From positions 1 to 41,301 of the forward strand of contig QKAK01000120.1 of the NCBI GenBank assembly GCA_003247225.1: a DNA stretch of 41,301 nucleotides, in the 5' to 3' direction. Source of the DNA: Spirochaetota bacterium. Lineage in GTDB: Bacteria > Spirochaetota > Spirochaetia > Treponematales > UBA12059. Positions 1 to 41,301 of the stretch are shown here, piece after piece (the stretch's first letter is position 1; every line of letters begins with the position of its first letter). The notes below the pieces were generated by a model, which was given only the letters and a program-made list of their open reading frames with translations, was not told where the DNA came from and searched no databases. A program made the position numbers and the translations under genes.

Positions 1-350
1 ACGACGAGCAGGCGGACCAGGAACAGCGAGACGCTGTAGATCGCGTAGTTCTCGCCGGCGAAGGCCAGTCCGACGCAGCTCAGGCCGAGCACGATCGTGG
101 ACGGCACAACTACCTTGACGACGCCGAATTTCATGAACAGCGTGCCGATGATCACCGTCGCGACGATGACGACGAAGCCGGCCGCGGTTACAGGCGCGGT
201 GATCGCGTTGGCCGACCAGCCGAACTGCGAGTAATACGGGGTCAGTACGTTCAGGTGATCGTTCTGGAGTCCCGAGTAGAAATACATCATGAAGATGCCC
301 AGGATCAGGAGCGGGAAAGACTTCTTGGCGAACGCAGCGTTCTTGAACAT
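1..350 (-). CDS. MFS transporter, N-terminal part (runs off left edge)
   Basis: The reverse strand from an ATG at 350 reads MFKNAAFAKKSFPLLILGIF and continues open to the window edge, giving about 116 residues. It is highly hydrophobic, with membrane segments near residues 12-30, 48-70 and 78-97. The string LNVLTPYYSQFGWSANAITA between the first two segments is typical of the first periplasmic loop of major facilitator transporters, so this is most likely a substrate permease of the inner membrane; the substrate cannot be told. A good Shine-Dalgarno (gggagga, plus 356-362) sits six bases before the start; the ATG at 354 is in another frame. It is divergent from a sigma-54 activator and has a -24/-12 promoter, so it is probably that activator's target. 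The C-terminus lies outside the window. Confidence 0.8.
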   Translation of the reverse strand, partial: MFKNAAFAKKSFPLLILGIFMMYFYSGLQNDHLNVLTPYYSQFGWSANAITAPVTAAGFVVIVATVIIGTLFMKFGVVKVVVPSTIVLGLSCVGLAFAGENYAIYSVSLFLVRLLV

Positions 351-450
351 TCATTTCCTCCCGGAGGGTTGATTGTAGCCGGCGCCGGCTCGCGCGCGCG
401 TCGACCTACGCGGCCCGAGCCAGTCGATGGCATGGTACCGGTAGTCACAA

Positions 451-466
451 AGCAATAATTATGCCA
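451..466 (-). promoter_or_regulatory. sigma-54 (-24/-12) promoter of the MFS gene
   Basis: On the minus strand this reads TGGCATAATTATTGCT. It has the GG of the -24 box and the GC of the -12 box at exactly the sigma-54 spacing (consensus TGGCAY-N5-TTGCW). Predicted transcription start is about 440, leaving a leader of about 90 nt that carries the palindrome AGCCGGCGCCGGCT (377-390). The divergent gene encodes a GAFTGA-type activator, which makes this promoter credible. Confidence 0.8.
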
Positions 467-845
467 ATTCTCGTGGTATTAAGAAATATTTATATAGATA
501 TACTATTCCATGTAGATGGCATAGCCGAACGAAGCGATCGCTCCATGACGTTTTATTCGGTTGCTTACGTTTTTCCGCCCGATGATGAATAGGATCGACG
601 TTCCTACGGGGGCATAGATAGCTACGGCGACGATCGGGTCTAAGGCCGCAGGGCGATCCACGATGGCGATTCAAGCCATCATCGCTCTTAGAATTGCATC
701 GATAATGCATAACTGAATCACTCCGGTGACAGCACTACGTCGCACGACGCTACGCCGACGCGTGATTCTATCATATTTGCTTATATATTCAATAGTTATA
801 TTTAAATACAAGCATAAATCCAAGGGTTCACGAATTTGCTGAATC
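467..845. promoter_or_regulatory. divergent intergenic region with candidate activator sites
   Basis: No gene is supported here; the short ORFs have no ribosome site and no recognisable product. The region is AT-rich at both ends (467-510 and 770-845), as expected for an IHF-type bending site beside the -24/-12 promoter and for the promoter of the divergent activator gene. Two dyads could bind the activator: GATGGC-N7-GCCATC at 662-680 and TGCAT-N5-ATGCA at 695-709. They lie about 220-270 bp upstream of the predicted start of the MFS transcript, a workable enhancer distance. The site assignments are inference. Confidence 0.4.
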
Positions 846-2468
<1,623 letters not shown>

Positions 2469-2510
2469 GCGGACCGGGCTACCCTACCGCGCTCGTCGGC
2501 CGGCCGAGCC

Positions 2511-4565
2511 TCAGTCCAGCCCCGCCGGCGACAGGAACAGCCTCGCGGCGAACGAGCCGCCGGCCAGGTCGTAGCCGGCCTCGAGCGACAGGCTCGACGA
2601 CTTGAGCCCTATCAGCGAGAAGTCGCAGCCGGCCCGCAGCCCGACGGTCAGCGCCGCCGGGAGCGCCGGGACGGCGAGGCCGGCGGGGCCGCCGGCCCAG
2701 GCGGCGTCCGCGAAGGCCGCCAGCGACAGCTTCCTGGCTATCACGAGCTCCGCGAACGAGGCCGACGCCGTAGGCGGCTCCCAGCCTAGGCTCAGCGAAG
2801 CGCCGTAGACGGCCGGGCCGACGCCGTCGAGGACGGCCGGCGCGGGGACGAATACGGCGTCCGATAGGTAGAACGGCGCGGCGGCGCCAGCGCTCAGCGC
2901 GACCCGCGCCATGGCGCCGAGCCTCGCGGTCAGCGGCCGGAGCGCGCCGGAGGCCTCGAACGGAGACAGCGCCGCCTCGGCGTCGGCCCAGGCCAGGTGC
3001 TCGCCACGGTCGACGGCCAGCTGGTGGCCGAGCCCCGCGGATAGCTCGCGCAGCGCGCCGCCGCGGTCAGCTGGACGCGCCGCGCCGTAGCGTGCGCCGC
3101 TGGTCAGGAGCCAGGCCGATCCGTCGGAGGCGAGCCCGTCGGCCTCTATCGCCGACGACAGCTCGAGACGAGAGCCGCCCCGGACGATCGCCGCCCTGAG
3201 CGCGCTCCGCTGGTACAGGGCGGGGATCGCGGCGCCGCTTATCAGCTCGCCCTCGTCGTCCCTCTCGGATAGGCGATCCCAATCGGCCAGGAAGAGCGTC
3301 TCGAGCCTGAGCCACGGCAGCGGGTCGACGCTCGCCGAGACTGACGCGGCCGGGACGAAGGAGCCGTCCCCGTACGCTCGCCAGTCGCCGCCCGCGTCGA
3401 TCGACGCCTCGAGCGCGCCCCAGCGCAGGCCCAACCCGGCGCCTACGAACGCGGAGTCCAGGTACAGGTACGGGTCGCCCGGGTAGGCGCTCGAGCGGAC
3501 CGTCGGCGCGACCGACAGGGCCGGCCTCGCCGCCGGCGCCCGCTCGAACGGAGCCCAGGCCCGCGCCGCCTCGGCGATGGCCGCGCCCCGCTCGAGGCGT
3601 ACCGCCGCCAGCGCCTCGTCGACCCCGCCCGACGCGATCCCGGCCAACCGGTCCGACATCGCGTCGGCGGACCGGTAGCCCTCGGCGTCGAGCTCGGCCA
3701 GCCGGTCGAACGACATGAACGAGAACGACTCGACCGAGCAGCGTATCCAGGTCGCGTCCGGGTACTCGAGCAGGTCGGCGACGCCGGCGCGCCGCTTGCC
3801 GATGTCTATCGAGGTATTGAGCACGATGATAGGGTTGCGCAGGTTGAGCCGCGGGTTGTCGTAGAAGGTGCTCGAGACGATGACGGTATCGGAGAATTCC
3901 CGGGCGGCGCCGAGCGGCACCAGGTTGGTAACGCCGCCGTCGATCAGCAGGTAGTCGTCCAGCTCGACCGGCGGGAAGAACACCGGCAGCGCGTAGGCCG
4001 CCTCGAGTATCGTGACCAGGTCTCCCTCGGCCAGGCGTATCTCGCGCTTGGTCCGTAGGTCCTCGCAGATCACGACGATGGGGATAGGCAGGTCCTCGAG
4101 GCGCAGGTCGCCGAGGTAGAGCCGGATCAGGTCGCTGAAGCGCCTCGGGTCGAGCACGCCGCCGGAGACCGGCAGGGTCGGCTCGAACAGCGCGCCGAGC
4201 TCGGTCCCGGACACCAGGCCGTAGATCTGGTCGGGCGACAGGCCGGCCGCGTAGAGCAGGCCGATGATCGAGCCCATCGAATTGGCGACGATGAAATCCG
4301 GCACGACGCCGTCCTCCTCGAGCCGCCTGAGCACGCCGATATGGGCGAAGGCCCTCGCCGAGCCGCCTGACAGCACGAGCCCTACCGGCTCGCGGCCGCC
4401 CGAGCGCGCGGCCACGCGAGCCCCGAAGGAATCCCCGCCTACGAAGACCGGGGTCGACGCGAGCATCAGGTCGTCGGCCGAGGCGCGGGCCGGCAGCGAG
4501 GCGAGGACGATCAGTACGGCCGCGAGCGCGGCTATCCGGCCCGAGGCGCTTGTATGGAAGAGCAT
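2511..4565 (-). CDS. patatin-like phospholipase with C-terminal barrel-like region
   Basis: An exported 684-aa protein with a signal peptide (1-30, ending PARASA). The patatin domain (about 60-330) hydrolyses acyl esters with a Ser-Asp dyad. The oxyanion motif is SGGSARAFAHIG (66-77), the nucleophile is Ser96 in ANSMGS (Ala replaces the first Gly of the usual GXSXG), and the catalytic Asp209 is in IDGGV. Residues 350-684 are a run of alternating, amphipathic strands (for example LYLDSAFVGAGLGLRWGAL), which looks like an outer-membrane barrel. Patatin plus barrel recalls PlpD-like type Vd autotransporters, though I see no clear POTRA domain between them. It is the last gene of an operon; the preceding gene ends four bases upstream. 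No cysteine for lipidation. Confidence 0.85.
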   Translation of the reverse strand: MLFHTSASGRIAALAAVLIVLASLPARASADDLMLASTPVFVGGDSFGARVAARSGGREPVGLVLSGGSARAFAHIGVLRRLEEDGVVPDFIVANSMGSIIGLLYAAGLSPDQIYGLVSGTELGALFEPTLPVSGGVLDPRRFSDLIRLYLGDLRLEDLPIPIVVICEDLRTKREIRLAEGDLVTILEAAYALPVFFPPVELDDYLLIDGGVTNLVPLGAAREFSDTVIVSSTFYDNPRLNLRNPIIVLNTSIDIGKRRAGVADLLEYPDATWIRCSVESFSFMSFDRLAELDAEGYRSADAMSDRLAGIASGGVDEALAAVRLERGAAIAEAARAWAPFERAPAARPALSVAPTVRSSAYPGDPYLYLDSAFVGAGLGLRWGALEASIDAGGDWRAYGDGSFVPAASVSASVDPLPWLRLETLFLADWDRLSERDDEGELISGAAIPALYQRSALRAAIVRGGSRLELSSAIEADGLASDGSAWLLTSGARYGAARPADRGGALRELSAGLGHQLAVDRGEHLAWADAEAALSPFEASGALRPLTARLGAMARVALSAGAAAPFYLSDAVFVPAPAVLDGVGPAVYGASLSLGWEPPTASASFAELVIARKLSLAAFADAAWAGGPAGLAVPALPAALTVGLRAGCDFSLIGLKSSSLSLEAGYDLAGGSFAARLFLSPAGLD

Positions 4566-4569
4566 TGCG

Positions 4570-5112
4570 TTACCTTTCGCGGTCGCCGGCGGGCAGCCAC
4601 GCGTGGCTTCCCGGGTACCAGTGGACGATGAGGAAATTCCAGGTGGCCGACAGGGCGCCGGAGCGTATGTCGTACAGGAGCCCCAGCGAGAAGATGCGGT
4701 CGCGGTGCCCGTAGTACGGGGTGCCGACGACCAGCGGCGACAATCTGAGCATCGCGTAGGACGCGCCGAGGCCGGGCGCCCCGTCCTCGACGACGGTCTG
4801 CAGGAAGCCCAGGTCGAGCGCCATGTTGAAGTACGTGGTCCGACGGGGCCCGAACACCGAGAAGCCGAGGATGGCGCCGGCCAGCGCGTCGCCGAACGGC
4901 GCCGGCGTCGCCCGCGCGACGCCGAAGGCCTCGAGCTCCAGGCGCTGGCCGAGCCCGGCCGACAGGCCGGCGCAGGCGTAGGCGCCGGGGCCCGGGCCGC
5001 CGCCGGCGAACGACCACGAGCCGACCGATACGCCCCATTCCTGGGCGGCCGCGCCGGCCAGCGCCGCCGTCAGGAGAACCGCCGCGATCGTGATGGTAGA
5101 TGGCCGCCTCAT
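4570..5112 (-). CDS. small exported protein, unknown function
   Basis: A 180-aa protein with a clear signal peptide (about 1-23, TAALAGAAAQ). The rest is rich in Gly, aromatic and small residues in alternating patterns (LSAGLGQRLELEAFGVA, IFSLGLLYDIRSGALSATWN), suggesting a small outer-membrane beta-barrel or periplasmic beta protein. I recognise no family. Its start overlaps the stop of the upstream gene by four bases (ATGA), and the patatin gene starts four bases after its stop, so it is translationally coupled within the phospholipase operon. A role with the two phospholipase-like products is inferred from position only. Confidence 0.7.
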   Translation of the reverse strand: MRRPSTITIAAVLLTAALAGAAAQEWGVSVGSWSFAGGGPGPGAYACAGLSAGLGQRLELEAFGVARATPAPFGDALAGAILGFSVFGPRRTTYFNMALDLGFLQTVVEDGAPGLGASYAMLRLSPLVVGTPYYGHRDRIFSLGLLYDIRSGALSATWNFLIVHWYPGSHAWLPAGDRER

Positions 5113-5663
5113 CGACGCGGCTCCTCGAAGATCAGGTACGAGAACTCGAACAGCTTAAGGCTCCAGCCGGCCGGCTCGAACCCGGGCCCGAACAGCAGCT
5201 CGGGCGCCAGGAAGCTGTAGCGCGCGTCGCCGGTCCTGAGCCTGATAGGATGCGCGCCGATGGCCCACTCCCCGCTCGGGGGGTCGAGGAAGGAGAAGCT
5301 CCTGGAGGCCGACAGCGCCGGCGCGTAGGCGCTGGCCTGGGCCATGATGGCGCGGAGCGGGTGCCGCCTCAGGCCGAACAGCTCCAGGTCCAGGCCGGCG
5401 GCGCCTTCGATCCGCCCCGCGTCGAACGGGAACAGGGGGACGATCAGCCGGAGGGAGGCGGACGGCCTGAGGACGGCGAGCTCGAACGGATCGACGAAGA
5501 GGCCGAGGTCCAGGTACTCGCCGGCCGCGTGGGCCGAGCCCTCGGAATAGCCCCTGGTCGAGAACACGACGCCGCCGAGCCACGGCGATCGCGGATCGGC
5601 CGTGACTGGCGAGGCCGCCGCGGCGAGCAGCGCGGCGAAGGCTAATGTCCTTAGCGTTCTCAT
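5109..5663 (-). CDS. small exported protein, unknown function
   Basis: A 184-aa protein with a signal peptide (MRTLRTLAFAALLAAAASPV, cleavage probably after TADP). The mature part has alternating strand-like stretches (ASLRLIVPLFPF, AAGLDLELFGLRRHPLRA, PIRLRTGDARYSFLAPELLF) and ends in YLIFEEPRR. It resembles its downstream neighbour in size, export signal and strand pattern, so the two may be paralogues or partner barrels. I cannot name a family. It starts three bases after the stop of the phospholipase D-like gene and overlaps the next start, so it belongs to one four-gene transcript. Confidence 0.7.
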   Translation of the reverse strand: MRTLRTLAFAALLAAAASPVTADPRSPWLGGVVFSTRGYSEGSAHAAGEYLDLGLFVDPFELAVLRPSASLRLIVPLFPFDAGRIEGAAGLDLELFGLRRHPLRAIMAQASAYAPALSASRSFSFLDPPSGEWAIGAHPIRLRTGDARYSFLAPELLFGPGFEPAGWSLKLFEFSYLIFEEPRR

Positions 5664-5666
5664 CGG

Positions 5667-6956
5667 CTAACCCCAGAACTGCATCAGCAGGTTTTGCATC
5701 AGGTACGGCAGGCCGCGGTAGCGCCTGGCCTCGTCGCGGCAGACCGGCCGGCAGGAGGCGAGCAGCGCGTCGAGCTCGGAGCGTATCATGGCCAGGGACT
5801 CGGGGTCGGAGACGACGAAGGACAGCTCCCTCGAGGTCGTCTGCGAGCGCAGGTTGTAATTGGCCGAGCCGACCGAGGCGAGCTTCCCGTCGGCTAGGAT
5901 CAGCTTGAAATGGAGCAAGGAGCCGACGTCGGACTCGTATAGGTAGACCGAGGCGCCCGCGTCGATGAGGTCGAGCATGCCGTAGTACGACCCGTACAGC
6001 GCGCGCGCCGTAACGTGCTCCCGCGACAGCACCACGTTGACGCGGACGCCGCGGTCGACCGCGAAGCGCACCTTGTCGAGCAGCGACGGCGTCAGGTAGG
6101 CGTAGCACTGCACGAGCCACAGCTCCTCGGACGCGAAGGCCGCGAAGCCGTCGAACATGCCGGTGACGAGGCCCGGGCTGCGCAGCCCCTGGTCGACGAT
6201 CGAGATCCGGTACTCGCCCCGATCCCCCCCCGCGGCGAAGTCGCCCGGATCGAGCCGGTCGAGCGAGTAGGCGTTCCAGGTGCGCACGAAGCTGTCGCGC
6301 AGGAAGGCCGCGGCGCCGGGCGAGTCGTACTCGATCATCGCGTCGACGCAGCCGCCGCTCCCGACGTCCCGCAGCGAGTCGTAGTCGACGTTCTGCCCGC
6401 CCGTGACCACGGTCCGTCCGTCGACGACCCAGAACTTGCGGTGGTCGCGGTCGAGCAGGCCGAGCAGCGTGAAGATGCGCCGGCCGCGGATGGGGTTATA
6501 CTCGATCAGCGGTATGCCGAGGGCCCTGGCGAGCGGCGTCGACGCCGGGATTGGCTCGGCGTCCATCGGGTAGGTCCGGTAGTACGACGCCGAGTCGACT
6601 ATCATGTACACGCGGACGCCGTCGGCCATCCGCTCGGCCAACGCGTCGAAGATGGCTTCCTGCCGGTCGATATCGGTTATGAGGAAGGACGAAATGAGTA
6701 TGTAGTCCTCGGCGCCGGCTATCAGCTCCATCGCGCGCCCGTACCAGGAGCCGCCGTCCATGTACAGGGCCGGCTCGGATGCCCCGAAGCTGGGCACGCC
6801 GCGCGACTCGAAGAAGGCGGCCGCGTCCGGGTAGGCCTCGCGATAGCGCTCGAGCTTGCCGTAGCTGGCGCAGCCCGACGCGGCGAGCAGCGCGAGCGCG
6901 ACGACGGCCGCGGCGGCGGCCCGGGACGCCCCGGCGCCTGAAAGCGTTCGTTTCAT
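5667..6956 (-). CDS. phospholipase D / cardiolipin synthase-like lipoprotein
   Basis: A 429-aa member of the PLD superfamily with both HKD motifs intact: HRKFWVVDG (H172, K174, D179) and HFKLILADG (H349, K351, D356). Such enzymes exchange or hydrolyse phosphodiester head groups by a phospho-histidine intermediate. The signal peptide ends in LLAASGC with Cys29, so the protein should be lipid-anchored on the periplasmic side; typical cardiolipin synthases instead have N-terminal membrane helices. It is the first gene of the envelope operon with two exported proteins and a patatin. The predicted promoter (TTGAGC 6988-6993, TACCCT 6964-6969 on the minus strand) ends seven bases before the ATG, so the mRNA may be leaderless. 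Substrate unknown. Confidence 0.88.
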   Translation of the reverse strand: MKRTLSGAGASRAAAAAVVALALLAASGCASYGKLERYREAYPDAAAFFESRGVPSFGASEPALYMDGGSWYGRAMELIAGAEDYILISSFLITDIDRQEAIFDALAERMADGVRVYMIVDSASYYRTYPMDAEPIPASTPLARALGIPLIEYNPIRGRRIFTLLGLLDRDHRKFWVVDGRTVVTGGQNVDYDSLRDVGSGGCVDAMIEYDSPGAAAFLRDSFVRTWNAYSLDRLDPGDFAAGGDRGEYRISIVDQGLRSPGLVTGMFDGFAAFASEELWLVQCYAYLTPSLLDKVRFAVDRGVRVNVVLSREHVTARALYGSYYGMLDLIDAGASVYLYESDVGSLLHFKLILADGKLASVGSANYNLRSQTTSRELSFVVSDPESLAMIRSELDALLASCRPVCRDEARRYRGLPYLMQNLLMQFWG

Positions 6957-6963
6957 GCGCGCC

Positions 6964-6993
6964 AGGGTAGCACGGGGCGGAACGCCCGCTCAA
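6964..6993 (-). promoter_or_regulatory. sigma-70-type promoter of the phospholipase operon
   Basis: The minus strand reads TTGAGC, 18 bases, TACCCT, then seven bases to the ATG at 6956. Transcription would start at or next to the start codon. It fits in the 44-bp gap after the M29 gene stop. The -10 is GC-rich and weak on its own; confidence comes from the same layout at other genes in the window. Confidence 0.45.
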
Positions 6994-7000
6994 GCCGTCG

Positions 7001-8116
7001 TTACATGAGGTTCTTCGGGTTCAGGCCCTCGAGCTCGGGCACGACGAAGAGGCCGTCCTTGCGTACGAGCCTGCCGTCGAGCCAGATCTCGCCGCCGCCG
7101 AACTCCGGCGTCTGGATAAGCACCAGGTCCCAGTGGACGGCCGAGCGGTTGCCGTTGAAGCAGTCGTCGTAGCTGTTGCCCGGCGTGAAGTGGATCGAGC
7201 CGGAGATCTTCTCGTCGAACAGGGTCTCCTTCATCGCGCGGGTGATGTACGGGTTGACGCCGAACGCGAACTCGCCGACGTAGCGGGCGCCCTCGTCCGT
7301 GTCCAGGACGCGGTTTATGCGCTCGTTATCGTTGCTGGTCGCCTTGACGATCTTGCCGTCCTTGAACTCGAAGCGGATGTTCTCGTAGGTGAAGCCCTCG
7401 TGCTCGCTCGGCGTGTTGTACTGGATGACGCCGTTGACCGAGCCCTTGACCGGCGCGGTGTAGACCTCGCCGTCGGGGATGTTCATCGAGCCGTCGCACT
7501 TGATCGGGGGCAGTCCCTTGATCGAGAACGACAGGTCGGTGCCCGGGCCGACGATGCGCACCCTGTCGGTCTTGGCCAGGTATGACACGAGCGGGTCCAT
7601 CGCCTTGGACATGCGCGCGTAGTCCATCGTGCATACGTCGAAGAAGAAGTCCTCGAAGGCCTCCTCGCTCATCGCGGCCATCTGGGCCATCGCCGCGGTC
7701 GGGAAGCGCAGCACCACCCAGCGGGTGCCGGGCAGGCGCGACTCGATGTGCACCTTCTTCCAGATGTTCTTATTATACAGGTCGAGCTCGTCGCCGGAGA
7801 GGTCCGACCACGAGGAGAGGTTGCGCCACGCGTTGAAGCCGATGAAGCAGTCCATCTCGTCCATCCGCTCGCGCTCGAAGCGGGCCTGCAGCTCCACCTG
7901 CTCGGGCGGCGCGTCCCTGAGCAGCGCTCGGTCGAGCGTCTTGTCGCGCAGCGACACGAAGGCGCGGCCGCCGGCCTCGTGGATAGCCTTGACCAGGGCG
8001 CGGTCGAATGCCGGCTCGACGCCGGTGTCCTGCACGAGCACGTTCTCGCCCGGCTTAACCTTGACCGAATAATTGACGAGTATCTTAGCTAGCTTCTCGA
8101 GTCTTGAATCTATCAC
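7001..8116 (-). CDS. M29 family aminopeptidase
   Basis: A 371-aa cytoplasmic metallo-aminopeptidase of the M29 (AmpS / aminopeptidase T) family, the usual size for these two-cobalt or two-zinc exopeptidases. The metal ligands expected in the C-terminal half are visible in order: Glu in DGEVYTAPVKGSVNG, Glu in VGEFAFGVNP, His and Tyr in SIHFTPGNSYDDC, and His and Asp in AVHWDLVLI. The start is a GTG at 8116 behind a GAGGAGA ribosome site; MIDSRLEKLAKILVNYSVKV is the standard family N-terminus. A TATACT -10 box lies at 8135-8140 with a TTCTGG-like -35 18 bases further upstream. It probably serves peptide turnover and stands alone between a large lipoprotein gene and the phospholipase operon. 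Confidence 0.92.
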   Translation of the reverse strand: MIDSRLEKLAKILVNYSVKVKPGENVLVQDTGVEPAFDRALVKAIHEAGGRAFVSLRDKTLDRALLRDAPPEQVELQARFERERMDEMDCFIGFNAWRNLSSWSDLSGDELDLYNKNIWKKVHIESRLPGTRWVVLRFPTAAMAQMAAMSEEAFEDFFFDVCTMDYARMSKAMDPLVSYLAKTDRVRIVGPGTDLSFSIKGLPPIKCDGSMNIPDGEVYTAPVKGSVNGVIQYNTPSEHEGFTYENIRFEFKDGKIVKATSNDNERINRVLDTDEGARYVGEFAFGVNPYITRAMKETLFDEKISGSIHFTPGNSYDDCFNGNRSAVHWDLVLIQTPEFGGGEIWLDGRLVRKDGLFVVPELEGLNPKNLM

Positions 8117-8172
8117 GGGGTTCTCCTCGGGGCGAGTATAGCACGGGGACCCTGCGCGCCAGAAAGTACCGA

Positions 8173-8198
8173 CCCCGTTCCGGCGGCTAGAAACGGGG
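8173..8198 (-). terminator. possible terminator hairpin
   Basis: CCCCGTT (8173-8179) and AACGGGG (8192-8198) form a seven-pair stem with a 12-nt loop just after the delta-60 lipoprotein gene. No clear T run follows on the minus strand, so termination strength is doubtful. Confidence 0.3.
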
Positions 8199-8217
8199 CG
8201 GATACGGACGGTAACGC

Positions 8218-11200
8218 CTAGCGGACTACGGTGAGCATGCCGAGCTCGTTACCGGCGGCGTCTCCGACGATGCCGCCTACGACGAGGTCGCCGTTAGGCG
8301 CCGCGGCGATGGCCATCGGTATAGCCAAGGCTCCATCCTGGATAGCGAGGGTATAGCGCCCGCCGGAGCCGAAGGCCGGGTCGGGTTGCCCGGTAGCGGC
8401 GTCGAGCCCTATCACGTAGGCGCTGACAGTCAACGGCTCCTCGGAGACGAGCTCGCAGCCGGCCACGTAGACCCTGCCGTCTGGATGGGCCGCGATTCCG
8501 TAGGGGTAGTCGCTCGGCGTCGAGGCCATGGCCTCCCCGCGCCAGGCCCAGTCCACGACCGGCGAGTTCCCCGAGATCGAGAAGCGGGCGACGTAGGGCT
8601 GGGACGCGACGCCGCCGGCCGTCCTCCCGACGACGAAGTAGCCGTCGTCGCCGATGGCCAGTCGGGTATGGCGTGGTTCCAGCGCCGTATTCAGGACGCA
8701 AGAACCGAGTATCGCAAAGGTGTCGTCCATATACCGAAGCTGGGCATAGCCGTCGTCGGTCATGGTACACACGGCGAAGGAGCCGTCCGGCAGGGCCGCG
8801 ACGCTGCCGGCCTTATACGACCCCGAGAGGATGGTGCCGCTTACGGCGAGGTTCCTATACGGGGTCGCGAACTCGGTATACTGATGGATCTGTTCCTGCG
8901 GCGCGCTAGTCCTCCCGAGCAGGAGGGTAGACCCGTCCTGCGCGATGGCTATCGAATAGTATATCTGGACGTCGGCGTTAGTCAGTTCAGAGCCGCTCCC
9001 CCACTGTGCGCGGCTAGCGCCGCTCGCTGGATCGACGCTCATGGCGAAGCCGCCTCCCTCTCCGGCGCCGGCGACGATGAGGTTACCCGTAGCAGGCGCC
9101 AGGGCGACCGCGTAGAACTGCGCGGGTACTCCCCCCGAGGAGTACGTCATGGAACCTGCGTCCCCGAACGCGGTATCGAGCTGCCCGGCGGGCGTGTACT
9201 TGGTTATGATACCCTCGTCGCCCAGGCAGCCGACCGCGACGATCGAGCCGTCGTCCATGGTAAGCGCGTCGTAGAAGTAGGCCTCGGCGAGCCTGAGCGG
9301 CGTCTGCGAGGCCCCGTAGACCGGGGCGGCATAGGTAGGATGCCTAAAGACGAGGGTATCCTGGGTACTAACGCCAATCTGGTTCATCGAGCCGCCGAAC
9401 CACAGGTCGCCGTTCCGGCCTAGGAGGGCCGCGTAGGCGTACTCGCCGCCAGCTGCAGAGATGACGTTACTAAACAGTCTATAGAAGCCAGCTTGATCAT
9501 TAAAAGCCGGGTCCGATTGGGGCTCTCCGCCGTTATGCAGTATACGCGTGGCGATACAACCGGGAGAGGAAACGAGATACCCTACCGCGACGATGTCGCC
9601 GCTCGGCTCTACCATGATGTCGGTGACCCGTACGTCGGCCCCGGTACTGGCGAATATGCCGTCGGTAAAGATACCGTTCGTTCCCGTCCCGTAGTACAGC
9701 GCCCCGTCGCTCGCGCGGATCGCCGTAACGAGCATATTGTCGCCTTCGTTGCCGGCTAGGTAGACGACCTGGTCGCCGGAGGGGCCGGCTATGGCGAGGC
9801 CTCCGATAGTCAATACCTGCCCGGAGACGTCGGTATAACGTATGCTATCCGTATTGCCCGAGTAGAAAATGTTTGTGGCGATAGGAGCGGCGCCGAACGG
9901 AGCCGCCAGCGCCTTCCCGTCAGGGCCCACCTTGCTGACCTCGACGCTATACAGTCCAGTCGATGAGTTATAGGAAGAGGAGGCGACGAGGATGTTCCCG
10001 TCAGCCGCCTGGGCTACCGCCGCGGTCTTGCCGCCGTCAGCCAGGGCAACGAGGCGGCCCGAAGCGCCGCCGAAGCTAGTATCCATGGCGCTACCATCGG
10101 CGAGGAGGCAGAGGACGGCACCGCGCAAGGCTCCGGGATCCAGATTGAGCGGGAGCAGCAATCGGCCATTCCTATCCACCGCCGCCTTGCCCGCGGAGGC
10201 GAAGGCTACGGCGCTTATCTCGGTGGCGTGCGTATAGTACCCGTCCCTAGTGGCCGAGTTGCCGTACGTAGGGTCGAGCCTGCCGTCGGCGGTGACGCGG
10301 GCGGCGAAGTAGCCGTACGGGCCCTCTACCGAATCGATGGTGATGCCCGACACGATGACGCGCTCCACGCCGCCCAGGTTCTGCACGGTCACGGCGTTAG
10401 GCTTGGTGGCGTGGTACTTGTCCAGGGATAGCCAGCCGTAGGAGCCGAAGCTCCTATCCACGGCCCCCGACTCGGTATACTTGATCACGAAGCCCATGAC
10501 CCGTTCCGAAGCGTCGCCCTTGTCGTAGTATTCCCCGACCGCGATGACCGAGCCGTCGGACAGCTCGGCCATGTCGAGGATGATCTCGTCGTAGGCCTCG
10601 TCGGCGGGACCGAGCGCGCTGGCGGATCCCGTACCGGCGAACGTCGCCAGGCGCGCGCCCGAGGGGCTGAGCAGGACGCCGGGGGATACGCTGGCCGCGT
10701 CCCCGTCGGCGTAGACGGAGAAGTAGACGGGGGCCCCGGCGGCCGCGCTCGGATAGCGGACGCGGGTCGCGCCTTGCGCATAGCCCGCGAGCGGCAGGCC
10801 TTCGGCGTTCCAGGCTAGGGCGCCCGGCGCTCCCGGGGCGCTCAGCACCCATGAGCCGGCGTAGGGCGGCGTAAAGGAAAAGATAACCGAGCGGCCTGCC
10901 GGCACCGCGTGCGGCCCGTTGCTGCCCGGGGCCAGGACGACGGGATCGGTCGGGAACAGCGCGGCGGTCAGGGCGTTCTCCCCCGGCCTAAGGCTTATCT
11001 CCTGATCGCAGCCTGCGTACTCGCCCTGCGGGTCCGACGCCGTCGCCGCGACGCGCCACGCGCCGGGTTCGAGCCCTTCGTAGCGCCGGGAGTACAGTCC
11101 GCCCGCGCCCGGCTCCAGGACGGCCGACTCGTACAGCTCGCCGTCCCGGTACAGCTCGAAGCGGAGCGACGCGGTCGTCGGAAGGAGCACCCGCGCGCCG

Positions 11201-11379
11201 GGGCCGCGGGTCCGCGCGGGGGCGATATCCGGTACGCGGAAGGCGACCGACAGCGAGGCCCCGCCGATTTCGGAAACGCCGGTCAGCGGGCTCCGGCACG
11301 ATAGCGACGCCAGGGCGAGGGCCGGGACCATTACTATGGCGGTTAGCTGAACGATGAGCGCGGTACGGGGGCGTCGCAT
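8218..11379 (-). CDS. large lipoprotein with delta-60 repeats
   Basis: A 1053-aa surface or periplasmic lipoprotein. The signal peptide ends in LALASLSC with Cys28, a relaxed lipobox of the kind accepted in spirochaetes. Residues 35-250 look like beta-sandwich domains with a Gly/Ala-rich ending. From about 255 on the protein repeats a unit of roughly 50-60 residues with a D-x-x-F-G core (GAVDRSFGSYGW, GRLDPTYGN, AMDTSFGG, QLDTAFGDAG, QPDPAFGSGGRYT), matching the delta-60 repeat (TIGR02608) found in long secreted bacterial proteins, probably a propeller. Function is unknown; it could be an adhesin or a surface scaffold. The ATG at 11379 has GGGAG eight bases upstream. A TAGAAT -10 at 11427-11432 with an imperfect -35 (TTGTTC, 15-bp spacer) would give a leader of about 40 nt. 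Confidence 0.8.
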   Translation of the reverse strand: MRRPRTALIVQLTAIVMVPALALASLSCRSPLTGVSEIGGASLSVAFRVPDIAPARTRGPGARVLLPTTASLRFELYRDGELYESAVLEPGAGGLYSRRYEGLEPGAWRVAATASDPQGEYAGCDQEISLRPGENALTAALFPTDPVVLAPGSNGPHAVPAGRSVIFSFTPPYAGSWVLSAPGAPGALAWNAEGLPLAGYAQGATRVRYPSAAAGAPVYFSVYADGDAASVSPGVLLSPSGARLATFAGTGSASALGPADEAYDEIILDMAELSDGSVIAVGEYYDKGDASERVMGFVIKYTESGAVDRSFGSYGWLSLDKYHATKPNAVTVQNLGGVERVIVSGITIDSVEGPYGYFAARVTADGRLDPTYGNSATRDGYYTHATEISAVAFASAGKAAVDRNGRLLLPLNLDPGALRGAVLCLLADGSAMDTSFGGASGRLVALADGGKTAAVAQAADGNILVASSSYNSSTGLYSVEVSKVGPDGKALAAPFGAAPIATNIFYSGNTDSIRYTDVSGQVLTIGGLAIAGPSGDQVVYLAGNEGDNMLVTAIRASDGALYYGTGTNGIFTDGIFASTGADVRVTDIMVEPSGDIVAVGYLVSSPGCIATRILHNGGEPQSDPAFNDQAGFYRLFSNVISAAGGEYAYAALLGRNGDLWFGGSMNQIGVSTQDTLVFRHPTYAAPVYGASQTPLRLAEAYFYDALTMDDGSIVAVGCLGDEGIITKYTPAGQLDTAFGDAGSMTYSSGGVPAQFYAVALAPATGNLIVAGAGEGGGFAMSVDPASGASRAQWGSGSELTNADVQIYYSIAIAQDGSTLLLGRTSAPQEQIHQYTEFATPYRNLAVSGTILSGSYKAGSVAALPDGSFAVCTMTDDGYAQLRYMDDTFAILGSCVLNTALEPRHTRLAIGDDGYFVVGRTAGGVASQPYVARFSISGNSPVVDWAWRGEAMASTPSDYPYGIAAHPDGRVYVAGCELVSEEPLTVSAYVIGLDAATGQPDPAFGSGGRYTLAIQDGALAIPMAIAAAPNGDLVVGGIVGDAAGNELGMLTVVR

Positions 11380-11509
11380 GGGCAGTCTCCCTGGTTGATG
11401 CCAACTTGTTATAAACGTTTGCGATTATTCTATCACGCATTCTCGGCGAACAAGCGATCGGCCGCGAATTTTAAAGATAACCCCTAATCGCGGGTTTCTA
11501 GGCCGAGGC

Positions 11510-11538
11510 TTGACTACCCCGCCATTGCCCCGTATAAC
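11510..11538 (+). promoter_or_regulatory. sigma-70 promoter upstream of the cobalamin riboswitch
   Basis: TTGACT (11510-11515), a 17-bp spacer and TATAAC (11533-11538): the best sigma-70 match in the window. Predicted start about 11545, immediately before the riboswitch. Confidence 0.75.
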
Positions 11539-11544
11539 GGTCAT

Positions 11545-11725
11545 ACGCCGAGGTTCGGCGAGCCGCCCGCGCGGCCCGCCGCCAAGAGGGAATCCCGTTA
11601 GAATCGGGAGCGGACCCGCCGCTGTAACCGGATACGACGATCGCACTAAGCCACTGGCCCGCTCGGGGCCGGGAAGGCGCGACCGCCGGACGACCCGGGA
11701 GCCAGAAGACCTGCCCAGGCGATTC
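11545..11725 (+). ncRNA. cobalamin (AdoCbl) riboswitch
   Basis: Conserved blocks of the cobalamin riboswitch occur in the right order: AAGAGGGAAT (11584-11593), the GACCCGCCGCTGTAACCGG core (11613-11631), GCCACTGG (11650-11657), GGGAAGG (11671-11677) and the closing AGCCAGAAGACCTGCCC near 11700-11716. The B12-box is the last block. It lies between a strong promoter and the tonB reading frame, so vitamin B12 sufficiency should lower TonB expression. I see no T run after it, so the expression platform is more likely to hide the ribosome site than to terminate. Confidence 0.93.
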
Positions 11726-11859
11726 TTTCGCGCGGCACGAGGTGAGCCGCTCGCGACGCGTAGCGCGGTCGAGGCTCCGGGCTCCCCATGGCCCGATACC
11801 GGCCCTACCCTCCGCAGCGCGACCCCGCCCGTCCCGCCGATCCGTGCGAGGTATCGCGG

Positions 11860-12626
11860 ATGAGCCATGAACCGCGGCCGGACGAGCGCCGCCGTAGCCT
11901 ATCGAAGAAGCCGCCGACTCCGCGGCGCCGTCGATCGCTCCGCCGGGCGGGCGCCGCTCTCGCCTCGATCGCGATACACGCGGGCGTCCTGGCTCTATTC
12001 GCCGGCCCGATGAGCAGGCCCCGGACGACCGCGGCGACGACGGCCGCGGCTCGGCCGGCTATCTCCGTATCCCTGGCACCGCGCCGGGCCGAGCGGTCGG
12101 TGAGCGTCTCGCAGCCGATTCGCGACTCGACGACGTCGCGGCCGACGGCCGAGCGGCCGTCCCCGGAAATCGCTCGCCCCGAAGCCGCTCCCGAGCCGCC
12201 GGAAGCCCCGCCCCGGGCGGCGGACGAGGCCGTGGAGCCCGCGCCGGCCGGAGCGCCGAGCGACACGGCCCCAGACGCGGACTCGCTTCCGATCGCCGGA
12301 GCGGATTCCGAAGGCGGAGCGCGCGGCGAGACGGGTTCGGGATCCGGCGCCGCGGCCCGGGAGGCCGCCGTGATGGCTCGTATCCAGGCCGCCAAGACCT
12401 ACCCGGACGCGGCCAGGCGCAGGGGGGCATCGAGGGCGAGGTGGCCGTCGTATTCGCGATAGCCGCCGACGGTTCGCTGATGGGGGTAGAGGCGGAGCGG
12501 GCCGGGGCCCATCCGCTATTGGTCAGGGCCGCCGCCGACGCGGTCGCCGCGGCGGCGCCGTATCCGCCCGGCGACGGCGACGCGACGACCTACCGCGTCA
12601 CGATCGTCTACCGCCTCGAGCGCTGA
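11860..12626 (+). CDS. tonB: TonB-type energy transducer, interrupted by a frameshift
   Basis: A TonB protein in two frames. The first part (11860-12429) has a basic start, a single membrane helix with the SxxxH motif (ASIAIHAGVLALFAG), a long Pro/Ala/Glu-rich periplasmic linker and the start of the C-terminal domain (RIQAAKTYPDAARRRG). The frame then shifts at the G6 run 12422-12427, and the rest (EGEVAVVFAIAADGSLMG to VTIVYRLER) continues one frame over to a TGA at 12626. TonB family proteins read ARRRGIEGEV here, so four or seven Gs would restore the frame. The ATG at 11860 has GAGG eight bases upstream and is preferred over the ATG at 11788, whose first residues look non-coding. TonB energises outer-membrane receptors; the riboswitch suggests corrinoid uptake. 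No ExbBD or receptor gene is adjacent. Sequencing error, slippage or decay are all possible. Confidence 0.8.
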
Positions 12627-12638
12627 ACGCCCGCTTCG

Positions 12639-13841
12639 CTAGGCCAGGAGCAGCCGCTCGAGGAAGCGGTACAGCACGCGGGCGGTGTCCGCGGCGCTAT
12701 CGATATACACGAACTCGTCGCGGGTGTGGTAGTTCTCGCCGTCCGGACCGAAGACGTAGGTAGGCACGCCGAGGCGGGTCGCCACCGTGTTGAAGTCGCC
12801 GATGCTCGAGAAGTAGGCGATGTTCGCCGGCTTCCCGGTAACGCTAGCTATGCTTTCCTTCAAGGCCGCCGTGTACGGGGACGCCTCGTCGGCGATATAC
12901 GGGTCGAAGCCGCCCGAGCCGCCGAACACGCCGTCGCGGAAGACCGCCGTCATCGTCGACCGTATCCCGGCCCGCTCCGCCGCGGCGTCGAGCTCGGCCC
13001 GCAGGTAGGCCTCGTCCTCGCCGCGGACCACGTGCCTGAACACCGTGAAGGACGCCTCGTCGGCGACGCTGCAGGCCTGTCCGCCGCCCCTCGTCTCGAT
13101 GACGCAGACGGAGCCGCCGCCGAGCCGTTCGTCGCGTAGCCCGGCGGCCGCCTTCAGCTCGATCATGACCCTGGCGGCGTCGACGATGGCGCTGACGCCG
13201 TCCTCCGGGTTGGCGGCGTGGGCCGCCTTGCCGGCGAAGCTGACCGTATAGTTGTAGCCGCCGCGCGCGCCCAGGCACAGGCAGGGGAACGGCACCTTGC
13301 AGAACCCGCTGCTCGGTTCCGGGATGAACGCCAGGTCGACCCCGTCGAACAGGCCGTCCCGTATGGCCGCCTGCGTGCCCAGCCCGTACGGGCCCTCCTC
13401 GTCGGACACGAGCGCGTAGACGATCTCGCCTGAGAACGCGGGATGCCGGCGTACGAAGGCGTCCATCGCGAGCATTATGGCCGCGGCGCCCGCCTTCATG
13501 TCGAGCGCGCCGAGGCCGTACAGCCGGTTTCCGTCGCGCCTCGGCGCCAGCGGGTCGCTTTTCCAGCCCTTGCATATATTGACCGTGTCGAGGTGCGCGT
13601 TGAGCAGCACCCGCGGCCCCGGCTTACCGCCCGGGACGCGACCGACGACGTTGACGCCGCGGAAGTCCGTCTTCTCCGCCTCGTGGAAGCGGTGGAGCTC
13701 CGGACCGAGCCCGCGCCGCTCCAGCCAGTCCCGCGCGAAGTCCATCACGGCCGCCTCCTGGAAGTAGGGGCTGTGAATGCCTACGAGCGAGCCGAGCAGC
13801 TCGAGTACGCGTTCCTCGTCGAGGCCGTCGTCGATCGCCAT
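12639..13841 (-). CDS. M20 family metallopeptidase (ArgE/DapE/CPG2-like)
   Basis: A 400-aa cytoplasmic di-zinc peptidase or deacylase of the M20 family. Visible landmarks are NAHLDTV (ligand H83, D85), ALDMKAG (bridging D114), SDEEGPYG (catalytic and ligand Glu 148-149), FIPEPSSG (ligand Glu) and a C-terminal NYHTRDEFV (ligand His). The lid/dimer domain lies between (about 185-300). The substrate is uncertain; dipeptides or acyl-amino acids are likely for this subgroup. The stop of the upstream nhaC gene is only three bases before its ATG, so the two are cotranscribed. That pairing suggests uptake or pH/Na+ balancing linked to peptide or amino-acid use, which is inference. Confidence 0.9.
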   Translation of the reverse strand: MAIDDGLDEERVLELLGSLVGIHSPYFQEAAVMDFARDWLERRGLGPELHRFHEAEKTDFRGVNVVGRVPGGKPGPRVLLNAHLDTVNICKGWKSDPLAPRRDGNRLYGLGALDMKAGAAAIMLAMDAFVRRHPAFSGEIVYALVSDEEGPYGLGTQAAIRDGLFDGVDLAFIPEPSSGFCKVPFPCLCLGARGGYNYTVSFAGKAAHAANPEDGVSAIVDAARVMIELKAAAGLRDERLGGGSVCVIETRGGGQACSVADEASFTVFRHVVRGEDEAYLRAELDAAAERAGIRSTMTAVFRDGVFGGSGGFDPYIADEASPYTAALKESIASVTGKPANIAYFSSIGDFNTVATRLGVPTYVFGPDGENYHTRDEFVYIDSAADTARVLYRFLERLLLA

Positions 13842-13844
13842 GGG

Positions 13845-15284
13845 CTAGGCCTTCGCCTCGGCGTCGTGGTAGGTCTTGACCGCCGAGTGCTGGCCCTCGC
13901 GCCAGATGAAGCTGTTCGTCAGGCCGTAGATTATAGCGATGACCGGCGTCACGAGCGCCAGGAAGGTGAACGGCAGGTACTCTATCGTCGCCACGCCGAG
14001 CACGCCGGTGAAGAACACGCCGCAGAGGCCCCAGGGCACGAGCGGCGAGGTGACCGTCGCCGAGTCCTCGCAGGTGCGCGAGCATACCTGCGGCAGGATG
14101 TTCAGCTTCTTGTACGCCGGCACCAGCATGCGGCCCGGGATGATGATGGCCATGTACTGGCTGGCCGAGAACAGGTTGACCGCGATAGCCGACAGCACGT
14201 GGGTGATGATCAGGCCGCGTACGTTGTTGACTATCTTGGACATCTTGCCGAGCAGCACCTCGAGCATGCCGGTCTTCTCGAGGATGCCGCCGAAGCTGAG
14301 CGCGATGAAGCCGAGCGATATGGTCCACATCATGCTCTGGAGGCCGCCGCGGCTCAGGAGCGCGTCCACCTCGGCCACGCCGGTGGCCGACTTGAAGCCG
14401 TCGTTGAGTATGCCGAGCATCTGCCCGATGCCGATGCCCTGGAAGACGATGGCGAAGACGGCGCCGGTCACGGACGCTATCACCATCACCGCCAGGCCGG
14501 ATACCTTCTTGATAGCCAGGAACACGACGAGCGCCGGCAGGATCAGCGTTACCGGCGATATGAAGTAGTTGGCCTTCATGCCGTCGAGTATCACGTTGAC
14601 CTGGGCGGTGTCCACGGCGCCTCCGCGGAAGCGCAGGCCGAGCAGCGCGTAGATGACCAGCGAGATGACCAGGGCCGGGCCGGTCGTATAGAACATGCTC
14701 CGGATATGGTCGAACAGGTCCGCCTCCGCGACGCCGGCCGCCAGGTTGGTCGAGTCGGACAGCGGGGATATCTTGTCGCCGAAGATGGCGCCGGAGATGA
14801 CGGCGCCGGCGGTCATGGCCGGCGGGATGCCGAGGCCGATGCCGATGCCCATGAACGCCACGCCGAAGGTGGCGCCGGTAGTCCAGGAGCTGCCGGTGGC
14901 GAGCGACGCGACGCAGCAGACGAAGCAGACCGTGAGCAGGAACACGTTCGGGGACAGTATCTTGAGGCCGTAGTATATCAGGGTCGGTATGACGCCGGCC
15001 GGGATCCACGACGCGATCAGCACGCCGACCAGCATCAGTATGAGCATCGGCACCATCGCTATGTTGCAGCCGTGGACGATGCCCGCCTGGACGTCCTCCC
15101 AGCTGAATCCCGACAGCATCGCCACCACGCCGGCGACGAGGCAGCCGAGGAGCAGCGTGATGTGGGTCACCCAGTCCTGGTGGAGCACGAACACCTGCAC
15201 GAACATCGCGACGCACAGGAACAGGAGTACGAACAAGGCGGCTCCGAAGCTCACCTTCTTCTCTCTCGCTACTTTTTCGCTCAT
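13845..15284 (-). CDS. nhaC: Na+/H+ antiporter, NhaC family
   Basis: A 479-aa polytopic inner-membrane protein with about 11-12 hydrophobic segments. The family signature region is clear: SLATGSSWTTGATFGVAFMG, followed by IPPAMTAGAVISGAIFGDKI and SPLSDSTNLAAGVAEADLF, which carry the conserved polar residues of the ion path. NhaC proteins expel Na+ in exchange for protons; some relatives exchange amino acids or organic acids. The ATG at 15284 has a strong GGGAGGA seven bases upstream. It is the first gene of a two-gene operon with an M20 peptidase, so a substrate:ion antiport role serving the peptidase is an alternative to pure pH homeostasis. Confidence 0.9.
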   Translation of the reverse strand: MSEKVAREKKVSFGAALFVLLFLCVAMFVQVFVLHQDWVTHITLLLGCLVAGVVAMLSGFSWEDVQAGIVHGCNIAMVPMLILMLVGVLIASWIPAGVIPTLIYYGLKILSPNVFLLTVCFVCCVASLATGSSWTTGATFGVAFMGIGIGLGIPPAMTAGAVISGAIFGDKISPLSDSTNLAAGVAEADLFDHIRSMFYTTGPALVISLVIYALLGLRFRGGAVDTAQVNVILDGMKANYFISPVTLILPALVVFLAIKKVSGLAVMVIASVTGAVFAIVFQGIGIGQMLGILNDGFKSATGVAEVDALLSRGGLQSMMWTISLGFIALSFGGILEKTGMLEVLLGKMSKIVNNVRGLIITHVLSAIAVNLFSASQYMAIIIPGRMLVPAYKKLNILPQVCSRTCEDSATVTSPLVPWGLCGVFFTGVLGVATIEYLPFTFLALVTPVIAIIYGLTNSFIWREGQHSAVKTYHDAEAKA

Positions 15285-15465
15285 GGCTCAGTCCTCCCTG
15301 AAAAAATATGTAATCGCGACCTTCGCCGCGATCGGCTCGCTTTCCGGGAATACTGTTTCTATATGAAATATTTATCCGATGAAGTCAGTACCGTACCATC
15401 GATCCAGCGACACCGCAACCATTAATTCGAAATTTATTTATATTCTGCAGCCGCTTCCGTTCGGC
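15285..15465. other. AT-rich intergenic region upstream of nhaC
   Basis: No gene seen. The region from about 15300 to 15450 is much richer in A+T than its surroundings and must contain the nhaC promoter on the minus strand, but I could not fix one -35/-10 pair. No sigma-54 motif was found. Confidence 0.4.
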
Positions 15466-15494
15466 TTGCCTCGGACGGGATCGGCCCGTATCTT
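15466..15494 (+). promoter_or_regulatory. promoter of the small membrane protein / secA2 unit
   Basis: TTGCCT (15466-15471), a 17-bp spacer and TATCTT (15489-15494), then six bases to the ATG at 15501. The start of transcription would coincide with the start codon, so the first cistron would be leaderless. Confidence 0.5.
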
Positions 15495-15500
15495 CGACGT

Positions 15501-15728
15501 ATGGACGACGGTAGGGACGCGCTCCGCGCCGTAGGCGCCGGGCTAGTGATAGGCTTGCTCATACTGGCCCTGGCCCTGGGCGTCGGTACGGCGGGCCTGG
15601 CGATCGCCGCGTCCCTAACCGTCTCGTGCCTGCTCCTGACACGGCGGGCGTCCGATCCGCCGATCCCCGTACCTGAGTCCCGGCTCCATCGGAGCCATTC
15701 GGCGCGCGCTCCCCCCGTCCTCGCCTGA
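15501..15728 (+). CDS. small membrane protein upstream of secA2-like gene
   Basis: A 75-aa product starting MDDGRDALRAVGAG, with one long or two short hydrophobic segments (about 12-32 and 33-47, LVIGLLILALALGVG and LAIAASLTVSCLLL) and a basic, Pro-rich tail. I recognise no family. There is no ribosome site, but a good -35/17/-10 promoter ends six bases before the ATG, which is the leaderless layout seen at other genes here, so I think it is real. It ends 58 bases before the secA2-like gene on the same strand, so the two may be cotranscribed and functionally linked. It could still be a chance ORF in GC-rich DNA. Confidence 0.45.
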   Translation: MDDGRDALRAVGAGLVIGLLILALALGVGTAGLAIAASLTVSCLLLTRRASDPPIPVPESRLHRSHSARAPPVLA

Positions 15729-15756
15729 TGATCCGCCCCGGAGCCGTACGGCTCCG
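15682..15756 (+). promoter_or_regulatory. competing hairpins in front of secA2-like gene
   Basis: GGCTCC-atc-GGAGCC (15682-15696) is followed 43 bases later by the perfect 18-bp palindrome CGGAGCCGTACGGCTCCG (15739-15756). The four six-base arms are interchangeable: each hairpin can form alone, or arm 1 can pair with arm 3 and arm 2 with arm 4. The array ends 17 bases before the secA2 Shine-Dalgarno (GGGAGGA, about 15773-15779). It may regulate translation or serve as an operator; this is inferred. Confidence 0.35.
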
Positions 15757-15786
15757 TCATGCAGCGATACCAGGGAGGACTGAATC

Positions 15787-18243
15787 ATGTCCCGAAAACC
15801 ATCCGTTCGCGATTCCTTGCGCTTCGGCTTCAAGCGCTTCACGGGAACGCCTATAGAAATCGACCTGAAGCCCTATGCCGACGTCGTCGCCGAGGCCCGC
15901 CTAGCCGATCTCTGCGGGCTAGGCGACGGCGCCATCCTGGAAAGGGCGAGGACGCTGCGAGCCGCGATAGCGGCGTCGGCGGACGCCTCGGCCGGGCGGA
16001 CGTCCGGTTCGGCGCCCCTCCGTGACGGACGCGGCGGCATGGCCGCCTGCATCGCGCTCGCCGCGGAGGCGTGCCGCCGCGGCCTCGGGCTAGAGCCGTA
16101 CGAGGAACAGCTGATAGCGGCCTCGGCGATGTGCTCCGGCAAGGTCGCCCAGATGCAGACCGGAGAGGGTAAGACCCTAGCCGCCGCGGTAGCCGCCGCC
16201 TATTGCGCCATGCGCGACGGCGGCGCGCACGTGATTACGGCCAACGACTACCTGGCGGGGCGCGACGCCGAGTGGATGCGCCCGATCTACGAGAGGCTCG
16301 GGCTCACGGTAGCGTCCGTGCGGAGCGCGGATCGCCTCGTCGAGCGACGGGCCTCCTACGGGGCGGACGTCGTCTACCTGACGGCGCGCGAGCTGGGTTT
16401 CGATTACCTGCGTGACGGGATGGCGTACCGGACTGACCGGCTATCGCTGGCCGTCTTCCGCTCGGCCATCGTCGACGAGGCCGATTCCATCCTGATAGAC
16501 GAAGCCAGGGTTCCGCTCGTCATAGCGGGCGACGACGGGAGCGGGGGGCGCGGAGCGGACGTCGCGGCGGCGGACCGCGCGGTCAGGTCGCTGTCCGAGA
16601 CGGTCGACTATGCCGTCGACGCGGAAGGCCGCAAGGTATCGCTGACGCTCGAGGGACAGCGCAAGGTGGAGGCGGCGCTCGGCGTCGGGGGCATGCACGA
16701 ACCGGAGGCGGCTCCCCTGTTCGCGCGGGTTCACGCGGCCCTGCACGCCCATCGCCTTCTTTCCCGCGACGTCGATTACGTCGTCATCGACGGCGAGGCT
16801 CGCCTCGTCGACGCGTTCACGGGCCGAGTCGCCGACGGGCGGAAATGGCCGTGGGGAATCCAGGCCGCCGTCGAGGCGAAGGAAGGCCTCGAGACCGGCT
16901 CCGAAGGCCGCATTTACGGTTCCATCACCACGCAGCACCTGATGGAGCTGTACCCGCGCATCGCCGCGATGACGGCCACCGCGGAGCCGGCCGCGCCGGA
17001 GCTGTCGGAGGCCTACGGCATGGGAACGGTCATCATACCGCCGGTAAGGCCGTCGAGGCGGCGCGACGAGCCGGACGAGGTATTCTGGAGCCGTCAGGCG
17101 AAGCTGGAGGCCGTCGCGGCCGAGATTTCGTCCGAGCACGGGCGAGGGAGGCCCGTGCTCGTCGGTACCGCCTCGGTCCTCGAGTCGGAGGAGCTGGCGG
17201 CTAGGCTGGACGAGGCGGGAATTCCGTACGCGCTCCTCAACGCCAAGAACGACGAGGCGGAGGCGGCGAGCATAGCGGCCGCCGGACGGCGCGGCGCCGT
17301 GACGATATCCACGAACATGGCCGGCAGGGGCACGGACATACGGCTGGGCCCCGACCCGGAACTGCCCGGGCTCGGAGGGCTCTACGTCATCGGCACCAAC
17401 AAGCACGAGTCCCGCAGGATCGACGACCAGCTGCGCGGCCGGGCCGGCAGGCAGGGCGACCCCGGCCTGACCCGGTTCTTCGTCAGCCTCGAGGACGAGC
17501 TGTTCGCGCGGTACGGCGTCAGGGATTTCCTGCCGGAACGGTACGGGTCCCGGCCGGAGCGCGAGGACGGGCCCATAGACGACCCCGTCGTTCGCAGGGA
17601 AATAAACCGCGCCCAGGCGATAATCGCCGGAGAGAACGCGAAGATACGCTCTGCCCTGCGCAAGTACTCGATGATCGTGGAATACGACCGCAGGTACGTC
17701 AGGCAGCTGCGCGACGCCGCCCTCGTCGCCATGGAATTCCCGGAACCCGTCGAGGCGGCCCTCAGCCGCGACGGAGGCCGGCCCGTCGTCGAGGCGGCGA
17801 GGAAGGAGCTGGCTCGGCGCTTCCTGTCCAGGCTCGACGACGCCTGGGCCGACCATCTCGCCTTGGCGGAGGACGTGCGCGAAGGCATCGGGCTGCGCCG
17901 CTGCGCCGGCGAGGACCCCGAGCTCGAATTCATCGGGACCCTCGCCGAGGCGTTCGAGTCGAGGATGCGGGAACTCGTCGACGCGACCGTCCTGGACGCC
18001 GGGGCTATGGCCGAGGCCGGTTCGGCCGCCGCGGGACGCTACGAGGTTCCTCCCCGTCCGGCGACGACCTGGACCTACGCCGTCGAGGAGGACGCCGGCC
18101 CGGCCTTCAAGCCGGGAGCGTTGTCGGATATCGGCGCGGCCGCGCTCGGGCCGCTGGCCCTGCCCCTGTTCCTCATCGCGCGGGCGGCCGGATCGATCCC
18201 CCGGCGCGAGAGGAAGGGCGAGCGACGAGGCCGACCGGGCTGA
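15787..18243 (+). CDS. SecA2-like preprotein translocase ATPase
   Basis: An 818-aa DEAD-like SecA ATPase, shorter and more divergent than housekeeping SecA (about 850-950 aa). The Walker A region reads QMQTGEGKT (123-131), followed by VITANDYLAGRDAEWM. DEAD box VDEADSILIDEA is near 228, and the second motor domain has NMAGRGTDIRLG and DQLRGRAGRQGDPG near 546. Helical scaffold and wing regions follow. The C-terminal zinc-binding tail (CXCXSGX8C/H-C) of canonical SecA is absent; instead residues about 776-805 form a hydrophobic stretch (IGAAALGPLALPLFLIARAA) before a basic end, possibly a membrane-binding tail. An accessory SecA with few clients is the best reading. No SecY2 or client gene is adjacent; a small membrane protein precedes it. 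The ATG has GGGAGGA nine bases upstream. Confidence 0.88.
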   Translation: MSRKPSVRDSLRFGFKRFTGTPIEIDLKPYADVVAEARLADLCGLGDGAILERARTLRAAIAASADASAGRTSGSAPLRDGRGGMAACIALAAEACRRGLGLEPYEEQLIAASAMCSGKVAQMQTGEGKTLAAAVAAAYCAMRDGGAHVITANDYLAGRDAEWMRPIYERLGLTVASVRSADRLVERRASYGADVVYLTARELGFDYLRDGMAYRTDRLSLAVFRSAIVDEADSILIDEARVPLVIAGDDGSGGRGADVAAADRAVRSLSETVDYAVDAEGRKVSLTLEGQRKVEAALGVGGMHEPEAAPLFARVHAALHAHRLLSRDVDYVVIDGEARLVDAFTGRVADGRKWPWGIQAAVEAKEGLETGSEGRIYGSITTQHLMELYPRIAAMTATAEPAAPELSEAYGMGTVIIPPVRPSRRRDEPDEVFWSRQAKLEAVAAEISSEHGRGRPVLVGTASVLESEELAARLDEAGIPYALLNAKNDEAEAASIAAAGRRGAVTISTNMAGRGTDIRLGPDPELPGLGGLYVIGTNKHESRRIDDQLRGRAGRQGDPGLTRFFVSLEDELFARYGVRDFLPERYGSRPEREDGPIDDPVVRREINRAQAIIAGENAKIRSALRKYSMIVEYDRRYVRQLRDAALVAMEFPEPVEAALSRDGGRPVVEAARKELARRFLSRLDDAWADHLALAEDVREGIGLRRCAGEDPELEFIGTLAEAFESRMRELVDATVLDAGAMAEAGSAAAGRYEVPPRPATTWTYAVEEDAGPAFKPGALSDIGAAALGPLALPLFLIARAAGSIPRRERKGERRGRPG

Positions 18244-18252
18244 AGCCGCTCC

Positions 18253-18270
18253 GGCGCCCGGCGCGGCGCC
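18253..18270. terminator. possible bidirectional terminator
   Basis: GGCGCC-N6-GGCGCC (18253-18258, 18265-18270) lies in the 31-bp gap between the convergent secA2-like and amylase genes. A very GC-rich short hairpin without a T run; weak evidence. Confidence 0.25.
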
Positions 18271-18274
18271 CGCC

Positions 18275-19678
18275 CTACGCCGACGCCGCCGACATCCACC
18301 TGGCCCAGTGCGGCGGCACCTCGACGGCGAGCCTTCCTCCAAGGCTCTCGGAGCGGTATCCGTCGTCGAGGAGGTCGACGATAGGCCCGTCGGAGAGGCC
18401 GGCCGGCAGCTCCAGGCGCACGGGCTCCGGGGACGCGTTCACCGCGACCGCGACGGCGTCGCCGCCGGCCCGCCGCTCGAACGCGAGGTGCAGGCTCCCG
18501 ACGGATAGGCGGCGGTAGGAGCCCAGCCGGAGCGCCGGCGAGCGGCGCCGGGCCGCCGAGAATCGTCCTATCGCGGCCGCCAGGTCCGGCTGCGGCGCGG
18601 CGGAGGCCAGGGCGGCCGGGTCGATGGCCGGGCGGAGCGGCCCGTCGTCGCCCCCGGCCTTCCTGCCGCGGACGCCGTACTCGCTGCCGTAGTAGACCGA
18701 CGGGCAGCCGGGCATAGAGAACAGCAGGGCGTACAGCGGGTAGAGCCCGGCCGGGTCGCGTACGAGGCTCGCCACGCGGTCGACGTCGTGGTTGTCGGCG
18801 AACGAGTACAGGGCCCGGCCGCGGCACAGGCCGGCCCCGGACCAGGTTCCGGGCGCAGCCGGGCCGGCGGACGGCTCGGAGAACAGCCGGTCGAGCGTCC
18901 ACGCGATCTCGTGGAAGTTGCGGTCGTTGTAGCTCGACCATAGGCCCTTGTAGGCCTCGTAGTCGGTCACCGCGTCCAGCCCGCCCTCGCGCAGTATCGG
19001 CTCGTAGTCGTCGCCGCGGACTACCTCGCCTATCAGGCGGAAGCCGGGCCTCGCAGCCCCGCAGCGCCGGCCGAGCTCGGCCATGAAGGCGCGGTCGAGG
19101 CAGTCGGCCGCGTCGAGCCTGAGCCCGGCGACGCCGTACTCGTCGATCCAGCGCAGCGCGGCGCCTATCAGGTACTCGCGGACCTCGGGCAGGCCGGTGT
19201 CGAGGCGGACCAGGTCGAAGTGGCCCTTCCAGCCGTCGTAGCGGAACGGCAGGCCGCCGGGCCCGGGGCCGGACGGGTCGTAACCGGCTATCCAGCGCGC
19301 GTACGGCGAGGCGGCGCCCTTCTCGACGACGTCGCGCACGAAGGGGTGGCCGCGGCCGACGTGGTTGAACACCGCGTCGAGGTACAGCCCTATCCCGCGC
19401 GAGGCCAAGGCCCGGGAAGCCTCGGCCAGGTCGCCGTTGTCGCCGAGCCGCCTATCGACCGTCAGGTAGTCGAGCGTGTCGTAGCCGTGGCTCTCCGACT
19501 GGAATACCGGCCCGAGGTACAGCGCGTCGGCGCCGACCCGCTCCATCGCCGGGATCCAGTCGGCCAGCCGGCGCAGCCGCGGCTCGGGACGCGAGACGCC
19601 GTCGTTGCGCCTCGGCGCCCCGAACGCCCCGAGCGGATAGATATGGTAGAAAACGTCGTCGAGCGGCGAATGGTCCAT
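18275..19678 (-). CDS. GH13 alpha-amylase family glycosidase
   Basis: A 467-aa enzyme of glycoside hydrolase family 13 acting on alpha-glucans. The four conserved regions are present: DAVFNHVG (101-108), GLRLDAADC with nucleophile D189, LIGEVV with acid/base E218, and FADNHD with stabiliser D298. The (beta/alpha)8 barrel runs to about 370, followed by a beta C-terminal domain ending PPHWARWMSAASA. There is no signal peptide, so it should be cytoplasmic and act on imported maltodextrin or glycogen. The start ATG (19678) follows an AAAGGAAAG ribosome site. The tetR gene ends 13 bases upstream on the same strand, so the two form an operon controlled by that repressor. Confidence 0.9.
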   Translation of the reverse strand: MDHSPLDDVFYHIYPLGAFGAPRRNDGVSRPEPRLRRLADWIPAMERVGADALYLGPVFQSESHGYDTLDYLTVDRRLGDNGDLAEASRALASRGIGLYLDAVFNHVGRGHPFVRDVVEKGAASPYARWIAGYDPSGPGPGGLPFRYDGWKGHFDLVRLDTGLPEVREYLIGAALRWIDEYGVAGLRLDAADCLDRAFMAELGRRCGAARPGFRLIGEVVRGDDYEPILREGGLDAVTDYEAYKGLWSSYNDRNFHEIAWTLDRLFSEPSAGPAAPGTWSGAGLCRGRALYSFADNHDVDRVASLVRDPAGLYPLYALLFSMPGCPSVYYGSEYGVRGRKAGGDDGPLRPAIDPAALASAAPQPDLAAAIGRFSAARRRSPALRLGSYRRLSVGSLHLAFERRAGGDAVAVAVNASPEPVRLELPAGLSDGPIVDLLDDGYRSESLGGRLAVEVPPHWARWMSAASA

Positions 19679-19690
19679 GGTAGCTTTCCT

Positions 19691-20272
19691 TTACGAGAAG
19701 ATCCCGTGCATGTAGTAGTGAACGGCGCGCCGGAGGAAGCCCTCGTCCGGGTCGAGGTCGCCGGCTAGGAACAGGCTTACGTACGCGTCGGCGGCGCCGA
19801 TGAACGACGCGGCGTACGGCGTCGCGCGGCCGGCCATGTTGCCGTGCTCCAGCGCGGCCGCCTCGAAGACGGCCGCTATCGTCGCGTACAGAGCCTCCAG
19901 GTACGGCCTGGCCACGCGGTAGCGCTCGCTCGACGGCGGGCAGAAGGCCGACGACAGCCGTATCCGCGCGAAATCCGGGTCGTCGCGCGCCGCGTCGACG
20001 AAGGCCCCGATCGTCGACAGCAGGACCCCGGCGAGATCGCCGCGCCTGTTCCCCGGATACGCGGCGGCGGCCGCCACCCTGCCGTTGAAGCCGCCGAAGC
20101 GCCCCTCGAACAAGGCCGCCAGCAGGCCTGCCTTGCTGCCGAAGTGGTAGTACAGCGTCGGCTTGGTTATACCCGACGAATCGCATAGCTCCTGGACGCC
20201 GACCGCCTCGTATCCGCGGGCGGCGAACGCGGCCGCGGCGACCTCCAGTATCCTGTCCCTCGTCGTTTCCAT
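19691..20272 (-). CDS. TetR family transcriptional regulator
   Basis: A 193-aa TetR-type repressor. The N-terminal DNA-binding domain has the usual pattern: RDRILEVAAAAFAARGYEA, then a helix-turn-helix VGVQELCDSSGITKPTLYYH followed by FGSKAGLLAAL. The C-terminal ligand-binding domain (about 60-193) is all helical and not diagnostic. It is the first gene of a two-gene unit with the GH13 amylase. A perfect dyad operator lies between its own -35 and -10 boxes, so it is almost certainly self-repressed. The predicted start of transcription is at the ATG, so the mRNA is probably leaderless. The divergent nqr promoter is 23 bp from the operator and may or may not be affected. Confidence 0.93.
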   Translation of the reverse strand: METTRDRILEVAAAAFAARGYEAVGVQELCDSSGITKPTLYYHFGSKAGLLAALFEGRFGGFNGRVAAAAAYPGNRRGDLAGVLLSTIGAFVDAARDDPDFARIRLSSAFCPPSSERYRVARPYLEALYATIAAVFEAAALEHGNMAGRATPYAASFIGAADAYVSLFLAGDLDPDEGFLRRAVHYYMHGIFS

Positions 20273-20278
20273 GCTACG

Positions 20279-20307
20279 ACTATATACCGTTCGGTATATT
20301 ACAGCAA
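20279..20307 (-). promoter_or_regulatory. tetR promoter with overlapping operator
   Basis: On the minus strand TTGCTG (20302-20307), 17 bases, TATAGT (20279-20284), six bases, then the ATG at 20272. The perfect dyad ATATACCG-TT-CGGTATAT (20282-20299) fills the spacer and enters the -10 box, the usual position for a TetR self-repression operator. Confidence 0.8.
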
Positions 20308-20321
20308 GACCTCGAAAACCA

Positions 20322-20350
20322 TTGGCGGAATATGCCTCCGCGTCTATACT
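20322..20350 (+). promoter_or_regulatory. promoter of the nqr operon
   Basis: TTGGCG (20322-20327), a 17-bp spacer and TATACT (20345-20350). Predicted start about 20357, giving a leader of about 55 nt that contains the ribosome site GAGGAG at about 20400-20405. Confidence 0.65.
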
Positions 20351-20412
20351 GATAACCTCGGGGGGCGAAGGCGCTCCCCGGAACGGATCGCGCGCTAACG
20401 AGGAGACGATAC

Positions 20413-21366
20413 GTGTTCCAGAAACAACCTATGATGCGCAGAGTGCTCTACGCGCTCGCGCCGATAACGGCCTTCGCGATATGGCTGTACGGCCCACGCG
20501 TCCTGGCGACCCTGGCCGTGAGCCTCGGCGTAGGCGTCCTGGTCGAGTACCTGTTCGAGAAACGCAGGGGCGGCAAGGTCAGCGAGGCGGTGCTGGTGAC
20601 GGGCACCCTGTTCGCGCTGTCGATGCCGCCGGCGGCGCCGCTATGGATAGTCGCCATAGGCATCGCCTTCGCCGTGTTCATGGCCAAGGAGGTCTACGGC
20701 GGGTTCGGCCGCAACGTGTTCAACCCGGCCATAGCCGGTCGCCTGTTCGTGTACATCTCGTTCGCCGGCGCGCTCGGCGGCTCGTTCTTCGAGCCGGGCG
20801 GCTTCGGCGCGGCGGCCGGTAGCCTGTTCGGCCGTCCCGACGCCCTGTCGGCGGCCACGCCGCTGGCGATGATGCGCTCCGGCGGTTCCGTGCCGACGAT
20901 AGACCTGCTGCTCGGCGCGAGATCGGGAGCGATCGGCGAGTCGAGCGTCGCGCTGATCGCCGCCGCCGCGGTCTACCTGATCGCGACGAAGACGGCGCAG
21001 TGGCGCCTCGTCCTATCGACGCTGCTCGGCGGCGCGCTTGTCGCAGTCGGCCTGTACGTCGCGGGCGTCGCGCGGGCGCTGCCGCCGGAGAGCCTCCTCG
21101 CGGGCAGCTTCCTGTTCGTCGCGGTGTTCATGGCGACGGACCCGGTCTCGGCGCCGAAGAAGAAGCCGGCCCAGTGGGCCTACGGGCTCCTGATCGGCGC
21201 CGCGGTCATCGTCATCCGCAGCTTCAGCCTGTTCCCCGAGGGCACCAGCTTCGCCCTGCTCCTGGGCAATACCTTCGCGAGCCTATTCGAGCGCGTCGCC
21301 GCCGACGCCGCGAAGCGCAAGGCCGCCAAGGCCGCGCCGGCGACCGCCGGGGAGGCTAAGCCATGA
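20413..21366 (+). CDS. nqrB: Na+-translocating NADH:quinone reductase subunit B
   Basis: A 317-aa polytopic membrane subunit of Na+-NQR. Family landmarks are VTGTLFALSMPPAAPLW, the GGFGRNVFNPAIAGR loop and DALSAATPLAMM, where Thr149 of the S-x-A-T motif should carry covalent FMN. It is about 100 residues shorter than proteobacterial NqrB and closer in length to RnfD, but the gene set (nqrF present, no rnfB or rnfC) marks the complex as NQR. The start is a GTG at 20413, eight bases after GAGGAG. It is the first gene of nqrBCDEF; nqrA, normally the first gene, is missing from this locus. Confidence 0.88.
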   Translation: MFQKQPMMRRVLYALAPITAFAIWLYGPRVLATLAVSLGVGVLVEYLFEKRRGGKVSEAVLVTGTLFALSMPPAAPLWIVAIGIAFAVFMAKEVYGGFGRNVFNPAIAGRLFVYISFAGALGGSFFEPGGFGAAAGSLFGRPDALSAATPLAMMRSGGSVPTIDLLLGARSGAIGESSVALIAAAAVYLIATKTAQWRLVLSTLLGGALVAVGLYVAGVARALPPESLLAGSFLFVAVFMATDPVSAPKKKPAQWAYGLLIGAAVIVIRSFSLFPEGTSFALLLGNTFASLFERVAADAAKRKAAKAAPATAGEAKP

Positions 21367-21980
21367 AGAAGGATTCGATGCTCTACGTGGTGCTATTCAC
21401 CTTCGTCGTCTGCGCGGTCTTCACGCTCGTGCTCGCGATAGCCAACGAGGGCACCAAGGACCTGGTCGCGGCCAACGCCGAATTCGCGACCCAGTCGGCC
21501 GTGCTCGGCGCCCTCGGCGTCCCGTTCGACGGCAAGGCCGACGCGGCCGCCCGCTTCGCCGGCGCGGTCAGCCCGGGCCCGGACGGACCGCGTCGCTCGT
21601 GGACGGCCAGGGTAGACGGCGCCGACTACGTCGCCGTCGAGCAGGCCGGCCCCGGGCTCTGGGGCACGATCACCGTGATACTCGCGGCGACGCCCGACGG
21701 CGAGCGCGTACGCGGCGTCCGCGTCGTCTCGCAGAACGAGACCCCCGGCCTCGGCGGGCGCGTCGCCGAGCCGTGGTTCATCGGCCAGTACGAGGGCGAG
21801 CGGTCCCCGGGCGGGCGCGTCGGCATGAGGGCCGGCGCCGAGTCGTCCGGCGCCGCCGACCCGGACAAGGAGAACGGCCGCGTCGACGGCGTCTCGGGCG
21901 CCACGCGCACGAGCCAGTCGTTCGCGGCCATCGTCGACGCGGCCCTGGCCCGCGTCAAGGAAATCGGAGGCGAGCGATGA
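21363..21980 (+). CDS. nqrC: Na+-translocating NADH:quinone reductase subunit C
   Basis: A 205-aa subunit with one N-terminal membrane helix (7-26) and a periplasmic FMN-binding domain. The covalent flavin site is Thr181 in DGVSGATRTSQSF. The upstream ETPGLGGR motif is also typical of the family. It is shorter than the roughly 260-aa proteobacterial NqrC and about the size of RnfG. The ATG overlaps the stop of nqrB by four bases, so translation is coupled. FMN attachment needs an ApbE flavin transferase, which is not in this window. Confidence 0.88.
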   Translation: MKKDSMLYVVLFTFVVCAVFTLVLAIANEGTKDLVAANAEFATQSAVLGALGVPFDGKADAAARFAGAVSPGPDGPRRSWTARVDGADYVAVEQAGPGLWGTITVILAATPDGERVRGVRVVSQNETPGLGGRVAEPWFIGQYEGERSPGGRVGMRAGAESSGAADPDKENGRVDGVSGATRTSQSFAAIVDAALARVKEIGGER

Positions 21981-22603
21981 AGCCGTCGAAGGCCGTCGTC
22001 ATACTCAAGGACAATCTCTGGTCCAACAACCCCATATTCATCCAGATACTCGGCATCTGCTCGACCCTCGCCGTCACCAACAACCTGAGCAACACGCTCG
22101 TGATGACCGTCGGCGTCGCGCTGACGACGGCCTTCTCGAGCATGACGCTATCGGCGCTCAAGGGCCTGATACCGCGTAAGGTCAGGATGATCGTGCAGGT
22201 CGTCGTCATCTCGTTCTACGTGATCCTGATCGACATACTCCTGCGCGCCTACCTGCCTGAGGCATCCAGGCAGCTCGGGCCGTACGTCGGGCTGATCATC
22301 ACGAACTGCATCATCATGGGCCGCGCGGAGGCCTTCGCCCAGGCCAACCCGCCGTTCCTGTCGTTCTGGGACGGGCTGACGAGCGGCCTCGGCTACATGG
22401 CCGTGCTGATGGCCATCGCCGTCGTCCGCGAGCTCCTCGGCTTCGGCACCCTGTTCGGCCTGCGCGTCATGCCGGCCGGCTTCGTGCCCTGGACCATCAT
22501 GATCATGGCCCCGAGCGCGTTCTTCCTGGTCGCGATGGTCATGTGGTGGGCCAAGTCGATGCAGGCCGGGCGCCAGGCCGCCGGCAAGGAGGCTAAGAAA
22601 TGA
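21977..22603 (+). CDS. nqrD: Na+-translocating NADH:quinone reductase subunit D
   Basis: A 208-aa integral membrane subunit with about six helices. Landmarks are NNPIFIQILGICSTLAVTNN and ITNCIIMGRAEAFAQANPP; the conserved Cys residues of these two half-helices (one in each) bind the membrane iron-sulfur cluster shared with NqrE. The frame is open further upstream, but the ATG at 21977 overlaps the nqrC stop, has GGAGG eight bases before it and matches the family N-terminus (MKPSKAVVILKDNLWSNNP), so I start it there. Confidence 0.92.
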   Translation: MKPSKAVVILKDNLWSNNPIFIQILGICSTLAVTNNLSNTLVMTVGVALTTAFSSMTLSALKGLIPRKVRMIVQVVVISFYVILIDILLRAYLPEASRQLGPYVGLIITNCIIMGRAEAFAQANPPFLSFWDGLTSGLGYMAVLMAIAVVRELLGFGTLFGLRVMPAGFVPWTIMIMAPSAFFLVAMVMWWAKSMQAGRQAAGKEAKK

Positions 22604-23193
22604 CCCCGCTGATCAACCCGGTCACGCTGTTCTTCGCGTCGATCTTCACGAGCAACATCCTCCTTACGAACTTCCTCGGCATGTGCTCCTTCATATCGAT
22701 CTCGAAGGACTGGAAGAGCTCCTTCGGCCTCGGCATGGCGGTGACGGTCGTGATGACCATCACCGCGGCCGTCAGCTGGCTGGTGCTCGAGTACGTGATA
22801 GCGCCGCTCGGGCTCGAGTACCTGTCGTTCATCGTGTTCATCGTCGTCATCGCGGCGGTGGTGCAGATACTCGAGATGGTCATAGACCGCGCGAGCCCCG
22901 CGCTGTACATGAGCCTGGGCATCTTCCTGCCGCTGATCACGGTCAACTGCGCGATACTCGGCGCCATCCTGTTCATGCAGATCAGGCGCTACGGCTTCAT
23001 CCAGGCCGTGGCCTTCGGCGCCGGCTCCGGCTTAGGCTGGTGGCTGGCGATACTGCTGCTGGCGGCGATACGCGAGCGCACCGAGAAGAACCCGGTGCCG
23101 GCCGGCCTCAAGGGCCCCGGCATCACGATGATCACGATAGGCTTCATGGCGATGGCCTTCATCGGCTTCTCCGGCATGATAGCGGTACAGTAA
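22600..23193 (+). CDS. nqrE: Na+-translocating NADH:quinone reductase subunit E
   Basis: A 197-aa integral membrane partner of NqrD, about six helices. TSNILLTNFLGMCSFISIS and FLPLITVNCAILGAILFMQ carry the paired Cys that complete the intramembrane 2Fe-2S site with NqrD. Length matches the family (about 200 aa). The start overlaps the nqrD stop by four bases (ATGA). Together NqrD and NqrE connect the cytoplasmic ferredoxin domain of NqrF to the flavins on the periplasmic side. Confidence 0.92.
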   Translation: MTPLINPVTLFFASIFTSNILLTNFLGMCSFISISKDWKSSFGLGMAVTVVMTITAAVSWLVLEYVIAPLGLEYLSFIVFIVVIAAVVQILEMVIDRASPALYMSLGIFLPLITVNCAILGAILFMQIRRYGFIQAVAFGAGSGLGWWLAILLLAAIRERTEKNPVPAGLKGPGITMITIGFMAMAFIGFSGMIAVQ

Positions 23194-23203
23194 GGAGGCG
23201 GGC

Positions 23204-24325
23204 GTGAATCAGATCGTACTGGGGCCGCTCGTCGTCGCCGGCGCCGCGGCCGCGCTGGCCCTCGTCATCGCGCTGGTGGACCGCGTCGTCAACGACTACG
23301 GCGAGGTGACCATAGACGTCAACCACGGCAAGCGCGCCTATAAGGTCAGGGGCGGCTCGCCGCTCCTCGGCACGCTGGCGTCCCAGGGCGTATTCGTCCC
23401 GTCGGCCTGCGGCGGCCGAGGCTCCTGCGGCGCGTGCAAGGTGCGCGTGCTGTCGGACGTCGGGCCGGTGCTGCCCACCGAGACGCCGTACCTGTCGCCG
23501 CAGGAGCTGGCGAACGGCGTGCGCCTGTCCTGCCAGGTCAAGCTCAAGAAGGACATCGCGATAGAGCTGCCCGAGGAGCTGTTCAGCGTCAAGAAGTTCA
23601 AGGCGACGGTGGAGAGGCTCGACGACGTCACCTACGACATAAAGGACGCCGTATTCAGGCTCGACGAGCCCGCCGAGATATCGTTCACGAGCGGCCAGTA
23701 CGTCCAGCTCGTCGTACCGCCCTACGGCACCATCAAGGAGAGCGTCCAGCGCGCCTACTCGATGGCCTCGCGGCCGGGGGACTCGGGACGCGTCGAGCTG
23801 CTGATACGCCTGGTGCCCGGCGGCATCGCGACGACCTACGTGCATACCGCGCTCAAGGTCGGCGACCGGGTCGAGCTGGTCGGGCCGTTCGGCGACTTCA
23901 GGGTCCGCGACACCCCGGCCGCGATGGTCTGCGTCGCCGGAGGCTCGGGCATGGCCCCGTTCAAGAGCATGTTCTACGACATGCGCGAGCGCGACGCCTT
24001 CCCGGAGAAGGAGATATGGTACTTCTTCGGCGCTCGGTCGAGCCGCGACATGTTCTACCTCGACGAGCTGCGGCGCCTCGAGGCCGAATGGCCGCGCTTC
24101 CACTTCGTGCCGGCCCTCTCCGAGCCGGGCCCCGACGAAGGCTGGACCGGCGAGACCGGCCTGATCACCGACGTGCTCGAGCGCTATATCAAGGACAGGA
24201 TAGCCAAGGACAAGGGGCTCGAAGGCTACCTCTGCGGCAGCCCCGGCATGATCAACGCCTGCATAGCGGTGATGACCAGGAACGGCATCGCCGAGGGCGA
24301 CGTCTTCTACGACAAATTCGCCTGA
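23204..24325 (+). CDS. nqrF: Na+-translocating NADH:quinone reductase subunit F
   Basis: A 373-aa NADH-oxidising entry subunit. One membrane helix (about 4-26) is followed by a plant-type 2Fe-2S domain with ligands C69, C75, C78 (ACGGRGSCGACKV) and C110 (RLSCQ). The FAD domain has RAYSMAS and the NADH domain has VAGGSGMAPFKSM and LCGSPGMI. The C-terminus ends DVFYDKFA. Electrons go NADH to FAD to 2Fe-2S and then into NqrD/E. The start is a GTG at 23204 behind AAGGAGG. The presence of this subunit, rather than RnfB and RnfC, identifies the complex as NQR. Confidence 0.94.
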   Translation: MNQIVLGPLVVAGAAAALALVIALVDRVVNDYGEVTIDVNHGKRAYKVRGGSPLLGTLASQGVFVPSACGGRGSCGACKVRVLSDVGPVLPTETPYLSPQELANGVRLSCQVKLKKDIAIELPEELFSVKKFKATVERLDDVTYDIKDAVFRLDEPAEISFTSGQYVQLVVPPYGTIKESVQRAYSMASRPGDSGRVELLIRLVPGGIATTYVHTALKVGDRVELVGPFGDFRVRDTPAAMVCVAGGSGMAPFKSMFYDMRERDAFPEKEIWYFFGARSSRDMFYLDELRRLEAEWPRFHFVPALSEPGPDEGWTGETGLITDVLERYIKDRIAKDKGLEGYLCGSPGMINACIAVMTRNGIAEGDVFYDKFA

Positions 24326-24347
24326 TACGGCCACGCTTGGAGGGCAT

Positions 24348-24797
24348 ATGAAGAATACGACCGCGGAGAAGGAAGCGTACGAGCGCATGAAGCCGGGGGC
24401 GATCACGGTCCAGGGCTTCCTGGGGGACGACCGGCGCGCGCTCGCCGATATCATAGAGGCGGACCAGGAAGCCTGGAGGCGCGCCGGAGCCGACCCGGAC
24501 GAGGCCGCCGACTTCCTGGAGCGGCTCAAGTCGCTCGGCCAGAAGGGCCTCGGCGAGCCGACGAGCGTCGACGGCCGCTGGACCGTAACCGTCGGCGACG
24601 CGCGCGGGCTGCTGCCCTGCCCCTTCCACGACGGCGCCTTCCACAAGAACTCCATAGAGGCGGTCGACGGGACGAACGGCGCGCGCGTCGTATACTCGGA
24701 CCTGTCGATCCACCTCCTCAGGCGGCATCGCTTCTGCCAGGGCCTGGGCAGCCCGTTCAGGCTGGACCCCGAGGTAGTCGCCTCGATGATGCGATAG
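24348..24797 (+). CDS. unknown protein with Cys/His motifs, end of nqr operon
   Basis: A 149-aa soluble protein that I do not recognise. The N-terminal half is helical and charged (ALADIIEADQEAWRRAGA, EAADFLERLKSLGQKG). The C-terminal half has CPFHDGAFHKN (C91, H94, H99) and HLLRRHRFCQG, five Cys/His in a short span that could bind a metal. No signal peptide or membrane helix. It starts 22 bases after nqrF with a good GGAGG site, so it belongs to the nqr transcript. A role in Nqr assembly or cluster handling is a guess from position. The possible promoter of the next gene begins just downstream of it. Confidence 0.75.
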   Translation: MKNTTAEKEAYERMKPGAITVQGFLGDDRRALADIIEADQEAWRRAGADPDEAADFLERLKSLGQKGLGEPTSVDGRWTVTVGDARGLLPCPFHDGAFHKNSIEAVDGTNGARVVYSDLSIHLLRRHRFCQGLGSPFRLDPEVVASMMR

Positions 24798-24817
24798 GCG
24801 CCGGGCGCGACGCGCTA

Positions 24818-24847
24818 TTGCGCGATCGCGCCCGGCCGTTGCACAAT
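24818..24847 (+). promoter_or_regulatory. possible promoter of the YihY-cNMP gene
   Basis: TTGCGC (24818-24823), 18 bases, CACAAT (24842-24847), six bases, ATG at 24854. No Shine-Dalgarno is seen before that ATG. Predicts a leaderless mRNA. Confidence 0.4.
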
Positions 24848-24853
24848 GGCGCG

Positions 24854-26143
24854 ATGAGCGTATCACTGGGCCGTGGCATCAAGTCGTTCTCGCAGCGCGC
24901 CGTCTTCTCGTTCGAGCAGTTCTCGCGGCACGAGATGGCCAACCACGCCGCGGCGGGAGCCTACGCGTTCCTGCTGTCGGCCATCCCCGCGGTGCTCGTC
25001 ATACTGTTCGTCTCGTCGCGGATACTGGGGGCGATGGACCCGGAGATGATCTTCGGGGCGCTCGCGCCGTTCATCGACGCCTTCGGCGGCCGCGACGCCA
25101 TCGAGGACATCGTCTCGAAGCCGCTGGCCGGCTTCGCCGGGGCCTTCGGCGTCATCAACCTGCTCTGGGCGGCCAGGCTCTTCATCGTATCGATGCAGCG
25201 CGGCATGCGCATCGTCTATTCCGACACCATCAAGGCGAACCCGGTACGCGAGAACGTGCTCACCTTCGCCGTCGAGATCATCCTCATCATGGCCGTCGTG
25301 CTGATCATCTCCGCGAGCCAGGTGGCGCGCGCCGCGATAGAGGCGATGCAGTGGAAGCCGATGGCCAGGTTCCTCGGCCTGGCGGTCAAGTCGGGCGTGC
25401 ACGCGATACCGTTCCTGTCCCTCTGGGCGTTCGTCTTCCTCACGTACAAGAACGTGCCGCCGGCCAAGCCGCGCGGCGTCAACGCGGCCATAGGGTCGGC
25501 GTTCTGCATCGTCTCGTACGAGATACTCGGCCTCGCGCTCGGGCTGACGCTGAACACGGCGCGCTACGGCCTGCTGTACGGCATCCTCGGGAACCTCATC
25601 GTCGGGCTCATAAAGGTATACTTCTTCTTCTGGCTCTATTTCTTCTTCGCCGAGGTCTGCCACACGCTCGAGAATTTCGACGCGATGCTGTTCGCCAGGT
25701 TCCATCGGATAGCGCTGTCCGACAAACCGGCGAAGGGGCTCGACCGCTCGCTGTTCTCCAACCCGATCAGGCTGATCAGGCGCTACGCCAGGGAGTACCG
25801 CGCCGGCGAGGTCATCTTCGAGAGGGGCGACGAGGATCGGAGCGCCCTGTACCTCTACGAGGGCTCGGTCGAGATAGGCATCCCGGCCGCCGACGGGACG
25901 CCGGGCACGGTGCTCTCGACGGTCGACGAGGGCGAGCTATTCGGCGAGATGGCCGGGCTGCTCGAGGAACCGCGTTCGGCGCGGGCGGTCGCCAGGACGG
26001 ACTGCACCGTGTTCGTACTGCCGCCCGAGATGTTCGAGCGCTTCCTCGCCCAGGACGCCGGCGCGTCGCGAAGGCTCGTCGAGCTGATGGCCGCCAGGCT
26101 CAAGGCTAACAACGAGCGCGTCGCGAAGGCCGGCGACCTATGA
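24854..26143 (+). CDS. YihY/UPF0761 membrane protein fused to a cyclic-nucleotide-binding domain
   Basis: About 429 aa. The first 290 residues form a YihY (formerly 'ribonuclease BN') membrane domain with about six helices, including AGAYAFLLSAIPAVLVILF, the INLLWAARLFIVSMQRGM segment and a final YFFFWLYFFFAEVCH helix. Residues about 315-415 form a CRP-like cyclic-nucleotide-binding domain: FERGDEDRSALYLYEGSVEI, then the phosphate-binding cassette GELFGEMAGLLEEPRSARAV with the expected Glu and Arg. A membrane protein regulated by cAMP or cGMP is the natural inference. I prefer the ATG at 24854 (MSVSLGRG) over the upstream GC-rich extension. Its stop overlaps the next start (ATGA). Confidence 0.88.
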   Translation: MSVSLGRGIKSFSQRAVFSFEQFSRHEMANHAAAGAYAFLLSAIPAVLVILFVSSRILGAMDPEMIFGALAPFIDAFGGRDAIEDIVSKPLAGFAGAFGVINLLWAARLFIVSMQRGMRIVYSDTIKANPVRENVLTFAVEIILIMAVVLIISASQVARAAIEAMQWKPMARFLGLAVKSGVHAIPFLSLWAFVFLTYKNVPPAKPRGVNAAIGSAFCIVSYEILGLALGLTLNTARYGLLYGILGNLIVGLIKVYFFFWLYFFFAEVCHTLENFDAMLFARFHRIALSDKPAKGLDRSLFSNPIRLIRRYAREYRAGEVIFERGDEDRSALYLYEGSVEIGIPAADGTPGTVLSTVDEGELFGEMAGLLEEPRSARAVARTDCTVFVLPPEMFERFLAQDAGASRRLVELMAARLKANNERVAKAGDL

Positions 26144-26670
26144 GGATACTGGTCGTCTCCGACACCCACGGCGACTTCCGCAGCCTGGTCGCCGCGCTCG
26201 GCCTGCTCGGCCGCTCGGTCCAGGCCCTGGTCCACCTCGGCGACGGATCCGGCGACGTGAAGGCCGCGATGCGCTACGGCGCCCCGACGCCGCCGGCCTT
26301 CGGCGTGCGGGGCAACGTCGACGCCGACTCGTCCGTGCCGCTCGCTCGCCGCTTCGACGCCGAGGGGCGGCTCGTCATGCTGGCGCACGGCCACCGCTAC
26401 CCCCTCGGCGACGGCGTCGCGAGCCTCGTCTACGCGGCCAAGGAGGCCGGGGCCCGCGCCTTCTTCTTCGGCCACACCCACGTCCCGTACTGCGAGGAGC
26501 GGTCCGGGGTGCTCCTGCTCAATCCCGGCAGCCTGTCCCGCCCGCGCGGCCCGTGGGGACCGAGCCTGGCCGTCGTCGAGGCGCCGCCGTCGTCGAGCTG
26601 CCTCGACGTCAAGCTGTTCGAGCTGGTCGGCACCCAGGCGGCCCCGAAGCTCCGGGCCATACGCCTGTAG
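26140..26670 (+). CDS. YfcE/MJ0936-type phosphodiesterase
   Basis: A 176-aa calcineurin-like metallophosphoesterase of the small MJ0936/YfcE family. Metal ligands are visible in order: SDTHGD near 7-12, HLGDGSGD, VRGNVDAD, LAHGHRYPL and FGHTHVPY, followed by NPGSLSRPRG. The family hydrolyses phosphodiesters in vitro; the cellular substrate is usually unknown. It overlaps the YihY-cNMP gene by four bases, so the pair is coupled. A link to cyclic-nucleotide turnover would fit the neighbour's binding domain but is speculation. Confidence 0.9.
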   Translation: MRILVVSDTHGDFRSLVAALGLLGRSVQALVHLGDGSGDVKAAMRYGAPTPPAFGVRGNVDADSSVPLARRFDAEGRLVMLAHGHRYPLGDGVASLVYAAKEAGARAFFFGHTHVPYCEERSGVLLLNPGSLSRPRGPWGPSLAVVEAPPSSSCLDVKLFELVGTQAAPKLRAIRL

Positions 26671-26683
26671 CCGGGCGCCGCAC

Positions 26684-26712
26684 TTGCGCCCGTGGCCGAA
26701 AAACGGGATAGT
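26684..26712 (+). promoter_or_regulatory. possible promoter of the DUF4230-like gene
   Basis: TTGCGC (26684-26689), 17 bases, GATAGT (26707-26712), seven bases, ATG at 26720. No ribosome site precedes the ATG. Predicts a leaderless mRNA. Confidence 0.4.
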
Positions 26713-26719
26713 ACCGGTA

Positions 26720-27400
26720 ATGGAAGCGAAGACCGCACCGCGGCGCTCGGGCCGCGCCGGGTTCATAGCGGGGCTATCGATAGCCGTCGTCCTCGTCGGG
26801 GCCGGCGCCTACCTGGGCGTAGCCGTATCGAGCGCCCCGCTGGCCCCGGCCGTCGAGAGCTCGTTCAGCTCCTACGTCGAGGGCCTGTCGGCCACCGGCA
26901 AGATCGTCGTCGTCGAGGCTAGCGAGCGGCTCGAGATCCGCAGGACGACGCCGGGCCTCCTGTTCGGCGACACGACGGTCGGCCGCCTGCTCGGCGTCCG
27001 CTCGGACGCCACGGTCGAGGCCTCGGCCTGGGCCGACCTGTCGTTCATCATAGACCTGAACGCTACGGAGGCGTGGTCGGTGCGCTACGACCCGGCCGAG
27101 GGCGGCAGGCTCAGCGTCGCGGCGCCGCCGATCGCGATGCTGACGCCGGCGATACATACCGACACGATCTCCATCGTCACGACCGACCGTTCCGTATTCC
27201 TCGACGAGCGCCTGCTCGAGGCGCGCGTCATGCGCGACCTGACGGCCCGCTTCGTCGAGGCGGCCTCCGCGATGCTCGACGAGCCGGAGCTGCGGGAAAA
27301 GGCGGCGGCCGCGATCGAGGATATAGCCAGGTCGTTCTCTCGGACCGCCGGGTTCCCGCTGGCCTCGGTCGACGTGTCGTTCGCCCCGGCCGAGGACTGA
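26720..27400 (+). CDS. DUF4230-like membrane-anchored protein
   Basis: A 226-aa protein with one N-terminal helix (about 10-34, GFIAGLSIAVVLVGAGAYL) and an extracytoplasmic domain. The central pattern, a ligand-like strand KIVVVEASERLEI, then LSFIIDLNATEAWSV and LSVAAPPIAMLTPAIHTDTI, resembles the DUF4230 family of unknown function. A helical C-terminus (RFVEAASAMLDEPELREKA) follows. The frame is open upstream to a TTG at 26684, but that stretch serves better as promoter; MEAKTAPRRSGRAG is a normal membrane-protein start. Function unknown. It is followed closely by a P-loop NTPase gene. Confidence 0.7.
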   Translation: MEAKTAPRRSGRAGFIAGLSIAVVLVGAGAYLGVAVSSAPLAPAVESSFSSYVEGLSATGKIVVVEASERLEIRRTTPGLLFGDTTVGRLLGVRSDATVEASAWADLSFIIDLNATEAWSVRYDPAEGGRLSVAAPPIAMLTPAIHTDTISIVTTDRSVFLDERLLEARVMRDLTARFVEAASAMLDEPELREKAAAAIEDIARSFSRTAGFPLASVDVSFAPAED

Positions 27401-27407
27401 GCGCGCC

Positions 27408-28052
27408 GTGATCATGATACTCTCCGGCGTAAGCGGCTCGGGAAAGACCAGCTCGTGCGCCGTCGCCGTCGATCTGGCCCGCGAGGCCGGCTTCCCGGTA
27501 GCGGGCTCGCTATGCGAGGCGGTGTTCGAGGGCGGCTCGAAGGTCGGCATAGATTGGAGGGACCCGGCGGACGACGGAACGCCGCGGCGATCCCTGGCCA
27601 GGCGCCTTCCGGGCTTCGTCCCCCCGCCCGCCGACGAGGCGAGGCCGCCCGTCCGGATCGGGGCCTACGACGGCTCCGATCCGCTGACGATACGGTTCGG
27701 CGCGTGGGCCTTCGACAGGGCGGCGCTCGCCGAGGCCGACGCCGCGGCGGCCGCCGCGATAGCCGGCGTATCCGGTCCGGACGGCCCGGGTGCCGGGCTG
27801 GCCGTCGTCGACGAGATAGGGCCGCTCGAGCTGGACCGCGGCGCCGGCATGGTCGGGGCGCTCGCGGCCCTCGACCGAGCGGCCGCCGACCGATCGGGAC
27901 GCGGCCTCGCGGTCGTCGTCGCCAGGCCGGACATAGCCGACAGGCTCGCCGCGCGCTGGCCGGGCTCGGTCAGGATGGACGTCTCGGGCTCGCCGTTCGA
28001 TCGGAACGCGAGGCGTATCCTCGAGGCGTTGGTTTCGTCGGAGTCTCGGTAG
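27408..28052 (+). CDS. THEP1-like P-loop NTPase
   Basis: About 214 aa. The N-terminus is a P-loop (MILSGVSGSGKTSS) and the middle has the string AVVDEIGPLELDRG, which is the Walker B signature of nucleoside-triphosphatase THEP1-type proteins. Family members hydrolyse NTPs and some may be nucleotide kinases; the physiological role is not established. The start may be the GTG at 27408 or the ATG at 27414, with the second codon for Ile or Met shared; no strong ribosome site distinguishes them. It follows the DUF4230-like gene by seven bases and is convergent with the next gene. Confidence 0.75.
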   Translation: MIMILSGVSGSGKTSSCAVAVDLAREAGFPVAGSLCEAVFEGGSKVGIDWRDPADDGTPRRSLARRLPGFVPPPADEARPPVRIGAYDGSDPLTIRFGAWAFDRAALAEADAAAAAAIAGVSGPDGPGAGLAVVDEIGPLELDRGAGMVGALAALDRAAADRSGRGLAVVVARPDIADRLAARWPGSVRMDVSGSPFDRNARRILEALVSSESR

Positions 28053-28055
28053 TCT

Positions 28056-28076
28056 CCGCCGGGTACGGGCCGGCGG
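28056..28076. terminator. possible terminator between convergent genes
   Basis: CCGCCGG (28056-28062) and CCGGCGG (28070-28076) form a seven-pair stem with a seven-base loop, right after the NTPase stop. No T run; weak. Confidence 0.3.
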
Positions 28077-28085
28077 CGCGGGGCG

Positions 28086-28796
28086 TCAGTCCGCCGCCGC
28101 TATCGTGATGGCGGAGACGGGCCTGCCGTCCTTGCCGTACAGCAGGCGCCGGTTGAGCGGGTCGGCGATGCGCTCCCCGCGGTAGACGAAGACGTAGTAG
28201 TGCTCGCCCGGCGGCAGCCTCAGCCGGAGCTCGTAGCGGCCCGGCGACAGCTCCTCCAGCTCGTGGATGAACGGGTCCCAGCCGTTGAACGACCCGGCTA
28301 CCGTGATGCGCTGGCCGGGCTCGCCCTCGAAATGGAAGGTCGCCTCGCCGTCCCCCGCCGGGTCCCAGACGCCGAGGACGGTCCTCGGCCGTTCCGGCAG
28401 CGCGGCGAGCGACATGACGGCGCCCGTCTCCCCGTCGCGCTCAGTCGCCGGATTGGACGGATCGGCCGCCCAGAGCCCGTCGAGCACGAGGCGGTAGCGT
28501 ACGGTCGTCGCGTCGCCGTAGGGGATGGGCACCGCCAGCACGAACACGCCGTAGCGGTTCACCTCGAAGGAGTGGACCGAGCGCCAGCCCTCGTACGAGA
28601 AGGCCGCGCCGACGTAGCGGTACGCGCCCCTGGCGCTCAGCACGAGATAATCGTCCACCACCACGGGGGGCCGCGCCTCCTTGAGCCCCGACAGGTAGAG
28701 GTGCAGCGGCACCGACGTCACGTCGAAGGCGAAGGCGCCCCTGACGGCGACGGCGCAGGCGAGGCAGGCGAGCGCGGCTGCTGTACGAACTCTCAT
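28086..28796 (-). CDS. exported protein with tandem CBM48-like (glycogen-binding) folds
   Basis: A 236-aa protein with a signal peptide (1-23, ending GAFAFD). The C-terminal half is an E-set / CBM48 glycogen-binding-like domain: ITVAGSFNGWDPFIHELEEL, PGRYELRLRLPPGEHYYVFV, then RIADPLNRRLLYGKDG. The N-terminal half repeats the pattern in weaker form (AFSYEGWRSVHSFEV, VRYRLVLDGLWAADPSNP), so it seems to be an internal duplication. Binding of alpha-glucan in the periplasm or at the outer membrane is plausible, but no catalytic domain is present; it may instead be a structural beta protein. The ATG has GGAG five bases upstream. It is divergent from the TPR gene. Confidence 0.75.
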   Translation of the reverse strand: MRVRTAAALACLACAVAVRGAFAFDVTSVPLHLYLSGLKEARPPVVVDDYLVLSARGAYRYVGAAFSYEGWRSVHSFEVNRYGVFVLAVPIPYGDATTVRYRLVLDGLWAADPSNPATERDGETGAVMSLAALPERPRTVLGVWDPAGDGEATFHFEGEPGQRITVAGSFNGWDPFIHELEELSPGRYELRLRLPPGEHYYVFVYRGERIADPLNRRLLYGKDGRPVSAITIAAAD

Positions 28797-28935
28797 CGAT
28801 GCTCCAATAAGGTGATGCTCCTATAGTATCGGCGCGCCGCGGCGCCCGCTTGAGGCGGGCCGTCGTGGCCGGGCGGACGCGGTGATTTTCGTCCTATACA
28901 ACCTCAATTTTTTACCGTTAATATAAGCATCAGCC
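28797..28935. promoter_or_regulatory. divergent promoter region
   Basis: This 139-bp AT-rich gap separates the CBM48-like gene (minus) from the TPR gene (plus). On the plus strand TATAAG (28922-28927) lies eight bases before the TPR ATG, and no ribosome site is seen there; I found no convincing -35. On the minus strand a TATAGG-like box lies near 28831-28836. Confidence 0.35.
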
Positions 28936-31900
28936 ATGCCAACACTACAGGACATCGAGCGATTCAAGGCCTCACTCAAGACGCTCGGCAAGGAGCCGGA
29001 GACGCTGGAGCGCTGGGGAGAGACCTGGCATGACATGGAGGCGCCGCCCCAGGGCGTCGCCGACGATATAGCGGACCTATTGCGGGCCGACGAGGAGCCG
29101 GGCTCGCCCGAGCCGGACGCGGCCCTGGGCGACGCGTTCTCGTCGTTCCTCGACGATATACCGCTCGGCGGCGACGGGACGGCCGAGCCCGAGCCGGCCG
29201 ACGATTTCGAGCTGCCGGGCGGTTTCGGCGAGGAGCCGCCTACCGTCGCCCCGCCCGGGCGGGAGGACGAGGACTTCTCGGTGCCGGATTCGCTGCTCGA
29301 GGATTTCGGCTCGTTGCTCGAGGCGGACGAGGCTACCGAGGCGGAGCCGGCCGACGGGGCGCCCGCGGAGGAGCCGACCGAGTCGCTCGAGCCTCTCGAA
29401 GCCGCCGAACCCATAGAGGCGTTCGATACGCTCGAGAGCCTCGAGCCGGCCAATGCTGATACGGCCGGGCAATCCGAATCGCTCGAGGCCCTCGAATCCT
29501 TCGAGGCGGCCGAGGCGGAGCCGGACCTGTCCGGCCTCGACGAATTCACGGTACCGGACTCGCTGCTGGAAGGCGCCGCCGAGGAGGCGCGACCGGGAAC
29601 GCCGCGCCGACGAGTTCAGCTTCGACGATCTCGAGTCGCTCGAAGGCGAGGCCGCCCCGGCCGAGGCGAAGGCCGACGACGAATTCTCGATGCCCGCCTT
29701 CGACGACATGAGCCTCCCCGAGGCCGAGCCGGCCGAGGCTGAAGCGCCGGGTCCCGACGAGGCCGAGGCGCCCGGCGGCCCCGGCCCCGAGGAACCGACG
29801 GCCGAGGCCCCGGGCTTCGACCTCGGCAGCGAGTCGATCGAAGGGGACTCCTTCGACCAGTTCGACCTGGGCGGCGGATCTCCCGAGGTCGCCATACCGG
29901 ATATGGGCGAGAGCGACTTCGGCGGCGAATTCTCCGACCTGGGCAGCGAGTCCCCGACGGCCGACACCTTCTCGCTCGGGAGCGACTGGGGCGGCGACTT
30001 CACCATCCCCGGCTTCGAGATGGGCAACGAGGTCAAGCCGACCGCGGCCAAGCCGGCGACGGGGCAGGCGGCTCGGGCGGCCAAGCCCTCGTCGTCAGCC
30101 TTGGCCGGAGCGTTCGGCGCCGGCGAGCCCAGGGCTTCCGCCGAGCGCAAGGCGCGCCCGGTAGAGCTGACCGAGGCCCAGGCGGACGCGCTGCAGGACA
30201 CGCTCCTCTCATACCCGCTCAACCTCAGGCTGGCCATAGAGGACATCGTCGCCAACCAGAAGGGCACCGAGCTCCAGCAGTCCGACCTGGTCTGGCTCCT
30301 CGTCGAGCGAGGCGCCGCCAAGGACGCGGCTAAACTGGCCGGCAAGGTGCTCAAGCGCTATATCGAGGTGCCGGCGAGCTTCGCCAAGCGTACCGGAGCC
30401 GCCTTCGAGGCCGAGAAGGGCAGCTTCCGCTATCTCCTGGTCCATTCGATCCTGCCGGTGCTGCAGGTGCTCCTGCTCGTCGCCGCCGGGGCCGGCGCAG
30501 TCTTCTACCTGGGCTACAGCTTCGCCTACAAGCCGCTCAAGGCCTACTCGCTCTACTCCGAGGGACACAGGCAGATAGGCCTATCGCGATTCGGCGAGTC
30601 GCTCGAGCTGTTCGAGCGGGCCGACGACGAGTGGTCGATGAAGGGCTGGCATTACCGCTACGCCGAGGCGTACGCCGACGCCGGCCAGTACCCGCGGGCC
30701 GAGGCGATGTACGAGCGGCTGCTCTCCCGGTGGCCGAAGGAAGAGCGGGCGGCCATGGACTACGCGACGATGGAGATGGGCCTCCTGTCCTTCGATACCG
30801 CCGAGAAGGTCCTGCAGACGTACATCCTGAGCCGCGACTACTTCGACAAGGACGCGCTGCTACTGTCCGCCCGCAACCTGCTCGCCTGGGCCGACTTCGA
30901 GGAGCAGGGCTACGATCCGCCGGATCCCGCCGAGGTCGACGGGCTATACGAGAAGGCGCGGCTGCAGCTGGCGACGCTGATGGAGCGTCACGGCCGTTCC
31001 GACGGCTACCTCGAGCTGATGCTGCTCTACCTGATGCGCACGGAGCGCTCGAGCGGCTCCGACAAGTCGGAGGACGTGACGCCGCTGGCCAAGTACTTCG
31101 TCGAGAACGAGCGGAGCGCCTGGGCCGCGTCTACCCTGGCGGAGCTGGCCGACTACCTGCTCGACCGGGACGAGACCGAATACGTCAACCGCATACTATT
31201 AAGGGCCGTCGACCGGGACGGTACCGTCCCCGAGGCGCACGCGGCCATGGCCCGCTGGAACCGCAGGTCCGGCTTCCCGAACGAGGAGCTCAAGGCGCTC
31301 GAGTTCGCCGCCCGCTTCTACGCCGAGGCCGACGCGCGATCCGGGCTGGCGCCTAAGCGCGTGAAGGGCTACATCGAGTCGATGATGCGCCTCGGGGAGC
31401 TGCGCAGGGAGGACGGCCGCAGCCTCGACGCCGAGGAAGCCTTCAATATAGCGATAGACCGTTACGAGCGGGCCTTATCGTCGAGGCAGCTCCGGCGCGA
31501 CGCGCGCTTCGGAAGGGCCTACAGCCTGCTCGCCGATATGTACTACGCGGAACGCATGGACTTCGACGGAGCGCTCGCCCTGTACGCCAAGGCCGAGGCG
31601 AACGGCTTCACCAGCCCCGAGACCGACTATAGGCGCGGCTATATCCACTACCTATCGCCTAAGGACGACGGAAGCGCCGCGCTCGGGTTCTTCTATCGCG
31701 CCGGGCTCGACCTCGACCCGTCGCCGTACCTGCAATGGGCCACCGCCAACGCGCTCTATCGGCGCGACGACTATTTCGCCGCCCAGGGCTACCTGTCGAC
31801 CCTCGCCGACAGGCTTCAGTTCGAGCTCGACACCATAGCCCTGCCGAGCCCCCAGACCAAGCCGTCGCACGCCGAGGTCGTCGAGCTCCTGATGATGACC

Positions 31901-32158
31901 AGGAACAACCTCGGAGCCGCCCTGTACCGCGTGGCCGAGCGCATGGGAGACACGAAGCGGCGCGCGGAGGCGATGGTCGAATTCACCGAATCGGCCAAGC
32001 TATACGACTCCTTGGCGCGCGACCAGATGAGCATGGCGAGGCCTGAATCTAAGAACCTCGGCTTCCTCAACCTGGACTTCATCCTACACCCCCAGCGGGG
32101 CATGGATCTCGTCATCTATAAAGCGATACCGGTCGAGATGGATTATCCGAGGAAGTAG
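28936..32158 (+). CDS. large acidic/TM/TPR protein with a frameshift (flagellar collar-like)
   Basis: A protein of about 1073 aa if one frameshift is repaired. Frame one (28936 on) gives MPTLQDIERFKASLKTLGKE and a very acidic, Pro/Glu-rich linker with recurring F-x-V-P-D-S-L-L-E motifs. Near 29590-29610 the frame shifts by one base, and the same acidic pattern (ADEFSFDDLESLEGE) goes on to 32158. After the linker come a helical domain, one membrane helix (about 30430-30530, ILPVLQVLLLVAAGAGAVFY) and many TPR units (LSRFGESLELFERADDEW, QYPRAEAMYERLLSRWPK, and later). An N-terminal conserved patch, a TM helix and TPRs recall spirochaetal periplasmic flagellar collar proteins such as FlcA of Borrelia; I infer this and cannot verify it. 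The shift is not at a long homopolymer, so error or true decay are both open. Confidence 0.75.
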
Positions 32159-32192
32159 CGCGTCGCGAGGATGGATCGATTACGGTTCGCGT

Positions 32193-32212
32193 CGCGTTCG
32201 CGAATGAACGCG
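32193..32212 (+). terminator. hairpin after the TPR gene
   Basis: CGCGTTC (32193-32199), a six-base loop and GAACGCG (32206-32212), 35 bases after the TPR stop. A T run is missing, so this may be a weak terminator only. Confidence 0.35.
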
Positions 32213-32301
32213 CGTCATACAGAAGCGCAACCCACAATAAAAAAAGTGTTTTCTATGGGCGATACTGGGATTGAACCAGTGACTTCTACCGTGTGAAGGT
32301 T

Positions 32302-32448
32302 CGGCAAGCGCAACCCACAATAAAAAAGGCGTTTTTGGTGGGCGATACTGGGATTGAACCAGTGACTTCTACCGTGTGAAGGTAGCACTCTCCCGCTGAG
32401 TTAATCGCCCACCAAAAACGCCATATGTAGGGAGGGTTGCGCTTGCCG
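32302..32448. repeat. inner 147-bp palindromic tRNA unit
   Basis: Terminal inverted repeat CGGCAAGCGCAACCC (32302-32316) / GGGTTGCGCTTGCCG (32434-32448), 15 of 15 pairs. Then 11 unpaired bases on each side, then GGCGTTTTTGGT (32328-32339) / ACCAAAAACGCC (32411-32422), 12 of 12 pairs, continuous with the acceptor stem of the enclosed tRNA. On the minus strand the second arm is followed by six Ts, so the whole tRNA lies in the loop of a terminator-like hairpin. Confidence 0.8.
32336..32410 (-). tRNA. tRNA-Val (anticodon CAC)
   Basis: The minus strand folds as a complete tRNA of 75 nt: acceptor GGGCGAT/ATCGCCC, D arm with CTCAGCGGGAGAG, anticodon stem CTACC/GGTAG with loop TTCACAC (anticodon CAC, codon GTG), T arm ACTGG-TTCAATC-CCAGT, discriminator A and encoded CCA. 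It resembles bacterial tRNA-Val in sequence. The acceptor stem continues without a break into a 12-bp flanking helix. A CCCTACAT string lies 5' of both copies and might be a -10 region. Confidence 0.93.
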
Positions 32449-32510
32449 CGCACTCTCCCGCTGAGTTAATCGCCCATAGAAAACACTATGTAGGGAAGGT
32501 ACGCTTCATG

Positions 32511-32799
32511 CGCGCGCTCCCGCTGAGAGACCAGATACTAGCTTTGACGGCGGGTGCATGTCAACATCTTCACGGCCTTGGCGTCGAAAGGTCACAGCGC
32601 CATTCCGTAGTCAGGAATAGCGCATTGACGATTATCAGTGTATTAAATAGTAGACGACATGGTATAGAGCGATAGAACGAAGGAACCGGCCCTCTGACTA
32701 TTCGCCGATAGCGCAAAGACTTGTTTTTTTAAATAATCCGAGCTCTATTTTGGTTCGCTTCTTGCATGTGATAGCGTAGAACGATTTGCAAGGATGCAT
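32511..32799. other. intergenic region with possible third tRNA remnant
   Basis: GCGCTCCCGCTGAG (about 32513-32526) follows the outer unit and resembles the D-arm side of the nested tRNAs, so it may be a remnant of a third, older copy; no matching left half is visible. The rest is AT-rich without a gene. Candidate promoters for the downstream gene are TTGTTT-N17-TCTATT near 32720-32750 and TTGACG-N17-TAGTAG near 32630-32660, both unproven. The ORF on the minus strand at 32698-32892 has no support. Confidence 0.4.
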
Positions 32800-33432
32800 A
32801 TGTCCGACGTACTGAGAACCAATAACGCTATAACCATTACTCGTCCATGGTCCTCCGAAATGAGGACGGAACTCGTACGCAAGAGCATCCACTTATTGAT
32901 CGGCCTCGTCCCGACCCTGGCGTCGTGGAATTTCGGCGTGACGGTCTCGCTGCTATCCGCGGGCGTCCTGGTCTACGCGTACAGCGAATCGATGCGGCTT
33001 CACGGCTACGAAGTAGCGGTCATCAGCAAGATCACCGCTATCGCCGCCCGCAGGCGTGACTCCGGAAAATTCGTGCTCGGCCCGGTGACCCTCGGTATCG
33101 GCGCCCTGCTGGCGCTGGTGCTCTATCCGGAGCCGGCGGCTTCCATCGCCATCTACGCGCTGGCCTTCGGCGACGGCCTGTCCAGCCTCGTAGGCAAGGC
33201 GTTCGGTTCGATACGCATCCCCTTTACCGGCGGCAAGTCGGTCGAGGGCAGCCTTACCTGCTTCTTCGCGGTCCTCTGCTCGGCCTACGCCGCCACCGGC
33301 GACGCCCCCCGCTCGGCCCTGATCGCCGTCGTGGCGACCGTCACCGAGGCTCTTCCGTCCAAGGACGCCGACAACATCCTGTTGCCGACCGTCGTCGGGC
33401 TCGCCGCCGTCCTCGTCTTCGGCGCGGCCTGA
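32800..33432 (+). CDS. diacylglycerol/polyprenol kinase family protein (SEC59/CTP-dependent)
   Basis: A 210-aa membrane protein with about six helices, of the phosphatidate cytidylyltransferase-like family that includes dolichol kinase SEC59, phytol kinase and yeast DGK1. The start of the core is RTELVRKSIHLLIGLVP; the conserved cytoplasmic loop reads FGDGLSSLVGKAFGSI followed by GGKSVEGSLTCFF, the CTP-binding signature. It likely phosphorylates a lipid alcohol using CTP in the inner membrane. The ATG at 32800 sits six bases after AAGG and is preferred to the ATG at 32794. It is convergent with the next gene. Confidence 0.87.
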   Translation: MSDVLRTNNAITITRPWSSEMRTELVRKSIHLLIGLVPTLASWNFGVTVSLLSAGVLVYAYSESMRLHGYEVAVISKITAIAARRRDSGKFVLGPVTLGIGALLALVLYPEPAASIAIYALAFGDGLSSLVGKAFGSIRIPFTGGKSVEGSLTCFFAVLCSAYAATGDAPRSALIAVVATVTEALPSKDADNILLPTVVGLAAVLVFGAA

Positions 33433-33453
33433 TCCGGTCCGCCCCCCCGTCGC

Positions 33454-34257
33454 CTAGCGCCACAGATAATAGTCGTGCATGCTCTTGATATAGAGCCACG
33501 TCCCGACGCCTAGGATAGGGACGGACGCGGCCACGGCCCAGGGCGCGGCGACGGCGCGCAGCATCGTGGTGGCCGCGACGCACATAGCCAGGCCGCCCGC
33601 GGCCAGGAGATAGGCCTTATCCTTGACCGAGCGCCACGCGAGGCCGTAATCGATCAGTGCCAGGGCCAGGATGGCCAGCTCGAAACCGCGCGCCAGCGTT
33701 TCGTTTCCCCTGTCGGCCAGGAGGTCCGCTCCCGGCGAGACCGAGTTGAGCGGATGTATCGAGGCGAACAGGAGCCCGGCCATCAAGGCGAAGGTCATCG
33801 ACGGCATGGCGCGCTCCTGCTTCAGGCCGACGGAGAACAGGCTCCCGGCGAACAGCCCGATGGAGCCGGCGTAGCGGCCGAACAGGGCGAGCCTCGTCAT
33901 CAGGCTATACGCGCTTATATTCGCGTCGGCCATGCCGAGGAGCACCGAGCCTACCCTCGCGAGCTCGAAGACCTGGCAGAAGGCCCAGAGCGCGAAGAAG
34001 AATATCTCGACGGAGACGGTCCGCCCGCTCCTGAAGACTATGAGGCCGGAGACTATCGACGCGTACGCGGCGCAGACCCCGGACGCGGCCAGCGCCGAAT
34101 AGAAGCCTACGGCGCCGAGCGACGGGAACGCGAAGGCCCGGACCCGCTCCAGGCCGTCCGGCCCCGGAATCCAGACCGCCGCCGCGGCGAGCATCGTCGC
34201 GGAGACGGCCGTCACGAAGAACGCGCGGAACAAGCGTTCCCTGAGTCGTATCGTCAT
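33454..34257 (-). CDS. multi-pass membrane protein, unknown function
   Basis: A 267-aa protein with about seven to eight hydrophobic helices (for example LFRAFFVTAVSATMLAAAAV, GFYSALAASGVCAAYASIVS, VSVEIFFFALWAFCQVFEL, AYLLAAGGLAMCVAATTML), ending SMHDYYLWR. I see no catalytic motif; a 7TM sensor-like or conserved spirochaetal membrane protein is possible. No ribosome site precedes the ATG; a TTGAGG-N17-TAGGGT promoter ends six bases before it, again the leaderless layout. Single-gene unit, convergent with the lipid kinase gene. Confidence 0.75.
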   Translation of the reverse strand: MTIRLRERLFRAFFVTAVSATMLAAAAVWIPGPDGLERVRAFAFPSLGAVGFYSALAASGVCAAYASIVSGLIVFRSGRTVSVEIFFFALWAFCQVFELARVGSVLLGMADANISAYSLMTRLALFGRYAGSIGLFAGSLFSVGLKQERAMPSMTFALMAGLLFASIHPLNSVSPGADLLADRGNETLARGFELAILALALIDYGLAWRSVKDKAYLLAAGGLAMCVAATTMLRAVAAPWAVAASVPILGVGTWLYIKSMHDYYLWR

Positions 34258-34263
34258 GCGACT

Positions 34264-34292
34264 ACCCTACTACTAGACGGCTTTTCCCTCAA
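34264..34292 (-). promoter_or_regulatory. possible promoter of the membrane protein gene
   Basis: Minus strand TTGAGG (34287-34292), 17 bases, TAGGGT (34264-34269), six bases, ATG at 34257. Weak -10, supported by the recurring layout. Confidence 0.4.
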
Positions 34293-34363
34293 GGCCGATC
34301 GATTCGAGCCGATACTTGTAACGAGGGCGACCGTCCCGAAGGCCGCCCGGGGGGAGACAATCG

Positions 34364-35050
34364 ATGAAGAGATGGATAGCTATCGTCGCCTTGATGCTGG
34401 CGTTCGTTTCGGCAGCCTTCGCCGGGGACGTCGCGACGCTCGTCAACCTCGGCTTCTCTCCCGACTCGGCCTATTTCATGTTCGGCTTCTACGGGCTGAA
34501 CGTGGCGACCGATAAGCCGTACGCCGAGGTGTACCTGGTCGATACGGCCAAGAACGACTTCGTCTCGGGAGGCGCGTTCAAGGGGATGTACGGCGCGGAG
34601 CTCCAGCCCGGATGGGATCCGGCCGGCGGCTTCTACAAGCTGTTCTCCGACGCGACGCCGATGGCCAGGAAATACAGGATCGACCACCTGGCCCAGGGCA
34701 GGCTGGTCTACCTGCTGATCAACGGCGAGGACGGCCCGGACGCGCTGTCGTTCAAGGACTTCGACACCGGCGCCCAGTGGGACGTGGCGCTCAAGGAGAC
34801 CGTCGAGGAGAAGGCCGGCGCGATCTCCTCGTCGTTCGGCCTCGAGGTCTCGGTGGAGTCGGGCGGCAAGAAGTCGTCCGTCAAGGCGGGCAACCCGACG
34901 ATCAAGCGCAAGGGCGTGGCCAACTACACCATCCGCGAGATAATCGTCGCCCCGGACGGCAGGACCGTCGTCATGATCATCGAGAAGCTCGTGAAGAGCG
35001 CCGACGGCTCGTCCGTGCACTACATGGTCGAGACCTTCAGGCTGCCCTGA
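34364..35050 (+). CDS. DUF2259-like secreted protein
   Basis: A 228-aa exported protein with a signal peptide (1-20, ending AAFAGD). The mature N-terminus reads LVNLGFSPDSAYFMFGFYGL, then AYAEV-like and YLVDTAKNDFV strands; this pattern matches the predicted secreted DUF2259 family that I associate with treponemes. The second half contains a beta-rich region (FGLEVSVESGGKKSSVKAG, ANYTIREIIVAPDGRTVVMI). Function unknown; periplasmic. The ATG follows GGGGGAG. The gene stands alone between divergent and downstream units. Confidence 0.72.
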   Translation: MKRWIAIVALMLAFVSAAFAGDVATLVNLGFSPDSAYFMFGFYGLNVATDKPYAEVYLVDTAKNDFVSGGAFKGMYGAELQPGWDPAGGFYKLFSDATPMARKYRIDHLAQGRLVYLLINGEDGPDALSFKDFDTGAQWDVALKETVEEKAGAISSSFGLEVSVESGGKKSSVKAGNPTIKRKGVANYTIREIIVAPDGRTVVMIIEKLVKSADGSSVHYMVETFRLP

Positions 35051-35063
35051 CCCTCCGGCGCCG

Positions 35064-35091
35064 TTGAACAGGCGGCGTTATATCGTATAGA
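35064..35091 (+). promoter_or_regulatory. promoter of proS
   Basis: TTGAAC (35064-35069), a 16-bp spacer and TATAGA (35086-35091, in TATAGAAT). Predicted start about 35098, leaving a leader of about 95 nt. Confidence 0.6.
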
Positions 35092-35102
35092 ATCGTCTCG
35101 AT

Positions 35103-35139
35103 CGCGAGGCGCGGGTCCGATGCGGGCCGGCGCCTCGCG
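35103..35139 (+). promoter_or_regulatory. stem-loop in the proS leader
   Basis: CGCGAGGCGC (35103-35112) and GCGCCTCGCG (35130-35139) form a perfect ten-pair stem with a 17-base loop, within a few bases of the predicted transcription start. No T-box features are present. It may stabilise the 5' end or regulate proS. Confidence 0.45.
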
Positions 35140-35192
35140 GCGTAAACGCGGCGGCCGCTCGAGGCCGCCAAGCTCCCTTGCGAGGTACAGTC

Positions 35193-36680
35193 ATGGCAGA
35201 GAAGATCACTCCCCGGAGCGTCGACTACTCACAGTGGTATATCGACATCGTCCTCAACGCGAAGCTGGCGGACTACTCGCCGGTCAAGGGGTGCATGGTC
35301 ATCAGGCCGCGCGGCTACGCGATATGGGAGCGCCTCCAGGCCGAGCTCGACCGCCGCTTCAAGGCGACCGGCCACCAGAACGCCTATTTCCCGATGCTGA
35401 TACCGATGAGCTTCCTCAAGAAGGAAGCCGAGCACGTCGAGGGCTTCAGCCCCGAGCTGGCCGTGGTGACGCACGGCGGCGGCGAGAAGCTCGAGGAGCC
35501 CCTCGTCATCAGGCCGACGAGCGAGACCATCATCTGGAGCAAGTACCGCGACTGGATCCAGTCGTGGCGCGACCTGCCCCTCCTGTACAACCAGTGGGCC
35601 AACGTCGTCCGATGGGAGAAGCGCACCAGGCTGTTCCTGCGCACCGCGGAATTCCTCTGGCAGGAAGGCCATACCGCCCACGAGACGAAGGAAGAGGCGG
35701 TCAAGGAGACCGAGACGATGCTCGAGGTCTACAGGGCCTTCGCCGAGGAGTACCTCTGCCTGCCGGTCGTTGCCGGGCGAAAGAGCGACGCGGAGAAATT
35801 CGCCGGAGCGGTCGCCACGTATTCCATCGAGGCGATGATGCAGGATAAGAAGGCCCTGCAGGCCGGCACCAGCCACTTCCTCGGCCAGAATTTCGCCAAG
35901 GCCTTCGACGTGCAGTACCAGACCCGCGACGGCGGGCTCGACTACGTCTGGGCGACGAGCTGGGGCGTGTCGACGCGCCTGCTCGGCGCCATCATCATGA
36001 CCCACTCGGACGACAAGGGCCTCGTGCTGCCCCCCTCGCTCGCCAGCGAGGAGGTCGTCGTCGTGCCTATCTTCAAGACCGACAACAAGGCCGCCGTGCT
36101 CGAGTACGCCGGCAAGGTAGTGGACGCGCTCAAGGCCGACGGCCGCCGCGTAGTCTTCGATACCGACGACTCGTCGAGCCCCGGCTGGAAGTTCGCCGAG
36201 TGGGAGATGCGCGGCGTACCGATACGCATCGAGGCCGGCCCCAAGGACGCGGCCAACGGCACCGTCGTCATGGTGCGCCGCGATACCGGCGAGAAGACCT
36301 TCGTCAAGGTCGACGAGGCGCCGGCCAAGGCCCGAGAGACGCTCGCCGCGATGCAGAAGGACCTGCTCGAGAAGGCCAGGGCCTTCCAGGACGCCAACAC
36401 GAAGGACGTCGCCGACCGCGACGAGCTCGTATCCTTCTTCGGCAAGGAGAAGGGCAAGCTCGACGCCGACGGCGAGCTGCACGAGGGCACCGCCGAGGCC
36501 CCCGGCGGCTTCGCCCGCGGCCTATGGTGCGGCGGCCGCGACTGCGAGGCCAAGCTCAAGGCCGACATGAAGGTGACGATACGCAACCTGCCGTTCGGTC
36601 GGCAGGACGGCTGCGACGGCGCCTGCTGCCTCTGCGGCGCGCCGGCCAAGCACCGCGCGATCTTCGCCAGGTCGTACTGA
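35193..36680 (+). CDS. proS: prolyl-tRNA synthetase (archaeal/eukaryotic type)
   Basis: A 495-aa class II synthetase that charges tRNA-Pro with proline in the cytoplasm. It is the short type without the bacterial editing insert (INS): the N-terminus goes [20 protein letters not shown], then [15 protein letters not shown], motif 2 [20 protein letters not shown] followed by [10 protein letters not shown], and motif 3 [20 protein letters not shown]. The anticodon-binding domain follows, and the C-terminal zinc-binding-like region has Cys-rich strings ([23 protein letters not shown]). The ATG at 35193 has GAGG seven bases upstream; the GTG-type extension at 35178 is not needed. A strong terminator follows. 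Confidence 0.96.
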
Positions 36681-36703
36681 GACCGGCCCTAAGGGATAGA
36701 GCC

Positions 36704-36740
36704 GCCGCCCCGCGCCCGTCGCGGGGCGGCGTTTTCGTCT
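36704..36740 (+). terminator. rho-independent terminator of proS
   Basis: GCCGCCCCGC (36704-36713), a seven-base loop and GCGGGGCGGC (36721-36730), a perfect ten-pair stem followed by GTTTTCGTCTT. Confidence 0.85.
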
Positions 36741-36768
36741 TCCGGCATCGCCGTTCTCCTGATAGACT
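36740..36768 (+). promoter_or_regulatory. possible promoter of the lipoprotein gene
   Basis: TTCCGG (36740-36745), 17 bases, TAGACT (36763-36768), six bases, ATG at 36775. No Shine-Dalgarno precedes the ATG. Immediately after the proS terminator. Confidence 0.45.
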
Positions 36769-36774
36769 GGCGCC

Positions 36775-37926
36775 ATGACCGGACGATCTACTAGCCGAGC
36801 CTACGCGCCATGGTCCGCCGCCCTGCCCGCGGCGCTCGCGCTCATCGCCGTTTCGCTCCTCGCCTGCGCCGGGGACGGCGCTCCGCCCGAATCGGCGCCG
36901 GCTCCGGAGCCGGGCTTCGCGCTATCGCCCGGAGGGACGCTCGTACTGAGGGCGGACCGAACAGGCGGCTTCATCGAGCTGTCGGCGGCGGACGCCGGCG
37001 CGGCGCGGGCCGAGACGGTCTCGGAGCCCTTCCCGACGGCGGTCGCGGCCGCGACGATACAGCCGGTAACCGGCGGGGCCGTCGTCGCGGTGAACCGGAA
37101 AGGGCTCAGCGGCCTGACGATACGGCGGCCGGCTCCCGGAGGCGAGCCCGCCGCGGCCCGCGTCATGATCGATCCGATAGCGGGCGCGGAAGCCGAATTC
37201 GACGGGAGGACCGTGGCGCCGTCCTGGGCCTCGGGCGGCGAGGCCGTCTTCCTGCTGTATCGCCACCCGGTCTACGAGCTGGACGACCCGCGGTCCCCGC
37301 CCTCGGCGACGATAGCCGCCGACCTCGAGGGAGCCAGGGTCGTTCGGCCGGGCATCGGCGACGACGCCTTCGCCTCGTATCCGCTCGCCCCGGGCGAATG
37401 GCTCGCCCAATACCGCTCGGAGACCGACGAGCGGGTCTCGACGGCCTACGCGAGGCTGAGCCTCGACCCGGGAGCCCCGGAGTCGATACTGACGGCGGCC
37501 GTGAGCCGCGAGGACTTCGAGCGCCTCGTCGCCCCCGAGCCTATCGAGCGGGCCCCGCGGGCGCTGCGGACGGCGGCCGCCGCCGTCGCCGGCCCTATCC
37601 TGCTCGAGGCGCGCCTGCCCGACGGCTCGCGGCGGGCCTACGTACGCGGCGACCCGGGCCAGGCCGCGCCGGCCTGGGGCCATCTCGACGGCGACCGCGC
37701 CTGCGTGGCCACCGACGACTGGCGCGTCGCGCTGGCCGAGGGCGGCTCGGGCGACGTAGGAAGCCTCGCCCCGGTACCGCCCTATCCCGGCGCGACCGTC
37801 AGGGACGCGGTCCTGCTCGACGGGGCGCTGATACTGCTCTGGGAGGCGGGCTCCTTCCCCGAACTATGGGCGAGCGGCCTGATGATCGTCGACGCCCCTA
37901 TGAATACCGCCGACGGCGCGCTATAG
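36775..37926 (+). CDS. lipoprotein, unknown function
   Basis: A 383-aa protein with a signal peptide ending in a lipobox, IAVSLLAC (Cys about 31), and a Pro/Ala-rich linker (GAPPESAPAPEPG) after it, so it should be lipid-anchored. The rest is beta-rich with recurring blades (GGTLVLRADRTGGFIELSAA, GGAVVAVNRKGLSGLTIRR), suggesting a propeller-like fold. I recognise no family. It is the first gene of a likely operon with an outer-membrane-like protein and a two-part exporter: the next gene starts ten bases after its stop. Confidence 0.75.
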   Translation: MTGRSTSRAYAPWSAALPAALALIAVSLLACAGDGAPPESAPAPEPGFALSPGGTLVLRADRTGGFIELSAADAGAARAETVSEPFPTAVAAATIQPVTGGAVVAVNRKGLSGLTIRRPAPGGEPAAARVMIDPIAGAEAEFDGRTVAPSWASGGEAVFLLYRHPVYELDDPRSPPSATIAADLEGARVVRPGIGDDAFASYPLAPGEWLAQYRSETDERVSTAYARLSLDPGAPESILTAAVSREDFERLVAPEPIERAPRALRTAAAAVAGPILLEARLPDGSRRAYVRGDPGQAAPAWGHLDGDRACVATDDWRVALAEGGSGDVGSLAPVPPYPGATVRDAVLLDGALILLWEAGSFPELWASGLMIVDAPMNTADGAL

Positions 37927-37936
37927 TAGGGTTACG

Positions 37937-38599
37937 ATGAAGAGAATCGTATTGGCGGCCGCCCTGCTCGCGGCCGCGATCGCCTCGGCGGCCGCCTGGG
38001 ACCTCGAAGCGGCGTCGGGCCGCTTCGGCGTCGTCATAGTCAACAATCAGTACGACCCGCTGCCGCTCGTCCCGGTAACGAACACCCTGGGCGGCTCGGT
38101 GGCCATATCGTTCTCGAAGGGCTTCTTCCTGAGCCTCCAGCCGGCGCTCGACCTCTACTGGACGAACTACAAGTGGTACGAGGACCGGGCCGTACCGACC
38201 GAGTCCGAGACCGGCGAGGGCAATAACGCCTTCGTGCTCGGCTTCATCGTCGACCTGCCCCTGACCGCCAGCTTCCGCTTCGGCGAGCGCATCGGCGGCG
38301 CCTTCGGGCTCGGGCCCGCCTTCGTGCTGCGGGCCTCCTTCAAGAACGACGCGACGGCGGGCGTCGAGGACGCGATGGCCGCCAACCTGGCGGCTATAGC
38401 GTCGTACTTCTGGGCCGACGGCCGCTGGTTCTACCCGTCCGCCTCGCTGCGCTTCGACGTGTACCTCCAGCAGAATTTCACCTTCGCGTTCGGCGTGCGC
38501 GGGCTCATGCCTATCTATAACGCGTGGACCGGCAACGAGCATCTCTTCGACGAGGGCATGCTGCACGTGACCATGGCCATGTACGTCGGGCTCGAATGA
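37937..38599 (+). CDS. outer-membrane-type exported protein
   Basis: A 220-aa protein with a signal peptide (1-21, ASAAAWD). The mature part alternates hydrophobic and polar residues over strand-length stretches (SVAISFSKGFFLSLQPALDL, FVLGFIVDLPLTASFRF, GAFGLGPAFVLRASF, SLRFDVYLQQNFTFAFGVRG) and ends HVTMAMYVGLE with near-terminal aromatics, as in small outer-membrane barrels. Function unknown. AGGG lies five bases before the ATG. Its stop overlaps the start of the exporter gene by ATGA, so translation is coupled. Confidence 0.75.
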   Translation: MKRIVLAAALLAAAIASAAAWDLEAASGRFGVVIVNNQYDPLPLVPVTNTLGGSVAISFSKGFFLSLQPALDLYWTNYKWYEDRAVPTESETGEGNNAFVLGFIVDLPLTASFRFGERIGGAFGLGPAFVLRASFKNDATAGVEDAMAANLAAIASYFWADGRWFYPSASLRFDVYLQQNFTFAFGVRGLMPIYNAWTGNEHLFDEGMLHVTMAMYVGLE

Positions 38600-39384
38600 C
38601 GCGGGACTACGATAGCGGCGTAGACGACGCCCTCAGGCTGTCGGCCGAGGCCGCGCGCATCGTGCTCGAGTCGGGAGGGGAGACCTACCGGGCCGAGGAC
38701 GTGATGTCCGCCGTAGCCTCGTCGCTCGGCGCGCTCGAGCCCGAGGCGTTCGCGACGCCGACCGGCTTCATGGCGTCGTGCGACGACGAGTACGGCCGCG
38801 GCAGGGCCGTCATCAGGCGCATACGCAAGCACCAGCTGAACCTGGACAAGATAGCCCGCGTCAACGCCCTGGCGCGGGACGCCGTGGCCGGCAGGCTCGA
38901 TAGGGACGGGATAGAGCGCGAGCTGTGCGCGATAGACGCCCTCGGGGCCTATCCGCGGCCGCTGCCGGACCTCGGCGCCGCCTTCGTCACCGGCTTCTTC
39001 TGCCTGCTGTTCGGCGGCGCCTGGAACGACGCGCTGGTCTCCGCGGGCATCGGCCTCGTCATAGGCAAGATAACGTCCGCGCTCGGGAGCATGAAGCTGT
39101 CGGTGTTCTTCTCGAACATAATCGGCGGCGCCTTCGCCGCGACCGTCGCCATCGGCGCCGCGGCCGTCGGCGTCGCCGGCGATACCGACGCGATGATCAT
39201 CGGCTCCATCATGCTGCTCGTGCCGGGCGTGCTGATAGTCAACGCCATCCGGGACCTGATAGCCGGCGACCTGGTGGCCGGCATCGCCCGGGCGGCCGAC
39301 GCGTTCATCTCGGCCGCCGGCATATCGATCGGCGTAGGGCTGGCACTGCAGCTGGCCCTGCTGTTCCCCGGGCTGGCGCCGTGA
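38596..39384 (+). CDS. ThrE-type threonine/serine exporter, N-terminal subunit (DUF1212)
   Basis: A 262-aa protein with the N-terminal half of the ThrE exporter family. The soluble start (ARIVLESGGETYRAEDVM, then FATPTGFMAS) is the conserved cytoplasmic DUF1212 segment, and about five helices follow (FVTGFFCLLFGGAW, FFSNIIGGAFAATVAIGAAA, SIMLLVPGVLIVNAIRDL). It probably exports serine, threonine or a similar small metabolite in complex with the next gene product. The ATG at 38596 overlaps the upstream stop, which I prefer to the longer open frame. ThrE of Corynebacterium is a single chain; here it is split. Confidence 0.87.
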   Translation: MTRDYDSGVDDALRLSAEAARIVLESGGETYRAEDVMSAVASSLGALEPEAFATPTGFMASCDDEYGRGRAVIRRIRKHQLNLDKIARVNALARDAVAGRLDRDGIERELCAIDALGAYPRPLPDLGAAFVTGFFCLLFGGAWNDALVSAGIGLVIGKITSALGSMKLSVFFSNIIGGAFAATVAIGAAAVGVAGDTDAMIIGSIMLLVPGVLIVNAIRDLIAGDLVAGIARAADAFISAAGISIGVGLALQLALLFPGLAP

Positions 39385-39878
39385 GCGGCCAGGCTATCCA
39401 GCTGGCCTGGGCCTTCCTGGCCACCCTCGGTTTCGGGGTGCTGTTCAGGGCCCCTCTCCGCGACCTGCCGTTCGCCGCCCTCGGCGGGGCCGTCTCGTGG
39501 GGCGCTTACCTGGCCGTCAAGGCCTATACCGGCTCCGACAGCCTGTCGTACTTCGCCGCGAGCGTCGCGGTCGGCCTGTACGCGGAGGCCATGGCGGCCT
39601 GCCTCAAGCGGCCGGCCACCCTGTTCATCCTGTCCGCGATCATCCCCCTCGTTCCGGGAGCCGGCATGTACCGCACCATGCTCGAGGCGGTCAACGGCCG
39701 GGCGGCGGCCTCGGCGAGCGTCGGCTTCGAGACGCTGACGCTGGCCGGGGCCATAGCCGGCGGCCTGGCCGTAGCGTCGGCGGCGTCCAGGATACTCTGG
39801 CTCAAGAAGCCTCGGCTGCCTCGCCGCCCCGGACGGGCGAAGCCGCGAGCCGCCCGCCCGAGCCCGCCTCAGCCCTGA
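39381..39878 (+). CDS. ThrE-type exporter, C-terminal subunit (DUF3815/YjjB-like)
   Basis: A 165-aa membrane protein with about four to five helices (AWAFLATLGFGVLFRAP, ALGGAVSWGAYLAVKAY, LFILSAIIPLVPGAGMYRTM, LTLAGAIAGGLAVASAASRI). The P-x-V-P-G-x-G-x-Y string is the family signature, corresponding to the C-terminal half of ThrE. The start is a GTG at 39381 overlapping the stop of the N-terminal subunit (GTGA), so the pair is coupled. Its basic Pro-rich C-terminus overlaps the end of the convergent hemolysin III gene by ten bases. Confidence 0.85.
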   Translation: MSGQAIQLAWAFLATLGFGVLFRAPLRDLPFAALGGAVSWGAYLAVKAYTGSDSLSYFAASVAVGLYAEAMAACLKRPATLFILSAIIPLVPGAGMYRTMLEAVNGRAAASASVGFETLTLAGAIAGGLAVASAASRILWLKKPRLPRRPGRAKPRAARPSPPQP

Positions 39879-40540
39879 GGCAGCAGCGCCAGCACCGCGA
39901 AGAAATGGAGCGTGGCGCCGGCGCCGACGAATAGGTGCCACGCCGGATGGGTCCAGCACCGCCGCTTGAGCAGGTAGAAGGCCGCTCCGACCGTATAGGC
40001 GACGCCGCCGGCGACGAGATACCGCAGGACGGAGGCGTCGACGGCCGCCGCGAGCGGCTTCCACGCGAAGACGATGATCCATCCCATCAGCACGTAGGCC
40101 GCGGTCGACACGAACTTCATCTTGCCCGTCAGGAAGGGCTTGAGCGCTATGCCGAGGGCGGCGGCGCCCCAGATGACGCCGAACACGACCCACCCTATCG
40201 TCGGCCTCAGGGCGGTCAGCGCGAACGGCGTGTAGGTACCGGCAATCAGGAGGTAAACCGACGAGTGATCGATGACCCGGAGGACCTTCTTGGCCCTCGG
40301 GGCGGCGACGGCGTGGTATATCGTCGACATGGTGAATAGCACGACGGCGCTGGCGCCGAATATGGTGAACGAGACGACGTGCCACGCGTCTCCGCGCGTC
40401 GCGGCCGATACGATAAGCACGACGAGCCCGGCCACGGACAGGAGGGCCCAGACGCCGTGCGTAATGGCGTTGGCGATTTCCTCGCCGAGCGGATAGCGGG
40501 CTGGGGAGACTACTGGAGCTGAATATGCGCGATCTGACAT
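39869..40540 (-). CDS. hemolysin III / PAQR family membrane protein
   Basis: A 223-aa seven-helix protein of the hemolysin III (TrhA/YqfA, PAQR) family. Key residues are visible: EEIANAITHGVWALLSVAG, MSTIYHAV (metal-binding His with Ser), IDHSSVYLLIAGTYTPFAL with a conserved Asp, and the final WTHPAWHLFVGAGATLHFFA with the two remaining His ligands. The family is linked to membrane-fluidity control in some bacteria and to cytolysis in Bacillus cereus. AAAGG lies six bases before the ATG. No strong promoter is found just upstream; transcription may read through the terminator at 40628-40663 from the sigma-54 promoter. Confidence 0.92.
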   Translation of the reverse strand: MSDRAYSAPVVSPARYPLGEEIANAITHGVWALLSVAGLVVLIVSAATRGDAWHVVSFTIFGASAVVLFTMSTIYHAVAAPRAKKVLRVIDHSSVYLLIAGTYTPFALTALRPTIGWVVFGVIWGAAALGIALKPFLTGKMKFVSTAAYVLMGWIIVFAWKPLAAAVDASVLRYLVAGGVAYTVGAAFYLLKRRCWTHPAWHLFVGAGATLHFFAVLALLPQG

Positions 40541-40627
40541 GTGCGACCTTTCGGGGACGGCGTCGAGCGCCGCGTCCTTGCCATGTTCGACCGCGGCAGC
40601 CCGGCGAGGTTGCGCCGGCCCCGGAGC

Positions 40628-40663
40628 AAAAAAAAAGCGGAACGTCGGCCCTGACGCTCCGCT
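40628..40663 (-). terminator. strong rho-independent terminator
   Basis: On the minus strand AGCGGAGCGTC (40653-40663) pairs with GACGTTCCGCT (40636-40646) as 11 pairs with one G-U, loop six bases, followed by nine Ts (40628-40636). It ends a minus-strand transcript for which no protein-coding gene exists within 400 bp upstream. Confidence 0.9.
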
Positions 40664-40769
40664 ATCTCGGATGCACGATATTTACATCATCCCGTTTTTT
40701 TAACTCGACTTGTATACATCACTTGTTTACCTATCACATTCTTACATAGCTTGGGATACAACCAACCAC
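40628..40769 (-). ncRNA. candidate sigma-54-dependent small RNA
   Basis: About 142 nt between a predicted -24/-12 start at 40769 and the intrinsic terminator. The stretch has stops in all frames (for example AUGUAA near the 5' end) and no ribosome site, so it looks noncoding. It contains two near-repeats GTGATAGGTAAACAAG and GTGATGTATACAAG (about 40711-40738) and a small hairpin CGGGATG / CATCCG upstream of the terminator. The long U tail is of the Hfq-binding type. An alternative is that this is an attenuated leader of the hemolysin III gene, which starts 88 bases beyond the terminator. Confidence 0.6.
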
Positions 40770-40779
40770 ATTCCTGTAG

Positions 40780-40795
40780 TGCAAGAAACGTGCCA
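40780..40795 (-). promoter_or_regulatory. sigma-54 promoter, exact consensus
   Basis: The minus strand reads TGGCACGTTTCTTGCA, which matches the sigma-54 consensus TGGCACG-N4-TTGCA at every defined position. Predicted start at 40769. Confidence 0.88.
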
Positions 40796-40851
40796 AGGTC
40801 GAGATCGGCTTTGATGATTCTATTTTATTATATTTAAAGGAATTATCTTTT

Positions 40852-40883
40852 CGACAACTATTGACGTGGCGACAATGTTGTCG
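40852..40883. promoter_or_regulatory. paired dyads, candidate activator (UAS) sites
   Basis: CGACAA-CTA-TTGACG (40852-40866, one mismatch) and CGACAA-TG-TTGTCG (40870-40883, perfect) are about 18 bp apart centre to centre and 83-115 bp upstream of the predicted small-RNA start, the usual place for sigma-54 enhancer sites. Confidence 0.6.
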
Positions 40884-41069
40884 AATTATTGCGTTGAAAG
40901 GTGACACGAGACAGCTACCCGGCTCGTATTTTATTTTTAAATAACAACTTACTAGCAATGCAAGGAATTTTGCTTATGTCGAATTTTGCACACCCCATTG
41001 GTCCGGCGATTCGAGTCGGAGGCGACGACAGACAGGATCCTAGACGTTACGTCCCGCCCGAAATCCGGC
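40884..41069. other. AT-rich intergenic region between regulator and UAS
   Basis: No gene seen. Contains the AT-rich stretch around 40925-40945 (possible bend site). No terminator was recognised directly after the regulator stop. Confidence 0.4.
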
Positions 41070-41301
41070 TCAGGCGTCGTCCTCGACGCGGAGCTTGATG
41101 CGACGGTTCAAGGCCGTCCTGGACAGGCCCAAGAGGCCGGCGGCTACGCCCTGGTTACCGCCCGAGCGCGCCAAGGCCTCCTCGATCAGCGCGTCGGAGG
41201 CCTCGCGGATGGTCGGCAGGGTGGTCAGCGCGGAGAACACGTTCTTGGCGACCGGAGACGCGGCGACCGGCCGCGCTCCCGGCTTGAACACCCGGCGCCG
41301 G
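41070..41301 (-). CDS. Fis-type regulator, C-terminal part (runs off right edge)
   Basis: The minus strand is open from the window edge to a stop at 41070. The last 50 residues, EASDALIEEALARSGGNQGVAAGLLGLSRTALNRRIKLR, are the Fis-type helix-turn-helix found at the C-terminus of NtrC-family sigma-54 activators. The ATG at 41291 is probably internal; the AAA+ domain should lie beyond the edge. Just downstream lie paired dyad sites and an exact sigma-54 promoter, so this protein is the likely activator of the small RNA and of itself. Confidence 0.8.
   Translation of the reverse strand, partial: RRRVFKPGARPVAASPVAKNVFSALTTLPTIREASDALIEEALARSGGNQGVAAGLLGLSRTALNRRIKLRVEDDA

Follow-up and report, generated by a model that had tools for sequence, protein, structure and literature searches.

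The tRNA-Val(CAC) gene of a group of uncultured spirochaetes, this one among them, appears to renew itself by nesting new copies of itself inside old ones, an explanation in four steps to which, taken as a whole, we give a probability of roughly 0.7. In the step that we regard as established, the gene, which in this order commonly has no separate terminator, forms a terminator-like hairpin by pairing of its leader with its trailer, followed by U residues. In the second, which is strongly supported, a unit of 100-150 bp (terminal inverted repeat, arm, tRNA, arm, T run, terminal repeat) would have been inserted several times into the resident copy, in the anticodon stem after nt 26 with replacement of TA or, more rarely, in the T arm. 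Third, each insertion would destroy the old tRNA and supply a complete new one, and because the complete tRNA arrives as the old one breaks, the insertion would be self-rescuing; the old promoter would then drive the new copy through a leader built of fossil 5' halves, while the 3' halves would decay behind the new terminator. Fourth, and most tentatively, the unit may enter as a DNA hairpin or cruciform through a site- or structure-specific activity acting in trans, and not by reverse transcription.

The window, by which we mean the whole 41,301-nt stretch of DNA analysed, comes from a 3.38-Mb draft genome (G000) that is about 95% complete. As the first-pass annotation had described, an intact tRNA-Val(CAC) gene (32339-32410, minus strand, as are all features of the locus) lies within a 147-bp unit (32302-32448), a near-identical version of which is present in three congeners. 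This inner, youngest copy is the only tRNA that ARAGORN and Rfam call at the locus, and it has the cloverleaf, anticodon and score (RF00005, 64 bits) of a functional tRNA. Read on the minus strand, the unit consists of a terminal repeat (32434-32448), the leader arm GGCGTTTTTGGT (32411-32422), the intact tRNA, the trailer arm ACCAAAAACGCC (32328-32339), six Ts that form a terminator-like tail (32322-32327) and the second terminal repeat (32302-32316); the two terminal repeats are perfect inverted repeats of 15 bp, and a T run is present in most arm-bearing relatives. The unit interrupts a second, older copy of the same tRNA: nt 1-26 are found at 32450-32475 and nt 29-72 (44 nt) at 32256-32299, so that the outer tRNA breaks after 26 nt and restarts at nt 29, with the intervening TA swapped for the tips of the unit. 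The order of the whole locus on the minus strand is promoter, D-arm fragment, inverted-repeat leader, AGTGTTTTCTAT, nt 1-26, the 147-bp unit, nt 29-72, ATAGAAAACACT and seven Ts.

The outer copy had been said to share the architecture of the inner one. This holds for its arms, an inverted-repeat pair at 32476-32487 and 32245-32256, and for its T run (32238-32244), but its terminal repeats are imperfect. The spacers had likewise been called conserved, and the outer 3' spacer is indeed nearly identical to the inner one; however, this likeness probably arose by local conversion, and some neighboring tRNA halves also look converted to each other. A hint of a third level proved sound: a D-arm fragment of the oldest copy (32512-32527; CTCAGCGGGAGCGCGC then GCATGAAGCG) ends in the same GC..GC junction as the younger levels and sits immediately downstream of a sigma-70-type promoter (TTGACA-18-TAGTAT, 32564-32535). 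This promoter, the only promoter-like site within 32100-32800, is conserved in congeners and, lying upstream of all levels, is taken to be the original one. Elsewhere the window holds a cobalamin riboswitch (11534-11732, plus strand, 109.9 bits) and a gene for a second, divergent SecA-like protein of 818 aa (15787-18240, plus strand), whose motor region shares ~44% identity with the main SecA of the host genome (G000:C216) and of relatives and which has near full-length matches only in two other genomes (G009 and G018).

The same nesting recurs well beyond this locus. At least a dozen other genomes, belonging to three families of one spirochaete order (f1, f4 and f5), carry nested tRNA-Val(CAC) genes with up to four levels, while close relatives carry a plain single gene. 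Within the window's genus nesting is seen in G000, G002, G003, G005, G006 and G007, and in the rest of f1 in G010 and G011; f4 contributes G033, G053 and G062, and f5 contributes G051 and G157 at the main site and G111 and G139 in the T arm. Both kinds of nesting occur in G010, and G006 has four 5' halves in series ahead of the intact 3' part. At the main site the split is always tRNA 1-26, unit, 29 onward in linear count, and the junction GTGC/GC...CG-A-N/CC (slashes mark the insertion boundaries) is common to all three families. Wherever both sides are preserved there, the left side reads GAGAGTGC/GC and the right side CG A N/CCTTCACAC, so that the TA of the anticodon stem is replaced; G010 has a variant, GTGC/AC on the left and AAG/CC on the right. 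The junction pattern CTCAGYGGGAGAGTGCGC matched in 7 of 394 genomes of the order, against none for the reversed control, and a longer pattern was found in only four species across the genome_contigs collection, all spirochaetes (one 'Spirochaetes bacterium', two 'Spirochaetales bacterium' and one labelled Treponema denticola). Those nested genomes that have named records are all draft metagenome assemblies, and contigs break at the locus in G006 and G011, as would be expected if the nest were an assembly artefact of a palindromic region. We consider this most improbable: the architecture is repeated in many assemblies with differing arms, arms intact on both levels and ordered labels. With the junction recurring in other families and an RNA fold at z = -7.5, the nested structure is far beyond chance.

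Further traces of tRNA-Val(CAC) lie near or resemble such nests. In f5, a third 3' half (AGATA/CCTTCACACGGTAGAAGTCACT) is found close to the nested tRNA (L127 of G157, and L255), and in G207 (L122) a tRNA-Val(CAC)-like copy is followed ~180 nt on by another whose 5' half is damaged, a pair that may represent another stage of the nesting process.

Within one genus, empty sites and a ladder of levels can be seen. The arm GTATTTTTTGT (level 3) is innermost and intact in G002; GTGCTTTTTAT (level 2) is innermost in G007 and split in G006, and the related arm AGTGTTTTCTAT is split in G000; GGCGTTTTTGGT, or a sequence one base off (level 1), is innermost in G000, G003, G005 and G006. Since the genus appears as a star in the concatenated tree, a phylogenetic ladder was dropped and the order is read from the levels themselves. 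The nested order is imperfect in G006, where the right-hand halves run R1, R3 and then, across a contig end, R2. In most single-copy genes of the order, 38-62 nt separate the promoter from the intact tRNA; in the nested genes of the window's genus this distance is 99, 111, 116, 154, 206 and 233 nt, and the promoter is always outermost. These lengthened distances indicate that the promoter stayed at the place of the first gene and that roughly 60 nt of leader were gained per event. Gene order is kept throughout f1 (ProRS, two ORFs, membrane protein, tRNA-Val, TPR protein), and ProRS and the membrane protein also adjoin tRNA-Val in f4; from this synteny we conclude that a single orthologous locus hosted the nesting events. 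Leaders can be aligned from one level to the next, and those of the inner and outer copies in G011 are almost the same, which argues that each unit was copied from the gene itself.

Are the arms under selection, and what might they do? In the window the inner pair (GGCGTTTTTGGT with ACCAAAAACGCC) differs from the outer pair (AGTGTTTTCTAT with ATAGAAAACACT) at five positions per side, and every difference is compensated. That this pairing is selected, as the first-pass annotation proposed, is borne out across the order. Counting as paired those genes in which at least 8 of 13 positions match between leader and trailer, 52 of 90 intact tRNA-Val(CAC) genes, from families f1, f4 and f5, are paired, whereas swapping trailers between genes (1000 rounds) gave a mean of 5.5 and a maximum of 13; family f3 had none among 8. 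In an unselected set of 39 distinct f1 and f4 sequences, two-sided pair changes occupied 143 cells compared with 44 after shuffling, a value that none of 500 shuffles reached, and the signal was lost when the partner was shifted by 1-3 columns. The acceptor-stem extensions are thus an order-wide covarying feature of the tRNA-Val(CAC) gene, and single-copy relatives usually bear them. They are not a general trait of host tRNAs, a notion we rejected, as the other tRNA loci examined in the host genome have ordinary downstream terminator hairpins. No conventional terminator was found in the region of tRNA-Val(CAC). The 104-nt RNA of the inner copy, the source of the z-score above, folds at -49.4 kcal/mol, and the stable stem, the U run directly after it and the conserved pairing are those of an intrinsic terminator. 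As leader and trailer pair, adding about 12 bp to the acceptor stem, and U residues follow, the tRNA becomes the loop of its own terminator-like hairpin, in line with the earlier proposal, and judged by sequence the extensions are best read as a terminator stem. Like bacterial intrinsic terminators, the hairpin has a G+C-containing stem and then a U run; it differs from them in that a complete tRNA forms its loop and the tRNA leader supplies the 5' strand of its stem.

We then come to how the unit moves. The annotation had suggested that it may be mobile or may have been duplicated through its palindrome. There is good support for repeated insertion at a single exact site; on the other hand, neither DNA search nor palindrome pattern found further copies in the host genome, and an inverted-repeat scan of a 368-kb sample showed no related palindrome family. 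With no copy outside this locus in the genome, the unit does not count as a dispersed transposon, and we rejected that candidate; phage carriage was also rejected, as viral contigs contained no exact match to the unit. Absence of other genomic copies had been named in advance as counting against the nested-unit reading, together with relatives having a plain, armless tRNA; the first is what we observe, the second mostly is not.

One might still suppose a MITE- or REP-like element with a tRNA as cargo, moved in trans by RAYT/Y1 or another transposase, spreading between species and targeting tRNA-Val. The unit does resemble MITEs in having 15-bp perfect terminal inverted repeats, in coding for no protein and in its length (147 bp, within 70-300 bp), and its site specificity and the other small palindromes inserted in dead halves fit such an element. 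Between G000 and either G003 or G006, the level-1 leader matches at 36/38 positions, while their intergenic DNA has only the similarity of shuffled sequence; this favors the same supposition, though the identity suggests either recent spread between species or a constraint on the transcribed leader. Unlike MITEs, however, the unit is undispersed, being found at one locus without a second genomic copy, carries a functional tRNA, has terminal repeats that vary between levels and shows no target-site duplication, the TA at the junctions GTGC/GC and CGAN/CC being replaced and not duplicated. Y1 transposases are common in the family; one was found in G002, G005, G006, G007, G010 and G011 but not in G000 or G003 (95-96% complete). 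The flanks of ten Y1 (RAYT) genes contain other palindromes or none, those of the unit being absent, and we set a RAYT link aside as unlikely; no viral contig has the unit either. Overall, we regard this origin as unlikely. Far less probable still is retro-insertion, in which the terminated hairpin transcript would be reverse-transcribed and put into the gene. The limits of the unit are roughly those of the transcript hairpin, but it continues past the T run of the terminator and takes in the right terminal repeat, and the reverse transcriptase family RVT_1 was detected in none of the 8 draft genomes of the genus, which, within draft completeness, largely refutes this route.

In-situ duplication during replication deserves more weight, and we consider it possible, although we would not favor it. 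Here the long hairpin would stall the fork, and breakage or slippage within the tRNA loop, repaired through a template switch on the sister copy, would duplicate 5' and 3' halves in tandem at once, requiring no mobile element or dedicated enzyme. Confinement to one locus and the outcome itself, tandem 5' halves plus tandem 3' halves, would follow directly; new units look like older local ones (G011, G062), in G002 the flank downstream of the outermost copy is similar to the inner unit's right terminal repeat, and breaks at hairpin tips would suit both the anticodon stem and the T arm. Generic slippage, however, gives no reason to expect replacement of the same two bases in all three families, microhomology between nt 26 and the unit start is not evident, and the end of the insert coincides precisely with the foot of a perfect inverted repeat. 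The exact shared insertion site argues for a specific activity, and the local origin of the units for copying in situ through the hairpin; the palindrome may be the cause of duplication. For the self-nesting explanation as a whole, the sequence differences between terminal repeats of different levels and the lack of target-site duplication at the junctions are points against. A bolder version, which we offer tentatively, would make the tRNA gene a selfish homing unit whose hairpin is recognized by a cellular or parasitic activity and inserted at a fixed self-site between and within genomes, replacing the resident harmlessly.

Short palindromic units inside genes are also known from GTAG/CGTC REPs and Rickettsia palindromic elements (PMC3733652). 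REPs occur in many copies of 20-40 bp with a conserved sequence and no cargo, whereas the tRNA unit is a single-locus, self-inserting element of 147 bp that carries a whole tRNA and no GTAG or CGTC tag common to all levels. Genomic islands and phages with tyrosine integrases likewise enter tRNA genes with function restored, but they rebuild one tRNA end by an att repeat; our insert, too small for an integrase, brings a whole new tRNA and leaves the old one permanently split. Dada DNA transposons of animals also insert target-specifically in tRNA genes, but are eukaryotic and protein-coding and do not carry the tRNA they disrupt (PMC3706591), while the unit brings its own. In agreement with the annotation, which knew of no such element, a limited literature search found no description of nested tRNA genes of this kind, nor of self-insertion of a gene copy at one exact point for any gene.

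The dead 3' halves hold further short palindromes (L004 1652-1861, L066 1-400, L008 1617-1780 and L124), such as GCGCCTG-GGTA-CAGGCG, GCGTTCGN-CGAACGC and GTCAATCGTACTCGATTGAC, some of them common to several genera, and a decayed tRNA appears to be a hotspot for palindrome insertion. Another tRNA gene may have a hotspot of the same sort at L067 480-800 (G005:C276), where a repeated block that includes GTTCGCCGAAGGCGAAC and ACTACAACAACATTCCACTCGGCGCCG adjoins tRNA-like GGGGCCCACCTGGACTTG sequences.

Altogether, the results suggest a gene that stacks up its former copies as a layered fossil record at one site, by repeated insertion into itself in several lineages, with its function kept. It would offer a natural, datable system for insertion of hairpin DNA without a known transposase, and the same question arises for CGTC palindromes, which are reported for Spirochaetes, also without a known transposase (PMC3733652). 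A terminator that encloses the tRNA would, moreover, tie tRNA folding, processing and termination into one helix.
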